Shown here in pieces: positions 1 to 64,000 of a stretch of DNA of 64,000 nucleotides. This DNA is from a virus. The translations under genes were made by a program, and so were the position numbers. Location: positions 1 through 64,000 of the IMG/VR virus record IMGVR_UViG_3300008120_009793; one strand, given 5' to 3'. The notes under the pieces were generated by a model. That model made no database searches. It was not told the DNA's origin and saw only the letters and a list, made by a program, of their open reading frames with translations. Position 1 is the first letter of the stretch; each line of letters starts with the position of its first letter.

Positions 1-440
1 ACTCACCAGAAGTACCAGAAGAACCAGAGTTACCGGAAGTACCAGAAGATCCAGACTCACCAGAAGTACCAGAAGAACCCGATTGTCCATCAGTTCCAGA
101 AGTACCAGAAGAACCAGATGCTCCAGACTCACCAGAAGTACCTGAAGAACCAGAGTTACCGGAAGTACCAGAAGATCCAGAGTTACCGGAAGTACCAGAA
201 GAACCAGATTGTCCGTCAGTTCCAGATGTACCAGAAGAACCAGATTGTCCGTCAGTTCCAGAAGTACCAGAAGAACCAGATGCTCCAGACTCACCAGATG
301 TACCAGAAGAACCAGATTGTCCGTCAGTTCCAGATGTACCAGAAGAACCAGATTGTCCATCAGTTCCAGATGTACCAGAAGATCCAGAGTTACCGGAAGT
401 ACCAGAAGATCCAGAGTTACCAGATGTACCGGATGTTCCA
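1..440 (-). repeat. In-frame GTSG/GSSG coding repeat array
   Basis: The DNA is a mosaic of 9-base and longer units encoding GSSGTSG, GNSGSSGTSG and GTDGQSGSSGTSG. Several blocks of 50 bases or more recur almost unchanged. The array lies inside the collagen-like fibre gene, stays in frame throughout and continues past the left edge. Such near-identical units are prone to slippage and recombination, so fibre length may vary between isolates. Confidence 0.85.
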
Positions 441-1063
441 TTAGAACCTCCTCCGCCACCTCCAGTTTGATCTACCCAGGCTACATCATAACTAGTAGAG
501 CTTGCTTTAGCTAAAACCTGACCTATATTTCCCCCTGAGGGTATACCAACGCCAGAAGTACCAGAAGAACCAGCAGCACCAGATTCACCGGAGGTTCCTG
601 AAACCCCAGAGGTTCCAGAAGACCCAGGATTACCTGTAGCACCAGCTGCACCAGCTGCACCAGAAGTACCTGAAGTACCAGCTTCCCCGGTAGCACCGAT
701 AGCTCCATTTAAACCAGTAGCACCAGTAGCACCAGTTGGCCCAGCGGCACCATTTAATCCAGCGGCACCAGCGGCACCAGTTGCCCCAGTTGCACCAGTA
801 GCTCCAGCAGCTCCGTTAGCTCCTGAAGTCCCAGAAGTACCATTAACACCTGATGTTCCTGATGTTCCGGTTTCTCCTGTTGCACCGGTTGCACCAGTGT
901 AACCCTGAGGACCTTGAGGTCCAGTAGCTCCGGTAGGTCCGGTAACTAGGGCATCTTCTATCAGATTGAACTGACTATCAATTAAATCTTCAAAATCCTG
1001 CTGTGTTGGGATGTCCCCGGTTTGGAAACGTATCTTAAGTTCCGGTCTGGTTTTTTGTGCCAA
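1..1063 (-). CDS. Collagen-like repeat fibre protein (3' end beyond window)
   Basis: The minus-strand frame is open from a stop just above 1075 to the left edge, so the C-terminus is missing. I chose the TTG at 1061-1063 as start because the following residues (AQKTRPELKIRF, then TGDIPTQQDFEDLIDS) match the usual opening of phage fibre and tail proteins, and no ATG is available. After about 40 residues come long Gly-X-Y tracts (GPTGATGPQGPQG, then GTSG-type units). A short non-collagen segment (GGNIGQVLAKASSTSYDVAWVD) interrupts them, followed by six glycines and a very regular Ser/Thr-rich GTSG/GSSG/TDGQSG array. Collagen-like tracts form trimeric shafts in phage fibres, so this is probably a tail or head fibre. 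A promoter-like motif at 1085-1093 sits about 22 bases upstream. The reading frame is certain; the exact start is less so. Confidence 0.8.
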   Translation of the reverse strand, partial: MAQKTRPELKIRFQTGDIPTQQDFEDLIDSQFNLIEDALVTGPTGATGPQGPQGYTGATGATGETGTSGTSGVNGTSGTSGANGAAGATGATGATGAAGAAGLNGAAGPTGATGATGLNGAIGATGEAGTSGTSGAAGAAGATGNPGSSGTSGVSGTSGESGAAGSSGTSGVGIPSGGNIGQVLAKASSTSYDVAWVDQTGGGGGGSNGTSGTSGNSGSSGTSGNSGSSGTSGTDGQSGSSGTSGTDGQSGSSGTSGESGASGSSGTSGTDGQSGSSGTSGTDGQSGSSGTSGNSGSSGTSGNSGSSGTSGESGASGSSGTSGTDGQSGSSGTSGESGSSGTSGNSGSSGTSGE

Positions 1064-1084
1064 CTCTAAATACTTTTATTCTCC

Positions 1085-1093
1085 CTATATATC
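1085..1093 (-). promoter_or_regulatory. Promoter-like motif GATATATAG
   Basis: Read on the minus strand this is GATATATAG, a match to the motif found before many genes in this window. It lies 22 bases upstream of the TTG start of the collagen-like fibre gene and just past the hairpin that ends the preceding unit. Confidence 0.5.
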
Positions 1094-1124
1094 ATCATTA
1101 TTTAGGTTACGGTGTAAATACACA

Positions 1125-1152
1125 ACAAAAAAGAAGATCAACGATCTTCTTT
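1125..1152 (-). terminator. Rho-independent terminator after the dUTPase-like gene
   Basis: On the minus strand a 10-base stem (AAAGAAGATC paired with GATCTTCTTT, three-base loop) runs directly into a T-rich tail. It lies about 25 bases after the stop of the dUTPase-like gene and before the fibre promoter motif. Confidence 0.7.
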
Positions 1153-1176
1153 CAAAAAAACGCGGAATATTGGATC

Positions 1177-1656
1177 TTAATATCCTCTTTTTTGACGCTC
1201 TCTGTTCTCCTTGTTCTTGGCAAAATACATGTTCATCAAGTCTTTAGGATCTAATCCAGCAGCAAGCATCATATTAAAAAGAAAGTGCTGAATATCAATT
1301 AATTCCATTTGTAATTCTTTTTTATCAGAATCTGAGAGCTCATTGAAAGTCATATTGGGTGCTTTTTCGTGATATGCTTTCTTCCACGGTTTCCATACAC
1401 CGTTACCAATACCATCCTTGATTCCACCTAGTGCATCGAAAGTTTCCCTTAATTCATCCTGAATGGCGTGATAGTTCCAATCAAAAAATTGTCTAAATTC
1501 ATTCAGAGGTTTATTTCTTAATTCTTCGAAGTTGTATCCATAAACATTTTCCTGAATGTCTTTCTGCAGGTTATAAAGATCTTCTAAGGTATTTGAAGAC
1601 TCTGTAAATACATCTTCAACTTCTAAATGTGCGCATGAATTATCTACGTTTGCCAT
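1177..1656 (-). CDS. Dimeric dUTPase/MazG-like all-alpha NTP pyrophosphohydrolase
   Basis: The 159-residue helical protein has the signature of the all-alpha dUTPase/MazG superfamily: an acidic helix around IQDELRETFDALGG, then ELIDIQHFLFNMMLAAGL. It ends with a FAKNKENRERQKRGY segment like the conserved KN..N..RQ..GY tail of dimeric dUTPases. These enzymes hydrolyse dUTP or related nucleotides to the monophosphate and pyrophosphate with Mg2+ bound by the acidic helices. Keeping uracil out of DNA would suit a phage that also carries an MBD4-like glycosylase nearby. The ATG follows the stop of the polymerase half gene after one base, so the two are probably co-transcribed. A MazG-type substrate range cannot be excluded. 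Confidence 0.75.
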   Translation of the reverse strand: MANVDNSCAHLEVEDVFTESSNTLEDLYNLQKDIQENVYGYNFEELRNKPLNEFRQFFDWNYHAIQDELRETFDALGGIKDGIGNGVWKPWKKAYHEKAPNMTFNELSDSDKKELQMELIDIQHFLFNMMLAAGLDPKDLMNMYFAKNKENRERQKRGY

Positions 1657-1657
1657 A

Positions 1658-3067
1658 TTATCTTGATTTTAATATTTCTTCTAATTCTGTGATTTTAATT
1701 TCGCATTCCAAGTATTTTTTCTTGGCTGATTTTCTCATTGCATATAGTGTGGTTAATACGTCTCTTAAAACTGGTTCTTCCCCATTCTTGGAATGAAAAT
1801 AAGCTCCTCCCGCAGTCTTAATTGCTCCTTCTGGAGGATTTGCTAGATTCTTACCAATAAAGATCTCAGGAGATAAACCCCATTGCATCATAGTATTAGG
1901 ATACAGAGAAGCAAAGTCAAAACAAACTACCCATTCATGTAATCCTTTAATAGGTTGCTTCACATAAGCTCCTTCGAATTTTGTGTGTTCCTCCTCAGTT
2001 CTTTCCCAAACTATCACTCTGTTTCTAGCCAGAAATTTTCTTGACATAAGGACTTCTGTTGTCCAAACAGGAGAAAGAGCTCTATTAATCTCTACACCAC
2101 TTACGTTTGCTATTTTAAAGAAAGTAGCTAATGTGTTTAGCTTCTGATCAATATAATGTACTAGACAAGAGTCAATTGCGTTATAGAAGATATACGTCTC
2201 AAAATCAGATTCATATAGATCTTTCAATGTGCCTTGGTAATGAATTTTTCTTACACCTAAAGCAGCATTAGAAACATAATCCAGAGAATCTGATTCCCTG
2301 ATCTTAATTACTCTATCCCATTTTTTATAAATCTGTAAGTAATCGACCATTAACACATGCATCGGAATTTGGTCCTTACCTAATAAAATTCCACTAGGTG
2401 AAGCAATCTTAGGATCAATACCCAATTTCTTAGCACGATTAAGCAGATAAGGCCAGTCATATCCAAACCAGTTCCATCCTGTGATTAAAGGCATCTTATG
2501 CATGAGTTTGGACATAAAGGTATAAATCATGTCAAACTCACTCTCAAAGGATCTATAGTTGAAAGTCCATTTTAAATCGTAAGGAAGTGTTTTAAAATGT
2601 TCATTGACTCTCTGCTCTATTTTTAAGATCTTTGGTGAATCCAATTTATCTAGTCCAAGAATTAGAATTTTACCTTGAGATGATGCAATCGCAATAGTGA
2701 GCACTTTATTATTTGCTCTAACAGTGTCTAGGGAATCAGCACGATTGTCTGTGATCTCCACCTCAATATCAACAAAGTATTTTTTAGGAGTTTGTGTATC
2801 CCAAAGGGGTTTGGTTTTCTCTTTATCAAAATATTCTAAAAGTTCAACTAACCGATATTTGTCGTATTTCAAAGTGGACTGTTTCTTAACAGGAAAACCG
2901 TCCCAAGAAGCCCAACCCTTTTCACGACTCCTATCGGCAGCAGAACATTTGCGCCAGACATATCTTTCCGCTTGAGGAATTTTTAAATCGAGATAGGCTA
3001 AATCTCCTTCTTCAGTGTAATGGGATACTCTTAGATTCTCCCCTAAATTCTCAACGTCAATTATCAT
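1658..3067 (-). CDS. 43: Family B DNA polymerase, N-terminal half (exonuclease + palm motif A)
   Basis: This is a gp43-type replicative polymerase of 469 residues, about half the usual 850-900. It carries the complete 3'-5' exonuclease set: Exo I DIE at 100-102, Exo II NWFGYD ending at D204, and Exo III YNAID at 295-299. The first catalytic palm motif, DFASLYP, is at 384-390. It stops in the helical fingers region (RKSAKKKYLECEIKITELEE), before motif B (KxxxNSxYG) and motif C (DTD), which are absent from this window. The TAA is followed after one base by the ATG of the dUTPase-like gene, so the end looks like a true gene end rather than a recent mutation. The missing half is presumably encoded elsewhere, as in the split gp43 genes known from some T4-like phages. 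Confidence 0.9.
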   Translation of the reverse strand: MIIDVENLGENLRVSHYTEEGDLAYLDLKIPQAERYVWRKCSAADRSREKGWASWDGFPVKKQSTLKYDKYRLVELLEYFDKEKTKPLWDTQTPKKYFVDIEVEITDNRADSLDTVRANNKVLTIAIASSQGKILILGLDKLDSPKILKIEQRVNEHFKTLPYDLKWTFNYRSFESEFDMIYTFMSKLMHKMPLITGWNWFGYDWPYLLNRAKKLGIDPKIASPSGILLGKDQIPMHVLMVDYLQIYKKWDRVIKIRESDSLDYVSNAALGVRKIHYQGTLKDLYESDFETYIFYNAIDSCLVHYIDQKLNTLATFFKIANVSGVEINRALSPVWTTEVLMSRKFLARNRVIVWERTEEEHTKFEGAYVKQPIKGLHEWVVCFDFASLYPNTMMQWGLSPEIFIGKNLANPPEGAIKTAGGAYFHSKNGEEPVLRDVLTTLYAMRKSAKKKYLECEIKITELEEILKSR

Positions 3068-3107
3068 AGCTATTCTTATACATAAGAAACCGCCTTAGTT
3101 TCGCATT

Positions 3108-3118
3108 AATATATAAAG
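3108..3118 (+). promoter_or_regulatory. Promoter-like AATATATAAAG on the plus strand
   Basis: The motif resembles the one repeated on the minus strand and precedes one of only two plus-strand genes. It ends only three bases before the ATG at 3122, so a transcript from it would be nearly leaderless. Confidence 0.3.
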
Positions 3119-3121
3119 AGT

Positions 3122-3487
3122 ATGACTAAATTAAAATTAGACGAGATAAAGGACCTGGGAAAAGAAGTGGTTGAGGCGTGGAAATTAGAAGGTAAAGATT
3201 TGGGGGGAATTGCAGAAATTCTTTTTTATCCTATTAATAGTGTAGTGAATTCAAAAGCAGTTAAGCCAACAGAGGAAGAGATTAAAGAAGCCATACAGAG
3301 TCTAATTGATATTCCCAGGGTTGCTCCCCTGATAGTTATTTTTGTTTCTTCACCAATTCCAGGAAGCTCTTTATTTTATCTTTCAACAATCAAAATGTTA
3401 GAAAAAATCACAGGCAATAGAATTAAAATGATCCCAAGAAGATTTAGAAAAATAATTGAGGATAGATTAAAAATTACTTCTTCTTAA
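3122..3487 (+). CDS. Unknown protein with central hydrophobic segment
   Basis: This 121-residue protein is not recognised. Its N-terminal half is charged and helical. Residues around 65-90 (RVAPLIVIFVSSPIPGS, then SLFYLSTIKML) are hydrophobic with a Pro-x-Pro break and could dip into a membrane. The C-terminus is basic (NRIKMIPRRFRKIIEDR). It lies alone on the plus strand, diverging from the polymerase half gene. A membrane-associated or host-takeover role would fit an orphan gene, but this is a guess. Confidence 0.6.
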   Translation: MTKLKLDEIKDLGKEVVEAWKLEGKDLGGIAEILFYPINSVVNSKAVKPTEEEIKEAIQSLIDIPRVAPLIVIFVSSPIPGSSLFYLSTIKMLEKITGNRIKMIPRRFRKIIEDRLKITSS

Positions 3488-3538
3488 AAAACCAGGTTCC
3501 GAACCATTTACTGGTTACATTATATCAAGGAATCCCCG

Positions 3539-3925
3539 TTAGTTACATTGCTGAAGATATAGATTCAGCTTTTTATCACAGGCAATAAAATCCTTCTTAC
3601 CTTCCACAAAAATCTTCCATGCGTCTCTAGCATAAGGACCAATACCAGGAAATTTATTTGGGTCTCTTTCCCCAGAGTTCCAAACCCTTGTGAAATCTAT
3701 AATCCTCTTTGCTTTGATGTTTTGAAATCCACAGGGCTTAAGAATGTTAGCTATTTCTAAATGGTGATTCAAATTAAAAGAATCTGGTGTGGGAAAACGT
3801 TCAAAGAGCTGGCGGACAACCGGTCTAACTTGCACGTTAGTAGTTTGATTAAGGAGAATGCATGAGATCATTATCTTCCATGGGTCTCCTAAATAATGAG
3901 TCTGAATCAAATCTATTTTTTCCAC
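3539..3925 (-). CDS. HhH-GPD DNA glycosylase resembling the MBD4 catalytic domain
   Basis: The protein has 128 residues. From residue 14, GDPWKIMISCILLNQTT matches the start of the MBD4 glycosylase domain. The helix-hairpin-helix is FPGIGPYARDAWKIF at 92-106. The catalytic Asp is D117 in CDKKLNLYL, aligning with the MBD4 EDHKLNKY motif. The EndoIII-type lysine after the hairpin is absent, as in MBD4, and no Fe-S cysteine cluster is seen, so a monofunctional glycosylase is expected. MBD4 removes T or U from G mismatches arising by deamination. The protein is slightly shorter than the vertebrate domain. The family resemblance is by eye; other HhH-GPD subfamilies remain possible. Confidence 0.75.
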   Translation of the reverse strand: MEKIDLIQTHYLGDPWKIMISCILLNQTTNVQVRPVVRQLFERFPTPDSFNLNHHLEIANILKPCGFQNIKAKRIIDFTRVWNSGERDPNKFPGIGPYARDAWKIFVEGKKDFIACDKKLNLYLQQCN

Positions 3926-3947
3926 ACACCAAATTTAAGAAACTAAA

Positions 3948-4307
3948 TTAATTTAAAGAAATGACTCTTTTAGTTTCTTTTAGCTTGTCCTCGACATCTT
4001 TAAAATCGATATAGAGAACGCCGTCCTCAACTTTAGCTTCTACCTTTTTAAGATCTATGTTCCTCAGTCTGTAATCTCTGATGCTCTTGCTGATCTTTCT
4101 GGATTTACCGTTAATTTCCTTTTCCCCTTTGATGGTTAAAAGATTTTCATTCTGATCAATCTCAACAATTAGGTCTTTTTTGGAGAATCCAGGAACATCG
4201 AGTGTTAGTGTTCCATTTTCCAAAGGAATTGGATTCCCTAGAAAAACATCCATGTCGTTGTACAGATCTAAAAGTCTTGAAGCAGGCGACGAATAAAGTT
4301 TTAACAT
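3948..4307 (-). CDS. Hsp20 / alpha-crystallin small heat-shock protein
   Basis: The 119-residue protein has a short N-terminal arm, an alpha-crystallin beta-sandwich (LTLDVPGFSKKDLIVEID, LLTIKGEKE, AKVEDGVLYIDF) and a C-terminal VISL that resembles the I-x-I/V motif used for oligomer assembly. Small heat-shock proteins hold unfolding proteins in a refoldable state without ATP. T4-like cyanophages often carry one. The AKVEDGVL segment matches the conserved A-x-x-x-n-G-v-L. A terminator-like hairpin lies upstream of the start at 4341-4371. Confidence 0.92.
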   Translation of the reverse strand: MLKLYSSPASRLLDLYNDMDVFLGNPIPLENGTLTLDVPGFSKKDLIVEIDQNENLLTIKGEKEINGKSRKISKSIRDYRLRNIDLKKVEAKVEDGVLYIDFKDVEDKLKETKRVISLN

Positions 4308-4340
4308 AGTTATTGATTATATTCACCGCATATATGCAAT

Positions 4341-4371
4341 AAAAATGCCCATTAGAATTAATAGGCATTTT
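4341..4371 (-). terminator. Hairpin terminator between the gene at 4435 and hsp20
   Basis: The arms AAAATGCC and GGCATTTT enclose a second short pairing (ATTA/TAAT) around a GAAT loop. On the minus strand the stem ends in a T-run. It separates the unit ending at 4435 from the Hsp20 gene. Confidence 0.55.
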
Positions 4372-4434
4372 AGTCATATTAGTGAAAATAAACAAGCAAT
4401 CTTGGCGGAATTTTTTAAAAATTCCGGAATTTTG

Positions 4435-4902
4435 TCACCCCTGATTTTTAAGCATTGCTTTTCTAAAATTTTTCCAGTCCATAACAGAACTAGCAAGGGA
4501 TGGCTCGTCTTTTGCTTTCTTTCCCTTTGATTTTTTAGCAGCTGGGGTTCCAGCAGTTAAACTTGGAAACTGATCTCCAGATCCTGCTGAGTCTCTAGTT
4601 GGTGCTTGTACTTCACCCATACCGGAAACATTAGGCAGGGTTGCCATTGATCCTTCACTTTCATAAATGTTGGAGACTTTATCTTTAAACACTCTGAAAG
4701 TACCATTGTCATTATTAAGAACATATCCAATAACCTCACCTCTAGAGTTTCTAATAGAATCGTTAATAGTACCCCTTCTGCCATCTAAGACATCCGCCAT
4801 TTTTCCTAGATTAGGATCTTGTTGGATGGTTTTTTGAATAACGGTTTCAGACTGTGCTTTTTTGCCACATCCACAGCCTTCATTAACAGGATTAGTTTGC
4901 AT
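4435..4902 (-). CDS. Unknown protein with N-terminal Cys-Gly motif
   Basis: I place the start at the ATG at 4900-4902, giving 155 residues. The open frame continues 34 codons further upstream to 5004, but that part lies inside the neighbouring DUF3008-like gene and has no protein-like character. From the chosen start the protein reads MQTNPVNEGCGCGKKAQ, whose two cysteines could bind a metal. A small folded region follows (NSRGEVIGYVLNNDNGTFRVF), then a low-complexity Ser/Thr/Lys-rich tail. It overlaps the upstream gene by 11 bases. Function unknown; a virion component is plausible. Confidence 0.7.
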   Translation of the reverse strand: MQTNPVNEGCGCGKKAQSETVIQKTIQQDPNLGKMADVLDGRRGTINDSIRNSRGEVIGYVLNNDNGTFRVFKDKVSNIYESEGSMATLPNVSGMGEVQAPTRDSAGSGDQFPSLTAGTPAAKKSKGKKAKDEPSLASSVMDWKNFRKAMLKNQG

Positions 4903-5248
4903 TTTTATCTCTTTTTTTCTTATGTAAAAATTCTCTATAATCTGATAGATTAGCAAGCCTTCTTGCTTTCTCTTTAGACGAATCGTATTGAGAGTCCGGA
5001 TCAAGTTTAAAAAATAATGCTTTGATCACTTTCTCATTTACTTCTTCGGGAATTCTTTTGTGTTTGGTTTCCGCGAAATCCTTAAGTTTAGCCATAGACA
5101 TACTGTCTGCTAATTTTTCAATTTCTTTTTTGTACTTAGGATTGAGGTCTTTAGGATTAATACCTCTTTTACCCCCTGACTTTTTCCAGAGCTTTACCCC
5201 GTATGCTTGACCGAAAAGCCTTTGTTGTGTTCTTGAAAGGGAAGGCAT
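4892..5248 (-). CDS. DUF3008-like protein
   Basis: The 118-residue protein starts SLSRTQQRLFGQAYGVK and contains EIEKLADSMSMAKLKDFAE followed by TKHKRIPEE. This is the pattern of the DUF3008 family (a SKAQQ-type start, then a LAxSM..xDLxDFAxTKHxxLPE core), which is common in large phages and some bacteria. Function is unknown. The C-terminus is strongly basic (HKKKRDKNAN). It is co-directional and overlaps the following gene by 11 bases. Confidence 0.75.
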   Translation of the reverse strand: MPSLSRTQQRLFGQAYGVKLWKKSGGKRGINPKDLNPKYKKEIEKLADSMSMAKLKDFAETKHKRIPEEVNEKVIKALFFKLDPDSQYDSSKEKARRLANLSDYREFLHKKKRDKNAN

Positions 5249-5260
5249 AGTTTTTTATTA

Positions 5261-5461
5261 CTATTTATCCTTTCCTCTTATCTTTTTCTCAGAATGTTGA
5301 TCTAAGGTCCAAATAAATCTCCTGTAGGCTTTTTTTACTGTTTTGAATCCAGTATCATTATCTGGAATTTTAACAGGACTGATTGGTGGTTCATAATTGG
5401 AAGTGTCCGCTGCTCCACCGTCTTTTTTGTTTTCGTCTACAGGAGATTTTTGGTTTTTCAT
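5261..5461 (-). CDS. Small unknown charged protein
   Basis: The 66-residue protein has a polar N-terminal half (DENKKDGGAADTSNYEPP) and a basic C-terminal helix (TVKKAYRRFIWTLDQHSEKK). It fits tightly between two co-directional genes, two bases after the DUF4494-like gene. No family recognised. Confidence 0.6.
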   Translation of the reverse strand: MKNQKSPVDENKKDGGAADTSNYEPPISPVKIPDNDTGFKTVKKAYRRFIWTLDQHSEKKIRGKDK

Positions 5462-5463
5462 TG

Positions 5464-5682
5464 TTACTTGTCTTTTTCTTGCAACACCGATTCGATATTG
5501 GAAAGAGCAACCGAGGTCACTTCAAAATCCATAATATCGGATTTAAGGTGTTCCGTGATTCTAGCTTCTGCTTCGGTTACCCCCGTTGCCTCTACCAGCA
5601 TCACTGTTTTGGTGATTTGTGGTTTTCCTTGCTTGTTGACCTCACCTGTGTCAAAAGTCACTTTACATTGATAATAAGCCAT
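5464..5682 (-). CDS. DUF4494-like small protein
   Basis: The 72-residue protein begins AYYQCKVTFDTGEVNKQGK, followed by VMLVEATGVTEAEARITEHL. This matches the DUF4494 layout (xCKVxY....NGKxKKVTE.YLVDA.SFTEAEARI), a small family mostly seen in Bacteroidota and their phages. Its biochemical role is unknown. A clear GATATATAAAA motif at 5692-5702 suggests it is the first gene of a transcript running through the genes at 5261, 4892 and 4435. Confidence 0.7.
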   Translation of the reverse strand: MAYYQCKVTFDTGEVNKQGKPQITKTVMLVEATGVTEAEARITEHLKSDIMDFEVTSVALSNIESVLQEKDK

Positions 5683-5691
5683 AATTTGTTG

Positions 5692-5702
5692 TTTTATATA
5701 TC
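5692..5702 (-). promoter_or_regulatory. Promoter-like motif GATATATAAAA
   Basis: An exact copy of the window's recurring motif on the minus strand, ending 9 bases before the ATG of the DUF4494-like gene. Confidence 0.55.
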
Positions 5703-5745
5703 GATTAAAGCAATAAGATCACTGGTTGTTTCGGAAAAATTGATA

Positions 5746-6759
5746 CTAAAGGCCAAATTCTGATTTATCCGCATTAAAGTTTTGAAGAACCTCAGGCCCG
5801 GTTAAACTGGTATTATAGCAATAAACTTTAGAAATTCTACCATTCATTAGATTGCCTCCGTTAAATGTAGCCAGATTTATCGTACCAGTTCCTGGGTGTG
5901 CACCTTTGTTAGCGGTGTATGTGCTGTCCAATACACCATTAATATAAAGCTTCATGCCATCGGAAGTGTTGAAAGTTAAAGCAGCATAATACCAGGTGTT
6001 TAGATTTATAGTTGCAGAGGAAGGAAATGCCACATAATTTCCCCAATTTGAATGTCCGCAATATATCTTCTGAGTTGATCCCGCTGGCCCCATATACATG
6101 AAATGTCCATCTCCGCTAACTATGTTATTGTCAGCATATCCATTTAGGTAAAACCAAACGGATTTAGTATAAGATGTCGTAGGAAGAACAGATCCAGACC
6201 CCAGTCCATATTGACTAGATCCATTAAAAGTAAAATATGAGGGAGGTCCTGATGTGTATGAAGGGGAATTATATAATGTTACATTTTGTTGGGTTCCCGC
6301 CAGATCCACCCAGGTAGACCCAGATCCTGAATAGGAGGCAGGATCAGATGCATTTAATCTAAGAACCAAACCAGAAGTTACCAATGGTGAAGTGTAAGAT
6401 GTCCAATACCCATTATTATTGAGCCAAGTTTTAGCATCGGATCCGTTTGCAAAATTTTGGGGATTGTTTGAAACCACTCTAGCAATATATTCTGCCAGAT
6501 CTATAAAAGATTCATCAGTGAAAAGACCGGTTCTATAAAAGCCAACAGAAGCTAAATTTCCCATTTCTGGGGTAGGCTGACTTTCATCAGGAACCTGACA
6601 GGCGATGACATATCCAAGGTCTTCGTCAGGTCCGTTCCACCATTCTAGTCCGGTAGATCCAAATCCGGAGGTGGGAAATCCGATTGCTAGATTTCCTACC
6701 TGATCGGTACCTGCTATAGCGGATCCCGTATTATATGCAAATGGTCTTGATGTAGACAT
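5746..6759 (-). CDS. Virion protein with LamG-like (concanavalin-type) domain
   Basis: The 337-residue protein has a unique N-terminal part (residues 1 to about 125). Then comes a LamG/laminin-G-like jelly-roll: SGLVLRLNASDPASYSG, WVDLAGTQQNVTLYN, FTFNGSSQYG, WYYAALTFNTSDGMKLYING and NGRISKVYCYNTSLTG. This is the usual order of the concanavalin-like lectin/glucanase fold found on phage surface proteins, where it binds glycans. It is probably a head decoration or fibre protein. It has its own promoter-like motif at 6776-6786. Confidence 0.8.
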   Translation of the reverse strand: MSTSRPFAYNTGSAIAGTDQVGNLAIGFPTSGFGSTGLEWWNGPDEDLGYVIACQVPDESQPTPEMGNLASVGFYRTGLFTDESFIDLAEYIARVVSNNPQNFANGSDAKTWLNNNGYWTSYTSPLVTSGLVLRLNASDPASYSGSGSTWVDLAGTQQNVTLYNSPSYTSGPPSYFTFNGSSQYGLGSGSVLPTTSYTKSVWFYLNGYADNNIVSGDGHFMYMGPAGSTQKIYCGHSNWGNYVAFPSSATINLNTWYYAALTFNTSDGMKLYINGVLDSTYTANKGAHPGTGTINLATFNGGNLMNGRISKVYCYNTSLTGPEVLQNFNADKSEFGL

Positions 6760-6775
6760 GAGATAAAATTTACTT

Positions 6776-6786
6776 CTATATATTTT
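6776..6786 (-). promoter_or_regulatory. Promoter-like AAAATATATAG
   Basis: A variant of the recurring ATATATA motif on the minus strand, 16 bases upstream of the LamG protein start and just after a terminator hairpin. Confidence 0.45.
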
Positions 6787-6792
6787 GAAAAC

Positions 6793-6818
6793 AAAAAAAC
6801 CAGCGCATTGGCTGGTTT
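6793..6818 (-). terminator. Rho-independent terminator after the Hc1-like gene
   Basis: On the minus strand, AAACCAGC pairs with GCTGGTTT around a six-base loop and is followed by a T-run (TTTTTTG). It lies 28 bases after the end of the Hc1-like gene. Confidence 0.75.
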
Positions 6819-6845
6819 TAGTAACTAAATATCTTTTCGATATTA

Positions 6846-7031
6846 TTATTGCTCTGTAGTGGATTTTTTAGCATTTTGAACATCTAAGCGAAGTTCTTGT
6901 GCTAATTTTTTTAATTCTTGACACTGAGTTCTAACTCTGGTTCCAGCAGACTTATTACCCTTATCAAAAAACTTATCCACATTTTCTCTCATTGATTCTA
7001 CAAGAGCAACTAATTTTTCGTAGTTTTCCAT
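6846..7031 (-). CDS. Histone H1-like (Hc1 family) nucleoid protein
   Basis: The 61-residue protein contains KFFDKGNKSAGTRVRTQ and LKKLAQELRLDVQNAKK. This is the core of the short Hc1/histone H1-like proteins widespread in Bacteroidota. Those proteins usually add a Lys/Ala-rich tail that binds DNA; here it is reduced to KKSTTEQ. A phage copy could coat or compact DNA or interfere with the host nucleoid. A T4-like TATAAATA at 7044-7051 precedes it and a strong terminator follows, so it is probably transcribed as a single gene. Confidence 0.8.
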   Translation of the reverse strand: MENYEKLVALVESMRENVDKFFDKGNKSAGTRVRTQCQELKKLAQELRLDVQNAKKSTTEQ

Positions 7032-7043
7032 AAAAATGTTTAT

Positions 7044-7051
7044 TATTTATA
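7044..7051 (-). promoter_or_regulatory. TATAAATA promoter-like motif
   Basis: On the minus strand it reads TATAAATA, identical to the T4 late promoter -10 box, 12 bases upstream of the Hc1-like gene. Confidence 0.4.
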
Positions 7052-7056
7052 CAAAA

Positions 7057-7374
7057 TTAAAGGTTTTTTGTTTCATTTACCGAAAGACTTTTGGCAAATC
7101 TTTTTCCCAATTTTGTAAGGGTATAAAGATTTGGTCCTTCCTCTGAAACCAAACACTTAATCAATTGTTTATTTCTGGAGATCCATCTTCTGTCCACAAC
7201 AGATCCATTCTCTCCTAGGGTGGAGGCAAATTCTAAAATTTCCTTTCTAGTTGCCTGTCCTTTTTCGTGTAGGAATTTAACAATCGAATTCTTCAATTCA
7301 TTTTTAACACTCATAAACATTACCGGTGTTAATGATTCATTAATGAATTCGCTATATTTTTTAAGATTACTCAT
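7057..7374 (-). CDS. Unknown winged-helix-like protein with capsid-targeting-like N-terminus
   Basis: The 105-residue protein starts MSNLKKYSEFINES. This resembles the T4 internal-protein leader (MKTYQEFIAEA), which is cut by the gp21 protease after I-x-E. The remainder looks like a small winged helix: KNSIVKFLHEKGQATRKEILEFA, then a wing-like LYTLTKLGKRFAKSL. The start overlaps the end of the upstream gene by 8 bases. It may be a DNA-binding protein carried in the head, but both the fold and the packaging are inferences. Confidence 0.65.
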   Translation of the reverse strand: MSNLKKYSEFINESLTPVMFMSVKNELKNSIVKFLHEKGQATRKEILEFASTLGENGSVVDRRWISRNKQLIKCLVSEEGPNLYTLTKLGKRFAKSLSVNETKNL

Positions 7375-7933
7375 GTGAGGTCTTAGTGTAAATTAATGAT
7401 TTCTCTGAATTTCCTTCCTGAATCTTCCATCTTCCCCTGGACCACGTTCTGATTCTCGGGGAAATGAAATCTGAATATTCTTCTCTATCCATGCCAAGAT
7501 TTTCTAGAATCTCATCATAAAACTTAGTAACCTTCGGATTTTTTTGTAAATAATTATCCATTGATTTGGTAATAATAAAAAATGCCTGACTTAATACCTC
7601 GTTTGAAAGGGAGAATCCTTCATCTTCCCTAGATCTGTATTCACTATCATTTACTAAATAATCATCCATATCATCGGGATTCATAATCTCTAAATGAAGC
7701 ACGCCGTAATTTTTTTCATTCTCGGAGATAACTCCAGACTTAGAAAATTTTCCAATTTTTAAGATTAATCCAATCTCTTCGTCTCCCTCACTAATTTTAA
7801 AGAAGTAGTGCTGAGATTTTTCAACCTTTTCGTCTGCAAAATAGTCGTTTCCATAACCAGCATCTTCATTTACTTTATTTAAATTATTTACAGGCTTGGG
7901 AAAGTGATCTCCAAATTTGTTTATGAATTTCAT
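7367..7933 (-). CDS. Unknown acidic protein
   Basis: The 188-residue protein is acidic and not recognised. The N-terminus (MKFINKFGDHFPKP, then NNLNKVNEDAG) ends with V-N-E, a possible head-protease site. The middle alternates strands and helices (HYFFKISEGDEEIGLILKIG; VLHLEIMNPDDMDDYL) and the C-terminus is basic (RIRTWSRGRWKIQ). A promoter-like motif lies at 7944-7955. It is translationally coupled to the next gene by an 8-base overlap. Confidence 0.6.
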   Translation of the reverse strand: MKFINKFGDHFPKPVNNLNKVNEDAGYGNDYFADEKVEKSQHYFFKISEGDEEIGLILKIGKFSKSGVISENEKNYGVLHLEIMNPDDMDDYLVNDSEYRSREDEGFSLSNEVLSQAFFIITKSMDNYLQKNPKVTKFYDEILENLGMDREEYSDFISPRIRTWSRGRWKIQEGNSEKSLIYTKTSHE

Positions 7934-7943
7934 TCTTTTTTTA

Positions 7944-7955
7944 TTTTATATATTC
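7944..7955 (-). promoter_or_regulatory. Promoter-like motif GAATATATAAAA
   Basis: A close match to the recurring motif, 10 bases upstream of the ATG at 7933 and immediately after the terminator of the MoxR unit. Confidence 0.5.
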
Positions 7956-7975
7956 AAATTTAAACCCGAAAGGAA

Positions 7976-8003
7976 ACAAAAAACCCCCGAAAGCCGGGGG
8001 TTT
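7976..8003 (-). terminator. Strong rho-independent terminator after the MoxR gene
   Basis: On the minus strand the GC-rich stem AAACCCCCG / CGGGGGTTT with a five-base loop is followed by TTTTTTG. It is the strongest terminator in the window and closes the MoxR gene 16 bases after its stop. Confidence 0.85.
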
Positions 8004-8019
8004 AATTGTTTTAATTTTA

Positions 8020-9648
8020 TTATTTGTCTGGCATGTATCTGTCAGTGTATCTTTCCATGTGTTTAATGTATTCGATACCAGATTTTGTTATGTAAGGGTG
8101 CTTAGAAAGTAATAAGCTTACAAAAGCAGTTCCATATTCAGCAGAATCTAATCTAATAGACCAATCTATCGCATTAGAGAATTGGCTTGCAGTAAGTTTC
8201 CCATCAGGACTGATTTGTCTAGATTTATCAACTATAGCAGCTATTAAATAGTAAGATTTATCTGGCTTGTATTGTCCACCAATTTTTTCTGGAAGAGGAG
8301 CGTTATCAGGATCGTCAAAAACCTTAACAACATCTTCCATTTTGGTATTCTGTGATTCTGTATAAAATTCAACGAATGCCTGTGCAGGTTCTGGACCCAC
8401 GTTTCTAGAAAAAATATCAATCATCTCTTCTTTAGAAATTGAATTGGTTCCTTGTCTTCTGAGGTAATCCATTTCTGAGTAAAGAGCCTTAGAAGCATCG
8501 ATCCAAGATCTTGGGGATGCAAATACTCTTCCTTTTTTTCCTGCATTTAAAGTGTAGAAATAATCTTTAGAAAATTCCATAAATGCTATCAATTCAGGAA
8601 GTACAATTTCATTGGCAGTTCTTCCAAATGCACCCTTCAATTTTATTGGAGAGGTTTTAACCCATTCGATCCATTCTTTAGGACTAGCAAGGTAGTTTAC
8701 TACCTCACAACGGTTAATAAGAGCTGAACCTAAATCATTGATCTCACCAGGTAAATCGTCTTCCTTTCTATTTCCCGCTGCTACAATCAACCATTTACTA
8801 GGAAGATTATACTCGGTACCAACTCTTCTCTGTTGAAGAAGTACCATCATTGCAGCAATAACTGGAGGGTTTGCCCTGTTCATTTCGTCAAAGAAAATAA
8901 TTCCACCAGGTCCGTCGGATTTTTCCTCATTGCCGTCTCCACCAACCACTGTGATTGGTTCGCCATTGTCTAATGGAAGCCAAGATGGAGGGTTAGATCT
9001 AGTTATTCCCTTTCCGAGCTTACTTAGAATTCCAATTCTTTTTTCTATATCTTTTTCAGTGAAAAATTCTTTCGGGATATCATCAGTTGATGGAATACCC
9101 AAGAAGTCAGTAGGATCCATGAACTGAAGATCAACCGTTATAAGATCTATACAAAGTTGGGAAGCTACGCTAGCAACTATCTCGGTTTTACCTATACCAG
9201 GAGCTCCATAAATAAAGATTGGCTTATCGTAGCCGCCTCTAACTAAACTATCAAATCTTTTAAGTATCATGCTCTTCAGAGCATCTCCTTTCATGTTTGA
9301 AATTCCAGCTTCTTTATCAGGATATTTTAACATTTCAATATCTCCGTAATCCTTCATAGTTGCCTCATCAATCTCATAGTCTTCGAATGCTTTAGATTCA
9401 AACTTAATACCATAAGTGTCTTCAACTTGTTGCTCCACAGATTTACCGCCGCCACGTGCACAGCTATAATAATTTACCATGGGCTTTCCAGCTTTCACGT
9501 GTGCTTCGGGCGTGTTGGGAACTTTCTCTATTCCTCCACCTTTAATCTTGCTTACGAGATTTTTAATCCAGCTTCCAACACCAGATATCATACTTTTTAA
9601 TGAATAATCCTCGTTTACATATTGGTCAAATTTTTTAATGCTTGGCAT
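8020..9648 (-). CDS. MoxR-type AAA+ ATPase
   Basis: The 542-residue protein has an AAA+ core: Walker A GAPGIGKT at 148-155, Walker B IIFFDE at 250-255 and sensor-1 AAGN ending at N293. The layout is that of the MoxR subfamily, whose members act with VWA-domain partners to remodel or insert cofactors into target complexes. The VWA and metallopeptidase partners lie directly upstream (9684 and 10611). The 1-130 extension starts PSIKKFDQYVNED, a possible head-targeting peptide ending V-N-E. A C-terminal helical region of about 150 residues follows the ATPase core. It has its own promoter-like motif at 9672-9680 and a strong terminator. The ATPase call is firm; its substrate is unknown. Confidence 0.9.
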   Translation of the reverse strand: MPSIKKFDQYVNEDYSLKSMISGVGSWIKNLVSKIKGGGIEKVPNTPEAHVKAGKPMVNYYSCARGGGKSVEQQVEDTYGIKFESKAFEDYEIDEATMKDYGDIEMLKYPDKEAGISNMKGDALKSMILKRFDSLVRGGYDKPIFIYGAPGIGKTEIVASVASQLCIDLITVDLQFMDPTDFLGIPSTDDIPKEFFTEKDIEKRIGILSKLGKGITRSNPPSWLPLDNGEPITVVGGDGNEEKSDGPGGIIFFDEMNRANPPVIAAMMVLLQQRRVGTEYNLPSKWLIVAAGNRKEDDLPGEINDLGSALINRCEVVNYLASPKEWIEWVKTSPIKLKGAFGRTANEIVLPELIAFMEFSKDYFYTLNAGKKGRVFASPRSWIDASKALYSEMDYLRRQGTNSISKEEMIDIFSRNVGPEPAQAFVEFYTESQNTKMEDVVKVFDDPDNAPLPEKIGGQYKPDKSYYLIAAIVDKSRQISPDGKLTASQFSNAIDWSIRLDSAEYGTAFVSLLLSKHPYITKSGIEYIKHMERYTDRYMPDK

Positions 9649-9671
9649 TTATTAATCTTATATTCTTTTTT

Positions 9672-9680
9672 CTATATATC
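9672..9680 (-). promoter_or_regulatory. Promoter-like motif GATATATAG
   Basis: The recurring motif on the minus strand, 23 bases before the MoxR ATG. It lets MoxR be transcribed separately from its VWA partner. Confidence 0.5.
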
Positions 9681-9683
9681 TTT

Positions 9684-10604
9684 TTAGTAAACTAGATCGG
9701 TTCTATTTCCAAACGGAACTACAACATTAGGATCGTTGTTTGGGTAATCCTGATGTATTATAATCCACATCACTTTTTTATCATAGGTGCTGATTCCATA
9801 ATCATTCGATGATGGCCATCCTCCTGATGTTGGATAACCGTCAGTAAAGAATACAACTGGGCCCATATTTACCTGACCTAATAGATTCTTCTCTATCCAT
9901 TGGAAAGGTTCAAGAAAGCTAGTTCCTCCTCCTCCGTATGCTTTATTAACCTTAATGTTTTCACCTCTTTCTACTTCAGTCACCGGTTCATATACCTTAG
10001 TATCAAAGAAAAGAACGTAAGTTTTTCTTGGATTAAATTCCTCTACGATTGCATAAGCCTCGTTAATAAATACCTCCAATTCTTTTTGGGAGATGGATCC
10101 TGAAGTATCCACGATCAGGGTTAGAACATCAAAACCTTCTTTAACTCTTTTGGTACCCCATAAAACCTGTCCTCTACTTAGGAACCTTTTGTTAGGTAAA
10201 AAATATTCTCTTTTAGCGGAAAGGCCGGTAACAAATCTCTTCAAATCACCCTTCCAATCAACTTTACCTGCGTTGAATTTGTCCAGAGATTTTTGTAATT
10301 CTGGGGGAAGTCCACCAGATCTTCTTGCCTTTTCGACCTCCCTTCTCCATTTTTCCTTTAATTCATCTATGTTTTCCGGATCAACGTCAATTACCCTAGG
10401 TTTTTCACCAGCTTGGTTTCCTGCTCCTCCGGCGTCTCCTCCGTCCTCGTCGTCCCAGGGTTTATCAGGGGAAGGGGGAACAGGAAAATCCTCAATCTTA
10501 GGGGGAGGAGGAGACGGTGGGGTCCCAGGGGGAGGTGGTGGTGGGGGTGGTTCCGGTTCAAATTTTACTGATACCTTCCTTAATTCATTAATATCTATTT
10601 TCAT
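9684..10604 (-). CDS. VWA-domain protein (DUF2201 C-terminal type)
   Basis: The 306-residue protein begins with a proline-rich stretch (residues 17-36, mostly Pro) and an acidic Gly-rich linker. A helical segment and a von Willebrand A domain with an intact MIDAS metal site follow: D166-T-S-G-S170, T228 in GGGGTS, and D255 in FFTDG. In bacterial DUF2201 proteins this VWA-like part follows a metallopeptidase-like part in one chain; here the two parts are separate genes, six bases apart. It likely partners with the MoxR ATPase encoded next. VWA/MoxR pairs act as metal-dependent adaptor and ATPase. Confidence 0.85.
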   Translation of the reverse strand: MKIDINELRKVSVKFEPEPPPPPPPPGTPPSPPPPKIEDFPVPPSPDKPWDDEDGGDAGGAGNQAGEKPRVIDVDPENIDELKEKWRREVEKARRSGGLPPELQKSLDKFNAGKVDWKGDLKRFVTGLSAKREYFLPNKRFLSRGQVLWGTKRVKEGFDVLTLIVDTSGSISQKELEVFINEAYAIVEEFNPRKTYVLFFDTKVYEPVTEVERGENIKVNKAYGGGGTSFLEPFQWIEKNLLGQVNMGPVVFFTDGYPTSGGWPSSNDYGISTYDKKVMWIIIHQDYPNNDPNVVVPFGNRTDLVY

Positions 10605-10610
10605 CGAAGT

Positions 10611-11456
10611 TTATTTTATTGATATAACCTTTCTTCCGGATTGTTTTTCTATCTGTGCTATAGCATCAGCCTCAGAGTATGGGTCAACCATTGCTTCCCC
10701 AGTATTTGCATCTATTGATGTTATTCGACCAAACCCTCCGCTTTTTATTTTTACGAAATCGCCAATTTTAGCGATAGGACCAGAAGGACCTGTTGCCCCT
10801 GCAGATTTTTTCTTAGAAGAACCAGTAAATTCTGGGGGTGTAACGCCTCCGTAATTCCATCCTTCTTCTGGAGGAAGCTGAACGTTGTTTTCTATTATAT
10901 GGTCATAAATTTGCTCTGCAGACCAACCCTTATACTCTGGTTTTCCGTAAGGATTGTCCGGGGTAGCTGGTCTAGTATTTAAGCATCCTGGTATCATTTT
11001 TCCCAAAGCACCTAAAAATATTTTAGCTTTTCTTACTTCAGGGCTCTGTGGATCCCCTGGGGGAATTGTGTAAGATTCCGGGTCTATTAATTGATTTAGG
11101 GCATAATCGGCAGCTGCGTTCCACGCTGTGGGATTTGCTTGCCTTCTAATGAAATGAAAAAGAGCACAATGCATGATTTCATGACAGATTACCCATCTAA
11201 TTTCTTCCTCGCTGTGTTTTAATACAAAATCTGGGTCATAGTATATTTTCATACCATCGGTGGCCATAGTTTTGTATTGAAGATTAAGATCCTCAATAAA
11301 TTCAAGGCTTAAAGAAAACTTTCCAAAGAAAGTATTAGATCCTGCAATAAGTCTAATTTTACAATCCACTATTTTATCAAAAGCAGCTTTGCTTTTATCA
11401 GAGTTTTCTAAAAGAGGAGATTTTTGACTGTTTTCAAAATTTGAGAGCTTTCCCAT
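10611..11456 (-). CDS. Putative zinc metallopeptidase (DUF2201 N-terminal type) with KOW-like tail
   Basis: The 281-residue protein carries an HExxH zinc motif, HEIMH, at residues 92-96 in WVICHEIMHCALFH, followed by WNAAADYALNQLID. This matches the N-terminal metallopeptidase-like half of DUF2201. The C-terminus (residues about 228-281) contains GDFVKIKSGGFGRITSID, typical of KOW/SH3-like barrels that bind RNA or proteins. It is the first gene after a GATATATAAAA motif and is followed by its VWA partner and MoxR. Whether it is an active protease or only a structural zinc protein cannot be told. Confidence 0.75.
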   Translation of the reverse strand: MGKLSNFENSQKSPLLENSDKSKAAFDKIVDCKIRLIAGSNTFFGKFSLSLEFIEDLNLQYKTMATDGMKIYYDPDFVLKHSEEEIRWVICHEIMHCALFHFIRRQANPTAWNAAADYALNQLIDPESYTIPPGDPQSPEVRKAKIFLGALGKMIPGCLNTRPATPDNPYGKPEYKGWSAEQIYDHIIENNVQLPPEEGWNYGGVTPPEFTGSSKKKSAGATGPSGPIAKIGDFVKIKSGGFGRITSIDANTGEAMVDPYSEADAIAQIEKQSGRKVISIK

Positions 11457-11465
11457 TAATTTTTA

Positions 11466-11476
11466 TTTTATATATC
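11466..11476 (-). promoter_or_regulatory. Promoter-like motif GATATATAAAA
   Basis: An exact copy of the recurring motif, 9 bases before the ATG of the metallopeptidase-like gene. It probably drives the metallopeptidase-VWA pair. Confidence 0.55.
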
Positions 11477-11518
11477 CAAATATAAAACAAACGGTAGGAA
11501 AAAAATAATGCGATGAGT

Positions 11519-13522
11519 CTATTTAGCTGATTCGTAGCAGCGATGTAATTCCTCCCAAAGAGAAGAAAGAGATTTAGGGACATGCTTTTTGAATTGCATG
11601 TAATCTTTATCTTCTAGAGTCTTCATTACCTCTCTGGAAATAACCCACTCCGGAGAAGTTTGGATTTGGAAATCCTGGGGTAATTTTTTTCTTTTCTTAA
11701 GAGTGCGGCTCTGGATCAAATAATTGTCTAGCTTTTTAGATCCCACTGTTAAGCTCTTAGGGTTACATTTATCTTTAATTTTTTCAATAGAAGTAGAAAG
11801 TAGATCATCAGGAACGTAATTTACCGAATGAATTAGATCAGACATTTCATCAGAAATGATCTTCATCATCTTATTCATTATTTCCCTATTAATGAAGCTC
11901 TTGGAATTATTAACCACCATCAAGGCAACAGGATTTCCATTTACCTGATTTGCTTTTTTGATCATTTTAAGATGACCGTTATTAAATGGTTGAAACTTAC
12001 CAATAATTACATTTACATTCTGTGATTCAGGATTGACAGCAGGATCTGAAATAGGATCCATCTGTCCTAAAGCAGCTTGCATTTTAAAGGCAATTTCAGG
12101 ATCTATTTCTTTAACCTGGATTTCTTCTGGATCTTTCTGTGGTTCTTCTTGAACCTCTTCAGGTTCTTCTTCAACATCTTCAGGATTTTCTTGAGGGGTT
12201 TCTATAGGCTCCCCTATAATTTCATCCTCGGGTTCTTCCATAGGTTCTTCCTCGTCTTCATCATCCTGTTCTTCATCGGGTACAAAAGATTTTTTAACCT
12301 TTCTAAACTCACTAAATGTTGGAATCAATGATTCCGCAATTACAGGTTTTCTATTGAGATAATCTGATATCTCTCTAACTAATAAATTAAATTGCTCTAT
12401 AACTCCAGGAGTAAAAAAACCACCAGATTTTTTCTTAATCTTTCTAAATGCTGATAAGATCAATTTAAAAAGAGATTCATAGCTTTCATCTTGAGCAACT
12501 AATTGTTTAGTCTGATCGTTACTAATCAGATCTAAATTAGATTCAAATCCGTCTTGTTTTAAAAATTCGGGCTCTTGAAAATCGAGACCCAAGTATTTTT
12601 CACCATTATCTTCTATGAAGGAATTGAAAACACCAGAGATAAAAGAAATGTATCTGTCCTGTGGATCTTCCCCGGCAAATTCAAAACTCTCTATACCTTT
12701 ATCTAGGATATAATTCATTACTTCCAGGAGTGTTATTCCGTAGATGTCGCTTGGGAAATAACTGGCTTTTTTAACATTGTTTTGTCTTGTGATGTCTTCA
12801 AAAACTGGATCAATAATTTTTGCAGAAAAAGATTCACCAGTTCCGCTGATTGGTCCAAATCTGAAAACTATACCCTCTATGGGACGATCTAAATCATCAT
12901 TAAGTAATGTTTTATCTAAATCCGGATTTAAAGTTTTCACTAAGTACTTAGCAAAGCTCTGTGTTCCATGAGACGATTTTAAGCTATCAAACGGAGAATT
13001 AACAAAATCATTAATTGAGGCTTTTTGTTGGTCTGATAATTTTCCCTGAAAAATAATTGGGGATCTTTCAATATCTAATAGATCTGCCCAATAATCTAAT
13101 TCCTCCTTTTCAACAATAGTTCTCTCGATATCCCCATATTGATTTTTAACAATGATATGGGTTAGAACAAGTCCATTCTTAGGGACTCTGTTGTATGACA
13201 ATAAAACTGGACTTTCGTTAATAAAAAATTCAGTTCCAAATCTCCAACCAGGAGGAATTTCATTTTTCGTAAGATCTGGTAACCCCTGCACGTATGTAAT
13301 AGGTCCATCATAATAGTTCATCAGAACTCTATCAATTTTAGAAATGGGATTAACCTGATCTCTTTTATAAAAGAACATAGTTCCGTCTCCTATGCTTTTC
13401 TCGAAGGAGAAAGACATACCATTCAATTTTTCAGAAACTGTAACTTCATCTCCAAATAAATTGTCAATGAATTCTGCTCCTTGCTTTTTATAAACTTCAC
13501 TTAGTTGTTTAATCCCTGCCAT
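11519..13522 (-). CDS. Ligase-type nucleotidyltransferase fused to HxGH-type adenylyltransferase
   Basis: The 667-residue protein has two recognisable parts. Residues 1-240 look like a DNA/RNA ligase nucleotidyltransferase domain: motif I EKLNG (K32), motif III GTEFF (E98), motif IV IEGIVFRF (E216) and motif V SAKIIDP (K235). A helical part and a very acidic Glu/Pro linker (about 415-480) follow. Residues from about 503 begin VNVIIGKFQPFNNGHLKMI, the signature of HIGH-superfamily cytidylyl/NMN adenylyltransferases, but with N-N-G-H where H-x-G-H is usual. The end contains ISREVMKTLED. The first part would form a lysyl-AMP, the second would transfer a nucleotide to a small molecule such as NMN. 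The fusion suggests linked RNA repair and nucleotide or NAD metabolism. The first His of the HxGH motif appears replaced, so activity of that half is uncertain. Confidence 0.75.
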   Translation of the reverse strand: MAGIKQLSEVYKKQGAEFIDNLFGDEVTVSEKLNGMSFSFEKSIGDGTMFFYKRDQVNPISKIDRVLMNYYDGPITYVQGLPDLTKNEIPPGWRFGTEFFINESPVLLSYNRVPKNGLVLTHIIVKNQYGDIERTIVEKEELDYWADLLDIERSPIIFQGKLSDQQKASINDFVNSPFDSLKSSHGTQSFAKYLVKTLNPDLDKTLLNDDLDRPIEGIVFRFGPISGTGESFSAKIIDPVFEDITRQNNVKKASYFPSDIYGITLLEVMNYILDKGIESFEFAGEDPQDRYISFISGVFNSFIEDNGEKYLGLDFQEPEFLKQDGFESNLDLISNDQTKQLVAQDESYESLFKLILSAFRKIKKKSGGFFTPGVIEQFNLLVREISDYLNRKPVIAESLIPTFSEFRKVKKSFVPDEEQDDEDEEEPMEEPEDEIIGEPIETPQENPEDVEEEPEEVQEEPQKDPEEIQVKEIDPEIAFKMQAALGQMDPISDPAVNPESQNVNVIIGKFQPFNNGHLKMIKKANQVNGNPVALMVVNNSKSFINREIMNKMMKIISDEMSDLIHSVNYVPDDLLSTSIEKIKDKCNPKSLTVGSKKLDNYLIQSRTLKKRKKLPQDFQIQTSPEWVISREVMKTLEDKDYMQFKKHVPKSLSSLWEELHRCYESAK

Positions 13523-13525
13523 ATA

Positions 13526-13954
13526 TTAATTTAATACGATAATGTCTTTTCTTCCCATAGAAGTAAAAACTAAAAATGGTCCTATTGCTATTGGATTCTT
13601 CAATTTAACTTCCATGTTAAGCATTAGCATTTCCAAAGATTTAACGAGTTGTTCTACCAAAATGCTAGATCTATAATTTAGTTTTTTTCTTTTTACTTTT
13701 AATAGTTTTTTATAATAGACATCTATTGGGGGTTGTTTCTTTGCCTCACAGAAAATAGAAAATAAAGAATCCTCTATCTCGGCAACTTTTTCCTCCTCTA
13801 CTAACAAATCCCAATCGCCTTCTTCATTCTTTTCAATTCTACCATCCTTACCCATTATAGTTAAAAAGGAAACTTCATCATGTCCTCTTTTAACCCCCGC
13901 TACTCCATCTCCAATGTAATGCTCGATTATGGGGTAAAGAATATCTACGATCAT
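13526..13954 (-). CDS. Unknown protein
   Basis: The 142-residue protein is not recognised. It has an acidic N-terminal half (EKNEEGDWDLLVEEEK), a Lys-rich centre (YYKKLLKVKRKKLNYRS) and a hydrophobic C-terminal end (PIAIGPFLVFTSMG). It sits three bases upstream of the ligase-HxGH fusion gene in the same direction and is probably co-expressed with it. Confidence 0.6.
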   Translation of the reverse strand: MIVDILYPIIEHYIGDGVAGVKRGHDEVSFLTIMGKDGRIEKNEEGDWDLLVEEEKVAEIEDSLFSIFCEAKKQPPIDVYYKKLLKVKRKKLNYRSSILVEQLVKSLEMLMLNMEVKLKNPIAIGPFLVFTSMGRKDIIVLN

Positions 13955-13958
13955 TAGG

Positions 13959-14225
13959 TTATTTTTTCTTACCCCAGGGCTTTTCTGAGCTGGTTACAAT
14001 TCCATGTTTTTCTTTGTGCTCATCCCAAGCTTTACCTAGGTCATCCATAAATTTCTTTTGAGCTTTCTTGTCACTTTTAAACTTCTCGTCAAAAGGACCA
14101 GATACTCCATGCTTTTTGTAATAGCCTTTTGCAAAAGTTAGGTATTTGTTTGTTTCCTCTAATTTGGAAATAACCTTGGCTTTTTCTATCTTAAGGCTTT
14201 CTTGAATCTGTGTTATTTTTTTCAT
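13959..14225 (-). CDS. Small basic unknown protein
   Basis: The 88-residue, Lys-rich, helical protein begins MKKITQIQESLKIEKAK; an I-Q-E site at residue 9 could be cut by a T4 gp21-like head protease. The C-terminus (SSEKPWGKKK) is strongly basic. It lies four bases from its downstream neighbour. A DNA-associated head protein is possible but unproven. Confidence 0.6.
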   Translation of the reverse strand: MKKITQIQESLKIEKAKVISKLEETNKYLTFAKGYYKKHGVSGPFDEKFKSDKKAQKKFMDDLGKAWDEHKEKHGIVTSSEKPWGKKK

Positions 14226-14240
14226 TTTTTTTTGTTTCTA

Positions 14241-14852
14241 TTAAAATGTAGAAGGTAAACCCTGGGCGAGCATACCTTGCGATTTTTTATTGTTAAAGTA
14301 TGTGGTTGCATACGTTGCAGCTACTTCATCAGCAACTTTATTATAATTAGGAGGAACCCCTATTTTCTTATAGTAATTAAAGATATAATCTTTCATTTGG
14401 TCATCATTAGAAATTGTGGGAAGATCGTTTTTAACAAACTGATCGTTCAGCAATCTATGATGCTCAGGAGTAACGTCTTTAGCGGATTTAATTCCAGACA
14501 CATCAGCAGGAGATTTTGGAGCAAGCAAACCCTGACCGGTCAGAGTAGCAAATTTATTTGGCTCAAATATTTTAGCCATTAGCTCAGTAGCAAGAGATCC
14601 AGTTTTTCCAATTAGCCATCCCATGCCGGTGTCTATTACACCACCTCCAGTTTTCTTTACTGCTATCTCTCTTTGGTAAAAACGATCAAACCCCTCAAAT
14701 CTGCTTTGCATGCTTTTGAAAAAATTGTAAATCCAATCCTGCCATCCAGGCTCGGCGGACTGGCCAGTATATTTAGTGTATTTTGAAGAATCGTACTTTT
14801 CAAATATCTTCAAACTACTCTCATATAAAGCATATGAACGGATATATTTCAT
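14241..14852 (-). CDS. Unknown protein with possible capsid-targeting leader
   Basis: The 203-residue protein starts MKYIRSYALYESSLKIF, with an L-Y-E/S site at residue 11 like T4 head-protease sites. The rest has a Gly-rich hydrophobic patch (GGGVIDTGMGWLIGKTGS), a segment with LLAPKSPADVSG and a helical C-terminus. No family recognised. The ATG is preceded by an A-rich leader and a GATATATAAAA motif. First gene of a run through 13959, 13526 and the ligase fusion. Confidence 0.6.
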   Translation of the reverse strand: MKYIRSYALYESSLKIFEKYDSSKYTKYTGQSAEPGWQDWIYNFFKSMQSRFEGFDRFYQREIAVKKTGGGVIDTGMGWLIGKTGSLATELMAKIFEPNKFATLTGQGLLAPKSPADVSGIKSAKDVTPEHHRLLNDQFVKNDLPTISNDDQMKDYIFNYYKKIGVPPNYNKVADEVAATYATTYFNNKKSQGMLAQGLPSTF

Positions 14853-14861
14853 TTTTTTTTA

Positions 14862-14872
14862 TTTTATATATC
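14862..14872 (-). promoter_or_regulatory. Promoter-like motif GATATATAAAA
   Basis: An exact copy of the recurring motif on the minus strand, followed by TAAAAAAAA and the ATG at 14852. Confidence 0.55.
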
Positions 14873-14881
14873 TGAAACGCG

Positions 14882-16408
14882 TTAGAGAGTAACCTCATAA
14901 ACCTTATATTCGAACTTTTCCCTCTTGTAGATCTCTATACGCTCATTAGAATGCTTTATTAGGTAGTTTGCAGAAGCTTTCCAGGTAAAGTCGTCGACAA
15001 AGTCAATAACATTAACCTTCTCCTTTCCCTCGTAAAGTCTCATTCCCCTTCCAAGACTTTGTTTGATCAATACCTCAGATTTGTAAGATTCTGTCAAGAA
15101 AATGTTGTGAATATTTTTCACAGAGACTCCGGTACTAAGGGTTCCAAAACTGGCCACTAGAACCTTATTAGTACCCTCTTCCATTTTACCCTTATAAAAA
15201 TCTCTTCTTTCAGGTTCAGTGTCTCCGTCGACATAAAAGATCTCTTTATCTGCCTGAATTTCTCTAAGCATGTCATACATTCTTTTTCCATATCCCTCTC
15301 CAACGGATTGGAATAAAACCAGGGAATTTTTGCTAGTTTTAGAAATGAAGTCCACTATATAATTGATTCTTTTATCCGATGAAATAACTAACTTTCTTTC
15401 CACATTAAAGATTTCACTGCCTTCTAAATCTTGCTTGTTAGTTCTTAGATCATAAAGCTTTTCCTTTAGATCGTCGGAAAGCCAATTCATCTTAACTACC
15501 TTAATGGAAACAGGAGTAGCATAGTTATTATCAAACAAAAATTTAGGACTGATCTCCATTACCAATGGTCCAAGATATTGCTGAATTGTTAGATGCTCTG
15601 CAGTGTTTCTATTGGTCAATGTTCCCGAAAGACCAAATCTATATTTAGATTCTTTACATTTAGAAACTACTTCTTTAATCGACTTAGAATGACTTTGATG
15701 TGATTCGTCGACAAACACAGCTTCAACCCCGTCAAAGAAAGATTCATCCTGCTTAACCAATGACTGATATGTGCCTATCATAAGCCCGGATGATATCTTG
15801 TTTTTATTACCCCCGTGGATTAGTTGCATTTCGCAATTATCAAGTTCTTTTAATCCATAGCTTTCAAAATCCTCAGATCCTTGAAGAATCAGCGTGGTGT
15901 TTGGAACAATCATTAAGAATTTATTTACTTGCTTAACCATCTTAAGATAAGCCAGAACGATAAATGCAATCAGGGTCTTACCCGAAGAAGTCGCAATTTC
16001 TAGGCAGGAATATCTGAATTTTATAATTCTCCACGCAGCCTCTATTTGGTAATCTCTGGGCTTCAGTTCTTTATCAGCAAAAAATTCTTTGGCCCACTGG
16101 GTAAATTCTTCTAATGTAAGATCATTTTCTATGATTTGATCTAGACCTACGATATCAACATCTATTTTATACTTCTCGCCAATATCAAAAACCTCACTCC
16201 ATAGACCAATAGGAACTTTCCAGAGTGGCCCTCTTTTATCCACAAAACAAATAGCTCCATCCCAATGTTTCTTTTTCACTAAAGGATGGAAAAAATGATT
16301 GTGTATTTTACGAGTCAACGAAATCTCTAGTTGTTTTCTTTCAACTTCCTCGTCATAGTCTTGTAAAAGTAACCATTGTAAATCTTCTGAAACTATAAAT
16401 TTAAGCAT
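14882..16408 (-). CDS. uvsW: UvsW-like superfamily 2 helicase
   Basis: At 508 residues it is the length of T4 UvsW (503). It has PRDYQIEA (Q-like motif), Walker A ATSSGKT at 139-145, motif II DESH at 234-237, motif III GLSGT and motif VI QSLGRGMRL. UvsW unwinds branched DNA and R-loops, reverses stalled forks and switches replication from origin to recombination-dependent initiation. The first 100 residues form the small N-terminal domain (HFFHPLVKKKHWDG). UvsY lies directly upstream, as in T4. Confidence 0.93.
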   Translation of the reverse strand: MLKFIVSEDLQWLLLQDYDEEVERKQLEISLTRKIHNHFFHPLVKKKHWDGAICFVDKRGPLWKVPIGLWSEVFDIGEKYKIDVDIVGLDQIIENDLTLEEFTQWAKEFFADKELKPRDYQIEAAWRIIKFRYSCLEIATSSGKTLIAFIVLAYLKMVKQVNKFLMIVPNTTLILQGSEDFESYGLKELDNCEMQLIHGGNKNKISSGLMIGTYQSLVKQDESFFDGVEAVFVDESHQSHSKSIKEVVSKCKESKYRFGLSGTLTNRNTAEHLTIQQYLGPLVMEISPKFLFDNNYATPVSIKVVKMNWLSDDLKEKLYDLRTNKQDLEGSEIFNVERKLVISSDKRINYIVDFISKTSKNSLVLFQSVGEGYGKRMYDMLREIQADKEIFYVDGDTEPERRDFYKGKMEEGTNKVLVASFGTLSTGVSVKNIHNIFLTESYKSEVLIKQSLGRGMRLYEGKEKVNVIDFVDDFTWKASANYLIKHSNERIEIYKREKFEYKVYEVTL

Positions 16409-16419
16409 CTAAAATTTTC

Positions 16420-16863
16420 TTATTTAACCCCACCGCCTCGCATAAACTCCTCTAGAGATATCCTTGCCTTTATCCCATATAACATATGGTCAACAGTTTT
16501 GATTGTCTCATTCATAAAGCTAGTGTGATTATCAATCAGATCTATCCTGTGTTTAATTTCACTCAGATCTCCATCGATGAGGTGGGTTTTTTCATTAGAG
16601 CCATATCTAATGTTGTGTTCCTCTGAGTAATACATCATTTTATTTTTCTTTTCAGAACGATAATTAGAATTTATTCTACTTAGAGCTTGTCCTAACTTAA
16701 AAGAGTATTCCAATAACTTTTGTCTATCCGAATAAAGCTCAACCTGAACCTCTCCGATTTCTCTGATGTTTCTCATTCTGACAGAAAGTTCACGAATTCT
16801 TTCTGTCCATGTTTCTCTTTCTTCCTGGAATTGTGCTTCGAAATTGCTTATAGTATCACTCAT
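16420..16863 (-). CDS. uvsY: UvsY-like recombination mediator
   Basis: The 147-residue helical protein resembles T4 UvsY (137 residues) in its C-terminal two thirds: KMMYYSEEHN, then NEKTHLIDGDLSEIKHRID, and an ending GIKARISLEEFMRGG comparable to UvsY AIKSRGF...MRAFEAG. UvsY loads the UvsX recombinase on gp32-covered single strands. Its place beside uvsW and close to gp32 and primase fits this role. The match was made by eye, so moderate confidence. Confidence 0.7.
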   Translation of the reverse strand: MSDTISNFEAQFQEERETWTERIRELSVRMRNIREIGEVQVELYSDRQKLLEYSFKLGQALSRINSNYRSEKKNKMMYYSEEHNIRYGSNEKTHLIDGDLSEIKHRIDLIDNHTSFMNETIKTVDHMLYGIKARISLEEFMRGGGVK

Positions 16864-17081
16864 AGAAGCTTATTGCTTTTATTCTTTTTTTCTTTTTTTA
16901 TATCAACTACCTCAGTAACTATCTTCTTGTTTAACTTTACTTCCTCTGGGGTAAAGTTAAACTCCAGTTGAGGGAGTTCTAAATCCTCACTAGCCATATA
17001 AGAAACAGGAACTTTCAATAAGAATTTCTTCCTATTATACCTTTCTAATTCCTCTTTTGTTAAATCAAAATCATGTCCCAT
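16860..17081 (-). CDS. Small unknown protein between primase and uvsY
   Basis: The 73-residue protein (ELERYNRKKFLLKVPVSYMA in the first half, a Lys-rich DIKKEKKNKSNK tail) overlaps the primase end by 22 bases and the uvsY start by 4 (ATGA). This is the pattern of translational coupling, so the frame is likely real. No family recognised; a replication accessory role is suggested only by position. Confidence 0.6.
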   Translation of the reverse strand: MGHDFDLTKEELERYNRKKFLLKVPVSYMASEDLELPQLEFNFTPEEVKLNKKIVTEVVDIKKEKKNKSNKLL

Positions 17082-18112
17082 TTCTCGCTAGAAAAATATT
17101 TTTCGAATCTTTTTATTTTGATCTTATTGGATCTAACATAATCAACCACATCATTTAGATCCCACTTGTCCCTGTCGGGTAAATTGTTTTCGTCTAGAAA
17201 TTTCTTCCATAAGAAAACACTCTCTCCACTACATATCTTCTTTCTTAGCTCTTCCTTTCCTGGATCGTCTCCATCATAAAACCATCTCTTGTTAGTGATA
17301 TCAAAGGGAAAAGGATTGTTGATCGAACAGAGAGCGACTGCATTCGGAAAAAGAAAGGAATCAAAGGGTCCTTCAAAAATAGTAACCGGTTGATCTAAAT
17401 CCACTGTGGAAAATCCAAAAACTAAAGAAATCGGATCTAGCTCTTCTGCTTTTTGAAGAAGGTCCGCATCTTTGCTCCTTAAAAGATTTTTATGAATACC
17501 ACTAAGCTTATAAGTGTAATACTTATTCACTGCATTCTTGTTCATATTTCTCAATTGTAATCCTAATATGAACTTTCCATCCGAAGTCAAATTAAGTATG
17601 TGTATAGACCGTTTTACGGGGTCATACAAGTACTTTTCGTCAACAGTCTGATTTCTCTGCACTAAATATTCCTGGACCGGTCTAGGGACTTCTATGAGCT
17701 TTAATTTAGCTTTGTAATCCTCTCTTGAAACCAGAACATCCCGATAGTTTTCCAAGATAAACACATCAACACTGGCAGAAACTCTTCTAGATGTTTTCTT
17801 CAGATTTATGGTATTCTTAGCCTCCTCTATTTGCTCATGGGTTAATTCCCGAGCAAGCTCATGATCGAAAAGGAAACCAATTAAATCTCTGAATTTACCA
17901 CATCCACCATTATAACACTTAAAAGAGAGGCTATCTACGTATAGATTGCCTCTCTTTTTTCTTGGATCATTTGAGTCTCCGCAGTAGGGACAGGAAAAGT
18001 TTAATCTATTATGTGAAGTATAGATTTTTTGCTTCTGGAGATTTCCGGGAAAGGCAACCTCCAAAGCTTTGGATACAAGATCCTTGACCTTTTCTAAACC
18101 TAATTTTTGCAT
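17060..18112 (-). CDS. 61: DNA primase (gp61-like)
   Basis: The 350-residue protein matches T4 gp61 in length (342). It has a zinc-binding module (C41-PY-C44, C66 and C71 in CYNGGC), then a TOPRIM catalytic domain with E247 in FEGPFDS and the acidic triplet YDGDD at 279-283. Primases make short RNA primers on the lagging strand with the replicative helicase. It lies between gp32 and uvsY-like genes. Confidence 0.88.
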   Translation of the reverse strand: MQKLGLEKVKDLVSKALEVAFPGNLQKQKIYTSHNRLNFSCPYCGDSNDPRKKRGNLYVDSLSFKCYNGGCGKFRDLIGFLFDHELARELTHEQIEEAKNTINLKKTSRRVSASVDVFILENYRDVLVSREDYKAKLKLIEVPRPVQEYLVQRNQTVDEKYLYDPVKRSIHILNLTSDGKFILGLQLRNMNKNAVNKYYTYKLSGIHKNLLRSKDADLLQKAEELDPISLVFGFSTVDLDQPVTIFEGPFDSFLFPNAVALCSINNPFPFDITNKRWFYDGDDPGKEELRKKICSGESVFLWKKFLDENNLPDRDKWDLNDVVDYVRSNKIKIKRFEKYFSSEKWDMILI

Positions 18113-18130
18113 AAGATCTCATAAATGTTA

Positions 18131-19111
18131 TTAGAGATCGTTATACAAATCATCCAAGCTTCCAGAAGATGCAGAAGTCTTCTTAGCAGGTGATGCTGGT
18201 TGCATTGCTTCAGCTTCTTCTAGACTTTCTGTATCGGAGAAGAAATCTGCTTCAGCAGACTTTTTGACCTCCTTTTTCATCGGGTTTGGATTGGCACTTG
18301 ATGCAGATGGTTTGGAATCCGGGGATCCTGAGAAGATTTCAGATAACATTCTTCCGTCTGGAATGGTGTTGCGAATAATTGAGTTAATTTTTTCCCTGTC
18401 TTCGTCGCTCCATTCTTTGTAATCGTATTTTTCAACTAGATCCTGTGGACCTGCTTTTAAGTATTCAACGATTCTTTTTTGATCAGCTTCGCTTTTTTCA
18501 ACAGGAGATCCTCCGATGGAAATTGGCCCTTTCTCACCAACAAATTGGCAAAGATCGTAATTGTTCCAATCCCCTACTTTTCTAACATGCACACCAAAAT
18601 TCTTACCTTCAAACAGATCGAAAGGGTTGCATGGAGTACCATATTCTGGCTTAATTTGTTGCTCGATCATATCAGCAACCTTTTTACCGAATTTGAAAAC
18701 CATAATTTTGCCTTCCAATTCAGGTTTGCTTGGATCCTTAACTACTTGAATCAATGCATAGTAATCCTCCTTACGCGAGAAAGACTTAGCAAGCTCTTGA
18801 TCCTTAGCAGATGGAGAGTTTTTTAACTTCCAGAAGATGTCTTTTAGTATTGATTTTTTACCTACAGTTGATGGACAGTCAGCAACAAAGTTACTGTTGT
18901 CTACTGGATCTTTCAACCACACATAATATTTGTGGATTTTAGATTTTTTGGGATTTGCGATGTTTGGGAGGAATCTAATCAAAGATTTATAAACTCCGTC
19001 CTTTCCAAGTTCTGGATAGGGTTTGTAAATGTTAGCGTCGCCGCCTTGAGCTTGGGGTTCTGGTTTCAGAAAGTCCTCATTGTCCAAACTAAAAATGTCA
19101 AAATTTTCCAT
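18131..19111 (-). CDS. 32: gp32-like single-stranded DNA binding protein
   Basis: The 326-residue protein has the T4 gp32 order: an N-terminal region, then an OB-fold core (YKSLIRFLPN, KIHKYYVWLKDP, DCPSTVGKKS, IMVFKFGKKVADMI, NPFDLFEGKNF). A flexible Ser/Pro-rich stretch and an acidic C-terminal tip (SGSLDDLYNDL) follow, the part that in gp32 contacts replication partners. The zinc-binding Cys set of T4 gp32 is not obvious, so the core may lack the metal. It protects single strands in replication and recombination with the neighbouring primase, UvsY and UvsW. Confidence 0.9.
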   Translation of the reverse strand: MENFDIFSLDNEDFLKPEPQAQGGDANIYKPYPELGKDGVYKSLIRFLPNIANPKKSKIHKYYVWLKDPVDNSNFVADCPSTVGKKSILKDIFWKLKNSPSAKDQELAKSFSRKEDYYALIQVVKDPSKPELEGKIMVFKFGKKVADMIEQQIKPEYGTPCNPFDLFEGKNFGVHVRKVGDWNNYDLCQFVGEKGPISIGGSPVEKSEADQKRIVEYLKAGPQDLVEKYDYKEWSDEDREKINSIIRNTIPDGRMLSEIFSGSPDSKPSASSANPNPMKKEVKKSAEADFFSDTESLEEAEAMQPASPAKKTSASSGSLDDLYNDL

Positions 19112-19170
19112 GTTTTTTCTAAATTTTTTTAAATTAACTAAAATTGATTCCTAAGTTATACCTAAGTGTC

Positions 19171-19839
19171 TCAAAAAGTTTCCCCTAAAATTTGTTTTCC
19201 GTATAAACTAATCCAAGTGGCATCTATCAAATCTGAACACGGGGTCTCCACTTCCTTGTTTTTTTTAATCCAGATATCCTTGTTTTGTTTCAACGGAGAA
19301 ACAAGAGGACTTAGGAGATTATCCTCACCGTATTTATCTATAAGAGCTAAATAAAGTTCGTCCTTTTTTGCATTACCCTTGAGGGCAAATTTTTTAATTG
19401 CGGTAGGAGAATAAACATAAAGATTCTTGTATCCTACCAATTCAGCTATCCTCTCTCTTACCAAAGCAGTACACATGGAAATATCAATAAGAGAATTTCC
19501 AGAGCTTCCGAATGAAATACCCTCCATGAATACCACAGATTCGTCAGTTATAAAGGGTATAAGAGTCATCATGAAATTATCAGCTATGATAGAAAAGTTT
19601 TCCAGTTTGATCCTTTCTATCTCCCAATATTCACCTTCAATCTTGCTTTTTTCCCTTACAGTAAGGGTAAAATTAGAATCTTCCCCGAATATTTTAAAAG
19701 GAGATCCCTCCTTTGCAAGAATATTCCCAATCTTTTTGGTTGTTCTGTGGCAAGATCCCCAGTTTGCCCCATGCTCGCTAAGGGAGCACCAGGCTGGGGA
19801 ATTTAAAGAAAAATCCACCCCAATAATGTTTTTACCCAA
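19171..19839 (-). CDS. RuvC-like RNase H-fold nuclease (probable Holliday junction resolvase)
   Basis: The 222-residue protein shows the RuvC-type catalytic acids: D9 in IIGVDFSLNSP, E106 in VVFMEGISFG, and D203/D206 in SDLIDATWIS. The segment KFALKGNAKKDELYLAL corresponds to the conserved K-x2-tG-x-g-xA-xK-x-x region. Such enzymes cut branched DNA symmetrically. T4 uses the unrelated endonuclease VII (gp49), so this would be a replacement for it. It overlaps the structural gene upstream by 8 bases, at the border between structural and replication genes. Confidence 0.8.
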   Translation of the reverse strand: MGKNIIGVDFSLNSPAWCSLSEHGANWGSCHRTTKKIGNILAKEGSPFKIFGEDSNFTLTVREKSKIEGEYWEIERIKLENFSIIADNFMMTLIPFITDESVVFMEGISFGSSGNSLIDISMCTALVRERIAELVGYKNLYVYSPTAIKKFALKGNAKKDELYLALIDKYGEDNLLSPLVSPLKQNKDIWIKKNKEVETPCSDLIDATWISLYGKQILGETF

Positions 19840-20383
19840 TTTCTAATTTTATATCGACGTAGTTACATCTAAAGCCCACACTAAAAGTGGAGAACTGAGG
19901 TGTCGTGCTAGAATAGTTCAATTGTACTTCAGATAGCGATGTATATATCGGCTGCTGAAATTTCACAGTGGACATAATAATGCCCTCATGGTCTAACAAA
20001 TGAAGAGTTAAATCTGGTAGGTATTCGTTCTCGTTTTGAAAATCTAAAAAATCTACTATGCTTTCATACATAATCCAATAATTGATGAATCCCTCCCCAA
20101 GCTTAAATGTGACGTTGAAATCTCTTCTGATTAGATTTTGTATAGTGGTTGCACTTTTGTAGTTCTGCTTATATCCCCCAGGTCTAGTTTGTTCGACAGT
20201 ATCAATGGTTTGAAATGTCGGAAAAGATACCTGTTGAATTGTTGAATTCATAAAATCCTTCAGTGTGTCATAAGGAATTGGCATTCTTTTAACGTAAGCT
20301 AAATACTTTTCTTCCAGTTTGGACGAATAAAATCCCTTTGGGAGGTTAAATATAAAAGCATTCTGTCTTGAATTTAATAACAT
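19832..20383 (-). CDS. Probable tail tube or tube-associated structural protein
   Basis: The 183-residue protein is mostly beta-strand. Segments such as RRDFNVTFKLGEGFINYWIM and YESIVDFL, then FSTFSVGFRCNYVDIKLEI, recall tail tube-fold proteins of contractile tails. The resemblance is general and the family is not certain. It is the last structural gene before the replication block and overlaps the RuvC-like gene by 8 bases. Confidence 0.5.
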   Translation of the reverse strand: MLLNSRQNAFIFNLPKGFYSSKLEEKYLAYVKRMPIPYDTLKDFMNSTIQQVSFPTFQTIDTVEQTRPGGYKQNYKSATTIQNLIRRDFNVTFKLGEGFINYWIMYESIVDFLDFQNENEYLPDLTLHLLDHEGIIMSTVKFQQPIYTSLSEVQLNYSSTTPQFSTFSVGFRCNYVDIKLEIG

Positions 20384-20400
20384 AAGTTTTCAAACAAAAT

Positions 20401-22716
20401 TTATAAATAGAACTGTTGTCCCATATCATTACTAGGTTTTAAACCCATCTGATCATAATCAATAAATCTACTTCCTCCTCCCCCGCCAACTGGATATCTA
20501 ACAGATTCATAAGGCTCGTAAATTTCTCCAAGATAAGAAGAGTATTGGTTAAACATTGAGCTTCTGATTCCATTAGAATCTGGATGAACTAATCTGACTG
20601 CATTTAAGAAGAATTTATTATTCATTCCCTCAAACAGATCATTCCCAGGTCTTCCTGGTATTGTATAATAATCAGCAATTTCCTGAACACTCTTACCCGC
20701 TGTTTCGTCCATACTGATTAAATTGGATAGAGTGTCGATGTTATATCTGATTGGTTGTTTAGGTTTAATAACGGGTTCTTCGACTGTTAATATTGGTTTA
20801 ACTACGGGCTCAACATTTAAAACAACCTGATCTTTTTCTATATCAAAGTAATCTTTAGGCTGTTGAGGAATTATATCGACTACCGGTTCTTGCGTTATAA
20901 CGGAAGGAGCTATTTCAACAACTGCAGGTGCAGGTGCAGGAGTAGCGGTTGTGGTTGCAACTGGTTTTTGATCTCTCTCAGAAGGTAATATCCAAGTTCC
21001 GTGATAAACAGATGTTTCTATTCCATTGTTTGTTTTAGAAACTATATGAAAATCGCGTGAACTAAATGCAGATATTTTTTTAGATTCAGATTCTACAAGT
21101 TTAAAAACTAATTCTCCCTTGCTTGGATTTTGGAAAGTACTGTCAGTCATACTTGATATTTTAACAGTTTTATTGTCACCCCCCTCAAAAACAAGATAAA
21201 AATCAGAATTAGATCCAAGATCTAAAACAGTATTTTCTTTTCCTTCATTTTTGATGAATATTCTAAACTTATAATAATTATCATAAGGGTTAACAACTAT
21301 TTTGGATTTTCCCTGTCCATATGCAATAGTTGCATCAGTAGTTGTTGATTGTGTTAATCCTCCTAAATTATCAATTGTCAAATCCTCTTGAGAAATGTTT
21401 ACAGATTCTCTTTCAAAGAAAGCAGGAACATATTTCGTAATTACCCTTTCAATTGGATTTACATTTAATGTATATGCTTTAGATACAACAGGCTCTGTTA
21501 CTTTGTTATAAACTTTTTGAGGATAAGGCTGATGTAAAAGATTTATTTTCTTTATTGAAGGTCCATACTTATCAACTTCAGTGCTTGTAACCGATGCTAT
21601 CCTCATGATAGAAACATTACTGAACTTGTTCACCAATCTCATAGTGTAAATAATACTAAAGCTGGTTGCTTTAGGATTTACAATTACAGGCCTATAGATA
21701 TAAGGTGAATTAAAATCTTTATCCTGAAGAAGCTGTAATTTTTGTGTTGATATTTGTCTTTGTCCTACCTGCTCTTTTACTTCTAAATCATGTATGATGT
21801 AATAAATATTACCTAGAGAACTTTCGGTATAAATAAAATCCTCAATGAAGTTTTCTTTCCAAGTTGGATAATATTTAAAATAATCAAAGTCGTTATCTTC
21901 AACAACATTAGCAGCTAAATCACCGTATTCATCAAAAGGAGTAACTGTTGCAATACTATTTAAAGCTGTATAGAAATAATAGAAGCCATTTAATTCTTGC
22001 GTATTCTCTATTTCATAAAGACTAACGGTGAAAGGCTGATTTCTAATAAATCCCTTACCGTCTGAGCTGATCTTTGCTGCTACTGTTCCACTTTCTAATC
22101 CAGATCCAGCTTGAGTGTCATACTCATATGTTATACTTGAATAAGAAGGTATTTTAACCTCTACATAATTATCATAAATTCCTGCATTAAAGTATATGGG
22201 ATTCGGATTGGGTGTTGTTATGTCTAAATCTCCAGTTTCATAAGTTACCTGCGATACTGTGCACTTTTTACCATTTCTTTCCTGGAACTGGACTTGCATG
22301 ATTACTCCATCACTTAAACCGAAATCAAATCCACTTAAAAAGTGGTATCTGATAGTATCGTAATAAACATTTAAATTGGTATCAAACGTAACTGGAAGAT
22401 TCGCAGGATCCGTTAATTTATCATCATAGTCTAAATACTGTACTAATCGATCAATGTCAAGCTTAACAAACGTGTTTTGTGATATTTGTACAGAACTTCT
22501 GTCCCTAACATTACCAGTTGTTTGTGTGTCCTCGTTTCTGTTTGTTATCTGTACGGCATTATTAAAATATCCGTTTACCATTTTTTCAAAGCCAACTACA
22601 GAGGGCCCAAAAATAACCTGATGGTATTCGGGATTTGGCTGAACACCATATCTATACTCCATAAGTAAATATGGAGATAGACTAAAAAATTTGCTAGTAT
22701 AGTTAAAACTTGACAT
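20401..22716 (-). CDS. Large virion structural protein
   Basis: The 771-residue protein is Tyr/Asn/Thr-rich and beta-strand-rich in its first about 570 residues, then has a Pro/Val-rich linker (TPAPAPAVVEIAP, EPVVKPILTVEEP). A C-terminal domain of about 100 residues (IDTLSNLISMDETAGKSVQ) and a Gly run before the end complete it. This composition is typical of tail fibre or baseplate-attached proteins, but I recognise no family. A GATATATAAGA motif lies five bases before the ATG. Confidence 0.7.
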   Translation of the reverse strand: MSSFNYTSKFFSLSPYLLMEYRYGVQPNPEYHQVIFGPSVVGFEKMVNGYFNNAVQITNRNEDTQTTGNVRDRSSVQISQNTFVKLDIDRLVQYLDYDDKLTDPANLPVTFDTNLNVYYDTIRYHFLSGFDFGLSDGVIMQVQFQERNGKKCTVSQVTYETGDLDITTPNPNPIYFNAGIYDNYVEVKIPSYSSITYEYDTQAGSGLESGTVAAKISSDGKGFIRNQPFTVSLYEIENTQELNGFYYFYTALNSIATVTPFDEYGDLAANVVEDNDFDYFKYYPTWKENFIEDFIYTESSLGNIYYIIHDLEVKEQVGQRQISTQKLQLLQDKDFNSPYIYRPVIVNPKATSFSIIYTMRLVNKFSNVSIMRIASVTSTEVDKYGPSIKKINLLHQPYPQKVYNKVTEPVVSKAYTLNVNPIERVITKYVPAFFERESVNISQEDLTIDNLGGLTQSTTTDATIAYGQGKSKIVVNPYDNYYKFRIFIKNEGKENTVLDLGSNSDFYLVFEGGDNKTVKISSMTDSTFQNPSKGELVFKLVESESKKISAFSSRDFHIVSKTNNGIETSVYHGTWILPSERDQKPVATTTATPAPAPAVVEIAPSVITQEPVVDIIPQQPKDYFDIEKDQVVLNVEPVVKPILTVEEPVIKPKQPIRYNIDTLSNLISMDETAGKSVQEIADYYTIPGRPGNDLFEGMNNKFFLNAVRLVHPDSNGIRSSMFNQYSSYLGEIYEPYESVRYPVGGGGGSRFIDYDQMGLKPSNDMGQQFYL

Positions 22717-22720
22717 ATCC

Positions 22721-22731
22721 TCTTATATATC
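22721..22731 (-). promoter_or_regulatory. Promoter-like motif GATATATAAGA
   Basis: The recurring motif on the minus strand, ending in GAGGAT right before the ATG. The GA-rich end could also act as a weak ribosome binding site. Confidence 0.5.
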
Positions 22732-22790
22732 AAGTTTATTACAGAGTGATAATATCACATCACGCCTTCCGGAGATTTTTATATCCCCCA

Positions 22791-23558
22791 TTATTTAACT
22801 GCAATCAAACCGACTGTTAATCCAATTACCACGCCAACAGCAGTTCCCTTGATCTTGTTCCAGAATGCTTTTTTCTTGGCAGTTTTTAGATCCTGCTTAA
22901 GTAGATCTGATACCTGCTGCTGTAATTCAAATTGCTTAGATCTTGCTATAATTGCTGAATCAGCACTCACAAGAGCAGATTTGGAAAAATTTAAAGAGGT
23001 TTGTAACGTATTAACTTGAGTTGTTAGAGAATTAGTTAGGTCTCCTGCTGTCTTTAATTCTCCAACTAAGTGATCCTTTTCGACTAGCTCTATAACTATC
23101 GCATTACCGACATTTTTATCTAGTTCTAGTCCTACATCGGATTTAGGAACTTCTGCATATCTTTTTATGAAAAATGTGTCAATTACATCCTTTGGTAGAT
23201 TTTGTAAAGCTGCTAAAGCTGCTTCCTTGTCTTTCTTTTCTTTTGCGGCCTTTGCTCTAAATTTGTCAGCCTCTTCTCCTGCTTGCTCAGCCAGATTCTC
23301 ATAAACTTCAGAAGAATCTCTGAGCCTTTCTTTCTCCTCTACTGCTGCTTCAAATTTTTCTTGAACTTCGCTGATCTCACTTTCTAAAGCTTTAATTTCT
23401 TTTTTGTGATAATCGTTACTAAATGTACCATATATCAGGAATGCTAATATTAGTAATCCTGCTCCTATTAGTAGTTTCTTATTATTATTTTTAAAATTTT
23501 GTACAGATTCGACCTTTTTTTCAATCTCTTGTTGTACTTCTTCTTTTATTTTTTTCAT
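22791..23558 (-). CDS. Membrane protein with two TM segments and coiled coil (possible spanin)
   Basis: The 255-residue protein has a basic N-terminus, a membrane segment at about 29-46 (KLLIGAGLLILAFLIYG), a long Glu/Lys/Ala coiled coil (EALESEIS-like heptads to about 125), a central IDTFFIKRYAEVPK region, and a C-terminal hydrophobic Gly-rich segment (TAVGVVIGLTVGLIAV). A membrane anchor plus coiled coil resembles inner-membrane spanins or other lysis and envelope proteins, but two membrane segments are unusual for that. A lysis role is only a suggestion. Confidence 0.6.
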   Translation of the reverse strand: MKKIKEEVQQEIEKKVESVQNFKNNNKKLLIGAGLLILAFLIYGTFSNDYHKKEIKALESEISEVQEKFEAAVEEKERLRDSSEVYENLAEQAGEEADKFRAKAAKEKKDKEAALAALQNLPKDVIDTFFIKRYAEVPKSDVGLELDKNVGNAIVIELVEKDHLVGELKTAGDLTNSLTTQVNTLQTSLNFSKSALVSADSAIIARSKQFELQQQVSDLLKQDLKTAKKKAFWNKIKGTAVGVVIGLTVGLIAVK

Positions 23559-23560
23559 AG

Positions 23561-23842
23561 CTATCTTTTATATTCGAACGTTTTAACGTCTATTTGTCCA
23601 GGCCCGTATTTTTTTTCTAGCTCAACATACATACTTTTTTCATCTGTCCTTTGGATGTTTAAGGATTTAATACACGATTTTATCTTATTTCCTAAATGGA
23701 TGATCCTATTTTCATTTTTTTCAGATTCGTTCTCGCTCATTCTGTCCAATTCTTTTTCGTATGAGGAAAGCTCATCATGAATCTCCCTATAATTAGTCAT
23801 TATAGATTTTATTTTTTCAATCTCCTTAAAAGACATCTTCAT
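23561..23842 (-). CDS. Small coiled-coil protein
   Basis: The 93-residue helical, highly charged protein (IMTNYREIHDELSSYEKELD, then ENESEKNENRIIHLGNKIKS) ends three bases before the membrane protein gene at 22791. It could be its partner, for example in a two-part lysis or envelope complex. No family recognised. Confidence 0.55.
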   Translation of the reverse strand: MKMSFKEIEKIKSIMTNYREIHDELSSYEKELDRMSENESEKNENRIIHLGNKIKSCIKSLNIQRTDEKSMYVELEKKYGPGQIDVKTFEYKR

Positions 23843-23859
23843 ATTCTCGATAGTTTAAA

Positions 23860-26800
23860 TTAAACACAACTTACTGTTCCAGATCCACTACTAATAGTGA
23901 AGGAACCATATAGAGAAGCAACGTAATTTCCAGGATCCAACCAAATTGTTTGGGAAACTGGATTTGCACCAATAGAATAAGCACTAATAATATTTGGTGA
24001 AGGATCAGGAACAGTAATACCAGTAATCTGTAGGAAAGTATCAGCCTCACCAGCAAAAGAACTTCCACCGAACGCAGTTAATTGTAAATAAGCACCCGGA
24101 GAATTAATTATCCAAGAGGAATTAACAGGTCCAGGAGATGCCTGGTTAATCGTCGTTGTTCCGCTATTAAATAAACAAACAGGAGCAGGCGTTGGAGCAG
24201 GCGTCGGTGTAGGTGTCGGTGTCGGCGTCGGCGTCGGTGTTGGCGTCGGTGTAGGTGTCGGTGTTGGAGTCGGCGTAGGTGTAGGTGTTGGACTAGGAGG
24301 TGGAGCTGCAGTATATTTAGTTGAACTTGTAGTAAAATACCTGAAGCTTCCATGTATATAAGAAGTAGATCCACCAGGGATTGAATTAATTCCTAAGTTT
24401 CCTCCACTGCTATAAATATAAAGTCTAGAATCAGAACTTTCACTGATAAACGCTCCTCCTAACTCCTGTATAGCAGAGGATGAACCAGCGTAAATTATAT
24501 AGTTCATCGCCATGTTTACAGGACGGGTTTCAGTGCCTCCAGTTGATGCTATACCATTAGCAAAGACGTTTGCTTGATTGTTAGAAGAAACAGCATCAGA
24601 TCCACTGCCTGATAAAGAGGTTCCTCTATCTTCAGTTCCAACTAATCTTCGATTGGTTTCTAAGGAGTGTGTGTGTGATTTTATTTCATCATTCTGTGTT
24701 GTTCCTAGTGATGATGCATTTCCTCCAAGGCCTCTGATGAACTTACCACCTAAATCTGGTAAATTAAATGTTGTGGTTCCATCCCCAGATCCGTAGGTAG
24801 TTCCAATAACTCCAAAAAGAGAAGAATAAGTAGACCTAGAAACCGCTTGTCCATTACATTCTAACCATCCATTAGGTAAATCTAAAGAAGGCCAAGGCAT
24901 TATAGTACCAGCTGGAGTTGATCCGATACCAGCAAAACCTGTTGCTTTTAAACCAACAACCGGCATTGCTGGTGTCAGAAAGTCAGTTACAGATGTTCCC
25001 AGTCTAACATTAGAGAAGTCAGCAGAATAAGGAAACCCTGTTATGTACATATAGCCATTACTAGCAGTTGCTGGTGCTGGTATAGATGTAGAAAGAGAAT
25101 CAATCTTAATTACAAAATCAATATCAACTGTATCACCAACCCTTGTGTATTTGGATTTAACTATTTTATATTTGGTTGAGTTCCATCCTGTTTGTGCTAC
25201 TCTTGGATTTAATGCCAATGTTCCAGACCAATCTCCCTCTTCATAGTAATCTAAATTATTAGGACTTGTTTGAAGAGGAATTGTTGTTTCATTGAAAGGA
25301 AGGCCTTTTGTTAAATATCCATCACTATCAAATCCAAAGAAGTGAGCTCCTGTTGCATTTTGTGCATACGTTTTTAATTGAAGAATGTCACCACCAGATA
25401 TTCCATTGTTAGTGTCAGCAACAACTAAAGCAGCGTCTACTGATACACTATCTGAAATTCCTATAGCAACACCAGTAACATTAGTCTTATTAGATTGACT
25501 AGGATGTAAATAAATATTTCCTCCTTTAGATCCACCGCCAGATAGGACTGGACCGGGATGGATTACTACATTACCCCCTGTGCTTCCTGCTGCTCCTAAT
25601 CCACCATATAGATAAAGATTTCCGCCAGGAGCTGCAGTACCAGCTCCAGATTTGATGGTTAGATTAGCACCAGATTCCCCTGATGCAGAATCCTGCATGT
25701 AAACTAATCCATCTCTCGTAGATCCGGTAAAAATCCCAAATCTAAATTGTAAATTACCATCTTTGTCTAATCTGAGTCTCGTAACATTATTACCTGAAGT
25801 ATTACTTACTGATAAATCGATTCTTGTTTCGGTTGAGGCAGAGCCGTCAAGAGCAAATGAAACTCCTGCAATAGCAACGCTATCCGCTGCCTTCTCCGCC
25901 ATTAGTCCACCAAAAACACTACCAACTGCAGTGTTCCCACTTTTGAAGATAACATTTCTTCCGTTAGTAGCTCCTGAATTGGAAAGAATTATTCCTTTGT
26001 TTCCTTGAGTTGTAATAGCATCACCAACTATAAAATTACCGACACTGTTGGTATAATCTGGAGAATACCTCATTTCCGTCCCATCGGCAAAGTATGTACC
26101 GACTCCACTGTTAACAAAGCTTCCTGAGGATCTTCTAAGTCTTATAGATCCTCCTGTAGCATTGATCCAGTTAGCACCTGTAATATTAACTCTTGATGCT
26201 TGAACGTCAAAACTATTTGAAGCAGCTAGAAAAGACACACTGCCTCCGGGGCTAAAAAATTCAATATCATAATCAGTTGTAACAGCTCCTGGATTTTTCC
26301 ATCTAAATCTTGGATTTCTGCTCTGGCTAAAACCTGCACTTGTTCTATTAGCTTCGTCTTGATTAGCTCTTCCGAAAGATATCAATGAAGCTATATTAGA
26401 ACTAGGATCCGTTGCAATTTTAAGTTTAGCTCTTTCGCCATTTAATCCAAACTTATTAAGTTCAGTATATTGATAACTAGGATCTGCACCTGTCCCCCCT
26501 CTATCGCTTAATAATAATCCATATTTGTGGCTAAAATTAGTATCATGAATTAATACTCTATCGTCAGTTAAATTCGTATTATCAACAGGAACAAATGCGG
26601 ACGTGTTAGAAAAAAATACGCCAGAATATTGCCAAGTTAACGATCCACTTCCCGGGGAAGTTTCATCATAGACATAGATCCCATAAGGATTTGTATCTGT
26701 ACTATCTGAAAGCCAATAGTCTCCAAGTTCAGGCTCTCCCCAAGGAGTATTATAAAGATTCCCGATTGCTGGTGCTGTTTGTTGGACATACCATCTAGCT

Positions 26801-26994
26801 CCTCTTAGTCCCTGGGGTCCGGTTGGTCCTTGTATACCTTGAGGTCCGATAGCTCCAGTAGCGCCTCTTATTCCCTGAGGTCCCTGGGGTCCTCCACCAG
26901 CCGTCAAGATTTGATCAAAATTGTAATTAATCTTGTCTATCAAGATTGTTTGGGAGTCTCCCGGAAGAACATTTAAAATATTAATAAGTGGCAT
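23860..26994 (-). CDS. Collagen-like tail fibre with tail-collar domain
   Basis: The 1044-residue protein opens with [26 protein letters not shown], then a Pro-rich collagen tract ([20 protein letters not shown], residues about 35-63). A long beta-rich shaft follows. A phage tail-collar domain (PF07484 type: [53 protein letters not shown]) lies at about residues 700-800. A Pro-Thr alternating linker and a terminal domain follow. Tail-collar domains are found in short and long tail fibres, where they attach or fold the distal part. It probably recognises the host. Confidence 0.85.
24185..24300 (-). repeat. Pro-Thr dipeptide coding repeat
   Basis: About 115 bases of 6-base units encode alternating Pro and Thr (with Ala at one end) within the tail-collar fibre. 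This forms an extended flexible linker between shaft and terminal domain. Codon variation at third positions keeps the DNA from being a perfect repeat. Confidence 0.85.
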
Positions 26995-27009
26995 TTCTAT
27001 CTAAATTAA

Positions 27010-27020
27010 TTTTATATATC
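27010..27020 (-). promoter_or_regulatory. Promoter-like motif GATATATAAAA
   Basis: An exact copy of the recurring motif, 15 bases upstream of the collagen-collar fibre ATG and just past the stop of the 1932-residue gene. Confidence 0.55.
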
Positions 27021-27021
27021 C

Positions 27022-30000
27022 TTATATCTTTCCGACCAGTAAAGAGAAGGCGACAGAATAATCATATGTTGGATCCTTCTGCAACCTATACTCAAATTCT
27101 AACTGGCTACGTTTTTTAATATCATTGTTATTTGTCTTCACAAATCCGGAAGATATCTTTTCATAATTGCTTAAATTTGTAATTATAGGATCCAAATCTA
27201 CTCCTTCAGTTCTTCTAATCTTTTTAATATAAACCACTATCTCTTTAGTTTCATACTGGGGAAGAACGTTGTTTTTTAAATATTCGTCAATGTCATCAGA
27301 TAGGATAGTTCCGTCCCCGATACCAAATTCAGGAACCAAGATTTCACTAAATTTTTTATCAATTCCCCCCTCTTGAAAATGCTTTATAGCTGTTCTTTCA
27401 ACTATTAAAAGAGCCTTTATCTCGGTTTCAGTTTCTTCCCAAAGGATTTCATACTTAGGATAAAGGTCCTTGTTAACACTAAACACATCAGAAATCGAAG
27501 AGGAATATTTTAGTTGAAAATCTTCCCTTATGGTGTTTGGTGTTTTCATCACCTTACTACCGAAGAAATTTTTCTGTTCTATCATATTTTTAGTTCCTGG
27601 GATATAACTAAAACTATTTCCTGTACTGTATTCTCTATATCTTCCAGGATCCCACGTGCTCTCAAAAATAAACGTGTCTCTTATACCTATAGGGGATTCT
27701 CCTATGAGCGGGTATTCCGCTTTATATCCGGATTGCGGATCTACTTGGAAGGGATTAGATTTTGCATACTTATAGAAATTAACATTCTTAACTTTTCCAA
27801 AATTATCCTTATTGGATCCAAATGTTACGTTTTTATATTCTAAGCTTTCTGCAATTAAGGAGGATCCCCCAGAGTAACTTTCATCTTTTAACTCATAATA
27901 TATTTCATCGGGAGCATTTTGAGGAACGATAAAAGTTGCTCCAGTTACACCCGAGTATGTAAATCCTTTCGAATATACATCAGCGCTTTCCCCACTATTT
28001 TTAAGAATGGAAAGAACGAAATCCTTTCTTGCAACAACCGAATAAGATGTCCACCAAAGTGGGGAAGAAGTTGGGGTGTTTCCTGTGTTTGAATTTGCTA
28101 ATGAGATATAAAGATTTCCCAGATAATCCACCACAGAATTTTCTGAATATGTTGAAGAACCTGAATACGAGGGAACACTATCTTTAACAAAATTGGTAAA
28201 AACAAAGTTATATGTGTTTCCCCTGACTAATCTTATTTTTTTTCGGGTTTTTCCATCGATTGATATTTCATAGCTAGATCCTACACCATAATAGGGGGAT
28301 CCTGGTATTTTTTCCGAAATAGAAACATCTATTTGTAAACTAGGAGAAGTTGGTGTATCTCTATCAGAAACTAAGAAATCATTCTTGGTATTTTTAAAAT
28401 GTATTATTTCTAAAAACTTCGGAGTATATCCACCGCCATATCTAAAAAATTCAGTCACATCATCTTCGGAAACTAAATCATATCCAACATTAACATTGGA
28501 AAAAGATTCAGGTTTATAATTTTCCTCCACAGGAATTAATTTGTTTGTCTGTAAGAAGGATGATGGTTTTATGAATTCTAAAACAAAGGTATCTGAAGTT
28601 ACCACTGTGCTTTGAGTTGTGGTATTCCAATAAGATTTTGTATATTTTATGTATGGACTATTATTCAAAAATAGTTTATAGATTTCAGGGAACGTTATCT
28701 TATCAAAAACAGAATCCCAGTAGCTTTGACCTGCTCCTGCTTGATATACTGCTCTCGCAGAAAAAATATTATAAGAGACAGGAACTGGTACAGAAGTAAA
28801 ACTAGGGGGAGTATATCCCAGATTAGAAAAATCAAAATAATAACCCCCAACATAGCTAATCTCGCTAAAGTTTACGTAATTTTTTCCAGCACCAGTAATC
28901 CATGGGGTTCTGTACCAATAAGCTCCAGGATCCCCGGATTTCGGAGAAAAAAGAGTAAACGTGTCAAGATAATTAGCAGGCCTGCTTCCTGGTGAAAAAG
29001 AATTTACTGGGGTAGTAGGGGAATAGAATTGAACTTCATTCCTTAAATCTGTATCATAATTTGGATTTGTTGCTATTGCAGCTATACCCGTTCCGTCCAC
29101 TGTAGTTGAACTTACTATTGACTGAATTCCAATTGTTGCAAGACTGGAAAAATTCAATCCCGAACTCAACTTAACATAGGAAAGATCTGAATTAAGCAGA
29201 CCAGCTGGACTTGATGTTATTCTAGAATACTCATCAGTTCCTGATCCTCCCGTTACCTTATGTCTTAATTTATTAGAAAGAGAATATAGACCAAAATAAT
29301 CCGCACCTCCGTGTATTCCAGTAGGATTAAAATACCAGGATCCAGTTGAATTTGATTGAGATACATCTGCTGGACCTGATGCCAAATATAGAATATCTTT
29401 TAACTTTTCAGGATCTACAAATCTAACATCAGATACTATCAAGGTAATTATGAATGTGACAGTTTTAAATTCTTCGTTCTGATGTACTTGAAATGTCACT
29501 GGAGAGGTTACTCCATAAGGATCCGGATCCTCTACAGCTCTTAAAATACATGAGAATTTGTAATCATTAAATTTCTGATCACCAGTTTTAAACAAATTAG
29601 TTTCTCTGGTTTGGATAGAAGCTTCAGTTCTTTCCTTGATTCTTACTTTTACCCCTCTGTAGAGGGTTTCGGAAAATCCTGAAGAATTATCATATGTAAA
29701 CCATGTATATCTTTGCTCTATTGGTTTTGATTCAACAGAACTAAATCTAACATTATCAAGATCGTAGAAATCTTTCCCGTCTACAGTAAAATAATTTAAG
29801 AAATAATCCTCGCTAGCAGGATCTGCGTTTTGAACAGAGGATAAAGAAAATGAACCTGCACAATAATTGGAAGAAGACTTTATCAGGTTTGAAGTAGCTG
29901 ATATTGGAGGGGTTTCCAATACATACCATTCATTTGTAAAATATAAAGGATCTCTACCTGGACTGAAAAATCCAGGGGAAAAATTTAATGGTGTAAAAGC

Positions 30001-32820
30001 GGAACTGGAATTTAATCTATAATCATTCCCTCTTACATCAGTTCCACCCTCGTAAACCCATTTGGTAATGTATGGTGTTACCCTCGATCTTGTAACCAGT
30101 GATCTAAGATAATTTTCTTTTAAAACGTCATACTCATTATCAACCTTACCAAAATTCATTTGATCCCTTTTTGAAGAGATCTGAGATGCTTCGTCAAGAT
30201 ATTTAATTTCTTGCAATCCTGCAAAACCGGGAAATCTATCTAAATCTGGAAGAGGATCATTGAAACCAAAAAACCTAGCCTGATTAAGATCTTTAACATA
30301 CATCAAAGGAACAACATTTGCTTTCCCTGAATTATTACCGGAAATTAAGCTGTAATTAGAAGCAGTTCCTCCTCTAAATATGTAACTGCCAGTTGGACCG
30401 TATGTGCTTCCCATATAAGAAACAGTTGATCCATTAGCAACCGCATAATCAATTCCTTCGTAAATCGGGGTTATTCCGTCAGGTTGAACATCAATATATC
30501 TATAGTATTCTTCTGTCGGGGTTTTTCCGTATGTGCTACTCCAGAAGTCCACATCAAGATCTTTCGTTGGATAGAAAGAAAATACCCCAGTCTCAATATC
30601 TACTAATTCTTCAGTTATAATAGTTCCAAGGGATCCCCTTAAAACTGTATGGGTGTTATCCTGGATTTCAACTATCGAGTGTGTTAAATAATCTTTTATG
30701 GTATTGTATTGAAGCTCTGAATCACTATAGTCAACACACTTCCCTATAAACTTAACTTTTGAAAGGCCGAAGTTCGTCTTAATGTAACTTCTATCAACTG
30801 AAAGTTTATAGGCGTCCTCGTTTTTAATTTTAATCCTTGTATTGGAATACTTAGAACCCCCGATAAATTTTAAATCCGTGGTTAGATCGTTTACATCTAT
30901 ATCATTAAAGAAAATCTTTCCCCTTCTGTCGAAGGAAAGTTTATTATAGTAATCCCTATACGAGAATAAAGAAAAAAGATTGTTGTTAGTTTCATCCGAA
31001 CCTGAAGTTCTTATAATAACTTCATTTCCTATTGCAAATGCTCTATATGATTTATAATTTACACTATTTAAAACCCCTGCTATTGCTTCAGCAATTTGTG
31101 ATTTGGTTCCAAATGGATGAAAATAATAAACTCCCCCTTCATCAGTAAAACTTCCAGGTCCCCATCCTCCTCTGACATATGTTAATTCTGATGCTACAAA
31201 ATAATCAAATCTTCTGTTCCCGATTTGGTTAACTCCAAAAGGATGGTACAAAACTATAGCGTCATTTGGTAGCAATTGACCATCAATTTTAATAACGGAA
31301 TATGACCTACCAGTTTCTTCTGAAATTTCTCCCTTATATTCTTTTGTTTTCAATGAATTTGGCCCAGAAAAAACAGAGAGGTCAACAAGTTTATTACTAA
31401 TTATTAATAAATCGTTTTGAGTGGTTCCTGTTCCCCATTTATCAGAATTGGTTGCATCCGTTGAATAATTTTTTATCTGCTTATATGAATAAAAATTTCT
31501 ATTCTTATCTTTGATATAAAAAGATTTCAATCTTTCGTTTGTGTGAACATCGTCTGATGTAGGAACGTAACCCCATATAGAATCAGGATCAACGAAAAGT
31601 CTTAATCCATTATCATTCTGCTGATAATAAGAAGATGTCATTTTATCAGATATCTGATAAGGTGACTTTGGCTCCGGAAAATTATTAACAGATGCGGAAT
31701 TATTAAAAAATAAATCCGCTGATAATCTAAACGTACCCGTTTTTATATCATCGACGTAAAATCCATAATATCTATTGATACTGTATAGGTCTGCATCAGG
31801 ATCATTAAAAAGAAACTCTAGATTTAATATACTATGGGAAATAACCCCATTTCTTTTAAATCCATCAGTTATTAGTTCATCAGTTTCAATAATGGGTGCA
31901 TCAGCAGAAAAAACAGAATTTAGATACTCTCCCTTTTTACAGAAAACCCCGTCCTTTATAGAGACCCCATTGTATGTAGTTAGGGAATCTTTCTCAAATT
32001 TAACATCGATTAATGACTGGGTATAGTTTATATTAGACCTTATTTTAGAAAGATATTTTCCCAATTTAGAATCTTCCTGCAATGAATATGTTGCAACTAT
32101 TCTGGACTTTGGTAAGATGTTTTCTATAAAATGGTCCTGCTCATCACCTATGAATTGTATGTTATAATTTGAATCCAAAAGGATGACATCGCCTTGACCC
32201 TGAACTAAATCAAACCCAGTAGAACTAGCAACAAAAATCTCCCCGGAGGAATATTCCGTACCGCTAGATTTTATTTTATATGGAAGATAAGAATTAGAGT
32301 TTTTATCAAGTCCATATTTTTCAACTACCTTATAGGTTTTTCCAACTGTTAAAGATGTAACCGGTATTAGATATGAAAAATCTATCGGATCGGTTATTCT
32401 AAATATTACAAAATACTTAGGCAAATCCCTCTGTACTCTGATTGGAGCAAGGAATGAAAATTCTTCCTCGTATAGATTAGATATTAAGGGGTTCGCTCCT
32501 GCGTGATAAAATCCATCAAATTGATCGCTTAATGTGGAGGTATAAGTATCTTTTGGGCTTTTTTCGTTTTTTAGACCAAAAACAAAATCCCCGGGGGTTT
32601 TTCCTTCATCAAAGAAATTATAAACATCCTGAGCAAAATCTCCATCGGGGGATATTCTATATCCTTTGTATTGGTTTTTAGACATTTCATCATTTGAATC
32701 TATAGAATTAAACCATAGATTTCCTGATGAATCAACGCTGATCTTCAGGTTACCAGAAATCCTAGGATTAGATCTAAGTACCCCGAACGATGACTTATAT
32801 TTTCCTTTTTTTGTAGCCAT
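27022..32820 (-). CDS. Giant tail or baseplate structural protein (1932 aa)
   Basis: No family could be assigned. The N-terminus (KKGKYKSSFGVLRSNPRISG, then VDSSGNLWFNSID) leads into long beta-rich segments with many Tyr, Ser and Asn residues. One segment, YSENSVVDYLGNLYISLANS followed by SSPLWW, resembles the CBM5/12-type carbohydrate-binding motif. A helical, Lys/Glu-rich C-terminus ends the protein. The size and the surrounding fibre and baseplate genes imply a virion part, perhaps a baseplate-to-fibre connector. It lies seven bases from the 1177-residue gene upstream, so the two are probably co-transcribed. Confidence 0.7.
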   Translation of the reverse strand: MATKKGKYKSSFGVLRSNPRISGNLKISVDSSGNLWFNSIDSNDEMSKNQYKGYRISPDGDFAQDVYNFFDEGKTPGDFVFGLKNEKSPKDTYTSTLSDQFDGFYHAGANPLISNLYEEEFSFLAPIRVQRDLPKYFVIFRITDPIDFSYLIPVTSLTVGKTYKVVEKYGLDKNSNSYLPYKIKSSGTEYSSGEIFVASSTGFDLVQGQGDVILLDSNYNIQFIGDEQDHFIENILPKSRIVATYSLQEDSKLGKYLSKIRSNINYTQSLIDVKFEKDSLTTYNGVSIKDGVFCKKGEYLNSVFSADAPIIETDELITDGFKRNGVISHSILNLEFLFNDPDADLYSINRYYGFYVDDIKTGTFRLSADLFFNNSASVNNFPEPKSPYQISDKMTSSYYQQNDNGLRLFVDPDSIWGYVPTSDDVHTNERLKSFYIKDKNRNFYSYKQIKNYSTDATNSDKWGTGTTQNDLLIISNKLVDLSVFSGPNSLKTKEYKGEISEETGRSYSVIKIDGQLLPNDAIVLYHPFGVNQIGNRRFDYFVASELTYVRGGWGPGSFTDEGGVYYFHPFGTKSQIAEAIAGVLNSVNYKSYRAFAIGNEVIIRTSGSDETNNNLFSLFSYRDYYNKLSFDRRGKIFFNDIDVNDLTTDLKFIGGSKYSNTRIKIKNEDAYKLSVDRSYIKTNFGLSKVKFIGKCVDYSDSELQYNTIKDYLTHSIVEIQDNTHTVLRGSLGTIITEELVDIETGVFSFYPTKDLDVDFWSSTYGKTPTEEYYRYIDVQPDGITPIYEGIDYAVANGSTVSYMGSTYGPTGSYIFRGGTASNYSLISGNNSGKANVVPLMYVKDLNQARFFGFNDPLPDLDRFPGFAGLQEIKYLDEASQISSKRDQMNFGKVDNEYDVLKENYLRSLVTRSRVTPYITKWVYEGGTDVRGNDYRLNSSSAFTPLNFSPGFFSPGRDPLYFTNEWYVLETPPISATSNLIKSSSNYCAGSFSLSSVQNADPASEDYFLNYFTVDGKDFYDLDNVRFSSVESKPIEQRYTWFTYDNSSGFSETLYRGVKVRIKERTEASIQTRETNLFKTGDQKFNDYKFSCILRAVEDPDPYGVTSPVTFQVHQNEEFKTVTFIITLIVSDVRFVDPEKLKDILYLASGPADVSQSNSTGSWYFNPTGIHGGADYFGLYSLSNKLRHKVTGGSGTDEYSRITSSPAGLLNSDLSYVKLSSGLNFSSLATIGIQSIVSSTTVDGTGIAAIATNPNYDTDLRNEVQFYSPTTPVNSFSPGSRPANYLDTFTLFSPKSGDPGAYWYRTPWITGAGKNYVNFSEISYVGGYYFDFSNLGYTPPSFTSVPVPVSYNIFSARAVYQAGAGQSYWDSVFDKITFPEIYKLFLNNSPYIKYTKSYWNTTTQSTVVTSDTFVLEFIKPSSFLQTNKLIPVEENYKPESFSNVNVGYDLVSEDDVTEFFRYGGGYTPKFLEIIHFKNTKNDFLVSDRDTPTSPSLQIDVSISEKIPGSPYYGVGSSYEISIDGKTRKKIRLVRGNTYNFVFTNFVKDSVPSYSGSSTYSENSVVDYLGNLYISLANSNTGNTPTSSPLWWTSYSVVARKDFVLSILKNSGESADVYSKGFTYSGVTGATFIVPQNAPDEIYYELKDESYSGGSSLIAESLEYKNVTFGSNKDNFGKVKNVNFYKYAKSNPFQVDPQSGYKAEYPLIGESPIGIRDTFIFESTWDPGRYREYSTGNSFSYIPGTKNMIEQKNFFGSKVMKTPNTIREDFQLKYSSSISDVFSVNKDLYPKYEILWEETETEIKALLIVERTAIKHFQEGGIDKKFSEILVPEFGIGDGTILSDDIDEYLKNNVLPQYETKEIVVYIKKIRRTEGVDLDPIITNLSNYEKISSGFVKTNNNDIKKRSQLEFEYRLQKDPTYDYSVAFSLLVGKI

Positions 32821-32826
32821 TTATAG

Positions 32827-35800
32827 TTATGCCTCGATGAGTCTTCTTATTCCTAGTCTGTCTCTAAAACTTGAATATGTTGGAGAAGCTAATGCTGATT
32901 TAGTATAGCTTCCTGAGACTGACAAGTCAAAAGAAAATAACTCTTCATTATTTACTTTTATATCTATCCCTATCTTTTTAGTGTAGGTAATATTTCTTAT
33001 CGCTCCGCTATTTCTAAATCCTCCTATATAGCCAAGTTTATCCTGACATCTCATTTGGAATAAGACGGGTATAACTATAGAATTTTCTTCACCAGAAGAA
33101 AGCGTTTTTGTTGCTAGAGTTGTTGAACCCTCAACTTGGATCGTAGAGTGACTTGAAGGAGACATAAATAGATATGATCCGCAAGAATATTTTCCGACCA
33201 AATATTCATCATCTGAACTAAATCCTAGCTTTTCTGGATATGAGGTATTTGCACCAGTAGCTCCATAAGAGTTTGTAGCAATCTGGTTATAAGAAAGCTG
33301 CTGATAATTTTTGGTCTGGTTTGTTACTGTATTAACAAACAATGTATCGGTAGAAGAAGCTTCAAATCCTAGTGAATGTCTAAAAGATGGGTAATTAAAT
33401 CCACTGGTTCCTTGTATTGGACGAATTAAATTCTCAAAACTTTTAGATGTTGTTGTAGCTTCATTCACGATTGTAGGATGCGAAATATGAACGCAAAACT
33501 CATTTAACTTTCCGTTTCCAACAGGAGATCCGGATGCATAAGATCCGTTCCAAATATTAGCATTAGCTGTTCCAGGAGTGGAAGTACCTCCGGGCTTAAA
33601 CGGAATTAAACTTCCTCCATCTACCGGAACACCACTAACCCCGCTTTCAGAATTCCAAGTTAATCCTGTTTTTGGAGTGAAATATAAATCATCATCAAAT
33701 CCTACCGATTTAAATCTAGGATAAATGAATTGAGAATTTGCATTCGCAGATTGGAAAGGAGATGCGTGAATATAAGAATTTCTTCCTGTTAGGTTTGGTC
33801 TTACATCAAGGGGTTTTATGCTTGTTAAAGAAATAGGAGATAAATCATATTTTCTGTTAGTAGCATAATCCGGAGTTGCAGTAGTACTAGTGTTATCAAG
33901 AGACATAACATTTTGACCTCCTGGAATAATAGATGCAAGCTCTAATGGTGAAGCAGTTTCATTTCTAAGTTCTATAGAATACAGAACAGAAACTATTTTT
34001 CCATAATTTGAAAAGTTAGTTAAATCTATTAGCTCGTCATAATATCCAGCAAATAGTTCAACAACTGATCCTCTATTAACTTTTATTAGATCGCTTCCGC
34101 TCTTAATATAAACAGTAAGTACTCCTTTAGCTACAGATATTAATGCTTTTAATGAAGCTATCTCTTTATCCATAGCTAATATTTTTTGATATAAATCCAG
34201 AGATCTTCCTGTACTATCAAAAAATCCTGAAGATATGGTATCAGCTACGTGGGCAAAATATTTATCTCCACTATTAAATGCTGTTGATAGATGCGAATCT
34301 AATCCTCTAGAAGTTAAATCCTGCTGAAGGGAAACTAAAACCTGGTCATTCGAGTTTTGTGTAACATACTGTTCGTTAGTGTTTCCGACAGAAAGCTCTT
34401 CTGGAAAATCTATTATAACAGATCCAGAAAAATCAGATTCTAAAGGATTCATAGGCCAGCCAGCTTCAGAAATAGATGATACCTTAATTTCAACTTTTTC
34501 TCCAGATGTTACAGGAATATCTATTTGATTAATGTTAGGAAGATCAGCATCTTGAACATCTTCGTCTTTCCAGAAATATTTTTTAGTTACAGAGTCATAG
34601 GACTTTTTTCTAATATCTGTTTTATACTCTATCCAGTTACTGTACGTTGCTCTTCTTTCAGTTCCGTCGTTATCCGAAAATTTAATCTCTTCCGCATTAG
34701 TAGCGTTACCCTGCTTAGTTAAATATCTGTATCTTACTCTGAATTGTATAACACTTTGAGATCCTGATTTTCCATCCTCTATTGGGGAAGGAATTGGCCA
34801 AAATCCTCTTACTCTATATTTAGGAGCTTCTGTAACTTCTGGTGCAGCACTAGAAAGATTATTTAGATCCTGTATCACAGTTTGTAACAAAGAGGTCTTA
34901 GTAGATTTTTCTCTAGTTAAACTGTCAATTTTTGCTATTAAACTTTCTCTAGATGATGCAGTAGATTTTGTGACTGATGTTATAGTTAAATCTGCAAGCT
35001 CACTTCTTGTTTGATCTATAGATTTATTAATTGCATCAATTTCGTTTTGAAGCTTAACCTTATTTTGAACCGCTGCAGCAAATTTTTCAGATGTTGTAGA
35101 CTGAGTGATCTGCTTGTTAATTTGTACAACTTTAAAATTAGAAGAATTAAGTACTGGAACATTTGGGACTAAACCATATACCGAAGGTATTACCTTTTCT
35201 TTGGTGTTAGATAAAAATTGAGACCCGAAATCTGCAACTTGAGTTTTATAAAACTCATCAAGTGTCATGTTTCCGTTTGAAGTTCCGATAATCATTTCAT
35301 TGGAATAAAAAATAACGCCGTTACTATACGTAGAACCGGTAACATGGTGATTATCGTTAATGGCTTTAATAAAAACCCCCTGTCTTTCATCGTGTCCAAT
35401 GTTAACATTAACTTGAAGGGGTGAAAGTATATCAGAAGATAGGGTTAGTGCACCCTCACCAATTGGAACTGGATCATATCCGCTAATTCTTTTTAATACA
35501 ACGGTTAATTCAGAAAGATCTATGGAAGTAACCTCTAGCTTACTTCCTCCTTTAGTCATTAATTGATCCCCTACTTTAATTTGTCGGTCAGAATTTAATC
35601 CAGATGAAATTAGATCCTTGTATGTGATAGTATCTAATTTATATTTCCTTACAGTTTGATTAACAACTTGTCCACCAATTGTCACAGGAACTATCGTATC
35701 AAATACTCTTAAAACAGCAAAGTTTCCCTTGTATCTAATTACCCTAAGAGGTAAGTCTTCTGGGGATTCGTCTATAGTGTAAGTTATTCCCTCCCCGGTA

Positions 35801-36360
35801 AGAGCACTCATTAAATCAGAGTCACTGATATCATTTCTACCCTTTAAATTGGTATCGAACCAATTTTTTTGGGCGTCAGTAAAAGTATTTGCTATAATTC
35901 TTTTTACAAAAACTCTTTTCGTTTCAGAATCAACCTGTCCATCCAGATTGAAAGATACAAATAGAAGGGGATTTAAAAAGCTTTCAAAAAAATGATTGCT
36001 TCTAAATTTAAAATTAGAGGGAACCTGCAAATTAGCAGGGGCTATAGGATCTAATAGAGGTTTAGCTTCGTAAATTCTAGAAACAGTCCCGTCTGCATTT
36101 CTAACATTTGCATCACCGTCTTCTAATCCACTTAATCTTTTAATATTAGAATCTAATCTCTTAATTTCGTTTATAATATAACCCCAAGAAGGAATCGAGA
36201 TCGTACTAGCATTATTATTTTCATCAATAAATTCAACGCTGACAATATCTTCTTTCGAAGTTGTAGCGTTACTCAACTTATTGATAATTTCTAAAGAGTT
36301 TTTTTGAAGTCTTAGAAATTGAGCTAGTAGTGAACTTATTGAATTTTTAGTACCTGCCAT
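32827..36360 (-). CDS. Large virion structural protein with coiled coil (1177 aa)
   Basis: The N-terminal 95 residues are helical (SSLLAQFLRLQKNSLEIINK; YIINEIKRLDSNIKRLSG), suggesting an oligomerisation or anchoring part. Mixed beta regions follow, with a coiled coil at roughly 430-505 (NEIDAINKSIDQTRSELADL). The C-terminal part (from about 800) is beta-rich and ends in FRDRLGIRRLIEA. It sits one base upstream of the 727-residue gene's end in a fibre/baseplate cluster. Function is unknown beyond a structural role. Confidence 0.65.
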   Translation of the reverse strand: MAGTKNSISSLLAQFLRLQKNSLEIINKLSNATTSKEDIVSVEFIDENNNASTISIPSWGYIINEIKRLDSNIKRLSGLEDGDANVRNADGTVSRIYEAKPLLDPIAPANLQVPSNFKFRSNHFFESFLNPLLFVSFNLDGQVDSETKRVFVKRIIANTFTDAQKNWFDTNLKGRNDISDSDLMSALTGEGITYTIDESPEDLPLRVIRYKGNFAVLRVFDTIVPVTIGGQVVNQTVRKYKLDTITYKDLISSGLNSDRQIKVGDQLMTKGGSKLEVTSIDLSELTVVLKRISGYDPVPIGEGALTLSSDILSPLQVNVNIGHDERQGVFIKAINDNHHVTGSTYSNGVIFYSNEMIIGTSNGNMTLDEFYKTQVADFGSQFLSNTKEKVIPSVYGLVPNVPVLNSSNFKVVQINKQITQSTTSEKFAAAVQNKVKLQNEIDAINKSIDQTRSELADLTITSVTKSTASSRESLIAKIDSLTREKSTKTSLLQTVIQDLNNLSSAAPEVTEAPKYRVRGFWPIPSPIEDGKSGSQSVIQFRVRYRYLTKQGNATNAEEIKFSDNDGTERRATYSNWIEYKTDIRKKSYDSVTKKYFWKDEDVQDADLPNINQIDIPVTSGEKVEIKVSSISEAGWPMNPLESDFSGSVIIDFPEELSVGNTNEQYVTQNSNDQVLVSLQQDLTSRGLDSHLSTAFNSGDKYFAHVADTISSGFFDSTGRSLDLYQKILAMDKEIASLKALISVAKGVLTVYIKSGSDLIKVNRGSVVELFAGYYDELIDLTNFSNYGKIVSVLYSIELRNETASPLELASIIPGGQNVMSLDNTSTTATPDYATNRKYDLSPISLTSIKPLDVRPNLTGRNSYIHASPFQSANANSQFIYPRFKSVGFDDDLYFTPKTGLTWNSESGVSGVPVDGGSLIPFKPGGTSTPGTANANIWNGSYASGSPVGNGKLNEFCVHISHPTIVNEATTTSKSFENLIRPIQGTSGFNYPSFRHSLGFEASSTDTLFVNTVTNQTKNYQQLSYNQIATNSYGATGANTSYPEKLGFSSDDEYLVGKYSCGSYLFMSPSSHSTIQVEGSTTLATKTLSSGEENSIVIPVLFQMRCQDKLGYIGGFRNSGAIRNITYTKKIGIDIKVNNEELFSFDLSVSGSYTKSALASPTYSSFRDRLGIRRLIEA

Positions 36361-36361
36361 T

Positions 36362-38545
36362 TTATCTTATTTGATCTATTTCAAAAACTAAGTTTTTCTC
36401 GTCAACACAAACTATATCGAATATAGGTTTATTGTCTGATGAATTAAAACTTGTTTGGGTGAATCCTCCAATTAATATTCCATAAGGAATTCCCCCTGGT
36501 GCACTAAGAGGATAAGAGCCTTTTGCATCAGTGTATATTAGAAGATTATTTCCATTTAAAACCAATTTGTCATCAAAGACAATTCTAAATGATTGTCCCT
36601 TTTTCCAGTGACTGTTAGTGTCATCAATTTTAAATACCAGATCGTTATTTAAATTTATAGTTAGTCCAAAATTCTTATGCTTATAATAGTTATTAAAAGG
36701 ATTAAGAACTAATGTGTTACCGTTAGTTGGGTTTATGGTAAAATTATACCCATTTTCCTCAGGTAAAGAATATCCCTGAACTGAATTGTTTAAAACCAAT
36801 CTATTGGGTGTAGATCTATCTACATTTATTCCCGTTCCGCTTTTAATTAGATCCAGATCATAAGAAAGCTTGATGTTGGTAGTCCCGTTTAGAATATTTT
36901 GAACCATTAAGTAATTTCTTTCAATTAATCCTAGGATATCCTGTGTATTTTTAAATAATGATTGATTAGCTACCATTGCATCTTCTAGAGCTTTAATCCT
37001 TGCAGAAAGAGATGTATTGTCATCCATAGTGACAACTAAATCTTCAAGCGTTGTAACTCTGGTATTCATTGAAATGATCTCTGTTGTTTGATCATTTAAA
37101 GCTTTAGATGCATCCTGTAAAACATTTACAGCATCCATAAACATGGAAAGGGAGAAAGAAGAATAGTCATTTACTGCTAATTCTACTCCTGTATTATCAA
37201 CATCAGTATCAAACTTAATGTTAATTTTAAGGCCATACGAATTACCATTTAGTTTGGTAATAGGATCCGGCTTGTACTTTTTGAACGTTGGAATTTTACC
37301 AGCAGAGTTGGAAATAGGTTCTACATCTTCTAAAAATAAAATTCCATATAAATTAGTTTCAGCATCGACAGGATTATTAGGATCGTATACATCATAATAA
37401 ATTAAAACAGCATTAAAATCAAAAGAACCTGAATCTGAAACAGAATTGAATTCTTCTATAGTTGATATAGAAGGATTGTCGATAATAGGTTTATAGTTAT
37501 CAGGATTAAAGTCTAATTGAATACCATCAAGATTAGATCTTCTATAATTTGTCTGGTATGTCCCATTTTTTAAATACTTCGTAATTCTATTAGTATCTGA
37601 ATCAAAGAATGATGATTCGGTGTAATAAGAGTTTGCAGTATTTCTTGGATAGTACCATTGATTAGTAAAGGTTGCTCCAGTAGCAGACGTTCCAGTTATT
37701 CCAGGTTGACCTAAAACATCCTGATCATAAATGGCAAAAGTTGGAAGAGTATTAGGACCGTAATTTCCGTCATTATGACTTCTTCCTTGAAGATATTCTG
37801 TATCTAAAGGATCGGTTGGTTTGTGTGTTAATATTTGTCCAGGATAATAATTCTGATCCGCAGTTGTTTTAAACATTACAAGAGGTGTGTGACCATCCTC
37901 AGTTGGAACATGAATGTAAACTTCAGAGTATGAATTATTTTTATGCTGTACAGAGTTTACAATATCACATTCTCCAATATACTTAACTATTCTAGAATAT
38001 CTAGGTTTAACTGATCCGTTTCCTATGGAATAGTCATCTTCCTCTACCCATCTTTTGTCAGAAAAAGGAAATCCCCCTGATAATCCAGTTGCGTTCTGAT
38101 TTAATCCAGGAGCTACTTCATTAGAGTTAGCTGGTCTAAATCTAACAGCTCCAAGCTCTTTCATCCATTTCCAAAATACTCTTTCAGAAACGTTTCTTTT
38201 CAGTGTTGGATTATAATTCTCATCAGACAATAATCTTGACTCTAGGTTAAGACAATAGTTTTGAAAAGACACCTCCAAATTAGGACTTAAATTATTTGGA
38301 TCGACCAAATCAAAACTTCCCTCCGCAACATCTAGAAAAGAAGAATCTACAGTATCAAATTGGATAGAATTCTCTCCATATAAAGGATCTCTAAATTCAG
38401 GGATGTTTAACAGTACATACTTAGAAAATCTAAACTTATTAACAGTGTTGTTAAAAGTAAGGGCAAGATCTTCCGCCGCAGAGCTAAATGTGTAAAATGT
38501 TCCGCCCTGTGTCTGAAGAGGTCTAATAAATGGAGTTTTTGCCAT
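36362..38545 (-). CDS. Virion structural protein with central coiled coil (727 aa)
   Basis: The protein starts AKTPFIRPLQTQGGTFYTFS and is beta-rich. A coiled coil lies at about 470-530 (VLQDASKALNDQTTEIISMN, then RVTTLEDLVVTMDD). The C-terminal part carries LVLNPFNNYYKHKNF, recalling IVVNPYDNYYKFRIF in the 771-residue protein at 20401. This suggests a shared domain. Probably a baseplate- or fibre-associated protein; no family recognised. Confidence 0.65.
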   Translation of the reverse strand: MAKTPFIRPLQTQGGTFYTFSSAAEDLALTFNNTVNKFRFSKYVLLNIPEFRDPLYGENSIQFDTVDSSFLDVAEGSFDLVDPNNLSPNLEVSFQNYCLNLESRLLSDENYNPTLKRNVSERVFWKWMKELGAVRFRPANSNEVAPGLNQNATGLSGGFPFSDKRWVEEDDYSIGNGSVKPRYSRIVKYIGECDIVNSVQHKNNSYSEVYIHVPTEDGHTPLVMFKTTADQNYYPGQILTHKPTDPLDTEYLQGRSHNDGNYGPNTLPTFAIYDQDVLGQPGITGTSATGATFTNQWYYPRNTANSYYTESSFFDSDTNRITKYLKNGTYQTNYRRSNLDGIQLDFNPDNYKPIIDNPSISTIEEFNSVSDSGSFDFNAVLIYYDVYDPNNPVDAETNLYGILFLEDVEPISNSAGKIPTFKKYKPDPITKLNGNSYGLKINIKFDTDVDNTGVELAVNDYSSFSLSMFMDAVNVLQDASKALNDQTTEIISMNTRVTTLEDLVVTMDDNTSLSARIKALEDAMVANQSLFKNTQDILGLIERNYLMVQNILNGTTNIKLSYDLDLIKSGTGINVDRSTPNRLVLNNSVQGYSLPEENGYNFTINPTNGNTLVLNPFNNYYKHKNFGLTINLNNDLVFKIDDTNSHWKKGQSFRIVFDDKLVLNGNNLLIYTDAKGSYPLSAPGGIPYGILIGGFTQTSFNSSDNKPIFDIVCVDEKNLVFEIDQIR

Positions 38546-38564
38546 CCAGCTTTATAATTTATTT

Positions 38565-39509
38565 TTAACTTAGATCACTAGCGCTAAGTCCAGCAGTTGA
38601 TATTACTACCCAAGATCCGTTCTGTGTTGCTGATCCCTTTCCCAATCTATTTTCCCACTGTAGGGTTACTGAAGCTTTATAAGGTAAACTAGCCGGTACA
38701 GTAATTTCAGAAGGGAATCTTCCTGCGTTATTATCAGTATTGAATCCAGTATAATAATTACCGGTGAAAGGTGTTTTTACCCCCGTTCCTATTAATCCAG
38801 CATAAAGACCGGTATTTACTACAGTAAGTCTAAAACCTTGTGGAACTGCTGGTAGATTAAGAGATCCTCCGTCCCCAGTAGCAACTCTAAAATAGAATCC
38901 TGTTTGATTACTGGAATCTCCTGTTGCTCCACTAACATAGCTACAATTTGCAAAGACCACGCTTTCATCAAAAGTTAGAACATAGGGATTACTAAATGTA
39001 CCTGTTATGCCGCCGCCTCCGTTACCAGGAGAAAGAAAAGCATTTGTTGCCCCTGATGCACCTGTTGCATTTCTATCAATATAAGATCCAGTAGCTCCGA
39101 TTATTACAGATCCATTGAAAGTAACATCTCCATCAAATCTGGCAGTGGAACCAAAAACTGCTGCTCCTGATGCATTGATCTGATTAAATGTTCCTGTTCC
39201 AGAAACTGAAATTTGCCCGGATGAAACGATTCCAGAAAATGAAGCATTTCCTGCGCTAGCACCAGTTCCGTAAATACTAACAGTAGCAGTTCCAGAAGCT
39301 GGAAAAGTTGCCTGGTTAGCAAAAAACGTTTTGGCTTTTAATTGTCCACTGGTGGCCTGAGAAATGTCCATAGATCCCGTTACCACATTAATATTGAATG
39401 TGTTCTCTAGATCATTTATTTCATTCTCAACCAGTAGGAAATTTGAATTAATGGTAAGTCTCGAGGCTGCGATCGAGTCAGTGCCTAATATCTCCTGAAT
39501 AGTAATCAT
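38565..39509 (-). CDS. Fibre/whisker-like protein
   Basis: The 314-residue protein begins ITIQEILGTDSIAASRLTIN followed by SNFLLVENEINDLE. This start occurs in many phage fibre and whisker proteins, where it forms a coiled-coil attachment. The middle is Gly/Ser/Ala/Thr-rich with short repeats (ASGTATVSIYGTGASAG), the C-terminal domain is a beta-rich knob. It is the first minus-strand gene after the divergent region beside phoH and has a promoter-like motif at 39531-39539. Confidence 0.65.
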   Translation of the reverse strand: MITIQEILGTDSIAASRLTINSNFLLVENEINDLENTFNINVVTGSMDISQATSGQLKAKTFFANQATFPASGTATVSIYGTGASAGNASFSGIVSSGQISVSGTGTFNQINASGAAVFGSTARFDGDVTFNGSVIIGATGSYIDRNATGASGATNAFLSPGNGGGGITGTFSNPYVLTFDESVVFANCSYVSGATGDSSNQTGFYFRVATGDGGSLNLPAVPQGFRLTVVNTGLYAGLIGTGVKTPFTGNYYTGFNTDNNAGRFPSEITVPASLPYKASVTLQWENRLGKGSATQNGSWVVISTAGLSASDLS

Positions 39510-39530
39510 TTGTTATTTTTTATTCTGAAT

Positions 39531-39539
39531 ATATATATC
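39531..39539 (-). promoter_or_regulatory. Promoter-like motif GATATATAT
   Basis: The recurring motif on the minus strand, 21 bases before the ATG at 39509. It would start the transcript through the fibre genes toward 27 kb. Confidence 0.5.
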
Positions 39540-39572
39540 ATACAAGACCGAACGAAGAAATAATTCTTGCAT

Positions 39573-39622
39573 GCTTAGATCATACGGTAAAAAATTCGCT
39601 TAGATCATACGGTAAAAAATTC
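39573..39622. repeat. Perfect 25-base tandem duplication upstream of phoH
   Basis: Two adjacent identical 25-base copies (39573-39597 and 39598-39622), each containing TTAGATCATACGG followed by an A-run, lie in the divergent gap. The second copy ends 31 bases before the phoH ATG. They may carry regulator or polymerase binding sites for phoH, or be a recent duplication. Confidence 0.9.
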
Positions 39623-39653
39623 TTAAGTTTCTCACAAATTAATCCCAAATTTT

Positions 39654-40334
39654 ATGGAAAAAACAACAAAGGAATCTCCTATCAAGGGGAAAGTGAAGGG
39701 CCCTATTAAGTTTAAACTTCAGCTTAACGAGGAACAAAAGGAAGCTAAATCTATAATTTTAGAAAACCCAGTAACAGTTATCAGGGGTATGGCAGGATCG
39801 GGAAAAACACTTCTAGCTTGTCAGATAGCTCTAGATCTTCTTTTTAACCGGGAAGTTGAAAAGGTTATAATAACAAGACCAACGGTAGCTAAGGAAGATA
39901 TAGGATTTCTTCCCGGAGATCTTAAAGAAAAAATGGACCCTTGGCTAGCTCCAATTTATTCCAATCTTTATCTTTTATACGATAAAGAAAAAATAGATAA
40001 AATGGTTGCTGACGAGATAATTGAAATTCTTCCCTTCCCTTTTATGAGAGGTAGAACATTTCTTCATGCCTGTGTCATTGTTGACGAAGCTCAAAACGTT
40101 ACTAACTCACAAATGGAAATGGTTTTGGGAAGACTTGGTATAGCTTCTAAAATTATGATCTGTGGTGATATTTCCCAAATAGACTTAAAAATCAAAAAAG
40201 ACTCTGGATTGGATTTTTTAAATACAGTGTCTTCTAGGGTAGATGGGGTTAAAGTCATTTCTCTCAAGAAAAATCACAGGCATCCTATTGTTCCAGAAAT
40301 TCTTGGGGTTTATACTGAATACAGAGACAGATAA
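39654..40334 (+). CDS. phoH: PhoH-like ATPase
   Basis: The 226-residue protein has Walker A GMAGSGKT at 45-52, Walker B VIVDEAQN at 141-148 and the PhoH-specific segment RPTVAKEDIGFLPGDLKEK, with a NHRHP motif near the end. PhoH proteins are helicase-like P-loop ATPases, common in marine and other phages; an RNA-related or phosphate-stress role is debated. It is one of only two plus-strand genes, and its stop abuts the stop of the 2509-residue gene with no space for a terminator. A tandem repeat precedes its start. Confidence 0.93.
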   Translation: MEKTTKESPIKGKVKGPIKFKLQLNEEQKEAKSIILENPVTVIRGMAGSGKTLLACQIALDLLFNREVEKVIITRPTVAKEDIGFLPGDLKEKMDPWLAPIYSNLYLLYDKEKIDKMVADEIIEILPFPFMRGRTFLHACVIVDEAQNVTNSQMEMVLGRLGIASKIMICGDISQIDLKIKKDSGLDFLNTVSSRVDGVKVISLKKNHRHPIVPEILGVYTEYRDR

Positions 40335-43300
40335 TTAAATTATCTGAGGCATAGTCTTTTTCTCGTAGATCGCTCTTTTCCTAAAGGTTTCGCTGTTTAC
40401 GTATTCAACTATTTCTCCTGGGGGTGGGTTCTTGTGATCTATAACTCTAATGTATCCTTTTTTATCGTGGATATAAATATTTCCATTAGTATCTTCGATC
40501 TTAGCTCGTAGGGTATAAAATCCTGGCTGATTAAATGTCCAGATGAAAGCATGAGCATCTTTTATTTCAATCAGATTTTCGTCATCATCATCGTTAATTA
40601 GGGTGTAAACTATATTCTTCTGACCAGGTATTAAAGAATCTATCGGGTTAAAAATAACGGTAGTTCCCATAGGAACTTCAAATTCTTTATTTGAGATTTT
40701 TCTTTCGCCAGATGTCCAAGATCCAGTACCAAACCAAGAATATACTCCTCCTATATTTTTACCGGTTCTATATTTTAGATTTGTAATTTTTCCAATAAAT
40801 GCATCCTCTCCTCCACTTGGTGAAGCAATCCAGTTTGAAAATTCCGATTCTCCTGAAATATATCCGGTTAAATAAATATTATCTTCTTTATCTAGTGAAA
40901 GAGATATACCCTCATCTCTATTAATACCCCCAGCATCAACTATATCAAGAAGTATTCCGTGATGATCATATTTAAATAAAACAATGTCGCTATTTCCTTC
41001 GGGGGATGGATAATAGCTAGGGGAAGAAAATTCCGGTGAAGCTATTAAAGGTCCGTCGTATGATCCCAAAATATAAAGGTTACCTTCAGAATCTATTTCT
41101 ACGTCCTGGCAATAATCTGCATCCTTAGATCCTACAGATTTTGCCCAAAGATTTCTGTATCCGTTAAATTTCATGATTGCTATATCTTTGTCCCCGTTAG
41201 AAGATATAACGTTACCCTCTACTTCGATAAATCCAGAAAAAGTAGCACCAAGAGCAATTTCTCCGTTCCCTGAGACTTTAATTCTTGGACTTATGTGATA
41301 ATTCGAATGATCACTATTTCTATAGGATCTTGTCCACTCTATATGAAAATCATAGCTAATGAATTTTGAGAGAATTAAATTCTGAACAGATCCTACTCTG
41401 GAACTGTATGCCAAATAAAGATCTTCATAATCCTTTCCTATTTGAATAGAAGGATTTTCTTCAATTCCTCCGCTATTTGCTTTATAAAGCCATTTTACGT
41501 TCCCGTCACCCTCGATCCTAGCTACAAAGACTTCAGGGTCTGATCCAGAACTGGATATTGAGAAGTTTCCAGCAGAAAGTGTTCCACTAAATATTCCAGC
41601 AACATAAACGTTACCAACCTGGTCTATAGCAAGATCTTTTATCAAATCTCTAGCAGTATCACTGGAAGGCGAAAATAAATTAGTACCACTAACAAAAACA
41701 GCATTCCAATTCCATTTTAAGTAGATATTGGTAGGAAGTTCTGATGTTGTGTTATTTCTATTTTTTTCCTTATACCCGACAACAACTACGTTACCTACCC
41801 TATCAACCTTGATTCCGGTTGGGGTAAAATCATAATCCGCAAATCCACTAAAGCTTGCATCTCCATATTTTCTCGCCCATTGTACAACACCAAATTGGTT
41901 ATACTTAGCAACAAATATTGATCTACAGCTATTAGAAGCAAGAGTTGTATTTGCACCTATTGGTAGGTTATTCTTAGATCCAAAACTTATAGTTCCTGAG
42001 AAAAATCCAGTAACATAAACATACCCTTCTTCATCCACAAATGTTTTTATCCCTCTATCATCCTGGGTATCTCCTATTTTAATAACCCATTCAAATCTAT
42101 CAAGAAGATTTCCAATCTCCCTATCGGAGCTTCTAATAACATTGCTGTTTCTCCAATATGACTCCTTTAATGCAACACCAGAAGCAATATCTCTAAGCGG
42201 TGCATCGAGGAAAAGATTGTCAATATCAATTCCAGGATGTGAATCTGTTACATCTCTAAAATCATAATTAATCCAGCTAGGGATTTTCCACGATTTGCTA
42301 TCAACGTAAGGAAGTTGGGGATCTTTACCGATATTTATTGAAGAAGTGTATAAAGGACCAACAATAAAGTTGAAATTTACTTCTGTTTCTCCGATACCTT
42401 TTTCTCTTACATAAATAGGATCTGGAACTGGTCTATATGATAAATGATAAATAAAATCCCATCCAGAAATTCCAGGGGTTTTTGCCGATGCATGAATATA
42501 GGGAATAACAAAAGAAATTTTTCTCGCGTGGATGTTTTGCGGTGTTGGATAAGACCCAACGCTGGATTGATCCCAATAATTAGCATTAACATAAGGAGAT
42601 CCTATTCTTGGTTCATCCCCCAAATAAAATAAATCACCTACGTTCCTAGTAAAATTCCCGTCAATATACTTTACATTATTTTTAAAGAAATAAATATCTT
42701 CATAATCATAATCTAAACTGTAGATAGGTCCAAATGTGTTTATGGTTCCAGGATCATCTGAATAAACTACAAAAGTTATTCCGTTAAAATAAACTAATTC
42801 ATAGATTTCTGTTCCTGTTTGTACTATAAAGAATATCCTTCCACTTCCAAGATTTACTATGTTTCTACTTTTACCGACTGGTAATTCTGGATTGGTAGTT
42901 GGCGTCCAACATCCCCATCTTATATTATCATAATAACATATTCCATTAGAACTTCCTATCCACTTACTTCCAGATTCATCTATTTCCAATGAATAAAGAT
43001 CGTTAGTATGGAGACCACTGTTACTGATATCCAGTGTATCAATTTTAATCCCGTTGTATGTTTTTAATCCACCATTAGTAACAATCCAAAGTTTAGATTT
43101 CTTTCCAATATATTCATACTTTAACTGTCTGATACTATACAGAGTAGTATCAATAATTCCAATATTTTCTTGAGGAATTAATTCCCAATATCCTGTGGAT
43201 GATTCCGGATTTTGAGAAAGATTACTACCAACTAGGGATCTATATGATAATCCATTCTTACTAACAATACTTCCAACATTATATGTTCTACTAGCATTCC

Positions 43301-46300
43301 ATGAAGGACCTAGAGTTGAAATAACAACGAATTCTTTAGAAGAAGCATTAAACTCTATTAATCTATAGGAATCTTCTGGAGATCCAACAGAATATGATTG
43401 TATGTACTTAACATACATCACAAAGTTTTCAGTCCTATCATCTACGGCTAAGCATATTGTTTGAAATTGAGAATCAGGGACAGGAGCTAAATAATTGAGA
43501 TCTGGTCTGGAGAATCCGGATACGAGAACAGAACTAACTAGTATTGTCTCCTCTGGTTTTTGTCTATTATAAATAACTAGAGGTACAGCACATCTTTCTC
43601 CATAACACCACCAATTTCCATATTCATCAGGTAAAACTTTTCTTGGAACAGACCCGGGATATTCAGTACCTATATAATAATAATCTATATCTGTTGGGGA
43701 TTTCATTACCTTGACAGAGGTAACTCCTCCCATGATTATATCACCGTCTCTATCTTGCTTTATAGATAAAGGAGCACCCATTGCAGGCGATCCAACTTGT
43801 AAATCATATGATAAGGTTTCCTCTTTGTAAGGCCTAGCTATACACGTAAGACCCGGGGAAATAACATCCCCAGTGTTCTTAAAATATTCCGGCAATTTTG
43901 AAAATCCCCTAACTTCATAATAGAATCTAGAAATATTCGGATCTGTTGACGCATTTAATTGATCAGCAGCTTCCCTTAAATCTAGATAATTTGGACTTGC
44001 ATCAGGGGAAGAAACATTCCCTAGAATTATTCCTTTAGACTTTTGACTAACCCTTATTTTATCTCCACTTTGTAGATTATAAAGGGAAAATCCACCTAAC
44101 CAGTCATTATGAAAATCATACATTCCCCAGGTTTGAGAATATAAATTATTCCAAGAAAGAGAATCAAAAGAGTCCCAGTTTAATCCCTTGGTTCCATAGT
44201 ATCTGGTATTTTCCGTTGGAAGATCTCCTTCAAAATTATAATCAACATAATCAGAGTAAGCATTAATTCCTCCAGAGAATTGTGAAGAATATGATTTAAC
44301 TGCAGAACTTCCATCGTATAGATAAAGGCCACCGGTCGTAGTAAACTCGAGGGATTTACCATTGTATAATGCTCCCCTCCCTATCGGTGTTTTAAAAACA
44401 ACATCCATCCATTCTTGAACGTTAGCTGTGGAAATAAGAGAAGTAGTTATAGTATCAATCCCGAAAGCAGGATCTTTCGTGAACCCATTGAATTTACTCA
44501 TCAAATTGCCCAGTGTAGTATCCAATCTTCCATTAAAATCAACAGTATGATAATTAGATCCCTCGTACTTTACAGTAATGCTCCCGGATTTAACCACACT
44601 TATAAGGGAAGGTGTTACTGAACCTGAGAGTATAATCGGAAGGGTGAAACCTGTAGCTGTAACGTTACTTATTAGATAAGTCCCGGAAAGATTTCCTGCC
44701 CCAGTGTTGTATCCATCTATTAATGTTACTCTCTCCCCGTTTATAAAAGAATGTGGAAGATATGATGAATTTAAAGTTGCAATCACTGGACCAGAACCTG
44801 TTCCACTATAAGAACTGGTAAAGCTAGACATAGGTATTTTTTGTAGACCGAATCTAACTAAAGAAGATCCTATAGTTTCTGGAAAATCTTTTAAAATCTT
44901 GCATTTTTGACCCTCGTTAAATTGATTTCCATATTCAGCAGGATTTAGGATTAAATTAGATGGTTTAGGTTCTTCTGGTCTTCTTTCAACGGGAAAAACC
45001 CACATCGATTCAAAATTATCCCAAGGCTGTTTTGTCTGATCCCAGGTATAAACTTCAGCTTCTCTGAATCTAGAAACACTAACAATTTCAACTTCCCTCT
45101 TCTTAACTTCCAAGCAATTCTCATAGTGTGTAGAACAGATGTCGTTAAATCCATCCCAAACCCTGCATTGAACCGAATATATTCCATCATATGGAAGAAC
45201 AAGGGGAAGTTTATAATAATCAGTTATTTTACCTCTTAGATCATAATAATAAGGTCTATCATCTTTCTTTGTGATCTTCCATTCAACCTCATAAAATCCC
45301 GCGAATCTAAGATTATCCCAAGAATAAAATCCGTCGGGATTGAAAGAATAATCATAATAGGATAAATCGAGATTGTCTTTAAAAATGTTAACGATTTCTA
45401 CTTTCCAGTCATCGAATATTCCTTCATTTTTAACCCATAAAAGTTTAACATTAGCTATTCCAGTGAGAGTACTATAGCTTTGAACCTCACATAGAAACTG
45501 ACAATCGGAATCTGTGTTAGAAGTAAATTTAAGTTGAACCTTACCAGATGCTGGGTTTAAAATTGATATACCAGTTTGGAGATTAATATTGAACAAGGTT
45601 CCAAATATGGTAGAAAGATTAAATTCAAAATTTAAGCTAGAGTCTATTAGGGTCTGATCGTTATATCCGGAAACATCTGAAATAGATGCTAGTGTTGAAG
45701 AATATGTTGAAATATTTCTATCTAAAGAATCCCACTGATTATTTACTTCGTCCCATGTTAAAACAAAAGATGTTATTTCCATCGTAACCGGAAATCCTGC
45801 GGGGACATCATAAACTTTCCCGTCATATAGTTTTCGGTATCCCCCGTTTTTATTATCTCCGTCACCTAGTCTGTAAGGTTTTATTCCCTTCGTGTTTCTT
45901 TCATCATAAAATAGCTTTATTGCATCAGCTAAAGCTTTGGACTGTTTACCTGGGAGTTTTAAATTGTTCTGGGGTAAATCTACTAGATTTCCATAAGTTG
46001 AAAAATCGTAGGTGTTAGGTTCCACCCCAACATAAGGAACATACGGAATATCAGAATTGGGTCTTACTGAAAAGGGCCTTAAATCCTCTATGTAACCATA
46101 TTCTGGGGTAAATCCTAGCTCTAGGTCAATTCCCTGATTTAACTCATCTATCTTTAAATTATCTGTCCATGCTCTGGTTTTGTAGATTCCAAAATAGACA
46201 CCTTCTCCTGTTATATCAATAATCCTCGCATTTAAAGGAAGATAATCTTTTTTTAATTTTTCTTTTAAGCCAAACAGTTTTATAAGTACCTCCTCCGGAG

Positions 46301-47864
46301 AAAAAACAAAAGCATTTTCCACAACGGGATATTCATAAATGTCCTCTTGGTTCTCAACTACCCTGTTGATATCATAGAATAAACCAAAGAGTGCAGTTTT
46401 CTTAAAACTTGAGGATGGAAATAATTTTTCCATCGAGGATTTTAAACCAAAAGTTCCGTCGTTTCTTTTTCCGTAAATTTCTACCTGTTTATACTTACCA
46501 GAATTTTCATCGTCAATTATACTGGATATTAAATTTTGTTGACCTCCGGGTAAAGCATTCCACCTCTCTAAAAAATCCGTATTTTGTTTGAGAGCGGATG
46601 TTTCAGATTCAGATTTTTTAATATTTAACCAATATTCTTTAATTCTTAGATCTTGGTACCCAAAAAATTTAATAGCATTAACAAGACCCTTATAAGATCC
46701 TAAATAAGAGTATATTTCATGTCCTTCTAATAAAAGCTCTTTTCTCTTATCATTTAAAATCTCATAATCTGTGAATGGCTCTTTGGGATCAGAATCTCTT
46801 AATATATAAGCGTCTTCCGCATTTAACCTTCTCCCAAAATTATTTAAAATTGTTTTATATCTTTCATCTTCACCTATTGTTTCCCCGTGTATCTCTATCC
46901 TTGCTACAGTTTTTGGGTACCCTAATGAAAGATCCTCTATTACTAATGTTCTACCGAATATTCCCTCCTCTTTAGAATTAAGAGCTATGTTAACAGAGGC
47001 ACTTCCCGAATATATTTCACCCGAGCTTCTTAAGTAATCATTTACAGTTTCATTTGGATCATAATCGATTTTTAAATAATTAGTATTGATTGATTCTAAA
47101 ACAGGAGCATCCAGAGTTCCATCTTCGGTGAGGATGTATTGATATATGTAAGAAGAAATGTTATTTCTTTCCTCGACAGGATATACAAAAACCGTGATGT
47201 TATTAAGAGTAACTTCGCACTTCTTGTTTAAGTATATTTTATTTCCAGAAACTTTTGTAATTCTAGCATCTTTAGGAATTCCGTCTCCTAAAATCATTAA
47301 AAATTCGTCATTCTCCGAAATAGCACTTACATCAGAGGAAGTCGTGATATAATCTAATCCCTTAGTTATACTCGCTCTAATAGGATCAAAAGCATCAAAA
47401 TCTAAAACGTTTCTAGTTGTCTCGAAACTAACTCTCCATAAATTAAAAAACAAAGGGACGGAATTTTCTGAAAACGTTGCAGCATTTTCAAGCTCAATTG
47501 TCTTATCCACCACACTAACACCAGTTACAAGATTTCCGTTAGGGAACTGCTGACAAAAAACCTTAGATCCTATAAAATCCACAACAGGTTCAGAGTTTAA
47601 TGTAACCTTTCTAGATCCAGAATTAAAAGATCCATATATTCCAGATGCAGAGGTTGAACTTATTTCTGGGGTTATATGAGGATATCCATAAACAGTGTTT
47701 CCGTTTAGATCTTCAAATTTTTCAATTATAAACAGGTGTTCTATTTCAAAAAGATCCACAGATACCTGAGGAAGCATTAATCTAGTTTCCCAGAATTCTC
47801 CGTTCCAAACAAAATTTGATTGGTGCCCAGTTTTATTAAAAAATAGAAGATTTTTATAATTCAT
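40335..47864 (-). CDS. Giant baseplate/tail protein with beta-propeller repeats (2509 aa)
   Basis: The largest gene here. The first about 650 residues are mixed alpha/beta and may be the baseplate-anchoring part. The middle holds propeller-like segments (YSLEIDESGSKWIGSSNGI) and a CBM5/12-like motif (YNVGSIVSKNGLSYRSLVGS). Residues about 1930-2360 carry SBBP-type beta-propeller repeats (GIKVDRVGNVVVVGY, LAIDQVGNVYVAGIFSG, EIDSEGNLYILGSYDG, SLDKEDNIYLTGYISG). A PKD/Ig-like end domain (FIWTFNQPGFYTLRAKIEDT) closes it. Such domains bind sugars or proteins, so a receptor-binding or wedge-periphery role is likely. It overlaps the upstream small gene by one base, in the gp6/gp25 operon. Confidence 0.75.
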   Translation of the reverse strand: MNYKNLLFFNKTGHQSNFVWNGEFWETRLMLPQVSVDLFEIEHLFIIEKFEDLNGNTVYGYPHITPEISSTSASGIYGSFNSGSRKVTLNSEPVVDFIGSKVFCQQFPNGNLVTGVSVVDKTIELENAATFSENSVPLFFNLWRVSFETTRNVLDFDAFDPIRASITKGLDYITTSSDVSAISENDEFLMILGDGIPKDARITKVSGNKIYLNKKCEVTLNNITVFVYPVEERNNISSYIYQYILTEDGTLDAPVLESINTNYLKIDYDPNETVNDYLRSSGEIYSGSASVNIALNSKEEGIFGRTLVIEDLSLGYPKTVARIEIHGETIGEDERYKTILNNFGRRLNAEDAYILRDSDPKEPFTDYEILNDKRKELLLEGHEIYSYLGSYKGLVNAIKFFGYQDLRIKEYWLNIKKSESETSALKQNTDFLERWNALPGGQQNLISSIIDDENSGKYKQVEIYGKRNDGTFGLKSSMEKLFPSSSFKKTALFGLFYDINRVVENQEDIYEYPVVENAFVFSPEEVLIKLFGLKEKLKKDYLPLNARIIDITGEGVYFGIYKTRAWTDNLKIDELNQGIDLELGFTPEYGYIEDLRPFSVRPNSDIPYVPYVGVEPNTYDFSTYGNLVDLPQNNLKLPGKQSKALADAIKLFYDERNTKGIKPYRLGDGDNKNGGYRKLYDGKVYDVPAGFPVTMEITSFVLTWDEVNNQWDSLDRNISTYSSTLASISDVSGYNDQTLIDSSLNFEFNLSTIFGTLFNINLQTGISILNPASGKVQLKFTSNTDSDCQFLCEVQSYSTLTGIANVKLLWVKNEGIFDDWKVEIVNIFKDNLDLSYYDYSFNPDGFYSWDNLRFAGFYEVEWKITKKDDRPYYYDLRGKITDYYKLPLVLPYDGIYSVQCRVWDGFNDICSTHYENCLEVKKREVEIVSVSRFREAEVYTWDQTKQPWDNFESMWVFPVERRPEEPKPSNLILNPAEYGNQFNEGQKCKILKDFPETIGSSLVRFGLQKIPMSSFTSSYSGTGSGPVIATLNSSYLPHSFINGERVTLIDGYNTGAGNLSGTYLISNVTATGFTLPIILSGSVTPSLISVVKSGSITVKYEGSNYHTVDFNGRLDTTLGNLMSKFNGFTKDPAFGIDTITTSLISTANVQEWMDVVFKTPIGRGALYNGKSLEFTTTGGLYLYDGSSAVKSYSSQFSGGINAYSDYVDYNFEGDLPTENTRYYGTKGLNWDSFDSLSWNNLYSQTWGMYDFHNDWLGGFSLYNLQSGDKIRVSQKSKGIILGNVSSPDASPNYLDLREAADQLNASTDPNISRFYYEVRGFSKLPEYFKNTGDVISPGLTCIARPYKEETLSYDLQVGSPAMGAPLSIKQDRDGDIIMGGVTSVKVMKSPTDIDYYYIGTEYPGSVPRKVLPDEYGNWWCYGERCAVPLVIYNRQKPEETILVSSVLVSGFSRPDLNYLAPVPDSQFQTICLAVDDRTENFVMYVKYIQSYSVGSPEDSYRLIEFNASSKEFVVISTLGPSWNASRTYNVGSIVSKNGLSYRSLVGSNLSQNPESSTGYWELIPQENIGIIDTTLYSIRQLKYEYIGKKSKLWIVTNGGLKTYNGIKIDTLDISNSGLHTNDLYSLEIDESGSKWIGSSNGICYYDNIRWGCWTPTTNPELPVGKSRNIVNLGSGRIFFIVQTGTEIYELVYFNGITFVVYSDDPGTINTFGPIYSLDYDYEDIYFFKNNVKYIDGNFTRNVGDLFYLGDEPRIGSPYVNANYWDQSSVGSYPTPQNIHARKISFVIPYIHASAKTPGISGWDFIYHLSYRPVPDPIYVREKGIGETEVNFNFIVGPLYTSSINIGKDPQLPYVDSKSWKIPSWINYDFRDVTDSHPGIDIDNLFLDAPLRDIASGVALKESYWRNSNVIRSSDREIGNLLDRFEWVIKIGDTQDDRGIKTFVDEEGYVYVTGFFSGTISFGSKNNLPIGANTTLASNSCRSIFVAKYNQFGVVQWARKYGDASFSGFADYDFTPTGIKVDRVGNVVVVGYKEKNRNNTTSELPTNIYLKWNWNAVFVSGTNLFSPSSDTARDLIKDLAIDQVGNVYVAGIFSGTLSAGNFSISSSGSDPEVFVARIEGDGNVKWLYKANSGGIEENPSIQIGKDYEDLYLAYSSRVGSVQNLILSKFISYDFHIEWTRSYRNSDHSNYHISPRIKVSGNGEIALGATFSGFIEVEGNVISSNGDKDIAIMKFNGYRNLWAKSVGSKDADYCQDVEIDSEGNLYILGSYDGPLIASPEFSSPSYYPSPEGNSDIVLFKYDHHGILLDIVDAGGINRDEGISLSLDKEDNIYLTGYISGESEFSNWIASPSGGEDAFIGKITNLKYRTGKNIGGVYSWFGTGSWTSGERKISNKEFEVPMGTTVIFNPIDSLIPGQKNIVYTLINDDDDENLIEIKDAHAFIWTFNQPGFYTLRAKIEDTNGNIYIHDKKGYIRVIDHKNPPPGEIVEYVNSETFRKRAIYEKKTMPQII
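40760..42080 (-). repeat. SBBP-type beta-propeller repeat region
   Basis: About 8 divergent protein-level repeats of the form (V/I)D..GN(V/I)YV.G...G lie in the C-terminal part of the 2509-residue protein. The repeats are recognisable in translation but not as DNA repeats, so they are old. Boundaries are approximate. Confidence 0.65.
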
Positions 47865-48118
47865 TACCTAACGTACTTATTATTTTTAGGAACTCTGTAG
47901 TTAACAAAATTTCTAATTCCCTTAGTTGCCTCGATTAATCTATAAACTACCCTCTCGATATACGACATTATACTTTTCCTGTTTTTGTCGCCTTCAAGTG
48001 TTATAGAGGACAGGGTTTTTTCAAATATCTGCCCCTCGTAGTTGAATCCAACATTTGATCTATTATCTCTTGTTGAATTTATGTAGTCATAATAACTTTT
48101 TCTTTCAGTATTAAACAT
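47864..48118 (-). CDS. Small unknown protein in baseplate operon
   Basis: The 84-residue protein (FNTERKSYYDYINSTRDNRS at its start; RVVYRLIEATKGIRNFVNYR near its end) lies between the gp6-like gene (one base away) and the 2509-residue gene (one-base overlap). The position suggests a baseplate part or assembly factor. No family recognised. Confidence 0.6.
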   Translation of the reverse strand: MFNTERKSYYDYINSTRDNRSNVGFNYEGQIFEKTLSSITLEGDKNRKSIMSYIERVVYRLIEATKGIRNFVNYRVPKNNKYVR

Positions 48119-48119
48119 T

Positions 48120-49844
48120 TTATGAATTACTATTTCTTATGAATTGCTTGTTCTTCATATTTACCTCTGTGTTGTAGGTAACAGGAACTGTTTTTCTAAT
48201 ATCTATATTGATTGAAGATAACTTGTTTAAATCCGCTCCTTTATCATAAAATAAACCAGCTCTGTCTGACCATCCGCCAGTAAGTATTACTATTTCATCC
48301 TTATCAAAAAGAATATCTCCAAAATCATCTAAACCTAAAACCGTTTTCTTTTTAGGATCTGTATCAGGAAGAGATTCTACACTTTTAGCATACAGTTCAT
48401 TTTTTTCAGATATAAAAAATAAAGTAACTGAATCTACCCCCGGAACAGATTCTACAATTGAAATTAAATCAGATCTAGGGATTTTGTCTCTTCTTCTAAT
48501 ACCTATAAAGTAATTGCTAATAGAATCAATGATTTGTCCTTTTATAGTATCAGGATCATAACCTTCAAAAACAGTTATGAGTATATTTAAAACATACCTA
48601 GAAATTTTAGGATCTAATATTCTTACTTCAGTAGTAACAATTTTCTGTCCGCTATCTTCGATTGCTTGAAGAAGTCTATTTTTTTGGAATTCTGTCAGCT
48701 TGAATTCTGTCTCTGCAATATCAAAATACGTTTCATTAGTTTTTAATTTCTGAGTTATATCAGGTACTAAAAGAACATAAATAATATTATCATCATCCAG
48801 ATATTGATCATCAAAGGTTGAAAAAGCCTCAATAATTGAGAATATACCAAATTTTTCAAAGTATGTAATATAATTATCGGGATTTGCTAAAACAAAAGAT
48901 CTTGAGGTTTTAGGAGCAAGAATTCTTGTAAGTTCTATGGATTCTTTATCGGTTCCTAACTGAGGTGCAACGGTGCAGTTTATTTTTAAATACTCCTGAA
49001 GGGAAACTGAATTACCGAAAGAATCCGTTCCGTCGTCGCTAAATTCAAATGCTATTTTTCCAGGTTCAAGAGAACTGATATTTCCTCCAGACCCTAGGGT
49101 TTCCAGATATTGTACCTGTATTGTGGATCCAGTAGGAGGGATTTTTCCAAAATTTAAATTTCCAAAAATTACGTCTATACCACTACTGATACCGGTTCTA
49201 ACCAAAACACCCTCTGCATTAAATGGAATATCATATAAAGAATCATAAACCTTCCATTCGTCACTGTCTACAAAAACTTTAACTTGAAAGTTGTCAATGG
49301 CGGAAGTAATCCTGTCAGACACGTTGTAACTTTGTAGTGATCTTCCGTTTCCTGTGAATGTCGAAGTTTTAATGCTTCCCTCTAATATTTCACAAGAAAC
49401 CTTGGAAGAAGAATTTAGATTAATCCTAGTATATTCCTGGGGAAAGTTTAAAACATAAGAAACGCCACCGTTAGAAAATTTAATTTGAGCATATCTAGGA
49501 ATTAGAATTGCTCCACCGCCTACAGTTGTTGCATCTGTTCCGTTCCATATAATTTCCACCTGGCCCCTTGCAGCAGTACTTCTGGAAGCGTTATGTCCAG
49601 CAAGAGCAGCAAGTCCATAAATTGAACTTTCCCTACTTGCTTTTCTAATATCAAGCTCAGTAATAGAATCCTCAATAAAGTAAAGGATTAGCTGAGAAAG
49701 GTTCTGCAGAACAAATAATATTTGTCCCCAAGCAGAAGCTACCGTAAATAATTGATTGGCTTGATTATATCTTTTCTGGATGATCTCAAGAGTATCCTGA
49801 AGAAGATCCTGAATTTTAGCCCGATTTTTTTTGAATAAATCCAT
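48120..49844 (-). CDS. 6: Baseplate wedge protein gp6-like (baseplate J family)
   Basis: The 574-residue protein contains ASRESSIYGLAALAGHNAS followed by RSTAARGQVEI, the hallmark N-terminal segment of T4 gp6-like wedge proteins (x-x-S-L-x-GLA.LAGHN..R...A.G). Long beta-rich repeats follow, with TTEVRILDPKISRYVLNILI and VPGVDSVTLFFIS in the C-terminal part, as in gp6/gpJ proteins. Gp6 forms the ring of the baseplate wedge. The gp25-like gene follows upstream by one base, as is common in contractile-tail gene sets. Confidence 0.88.
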   Translation of the reverse strand: MDLFKKNRAKIQDLLQDTLEIIQKRYNQANQLFTVASAWGQILFVLQNLSQLILYFIEDSITELDIRKASRESSIYGLAALAGHNASRSTAARGQVEIIWNGTDATTVGGGAILIPRYAQIKFSNGGVSYVLNFPQEYTRINLNSSSKVSCEILEGSIKTSTFTGNGRSLQSYNVSDRITSAIDNFQVKVFVDSDEWKVYDSLYDIPFNAEGVLVRTGISSGIDVIFGNLNFGKIPPTGSTIQVQYLETLGSGGNISSLEPGKIAFEFSDDGTDSFGNSVSLQEYLKINCTVAPQLGTDKESIELTRILAPKTSRSFVLANPDNYITYFEKFGIFSIIEAFSTFDDQYLDDDNIIYVLLVPDITQKLKTNETYFDIAETEFKLTEFQKNRLLQAIEDSGQKIVTTEVRILDPKISRYVLNILITVFEGYDPDTIKGQIIDSISNYFIGIRRRDKIPRSDLISIVESVPGVDSVTLFFISEKNELYAKSVESLPDTDPKKKTVLGLDDFGDILFDKDEIVILTGGWSDRAGLFYDKGADLNKLSSINIDIRKTVPVTYNTEVNMKNKQFIRNSNS

Positions 49845-49845
49845 T

Positions 49846-50217
49846 TTAAATTACCTTTATTCCCAATACAGGATTACCTTTGATAGCGAATTCAATAACA
49901 CAGCTATCTCTGGTTTCTCCTCTGAAAAAACCCACCTGAAAATCAATTTTGAGTATTCCTCTAGCAAAAGGACAGTAGGTATAAAGCTGTAAGCTGATTG
50001 CCTCTTCTAATTCTTGCTGATTGACCTCAAAATCGAAAATTAAAGATTCTAGATCTATACCAAAGAATGGGTCTCCTAAAACAGAACCAGGTTTAGTTAA
50101 CATGATCTGCTTTATCATTCCTATAGAGGATTCCACAACATCGTCGGTTTCTAATTTGTCCGGGACGTATAAGGGATCGTCAGGATTTCTAGGGTATATG
50201 TCAGTGATCTTTATCAT
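49846..50217 (-). CDS. 25: Baseplate wedge protein gp25-like
   Basis: The 123-residue protein shows the gp25/lysozyme-like wedge family pattern: SIGMIKQIMLTKPGSVLGDP followed by FFGIDLESLIF, matching the LL.T..GER...P.FG.g l..l.f signature, then a beta-hairpin end. Gp25 binds gp6 at the sheath-proximal wedge. The start is supported by a motif and a GGGAG stretch just before the ATG, one of the few Shine-Dalgarno-like leaders here. Confidence 0.88.
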   Translation of the reverse strand: MIKITDIYPRNPDDPLYVPDKLETDDVVESSIGMIKQIMLTKPGSVLGDPFFGIDLESLIFDFEVNQQELEEAISLQLYTYCPFARGILKIDFQVGFFRGETRDSCVIEFAIKGNPVLGIKVI

Positions 50218-50224
50218 TATCTCC

Positions 50225-50236
50225 CTTATATATTTA
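50225..50236 (-). promoter_or_regulatory. Promoter-like TAAATATATAAGG with SD-like end
   Basis: The ATATATA motif on the minus strand, followed by GGGAGATA before the gp25-like ATG. It would start a transcript through gp25, gp6 and the 2509-residue gene. Confidence 0.45.
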
Positions 50237-50265
50237 TAAAATATAAGCAGAAGATAATTTAAGGA

Positions 50266-51039
50266 TTAATTCCACTGTAAGAAATAGCTTGGGGTGTTTT
50301 CCGATTTAATCATATCCATTACCTCAGTCTTTTCTGTGGTTCCCTGTGCTGAAATAGCACTAGCGTTTATGGTAACCCCACCAGGTAATTGGTAACCAAA
50401 AGTTCCTAAAAGTCTCCCGATATTAATTTTTGCTTCTGCAAGGCAATATCTAACGAAAAGCTCATCAGAATATAGATTTTCCTCGGGAATGGCAATACAT
50501 GCCTTAATTCCCACATCCTTACCTCCAAGGGCTAAACCTGTGCTGGATGTTCGGCTAGGATCGCGTCCTAGGATGGTTAGCTTCTTCGTATTCTTGTTAT
50601 AATTGAAAGCATATGTTTCTAATAGGTATGCTTTTGCGAGGTCAAAAAATGAGTATAAAACGGTTCTATACACAAGGTTGTCTCCCACGAAGGGACTTAA
50701 CATAAGTTCAGATCCTAATAGCTTGGAATCTCCAAAATCTTTATCGGGTGTTCCAACTATACCAGATCCACCAACCTCCCTTACATCATAAACACTTATC
50801 ACGCATTCAGGTAGCTGAACCTGTCTAGTTGCTCTAAATGATTGATGTGAAAAAAGTTCTTTACCTAAAATAAAAATTCTATCCTCTACAGCATATTGAT
50901 AGTTGTCATAAAAATATGCTTTGGCCCTTTTGATGATTCTTTTAATTTCCCCGTCATTCAGAGCGTATGGTAAAGCGCAAGAATGTGAGATATCATCCTT
51001 TATTTCTTGAACTAATTGGTCTTCCGTAGTATTAGCCAT
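50266..51039 (-). CDS. Probable virion structural protein
   Basis: The 257-residue protein has a helical N-terminus (NDGEIKRIIKRAKAYFYDNY), a beta part around RQVQLPECVISVYDVREVGG and a helical segment LYSFFDLAKAYLLETYAF. Its shape and place among structural genes suggest a neck, head-completion or baseplate part. I do not recognise the family with certainty. It overlaps the amidoligase-like gene by one base (TAATG), implying coupled translation. Confidence 0.6.
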   Translation of the reverse strand: MANTTEDQLVQEIKDDISHSCALPYALNDGEIKRIIKRAKAYFYDNYQYAVEDRIFILGKELFSHQSFRATRQVQLPECVISVYDVREVGGSGIVGTPDKDFGDSKLLGSELMLSPFVGDNLVYRTVLYSFFDLAKAYLLETYAFNYNKNTKKLTILGRDPSRTSSTGLALGGKDVGIKACIAIPEENLYSDELFVRYCLAEAKINIGRLLGTFGYQLPGGVTINASAISAQGTTEKTEVMDMIKSENTPSYFLQWN

Positions 51040-52499
51040 TATTGATCATTATTTTTATACAATCTATTTATCGAAATAGAAGGAATTGTATTATTAAGGT
51101 TATTGAAATCGTCGCTTGGGCCAACTTGTCCTTCAATATTACGATCAGGAAATACTACATTCTTTAAGAATTTTTCCCCCTTGCCTTTGCCTTTGCTTTT
51201 TCCATCCGCATCATTTGTTATAATTTCTGTAGTGGAAGAAACCTGAGCAAGAGATGTGATGTACCCTGATCTAATTATACCCCCAGTAATTTCACAACTT
51301 ATTTCTTTATCTTTGGCATCTATATAAGAGTTATTAACAGTGTTTCCCAGACCCAGATCACAATCTAGAATTTTAGAATCTTCAATTTCATTATTCATTA
51401 CCAAATCAGTGTCCTCTATTTGACAATTTTTGAATTTACATCCAAAAGCTCTACACTTAGCTACGTTTCCTTCAATTTCACACTCAACAAGATCTAAATT
51501 TTTTATAATATTAGCTCTTGTAGTTTTTCCGTCTTTTAGCTGATATCTTGAAATTTGTGTGTCATAATTTAGGAATCCAGAGGTAATTTCATTCTCTACT
51601 ATTAAATTGTAAAGAATGTCTCTAATGTCGTGAAAATATGTTTTAATAATCTGTAAATCTTCTCTTAAATCAACAGTTACATGAAGATCTGGATAGTTTC
51701 TAACAAACGTTTCAGGGTCAATAAAGCTCTCAGTTTCTTTATATAATTTGGAAATTAGAGCGCTTAGATCCGATGTTTCTTTTTGATTTAAGGTGTCGTT
51801 CTGTAAAAGGGTTTTAAAAGTATGAGTTATGGTGTGATCTATAATTTCTTTTATCTCAGTGTATTTTTTCTGGTAATCAGTCCCTCCCATGTATCTCACC
51901 TCGATATAACCCTCTTCTAATTTAGTAAGGTTGATTCCCATGTTTTTTTCAGTGTATACAACATAAGAATTTCTATCAGCAATAGTTCCGTCATATTTTC
52001 TAATGAACTTGTTAGCCGGAATTATTCTTTTTATAGATTTAGCATAGAGAGATCCTCTTCTTTCAGGAAATCTGCTCCACACATACTCTTCATCATACCC
52101 TAAAACAAATTTTAAAGCATTTAAATTTTTAAGGTCTATTAGATCTGGGTATTTAAGACGATCGAAGCTTAATCCAAATTGCAGTGCGCATTTTTCATTC
52201 GTGTATCCGTTTTCTTCTATCCATTTTAGAATTCTAATTAAAACGGGGATTGCCTCGAAGTAATCCATCGGACCAGTAATTAGCTCTACCATCTTGGTAC
52301 CGCCAGAAAAATCTGGTTCTAATTTAAAAACGTCCCTTGTTGGCTTAAATCTGGAGTGGTATCTCTTGAAAAGCTTAATTTCCTTCCCAATCTCGTCGCC
52401 TATTCTTTGCACCATCTCCGAACGCGAAAAATTGGACATGAACTCAAATTCAAATCCAATTTTTGCTGCGTAGAAGAAATTTTGATCAAGTATTCTCAA
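51039..52499 (-). CDS. Amidoligase-like protein with C-terminal beta-helix-like repeats
   Basis: The first about 300 residues of 486 resemble the amidoligase (COOH-NH2 ligase, glutamine-synthetase-like) superfamily: KIGFEFEF at 13-20, FKLEPDFSGGTKMVELITGP, then GYIEVRYMGGTDY. Such enzymes join carboxyl and amine groups using ATP. Residues about 335-415 carry short repeats rich in Cys/Asp/Glu with a five- to six-residue rhythm (VECEIEGNVAKCRAFGCKFK, NCQIEDTDL), like pentapeptide or beta-helix repeats. A Lys/Gly linker follows. It lies among virion genes and overlaps the S1-protein gene by 14 bases. The enzyme call is by motif only. Confidence 0.6.
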   Translation of the reverse strand: MRILDQNFFYAAKIGFEFEFMSNFSRSEMVQRIGDEIGKEIKLFKRYHSRFKPTRDVFKLEPDFSGGTKMVELITGPMDYFEAIPVLIRILKWIEENGYTNEKCALQFGLSFDRLKYPDLIDLKNLNALKFVLGYDEEYVWSRFPERRGSLYAKSIKRIIPANKFIRKYDGTIADRNSYVVYTEKNMGINLTKLEEGYIEVRYMGGTDYQKKYTEIKEIIDHTITHTFKTLLQNDTLNQKETSDLSALISKLYKETESFIDPETFVRNYPDLHVTVDLREDLQIIKTYFHDIRDILYNLIVENEITSGFLNYDTQISRYQLKDGKTTRANIIKNLDLVECEIEGNVAKCRAFGCKFKNCQIEDTDLVMNNEIEDSKILDCDLGLGNTVNNSYIDAKDKEISCEITGGIIRSGYITSLAQVSSTTEIITNDADGKSKGKGKGEKFLKNVVFPDRNIEGQVGPSDDFNNLNNTIPSISINRLYKNNDQ

Positions 52500-53610
52500 T
52501 TTTCTGTTTTAGATATAATTTAGAACTTTGTAGCTCAACATCTAAAACAGTACAGAGAATTTCGGAACCGACTTCGTACTCTTTAGGTGGCTTAGCTAAA
52601 TTGTCCTTTTCCACCAGTCCCGGGATCCCATTTTCGAGTTTTACAAAAACTCCAAAATTCTTGATCTTAGAGACGGTTCCTCTATATATTTTATTTTCTT
52701 TGTCTTCCGATAAAGATATGTCCCTTAATTCCTGAAGTTCCCTTTCTTTCCCCTCTGGTGGGTTTAATTTTAAAACTATTCTGTTTGGATTTCTAAAATC
52801 TGAAACATAGAAGGAAACTGAGCTTCCTGGTTCCATATGCATTTTTAAACCCGCAGATTCAAATTCTTCCGCCGGAATTAACCCTGTGTAATATTCGTCC
52901 CATTCAACAAAAACTCCTGCAGGTGATGTTCCAGTAACGGTTCCACTGTATTGCTGTGTTATCGAAAGTTCCTCTACTTTTTGATCTATGATGTGTTTTA
53001 GATATTTTTTGAAAGATACTACAAAAATATCTCTTCTTTCATCATAAGTCTCAATCATCACATTGATGGTTTTCCCTACAAAAGATTGGAAGTCAATAAT
53101 TCTATTTGCAGCTGCAAGTGATCCAGGTAAGAAACACTTAATTCCTGAGAGATTAACCATAAATCCTCCAGGACAAGTTGATTCGATTCTTACAGTGTAT
53201 GCGCTCTTCTCATCTTTGATAGATTTAGAAAGTTCATTCTTAAGGGAGTTTTCATATCCTGCAGCAAGAGATCCATTATAAATGCCGCTGCGGTCTTTGA
53301 ATACAACAACGTCAATTTCGGTTCCTTCCATGATATCCATAGGGGGATAACCTAATCTCCTAATTGCTTTTTCTTCCTTAAGAATATCGATAGAAACTGA
53401 TTGTCCATTTACGGATTCACCAATTGCACTGTTGTCTCTGATTCTTGTTATCTTTACTCTTAAAACTTGATTTTCTTCAAGTTCTTTTGATGTGAATGGA
53501 ATTGATTTTTGTGTGAAATTTGAATTGAAATGACCTTCATACAAAGCATCCATTATTGCTCTTTCCTCTGGAGAGTATTCTTCTCTAGTATAGGTTCTTT
53601 TTTTAGCCAT
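52486..53610 (-). CDS. Multi-domain S1 RNA-binding protein (ribosomal protein S1-like)
   Basis: The 374-residue protein contains three clear S1 OB-folds: residues about 138-202 (YTVRIESTCPGGFMVNLSGI), 219-282 (YSGTVTGTSPAGVFVEWDEY) and 308-370 (YRGTVSKIKNFGVFVKLENG, IPGLVEKDNL). A degenerate fourth lies at about 47-115. The N-terminus is basic with YTREEYSPEERAIM. Tandem S1 domains occur in ribosomal protein S1, where they bind mRNA and recruit it to the ribosome. Here the protein may alter translation of phage or host mRNA. The location between an amidoligase-like and a structural gene is unusual. Confidence 0.88.
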   Translation of the reverse strand: MAKKRTYTREEYSPEERAIMDALYEGHFNSNFTQKSIPFTSKELEENQVLRVKITRIRDNSAIGESVNGQSVSIDILKEEKAIRRLGYPPMDIMEGTEIDVVVFKDRSGIYNGSLAAGYENSLKNELSKSIKDEKSAYTVRIESTCPGGFMVNLSGIKCFLPGSLAAANRIIDFQSFVGKTINVMIETYDERRDIFVVSFKKYLKHIIDQKVEELSITQQYSGTVTGTSPAGVFVEWDEYYTGLIPAEEFESAGLKMHMEPGSSVSFYVSDFRNPNRIVLKLNPPEGKERELQELRDISLSEDKENKIYRGTVSKIKNFGVFVKLENGIPGLVEKDNLAKPPKEYEVGSEILCTVLDVELQSSKLYLKQKIENT

Positions 53611-53632
53611 TAGTTGTTTTTTAAAAGATGAA

Positions 53633-56600
53633 TTAATTTATTGATATTTTAGTCCCAAACCCTAGATAGATTTCAGAATCTGGCAGAGGATAAAATAATT
53701 TTCCCGCACCGGCAAAGAATTTAAAGCCTCCTGAGATATCAACAGCAGATCTTAAGAACTCGTCCATGAAAACAACATAAAAAGGATTCTTTAAACTCAT
53801 TCTGTCCCAGCGTGGGATATCTTCGTTGTTCCATAAAGGATTTAAGATATTAATAATATTTCTACCCAGTACAACTACCACAGGCCAAGGGACCTTAGAG
53901 AATATTGCATCCTGTATATCCAGATACTTTTGAAGAAATTCACCAGGGATAGGAATTCTTGGAGGGGTTTTAAATTTATCCCAAAGTTGGGTAAATGCTA
54001 TATCAGAGGCTGGATGAGTTGGTAAGAAATTCATAGTGAATTCTATATAATCCTGATTCCTTGCAGGGATGGGTATCTTTGGAATAGAATCCAAAGCAGG
54101 TATCTTAGCTGTTTTAGTAAAATTCTTAACAATATTATCTGACATTGTTTTAATGTCACTATCTGATAACGTTTCGAAGTTTTCAAGAACCCCTGGCAAT
54201 AATTTAGTGATCATTTCAGGATTTACAGAAGACATTGCTCCATCAACCAAGAATTTACTAATCACTTTTCCTGGAATGATTATAGGGGGAATACCTCCAG
54301 GGCCAATCGGAGAAACAGGTGAAGCGCTTTTCTTAGGAGGAATGGAAGGGAGGTTTAACGAAGAAGACAAATTAGTAAATGATTTCTGCATGTTTTTCAT
54401 GCTTGCAGTATCAGGAATGGAAAAGTTTTTTAAATCAACAGGAAATTTTGATAGCGAACTATTAATTACGTTCTTTGTGATCATTTTAAGATCCCGCTGT
54501 CTTATAATCTTATTCTCAGAAATTGCTAAATTACTTACTATAGATGTTAGTTGATCTGTATTTAATTTTATACTACTTGTGGCAAAGTTTTTTAATTGAG
54601 AAATAACAGGATTTGGTATTTCTTCTATTCCAGAAGGCAAAGGTACACCTGCACCTAAAATTCTAGGGGCGGGTGTTATTTTAGCTTTAAACGAAAGAAG
54701 TTTTTTACTACTTAAAGGAGAATCCTCACCTTCAAAAACCTCAGTTGCACTTTTCTTAACTAAATCTTCTAATTTTTTTACGTCCTCGGGAGAACTAGAA
54801 AGATCCTTCAGTTTATTATTAAATTTAGCAACTATCTTAGAATTATTAGGAAGATTTTTGTTTAAATCGTCTAATTCTTTTGGGGTAGGAATTTTTATAG
54901 AATCTACTCCTCTAAGGATCCTAGATAAAAGATTTATCTTGGGAATTTTATCCGGGATAACACCAAGTTTTCTTTTAGCATCTAAATCCCTTAAAGATTT
55001 TATAGGCTGGGGCAGATCAACTAAAAGATTTTTTGATTTTTTAGGGAACTGAATATCTGGAATGTCTACCGCTCCCGTCAAATATTCTTTCATAATATCT
55101 TTTAAGGCTGATATTTTTTCACCGTCTATAGATTTTAGAAAGTTGTCTATTTCCTCCTTCTCTTTTTTAATATCTCCACCCTCTAAAGCCATTTTTCTTT
55201 TCTTTTCTAGTATCTTAGATTGAGACTCCTCTTTCTTTTTTGTTATCTTGTCTTGTAATTTTTGGATTTTCCCCATGTTTACAGGCTTGCTATAATTTGC
55301 AAGTCTCTTTTCAAGATTCGAAACAACTTCTCCGAAAAGTCTTTTAGGATCATCAACGTCATCTTTTCCAAGGTTGGAAAAAGGAAAAAGAAAGTTTGGT
55401 ATTCCTTTAGAAAGCATCTTTTTGTAATTTTCGAGAGGATCGTTAGCAACAGGATCAGATTTTCTAGGAATGAACCTAAACCCTCTGAGTCCAAGAAGAA
55501 ACATACTATTCCCAGTTAAAAAATCATGGAAAAAAACTAGGGGGCTAGGCATGAATCCCCCGATGAAAGGAACGAATATAACTATGACCCCAATTCCTAT
55601 CGGAATAACAACAGGATCTACCTTCGTCCATACCATTGGCATAGGAATTCTAATAAAAGGTAACCCGTCTAATGGATTCACTATCGGTGGAGGTAAAGGT
55701 ATAAAAGATGGCGGAAGATAACCTACCGGCCAATATTTTAAACCCAGATTCGGTAAAAAATTTGCGGGATTTTCTATAGGGGGAAGACCAGCAGGGAGGG
55801 GGAGTAATCCCACTTTATTTAAATTTTTACAAAACTCTTTCCAATAGCATTTGGTAAAAAGATTTGGACAATCCGGAGATCGATGTGAAGCACATGTATC
55901 TTTTAATTTTAAACTCTGCCCAGCAGGACCGCAACATTCTGTTGGGCATTTCTCTTCTTTTTTAGTGGCACAACTTATGGAATTAGCTTTGGTGGAAAGT
56001 CCCTCTGGAGAATTCTCCTGATCTAACTTAGTTATCTTCTCAGCTATTGACATTAAAGAATTTTCAATTGCAGTAACCCTTGATTTTATTCCATCTGAAG
56101 CTTCTTTAAGAAGTTCACTATTTTTCTTTACAGAAGACACGCTGATCGTAAAATAATAATCCGCTATTTTTTCTGCTAAGGCATCCGAAGATTTTTTTAA
56201 ATCCAGTATTTTATCCTCTATTGTTTTCTTTCTATCGTTATACTTTTGGTCCCATTTTGTTTTAAAGTCTTGCCAGAATTCTTCAAATTCCTTGTTTGGA
56301 TTTCCTTCCTTGTCGGTTTTTGCTGGTTTTATATCGGCAGATTTTCTAGCATCATTATCTCCTCTTTCCTGAGCAGTAAAAAATATCCAAGGACTTGCAG
56401 ATGTCTCTATTAGATTGGAAAATAAAAATCCATGATCAGATTCTATTGATTTAATAATTTGACCCTTGCTTTTGTTAGAGTTTTCTATATCGCTAACGAA
56501 ACTATAGTAGTCTGTTTTATTCTTAGGATTTTCATCCTTGATTTTTAAAAAAGATTCAAAATCTTTGAAAAATGAGGTATCCTGCCCTCCTAATAATCCA

Positions 56601-57937
56601 CCCTTGCTGTACTCCATTCCTACCTGGAGTTTAGATGTGTCGACCTTTTGATAATCTTGACTCATCAGATCGTTATTAACCTCCATTTTTACTCTCTCAT
56701 ACGGAATTTTTTTCCCTAAGCCGTGTGGAAAATCTATTCCAAATGATATTCCAATGTATTTACTACCAGGAAGTATTATTTTTTTAGTAGACTGAAATCT
56801 TGAAGAAAATTGATTTAATTTCTTTATATAATCGTCAGCTCCGGTTCCAAGTACTAAATTGATTGCTAATTTTAATGGATCTCCTTTTTTACCCGCTTTG
56901 CTTTTCTTTTCAAATTGGGAATATAATTCGTCATAATAATTATGAATTATTTTATAATAAAACAAAACCTCCTCCAGCTCTTTTTCTGCTTTTTGAAGTC
57001 TAGCTTTTTCTTCATTCTTTTCCCTAACTTCATTAAATATGGATTTAGTTTGCTTTAAGCACGAATTAATAGTGTCTGAAATATCTTCTATATCAGGTTC
57101 AGGATCGATAGGTGTTTCTGGAGAAGGAATTTCGGGCTCACATATTTCTTTCAAAAACTGAGTTAAGTCGTTTTTTGTGAAAAGCGATTCCCCCGTTTCA
57201 GGATTAATTGGAATATCAGGCTCACAAAAAACCTCATCAGCGATTTCAAATACATTGTTATATTCTTCCTTTTCGTCGTTTAGAAGATTCTCTAACTTTT
57301 TTAAAAGATCATCCTCATCTATATAAGTTCCTTTCTTTTCGCAGCTCTTTACCTTTTTAGATTTTATTCTGTCTCTTAGTCTTTGAAGTATTTTGGAGAG
57401 GTTGACCTTAGGAGGAGCTATATGAAAAAACAAGGGCTTACCCTTATATGTTATGATATTGAGAGGAAAATTAAAGCCTAGAATTTTAAAATTTCTTTTT
57501 TTTAAATTAGGGCTTTTAACTTTGATGCCTATAAGATCTAAATCAAGATTATCAAAAAGCATTTCCTTGGCTCTTTGTAATCTATCTTGCAAAGAAATTC
57601 TTTCAAAATATTTCTCAAATGAGTCATTATTAGAAAAATCCGGAATTTCTTTAAGATCTGAAGTTAAATTAAGTTTTTCTAAAATTTTCCAGATTAATCT
57701 ATTTCCTAATTCCTCGCCCTCGTATTTACATATAATATCATTTATCTCATTATCAGTAAGTATTAAATCTTCAGGATTTAATGAATTATTAATTTCTTCC
57801 CCAGCGTTAATTATATCTTCCTCCTTCCCGAGAGGATCAGGAATGGAAGACAATCTTGCAGCTAACTCTTCAACAGTTATAGTACCGTTTTCGAGATCTT
57901 TTACCCACTTATCAAGGTTTTCTAAATTATTGCTCAT
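53633..57937 (-). CDS. Large virion protein with Cys-rich and hydrophobic regions (1434 aa)
   Basis: The first about 650 residues are helical and charged with coiled-coil stretches (RLQKAEKELEEVLFYYKIIH). A Cys-rich segment at about 653-703 contains over ten cysteines (CPTECCGPAG, CASHRSPDCPNLF). A Pro-rich hydrophobic region follows at about 715-820, with VVIPIGIGVIVIFVPFIGG, and then helical and Pro-rich parts to the end. Coiled coil plus hydrophobic segments recall tape-measure proteins, but the Cys cluster and Pro runs do not fit that well. It ends 22 bases before the S1-protein gene's start and overlaps the gp5-like gene by 11 bases. Confidence 0.6.
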   Translation of the reverse strand: MSNNLENLDKWVKDLENGTITVEELAARLSSIPDPLGKEEDIINAGEEINNSLNPEDLILTDNEINDIICKYEGEELGNRLIWKILEKLNLTSDLKEIPDFSNNDSFEKYFERISLQDRLQRAKEMLFDNLDLDLIGIKVKSPNLKKRNFKILGFNFPLNIITYKGKPLFFHIAPPKVNLSKILQRLRDRIKSKKVKSCEKKGTYIDEDDLLKKLENLLNDEKEEYNNVFEIADEVFCEPDIPINPETGESLFTKNDLTQFLKEICEPEIPSPETPIDPEPDIEDISDTINSCLKQTKSIFNEVREKNEEKARLQKAEKELEEVLFYYKIIHNYYDELYSQFEKKSKAGKKGDPLKLAINLVLGTGADDYIKKLNQFSSRFQSTKKIILPGSKYIGISFGIDFPHGLGKKIPYERVKMEVNNDLMSQDYQKVDTSKLQVGMEYSKGGLLGGQDTSFFKDFESFLKIKDENPKNKTDYYSFVSDIENSNKSKGQIIKSIESDHGFLFSNLIETSASPWIFFTAQERGDNDARKSADIKPAKTDKEGNPNKEFEEFWQDFKTKWDQKYNDRKKTIEDKILDLKKSSDALAEKIADYYFTISVSSVKKNSELLKEASDGIKSRVTAIENSLMSIAEKITKLDQENSPEGLSTKANSISCATKKEEKCPTECCGPAGQSLKLKDTCASHRSPDCPNLFTKCYWKEFCKNLNKVGLLPLPAGLPPIENPANFLPNLGLKYWPVGYLPPSFIPLPPPIVNPLDGLPFIRIPMPMVWTKVDPVVIPIGIGVIVIFVPFIGGFMPSPLVFFHDFLTGNSMFLLGLRGFRFIPRKSDPVANDPLENYKKMLSKGIPNFLFPFSNLGKDDVDDPKRLFGEVVSNLEKRLANYSKPVNMGKIQKLQDKITKKKEESQSKILEKKRKMALEGGDIKKEKEEIDNFLKSIDGEKISALKDIMKEYLTGAVDIPDIQFPKKSKNLLVDLPQPIKSLRDLDAKRKLGVIPDKIPKINLLSRILRGVDSIKIPTPKELDDLNKNLPNNSKIVAKFNNKLKDLSSSPEDVKKLEDLVKKSATEVFEGEDSPLSSKKLLSFKAKITPAPRILGAGVPLPSGIEEIPNPVISQLKNFATSSIKLNTDQLTSIVSNLAISENKIIRQRDLKMITKNVINSSLSKFPVDLKNFSIPDTASMKNMQKSFTNLSSSLNLPSIPPKKSASPVSPIGPGGIPPIIIPGKVISKFLVDGAMSSVNPEMITKLLPGVLENFETLSDSDIKTMSDNIVKNFTKTAKIPALDSIPKIPIPARNQDYIEFTMNFLPTHPASDIAFTQLWDKFKTPPRIPIPGEFLQKYLDIQDAIFSKVPWPVVVVLGRNIINILNPLWNNEDIPRWDRMSLKNPFYVVFMDEFLRSAVDISGGFKFFAGAGKLFYPLPDSEIYLGFGTKISIN

Positions 57938-58712
57938 TACTCTTAGTTAACTTAACCACATCGGACGTAGAGAGCTGTTCGTAGCTTTCTGCAAGGGTAG
58001 CCATACACCCAGGACAGGAAGGAACTTTAGCATCTACCGCTGCTGCGAGTTGTTTTAAAAACATCCATAAAGGTTCCGCTAAAACTGCAGAATAAACAGG
58101 GGAATGACCAAGCTTTGTTGTTTTACCGTCTGCCCAAACTTCGTTGCTGCTTTGTTTAATTCTAGTTACTGCAGTGCTTTCTATTTCAGAATTTGCATAC
58201 TCTGTAATTTTACCACCTCTAAATTCAAGGGTAGATGTTTGGCCAGCATGTGTTATTGTTATTGAATTATCATTAGAAATTACCACAGTTGACTCTTTTA
58301 AATCTATTACGAGTCCTTTAGCAACAGTGTAATATATTTTTAGCTGTTCTATTCCGTCATAGATTAGAGAATGAGCACCTTCATAAGATGCTTTTATTTC
58401 TTCTATTAAATCGGAAGATAATTCTTGTACTGCTTTGTATTCGGGGGCATAGTAGTTCCCGTTATTGAATTGGACATGGACAACTGCACCTAATTTAGGT
58501 ATACTAACCCTTCCAGATCCACCATTGTCACCAAATGAAATATCAAATCTTTGGAACGCCCATGGTAGATCCGTATCTGCAACATCGTCAAATACTCCAA
58601 AAACCTTAACTTTACATCTTGCCCTAAATTCCGGATCTTTGTTATCCACAACAACACCCAAGAAATGCTGGGCTCTTTCAATATTTGATTCTTGAATATT
58701 CTGTACAGACAT
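57927..58712 (-). CDS. 5: Baseplate hub/spike protein gp5-like (OB-fold)
   Basis: The 261-residue protein begins with a short leader and an OB-fold typical of gp5/VgrG spikes: HFLGVVVDNKDPEFRARCKV, FGVFDDVADTDLPWAFQRF, SIPKLGAVVHVQFNNGN. Its beta-rich remainder (SLIYDGIEQLKIYYTVAKGL, VISNDNSITITHAG) may start a triple helix. The lysozyme domain of T4 gp5 is absent, and no long needle repeat is visible. The final part contains CPGC. It sits with the gp27-like hub gene further upstream. A hairpin with a T-run lies directly before its ATG. Confidence 0.8.
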   Translation of the reverse strand: MSVQNIQESNIERAQHFLGVVVDNKDPEFRARCKVKVFGVFDDVADTDLPWAFQRFDISFGDNGGSGRVSIPKLGAVVHVQFNNGNYYAPEYKAVQELSSDLIEEIKASYEGAHSLIYDGIEQLKIYYTVAKGLVIDLKESTVVISNDNSITITHAGQTSTLEFRGGKITEYANSEIESTAVTRIKQSSNEVWADGKTTKLGHSPVYSAVLAEPLWMFLKQLAAAVDAKVPSCPGCMATLAESYEQLSTSDVVKLTKSNEQ

Positions 58713-58716
58713 AAAA

Positions 58717-58753
58717 AGGGTTTTTTCTATTTATCTGAGTATATAAAAACCCT
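58717..58753 (-). terminator. Hairpin with T-run directly before the gp5-like start
   Basis: On the minus strand AGGGTTTTT pairs with AAAAACCCT around a 19-base loop and is followed by TTTTT then ATG. The stop codon of the gene at 58752 lies in the first arm. It could be a terminator/attenuator limiting read-through, or a structure controlling gp5 translation. Confidence 0.5.
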
Positions 58754-60881
58754 ATTTGTAAACGTTTTCGTCTATACTTGGATAGTTTCTTTTTGGAAGT
58801 CCTAAATCTGATCCAGGAACATTATTGTATGTGTCAACACCGTCTAGATTCGGATAAACCCTCTCAGGTGCACCTAAATCAGAACCAGATACATTCGGAT
58901 AGACATCATCATTGTTTCTAGCATAAGTTCTTTGGGGTAAACCTAAGTCTCTTCCGGGAACATCGTTATAAACATCTTTCTCTCCATCATTAGTTCTATA
59001 AACTCTTTCAGGTACTCCTAAATCATTCCCTGGTACCCCGGTATAGACGTCGTCATCTACTTTTTGATAAACTCTTTTGGGTAATCCAAGATCTAAACCT
59101 GGAGATTCTTTGTATATGTCATCGTTTACTTTTTGATAAACCCTATCAGGAACCCCTAAATCTTGATTACTTAAATCTCCACCGGTGTTTCTGTATTCGT
59201 CATCCTTTATCGTAGGATACATCCTAGTAGGCAAACCGAGATCTTTTCCCGGATTATCCGGATACACATCACCCCTTAGAATCTCACCTCTCCCTGGGGT
59301 TTCTCCAAACACGTTATCTATAACCTGTCCAGGAGCGACCCTTGTGTTAGGATAAAGATCCTCTTTTATAGTTGGATACTGTCGTTCCTCCGGACCACCT
59401 AAACCTTTAGATTGCGGACGATAATCTTGAAAAGGACTTTTTATGGTCTTGATCCCGTTTATCATATCAGGAAGTGAATTTAAGGATCTAACTGCATCAC
59501 TTAATCTAAATCCGTAGGCATTTCCTAACTGAGCTCCGGTCACCAAAGGACTTACTTTTTGTTGAATAACCGAAGCAATAGAATTGTTTATGAAGTTATT
59601 AGCAAGTCTAGAAAAAAGGTTTGGATTATTGTCCAATGTTACTCCTTCCATTAGAATTTTAGATCCTAATAAATTCCAGCTATCCTGAATTAAAATAGGA
59701 GAAAGACTTGACTGGTTTTTAATTAAATCTGATAAAATATTATACTGTAATTTATACTCCTTAGCAGCTCCAACATGAATTTTAAATTTAGCATTCACAG
59801 CAGATTCATTTCTACTGTTTGTGAGCCTACTAAAAGCATAGGTTTCGTCAAAATTAAATTCGCATAAATCTAATTGATAAATTAAAACATAGGGTTGTAA
59901 TCTTTCAAAGGATTTAACCAAAGATTCTAAATCTCTCCTAGGATTTTCTGATTCTGTCGCACTATTTTTTAAAATTCCTGCAGATTGAGCAATTTGAGAT
60001 ATAGTTTGAGCTGCGCTTCTAACACCAGATAGATTAAAAGGATTTAGAACATCTGCAAGATTTCTCTGCAAATCCATTTGTCTAATCTCTGTTACTATTA
60101 TCCACATTCTAAATTTTCTAAGATTCGCAGGTAGCATTTCCCTGTGATACTGAAAATCATATGTCGCTTTTCTATAGAGTTCAGCCATAGCATTAACTCT
60201 AAGATCTATTGAATCCAAACAATCAAAAGTTAAAACACCAGATCTTTGATCCCTTCCTGTACCACCCCCTATTTGTCTAGCTAGGGGAACTTTAAGAATT
60301 TGATCCAATCCGTCTATTGATTGAATAAACCAAGGACTTTTTTCATTGATCGAGGTTAGAATATTTCTAAATCCTGATAACGAGTCAGCTCTGTGGGAAA
60401 CTGTTCCTGATGAAAGTTGGGATGAATCAAAAGGAATCTCTTTTCCAGTGTTGTCAGTAAAAGGACCATTTAAACCATTTTCTGCTGCACTTCTTCTTTC
60501 TCTTAAAAAAGCTTCCGCGGTCATATAATGAAGTCTTTCAGTGTAGTTTGGAAAAGGCATCATTTTATTTCTAGAAAGATGGAAAAAATCTACAGGGGAA
60601 TCTAGCTTCATACCTCTAGGTCCTCCGGGGCTAACCTGGAGACTTCCTTTAGACAATAAAGGACTCACGGGTAAAAATGTTTCTGGATCAACTAATCCTC
60701 CATATCCCATATCAAACATAAGTCTAAATCCAGTATAAGTTGGATCCTCCTTTTGCCCTGACGTAGTTGTTTTTAACCCACTTAAAAACTGGGTTCTCAT
60801 TTTGTCTACGCCTCTATTTAGGATATCCGAAGAATTACCTATCGATGTAGCATTATCTTTTATATCGCTTAAAAAGGCCAT
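58752..60881 (-). CDS. Baseplate/tail-tube-associated protein with C-terminal repeats
   Basis: The 709-residue protein has a structural body: AFLSDIKDNATSIGNSSDIL, then a central region LRKFRMWIIVTEIRQMD and LCEFNFDETYAF, which recalls tube-fold or hub proteins. Residues about 525-709 form at least six copies of a repeat of the form PG.DLG.P.R.Y....DD.Y..V. It overlaps the gp27-like gene by one base and precedes gp5. It may be a tube-initiator or hub-linked protein; the family is not firmly recognised. Confidence 0.65.
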   Translation of the reverse strand: MAFLSDIKDNATSIGNSSDILNRGVDKMRTQFLSGLKTTTSGQKEDPTYTGFRLMFDMGYGGLVDPETFLPVSPLLSKGSLQVSPGGPRGMKLDSPVDFFHLSRNKMMPFPNYTERLHYMTAEAFLRERRSAAENGLNGPFTDNTGKEIPFDSSQLSSGTVSHRADSLSGFRNILTSINEKSPWFIQSIDGLDQILKVPLARQIGGGTGRDQRSGVLTFDCLDSIDLRVNAMAELYRKATYDFQYHREMLPANLRKFRMWIIVTEIRQMDLQRNLADVLNPFNLSGVRSAAQTISQIAQSAGILKNSATESENPRRDLESLVKSFERLQPYVLIYQLDLCEFNFDETYAFSRLTNSRNESAVNAKFKIHVGAAKEYKLQYNILSDLIKNQSSLSPILIQDSWNLLGSKILMEGVTLDNNPNLFSRLANNFINNSIASVIQQKVSPLVTGAQLGNAYGFRLSDAVRSLNSLPDMINGIKTIKSPFQDYRPQSKGLGGPEERQYPTIKEDLYPNTRVAPGQVIDNVFGETPGRGEILRGDVYPDNPGKDLGLPTRMYPTIKDDEYRNTGGDLSNQDLGVPDRVYQKVNDDIYKESPGLDLGLPKRVYQKVDDDVYTGVPGNDLGVPERVYRTNDGEKDVYNDVPGRDLGLPQRTYARNNDDVYPNVSGSDLGAPERVYPNLDGVDTYNNVPGSDLGLPKRNYPSIDENVYK
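58755..59290 (-). repeat. About seven 23-26 residue repeats in structural protein
   Basis: Each unit carries PGxDLGxPxRxY followed by a variable part and DDxY. The units are similar at protein level but diverge in DNA, so they are under selection as protein. Boundaries are approximate. Confidence 0.8.
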
Positions 60882-62407
60882 TACGTTTTAGATACTTTAG
60901 GTTCTGGGTCTGATCCTCTTCCGTCGTTTAATACCCATTCTCTCTTTCCTAGGATAAACGACTGCTTGATCCTACCCTCTATATACTCAATATACGATCC
61001 CATGACCATATAAACACCACTTAGAAATTTATTGTCAACCTTTGCACCTGCTCGGAACTGGTCTGGATCTTTCTGTCCACCTCCTTTATACTCCTGAGAA
61101 TTTACTGCTGCTTGTCTAGCACTAGCATGTACGATCTTAGTTGGTACATTCTGTCCTCTATAGACCCACGGAACATAAGAATGCATTTGGGTTTCCAGAT
61201 AAACTTTAAAATTCTCATATTTGTTTATCTTGTTTTGTATCTGAGCCTGTTGAATATTTTTATGCTGATTTTCTCCATATTGAGTTCCTATCCATGTTTT
61301 CTTGTTCTCCTTTTTATAAACCTCTTCGTTTACCCTCCCTTTAAACAATATGCTACTAGGACCTAAATCTTTCTCGGTTACATATTCAACTTTATAGCTA
61401 ACATACTTATTAATTGGTCTATCACTAACTAATTTTGTGTCGTAAAATTGAAGATCCCTGGAATATCCGAATCTACTCACAATATAACCAGATTCATTCT
61501 TAACAGAATAAGCGTTAATAAAAAATGGATATTTTTTATAATAGAAATCATTGGTAAAGAAAAGCGGTAAATCGATTTCAGAGGGTTTTACATCACTAGT
61601 TAATCCTCCCGCTATTCCCCTCTCCGGTCCAATTGCAGTTAATATCTTTGTTTCGTCTTTACTTTTTTCTAGAAGTTGTTTTCTTAGATTGATAAAATTT
61701 AAAACATAATATTGATCTATCCACCAATCAAAAAAATCTTCTTCACCCTTCCATGAGCTATTAGCAACATCATCTATGAATTTATAAAAGGTTTTGTTAG
61801 GACAGATCCAACTCATCTTATCATCGGTTCCACTCTCGTTAGATGCAAATCCTAAACCTAGATCTTTGGCAACAGATCTTAGAACCTCAAAAGATGTCAG
61901 ATCTTTGTAAGATTTGGATTGGTGCTGATAAATTCCAGGAATTCTCATCTGAGCCTTTATAGTAAAAGTTGTGCTAGTAGCATTAGCTCTATTATCTTCA
62001 CCGCCTATTTCGTCCTCTAGCATGGGAAAAGAGTTTATTACTTCAGTAACTAATAAATCCATTCTTATCGGTTTATAGAGTTCAGATGTTGATCTTATAT
62101 AAAGACAAACAATATCTCCATCCTTAGGAAATGAAGTATAAAGAAATGTTTCATCCTCTGTTGTAAATCTGAATATTAGATCTGGAATTTTATTTGATAA
62201 ATCCAGTCTGAAAAATTTTAAATTCTTTACAACATAAGAGTTTATTTTAATCAGGGGTAATCCGTATCCTATATCAATTTCTTCCCTACTTTGTGATGCA
62301 TTTACACTTGAACTGTCCCCAGCATTCATCTCATCAACAACAGAAAGTTCGTCTAATACTATTGTTTCCTTTTCAAGCTGGAGAATTGTTTTTTTAGGAT
62401 CTATCAT
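60881..62407 (-). CDS. 27: Baseplate hub protein gp27-like
   Basis: The 508-residue protein contains FEVLRSVAKDLGLGFASNE, then TDDKMSWICPNKTFYKFIDD and FFDWWIDQYYVLNFINLRK. This is the layout of gp27/gpD-type hub domains that form the ring beneath the spike: a LGLxFxSN segment, a W-I/xx-FI pocket and a YYxLNFxxL helix. The C-terminal part is beta-rich and ends in a basic linker. It is directly upstream of the repeat protein and close to gp5, and overlaps the LysM gene by four bases (ATGA). Confidence 0.75.
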   Translation of the reverse strand: MIDPKKTILQLEKETIVLDELSVVDEMNAGDSSSVNASQSREEIDIGYGLPLIKINSYVVKNLKFFRLDLSNKIPDLIFRFTTEDETFLYTSFPKDGDIVCLYIRSTSELYKPIRMDLLVTEVINSFPMLEDEIGGEDNRANATSTTFTIKAQMRIPGIYQHQSKSYKDLTSFEVLRSVAKDLGLGFASNESGTDDKMSWICPNKTFYKFIDDVANSSWKGEEDFFDWWIDQYYVLNFINLRKQLLEKSKDETKILTAIGPERGIAGGLTSDVKPSEIDLPLFFTNDFYYKKYPFFINAYSVKNESGYIVSRFGYSRDLQFYDTKLVSDRPINKYVSYKVEYVTEKDLGPSSILFKGRVNEEVYKKENKKTWIGTQYGENQHKNIQQAQIQNKINKYENFKVYLETQMHSYVPWVYRGQNVPTKIVHASARQAAVNSQEYKGGGQKDPDQFRAGAKVDNKFLSGVYMVMGSYIEYIEGRIKQSFILGKREWVLNDGRGSDPEPKVSKT

Positions 62408-62991
62408 GTTTCAAAAATTTGTCTTTGAGCAAATCTTGATTTTATTGTTGCAACAGATTTATTCTGCTGAATTTTTGTTCTACATACTCCAATATCAGAT
62501 CCGAATATTAATTTTCCGTCTAGTACTTTAAATTGTTCGTCTCCATCTTTTACTACGTTGGGAGGTAGTATGGTAGAAGCACTGATATCTACTGAATTTA
62601 AATACTCTTTTCTTTGATCAGAAACCTTGGATATTCTTTCTTGTAATTGTTTTCTAAAGGATTTTCTAGCTTCCGAAGCATCAGCCTCTATTGGTTTAGC
62701 AATAATATTGCTCATCGTTTCAGAATCTGGAATATAAAGTATGTCTCCCTCATCTAGGGAAAAAGGATTGGAAATAGAATTTATCTTTAAAAGACTTCCT
62801 ACCTTGTTCTGTGATCCACAATACATATGAGCAATTAGATCTGGCCTCATAGTCATTTCCCTGGTAACTAGAATAACTCTAGAATATCCAGGGATAGTGT
62901 CACTGTTAATTGACTTATAAGTAAAATCTACTATTTCTTCACCTCTAACTAGTTTAACTGGTTTATTTTCTAAGGTGTCTATTGTTATCAT
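62404..62991 (-). CDS. LysM-like baseplate protein (gp53-like)
   Basis: The 195-residue protein has a LysM-like segment at about 52-91 (RPDLIAHMYCGSQNKVGSLL, NSISNPFSLDEGDILYIPD). LysM-like folds occur in T4 gp53 and in tail X-proteins, which hold wedge or hub parts together. A helical basic region and a beta-rich end follow. The gp27-like gene overlaps its end by four bases. A wedge (gp53) or hub (X-type) role are both possible. Confidence 0.65.
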   Translation of the reverse strand: MITIDTLENKPVKLVRGEEIVDFTYKSINSDTIPGYSRVILVTREMTMRPDLIAHMYCGSQNKVGSLLKINSISNPFSLDEGDILYIPDSETMSNIIAKPIEADASEARKSFRKQLQERISKVSDQRKEYLNSVDISASTILPPNVVKDGDEQFKVLDGKLIFGSDIGVCRTKIQQNKSVATIKSRFAQRQIFET

Positions 62992-63005
62992 ATCATTCCA
63001 TTATA

Positions 63006-64000
63006 TCAAGACGCAAATGCTGCAGATGAATCTCTAGAATCTCCCGTTGGTGTGTTAATATCCAGTCCGCTTTTTGCACCTATCTGTGCTCCTTTAGAAG
63101 CGTCAGAAATTTCAAATTTACCAAGATAAAGTCTTCCGTTTCCTCTGTTAAACATACTTTCAAAATCACCCCTATGTTTTTGTCTAGCAGATTTCATAGA
63201 ATATTCAGCAGTTAACTCTGTAGGAAAATCATCAGGTCCTAAAACATTATTAAGGCGTATCTTTACGGTATCGCAGATCATGTTACCCATCATAGCAATA
63301 GGATTGAGTGGATTTCCTACTGTTACGTGCCATTCACCGGTGGGATATCCAGAAAGCATAATGGGTTCATAATACAATTGATTTATCAGGTCACTAGTAA
63401 GCATAGCTGTTAGGGTCTTATAAATTTTCCCATCCTTACTTAATGGTGTTCCTTTTTTTATTCCTTCCAACTCTTCCTTTGCTTTTTCAACGTCACCTTT
63501 TAAACTTTCTATTTTGGATTTAACCTCTGCACTAAAATTGAGTTTCAGCATCGAATTTATAAATTCAACAGGATGTGTTAGGTGCTGAATATAACCTTTG
63601 TTACCCATAGGAAATCCTAGCCCCTGTCTATTAGAATTAACTAAAAGCTGCGGTGTTAAAAATTTTCCATAATCCGTTCCAAGTGCTAATAAATTAGCAA
63701 ATAAATCTAAAAATAACATTCTGCTGTTTACTTCACCTACACTAGTTAAACTGTAAGTAAACTTAAGTGTGAAAGATTGCTCTCCTCCTGAAAGTCCAAC
63801 ATCTCTTACCCACATTTTATTAACTGTGTTAACGTCGACAAAAATCTTTCTACTTAGTGGACCATCACCAGATGTTAATTTATCGAATAATTGTCTTCTT
63901 AATTGGAGTTCTTGGTTATCTGGATCTGTAAAAGTTCCAAGCAAATTACTAATTCCTCTGAGATTATCATTTGCTTCAGTGGAAAGAATCCCTTCAATAT
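63006..64000 (-). CDS. Virion structural protein (5' end beyond window)
   Basis: The open frame continues through the right edge. Upstream of the first TTG the frame codes for ...GILSTEANDNLRGISN, so that TTG is not the true start and the N-terminus is missing. The visible part has TLKFTYSLTSVGEVNSRMLF, a Lys/Glu coiled-coil-like stretch (KSKIESLKGDVEKAKEELEG), then beta-rich NPLNPIAMMGNMICDTVKI. The end is Ser/Ala-rich. It sits upstream of the LysM and hub genes in the same direction, so probably a baseplate or tail part; family unknown. Confidence 0.65.
   Translation of the reverse strand, partial: IEGILSTEANDNLRGISNLLGTFTDPDNQELQLRRQLFDKLTSGDGPLSRKIFVDVNTVNKMWVRDVGLSGGEQSFTLKFTYSLTSVGEVNSRMLFLDLFANLLALGTDYGKFLTPQLLVNSNRQGLGFPMGNKGYIQHLTHPVEFINSMLKLNFSAEVKSKIESLKGDVEKAKEELEGIKKGTPLSKDGKIYKTLTAMLTSDLINQLYYEPIMLSGYPTGEWHVTVGNPLNPIAMMGNMICDTVKIRLNNVLGPDDFPTELTAEYSMKSARQKHRGDFESMFNRGNGRLYLGKFEISDASKGAQIGAKSGLDINTPTGDSRDSSAAFAS

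Follow-up and report, generated by a model that had tools for sequence, protein, structure and literature searches.

The window analysed here, 64,000 nucleotides long, is part of an 87,133-base viral record (IMG/VR record IMGVR_UViG_3300008120_009793). On its minus strand, at 52486-53610, lies an ORF of 374 aa with an ATG start, exactly where a first-pass annotation had placed an S1-like gene. That annotation counted three to four S1 domains; profile searches and AlphaFold2 both give four OB domains, together with an N-terminal helix at residues 14-32, and the Pfam S1 family (PF00575) matches the protein in three stretches (E 5.7e-20). The AlphaFold2 model, built from a 55-row alignment, has a mean pLDDT of 80.4 and a pTM of 0.57, at which the orientations of the domains are unreliable. 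The features of the locus are as follows:

48120..49844 (-), gp6-like baseplate wedge (2.1e-29)
49846..50217 (-), gp25-like baseplate wedge, a weak call (0.005)
50266..51039 (-), neck or head-tail adaptor, Ad2-like (2.2e-7)
51039..52499 (-), tail-block protein of 486 aa, amidoligase-like (phrog_33777, 2.4e-7)
52486..52499 (-), 14-base overlap between the S1 stop and the TTG start of the next gene
52486..53610 (-), bS1-like phage protein of 374 aa, helix plus four S1/OB domains
52504..52689 (-), OB domain 4, residues about 308-369 (model); two aromatics retained, His replaced by Glu
52753..52953 (-), OB domain 3, residues about 220-286 (model); RNA-face His replaced by Pro
53002..53199 (-), OB domain 2, residues about 138-203 (model), motif CPGGFMVNLSGIKCFLPGSLAAANRIIDF; the most conserved domain
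53257..53466 (-), OB domain 1, residues about 49-118 (model); strongly diverged from bS1
53515..53571 (-), N-terminal helix, residues 14-32 (model)
53633..57937 (-), protein of 1434 aa upstream of S1 after a 22-base gap, faster evolving
57927..58712 (-), baseplate hub with Phage_base_V OB domain (Phage_base_V 5.4e-5, just over the cut-off; phrog_37871 1.2e-12)

The S1 gene had been described as lying among virion genes, and the nearby hub, gp6-like wedge and Ad2-like neck gene bear this out. Its immediate downstream neighbour is less well defined: the amidoligase domain PF12224 (Amidoligase_2) is matched weakly by 5 of 9 relatives of the 486 aa protein (best E 0.00093) and not by the window copy, a PDB profile search gave 0 matches, and a model built without an alignment reached a pLDDT of 33.5. 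The two genes are probably translationally coupled; the 14-base overlap recurs in 21 of 80 adjacent pairs, with starts taken as the longest ORF. For the S1 gene, dN/dS is 0.012 against the relative L003 and 0.027 against L004, within the range of the tail genes, and 0.061 against L007, where dS is saturated. Since the dN/dS is low and in the same range as for the tail genes, we infer that S1 is a working gene.

Kinship with ribosomal protein S1, as first proposed, is well supported. A profile built from ten family members aligns colinearly with E. coli bS1 over residues 13-347, i.e., domains 1-4 (E 2e-49); beyond bS1 itself, the strongest hits are Rrp5 (1.8e-22), also a multi-S1 protein, GSP13 (1.7e-10) and PNPase (6.1e-9). 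All ten members match the NCBIfam rpsA models, and the window protein scores 92.7 bits against TIGR00717 (rpsA; E 1.9e-26), far under the curated cut-off of 577 bits. Among solved structures, bS1 bound in 30S complexes gives the best matches: the top five Foldseek hits are all bS1 in ribosomal complexes, led by 9gut (E 3.4e-23; whole-chain rmsd 21.6 owing to differing domain placement), and VIA-align superposes OB1-OB2 on 30S-bound bS1 (9guq) with a Z of 14.6 and an rmsd of 3.8 over 169 residues. The best rows in BFVD, a comparison of predicted structures alone, are S1 proteins of uncultured phages; A0A8D9CG03, A0A6J5NIG6 and A0A7S9STL2 match the fold over their full length (E 1e-27, 3e-23 and 3e-29). 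Coming from uncultured marine and Caudovirales phages, they bear the names 30S ribosomal protein S1 or S1 motif protein, so that public tables already include phage S1 proteins annotated as such. No structural phage protein appears among the PHROG hits or the 50 listed PDB and BFVD fold rows, which need not exhaust the matches, and the single PHROG hit is the S1 domain of a nuclease (0.0077); a link confined to structural OB-fold proteins, which would have spoken against the first proposal, did not turn up.

The phage protein resembles cellular bS1 in the order of domains 1-4, the N-terminal helix, the best fold matches and a domain 2 signature around GGF and FLPGS. It differs in lacking domains 5-6 (bS1 of the FCB group is reported to have six domains; PMC6705787), in altered RNA-face residues of domains 3-4, in a conservation peak at domain 2 and in its separate place in the tree. 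It is best read as a shortened protein derived from bS1 and not as a true bS1.

A first viral scan gave 24 S1 loci, and a profile scan of viral sequences confirmed at least 570 relatives among 597 stretches, the best 80 of which were retained for further comparison. An identical protein is encoded by a 219 kb record, and both the Lak phages of Prevotella and uncultured huge phages, 462-735 kb in size, carry relatives at 28-35% identity. The search was negative for Flavobacterium phage MaF61 and Tenacibaculum phage pT24 (0/2, in a search run without a positive control). Outside viral sequences, a genome scan with two phage-derived patterns, to which ordinary bS1 is undetectable, returned one 3.4 kb contig of a Clostridium MAG carrying a Lak-type protein, which is probably misbinned phage.

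In a 39-row tree, 25 phage rows form one group on a 100/100 branch with a long stem; the root of this group is unsure because of long branches (L028 falls beside the cellular group). On the opposite side stand 13 cellular bS1 rows and the bS1 of a Microcystis phage, MaAM05. Three of the 13 cellular rows (L114-L116, labelled 'Clostridia1', 'Bacteroides' and 'Clostridia2' by guess) come from phage-labelled records and are taken as host DNA. The rpsA genes on the MT83xxxx 'Bacteriophage sp.' and similar records were not accepted as phage S1, as these three, the ones that were read, look like host DNA. A phylogeny against host S1 had been proposed as a check, and in it the window protein does not group with the three Bacteroidota-type (Bacteroidales-type) bS1 rows, the only ones in the tree. 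We therefore rejected a recent capture from a Bacteroidota host: the 25 phage rows stand together on their long stem with none near Bacteroidota-type bS1, and domain 2 is 32-33% identical to Bacteroidota-type bS1 and 33% to E. coli, which is no gain. The best reading is that the family has evolved within large phages for a long time. Because the phage group and the MaAM05 protein lie apart in the tree, phages appear to have acquired bS1-type genes at least twice. The PhiMa05/MaAM05 protein (359 aa; PMC13157829) is also a phage-borne bS1 relative, but it falls outside the phage group and adjoins bL21 and bL27 genes rather than tail genes.

An N-terminal F[DN]W motif is shared unevenly. It occurs in all three Bacteroidota-type bS1 rows and none of the other 10 cellular rows, in 3/3 Lak-type copies and in 13/19 of a sister clade of the window's clade (14/19 with a wider pattern; some of the others end at a contig edge), and in 0/48 of the window's clade and 0/5 LR huge phages. 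This sharing is suggestive, without being proof, of Bacteroidota ancestry or mimicry.

The LR records we take to be genomes from the study of Al-Shayeb et al. 2020. Like the huge-phage S1-domain family, the window protein has several S1 domains and belongs to a large phage with few Shine-Dalgarno (SD) leaders, and the possible rpS1 proteins of the huge phages (Al-Shayeb et al. 2020) in LR745206, LR756500, LR756501, LR756502 and LR756504, together with the Lak copies, group with it. The four LR copies other than LR756500 and three Lak-type copies differ from it in gene neighbours and in domain 3, where they retain the RNA-face His (7/7) and LR756500 has Pro.

The distribution of conservation sets the phage proteins apart from their cellular counterparts. 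Mean pairwise identities of domains 1-4 are 54, 79, 58 and 63% in the window's clade (48 distinct sequences), 58, 84, 74 and 57% in the sister clade (19), 27, 46, 43 and 20% in the huge-phage and Lak-type copies (8 rows) and 34, 41, 52 and 46% in cellular bS1 (13). The peak, at domain 3 in cells, thus lies at domain 2 in the phage proteins; the shift is clear in the window's clade and the sister clade and slight in the remaining rows. Domain 2 of E. coli bS1 borders the mRNA exit channel, and its F120 and F130, together with K117, contact mRNA (PMC10123108). The position of F130 is F in all phage (75/75) and cellular (13/13) rows, and that of F120 is F in 48/48 of the window's clade and 3/13 cellular rows; K117 is replaced by N or P in 48/48 of the window's clade and is K in the sister clade (19/19). 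Most of the E. coli contacts to uS2 cannot be recognised here, though the alignment of domain 1 is weak. Phage Y24, aligned with F9 of E. coli bS1 in a register that is uncertain (structure alignments point to another), is Tyr in 75/75 phage rows, with an aromatic in only 5/13 cellular rows; at the other anchor positions of the window's clade, F5 is L or M, K43 is G in 48/48 and F79 is variable.

The RNA face of an S1 domain is described as Phe19, Phe22, His34, Asp64 and Arg68 (PMC6705787). In domain 3 of the window's clade the first aromatic is present in 0/48, the second in 48/48 and the His in 0/48; in domain 4 both aromatics are kept in 48/48 and the His in 0/48 (Glu in 48/48). A basic residue is retained at the Arg position. 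The sister clade is nearly a mirror image, with the F-F-H set of domain 3 complete in 19/19 and that of domain 4 lost, so that each of the two clades better preserves one half of the RNA-binding end. Lak-type copies also retain F-F-H in domain 3 (3/3), and with such relatives in it the family at large is probably capable of RNA binding. The first-pass annotation took the tandem domains to suggest binding to mRNA or the ribosome; the kinship with bS1 holds, but with the domain 3-4 RNA-face residues partly lost, it is unsafe to conclude that the window protein binds mRNA as S1 does.

Bacteroidota ribosomes work without Shine-Dalgarno pairing, and bS1 is the usual suspected substitute. The window's leaders had been described as mostly free of Shine-Dalgarno sequences, and we indeed find no excess: of 45 leaders, 4 contain an SD-like 4-mer, versus a shuffled mean of 4.2, and 0 a 5-mer, versus 1.3, for a leader set taken from an automatic ORF list in which false genes are possible. 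Adenine occupies each position from -17 to -10 in 18-32 of the 45 leaders (raw counts, with no base-composition control). Adenines at -12/-13 are reported to help initiation, and bS1 domain 4 has been placed near there (PMC6847099). The anti-SD is hidden in Bacteroidia ribosomes, and when bS1 was added to F. johnsoniae ribosomes the amplitude of initiation on a message lacking an SD rose two-fold (PMC9976891). Lak phages and phages of over 634 kb are predicted to infect Bacteroidetes (PMC7162821). Relatives of the window's gp6 in a phage collection include those of Flavobacterium, Tenacibaculum and Chryseobacterium phages, and also of Sphingomonas phage PAU; by count there are 19 Aeromonas, 5 Synechococcus and 5 Rhizobium records, mostly ranking lower than the matches listed. 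A Bacteroidota host, as supposed from the start, is likely from these relatives but not sure, because they also include phages of other hosts.

The reading we favour, tentatively and at somewhat less than even chance, is that the protein is a bS1-derived modulator of late initiation in the phage that docks on the ribosome. It would be made alongside the tail proteins, late expression being probable from its operon position, and would dock on the host 30S near the mRNA exit via its N-terminal helix and domains 1-2. There it would displace or supplement the loosely bound host bS1 and tune initiation toward A-rich, SD-less late phage messages. In favour are the colinear homology, the fold matches and the character of the leaders, and the fact that the domain most conserved in phage S1 is the one that contacts mRNA at the exit in E. 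coli. Against it, the E. coli contacts are mostly not retained, the RNA-face His is lost in domains 3-4, F120 is not conserved in cells either, the curated rpsA score is far from reached, and among the 8 huge-phage and Lak rows domain 2 is ahead by a small margin (46 vs 43%). The earlier suggestion that a phage S1 could favour phage mRNAs accordingly stands in part: bS1 kinship and SD-less leaders agree with it, and the partial loss of RNA-face residues does not. There is a parallel in phage bS21, a protein unrelated to phage S1, whose translation-initiation gene likewise lies in the late structural block of Bacteroidota phages and for which Chen et al. make a similar translation-steering argument (PMC9723584).

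The gene neighbourhood is what gives the main rival its weight. In 83 of 84 contigs, S1 and the amidoligase-like gene form a pair in the tail block; the latter directly follows S1 in 80 and is separated from it by a single gene in 3, and the remaining contig ends before it. The hub gene lies no more than two genes upstream of S1 in 72 (outside the available stretch in 11, absent in 1). These contigs are the best hits of the at least 570 relatives plus the loci of the first scan, and because some are nearly identical, the count says little about weaker relatives. The order hub, S1, 486 aa gene and neck, with other ORFs interspersed, extends to LR756500 (462 kb), where three ORFs separate S1 from the amidoligase-like gene. 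This setting speaks against a docking modulator, as do tail-tube or large late-type neighbours in four huge phages: a tail-tube-like gene (homologue of window 19832-20383) adjoins S1 or lies close to it in LR756501 and LR756504, in the latter with homologues of window 20401-22716 and of the SSB-like 18131-19111 also close, and what lies two genes upstream of S1 in LR745206 and LR756502 are homologues of the large window ORFs 32827 and 27022. It is thus conceivable, if rather unlikely, that the protein serves in the virion, where the first-pass annotation had suggested it may be packaged, or in its assembly, with S1 repeats reused in the baseplate or neck or in a tail-assembly factor and RNA binding abandoned in this clade. 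A selection level equal to that of the tail genes and the loss of the RNA-face His from domains 3 and 4 in 48/48 fit such a role.

The same neighbourhoods also count against a virion role, since they vary by lineage. S1 and the amidoligase-like gene are about 49 to 442 kb apart in LR745206, LR756502, LR756504 and LR756501 (at least about 49 kb in the first three). In LR745206, LR756502 and LR756504 the 486 aa gene sits among other tail-block genes, away from S1; in LR756501 no other tail-block genes were found near it, and in Lak a tblastn search found no amidoligase-like gene. A general S1-amidoligase partnership was therefore rejected, the pair being limited to this lineage and LR756500. In Lak-C1 (L026, the one of two Lak records in which the neighbourhood was looked at), S1 lies among RNA/DNA metabolism genes (tRNA-His guanylyltransferase, DnaB-like helicase, RNA ligase) with no tail genes, about 158 kb from gp6, a placement that favours the docking modulator. 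S1 is, then, mostly a guest among late-type genes at varying spots, and in Lak among others. Preservation of the bS1 domain order, and the lack of any structural phage match in the searches above, likewise tell against a virion protein.

Less probable than a virion role is that the protein antagonises host bS1, its N-terminal part occupying the bS1 site while delivering mRNA poorly, so that bS1-dependent host messages are shut off. A conserved OB2, an eroded RNA face in domains 3-4 and missing domains 5-6 are what such a decoy would look like, but domain 3 F-F-H is retained in relatives (sister clade and Lak-type), the phage's own SD-less leaders would seem to need bS1-like help, and a late operon is late timing for host shut-off. 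We give slightly less credence still to an RNA chaperone or cofactor acting off the ribosome, in the manner of host bS1 with Q-beta replicase or T4 RegB (roles cited in PMC13157829). Both domain 4 aromatics are retained throughout the window's clade, and the Lak S1 is near RNA ligase and tRNA-His guanylyltransferase genes; yet the window genes adjoining S1 include no recognised RNA enzyme, and the conservation of OB2 is left unexplained. It is very improbable that S1 tethers ribosomes to tail assembly, with OB2 and the helix at the 30S mRNA exit and domains 3-4 binding tail-assembly proteins in place of RNA, such that baseplate parts would be made and handed over on phage-tagged ribosomes; there is a Streptomyces precedent in a contractile tail-like particle that touches the 30S, its sheath with S16 (PMC10286715).

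Huge-phage S1 proteins with up to six S1 domains, the rarity of SD sequences in these phages and a model in which initiation may be steered by such proteins are already published (PMC7162821). In the literature searched we found no account of a single phage S1 group, a stable S1/amidoligase-like pair in a tail block with different late-gene neighbours in huge phages and non-virion neighbours in Lak, the shift of the conservation peak or a loss of RNA-face residues that is divided between the two clades, with the His of both domains 3 and 4 gone in the window's clade. Here is a widespread phage family that keeps bS1 domains 1-2, domain 2 foremost, while parts of the RNA-binding end drift, and it amounts to a natural experiment in what bS1 must keep to be of use on Bacteroidota ribosomes, which do without SD pairing. 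As a docking modulator the protein may help the virus to steer host translation, and its manageable size makes it testable. No bS21 gene was found in the 219 kb record whose S1 is identical to the window's; across the 27 records examined, many of them fragments, bS21 genes co-occur with the S1 family in 6.

The neighbour of the S1 gene in the tail block encodes an amidoligase-like protein that is conserved in this block in the window's lineage. Three huge phages also carry the amidoligase-like gene amid tail-block genes, and there S1 does not adjoin it. In a related contig, L019, the block holds an additional ORF between the neck and gp25 genes, and other related contigs have further extra ORFs at the same spot.

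Window 51039-52499: amidoligase-like protein.
L019 9390-10571, reverse strand: ORF of 393 aa.

At their N-termini, the S1 proteins of eight records (L091, L096, L104, L107, L113, L026, L130 and L033) bear an F[DN]W motif, which they have in common with the Bacteroidota-type bS1 N-terminus (NFDWD / NFDWDAFEKG). Comparison of N-termini showed that the motif is absent from S1 of the window's clade.

The L033 protein (1022-2266) is an S1 of the Lak type, and its 3.4 kb contig, from a bin assigned to Clostridium, is probably phage contamination in that MAG. Bacterial-type rpsA is found on records labelled as phage (MT83xxxx, CAKLQH/CAKLQF, OR845856 and OR84xxxx); these are probably host DNA, three having been read and the remainder being known from listings alone.

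Genes for bS21 are present in 6 of the 27 records examined, all six being S1-bearing large phages (L055, LR745206, LR756501, LR756502, LR756504 and the following).

L012 record (244,850 bases), 18962-19114: bS21 gene.

Some window leaders contain what looks like a promoter-type motif, ATATATAA, which goes with very short leaders. It occurs in the 50-base stretch upstream of 7 ORFs out of 46, with nine copies in all, on both strands, against 0.16 expected, a figure that assumes even spread for a pattern chosen post hoc from leaders already inspected. Examples are:

Upstream of 11456, minus strand: ATATATAA.
Upstream of 14852, minus strand: ATATATAA.
Upstream of 22716, minus strand: ATATATAA.
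Upstream of 26994, minus strand: ATATATAA.
Upstream of 50217, minus strand: ATATATAA.
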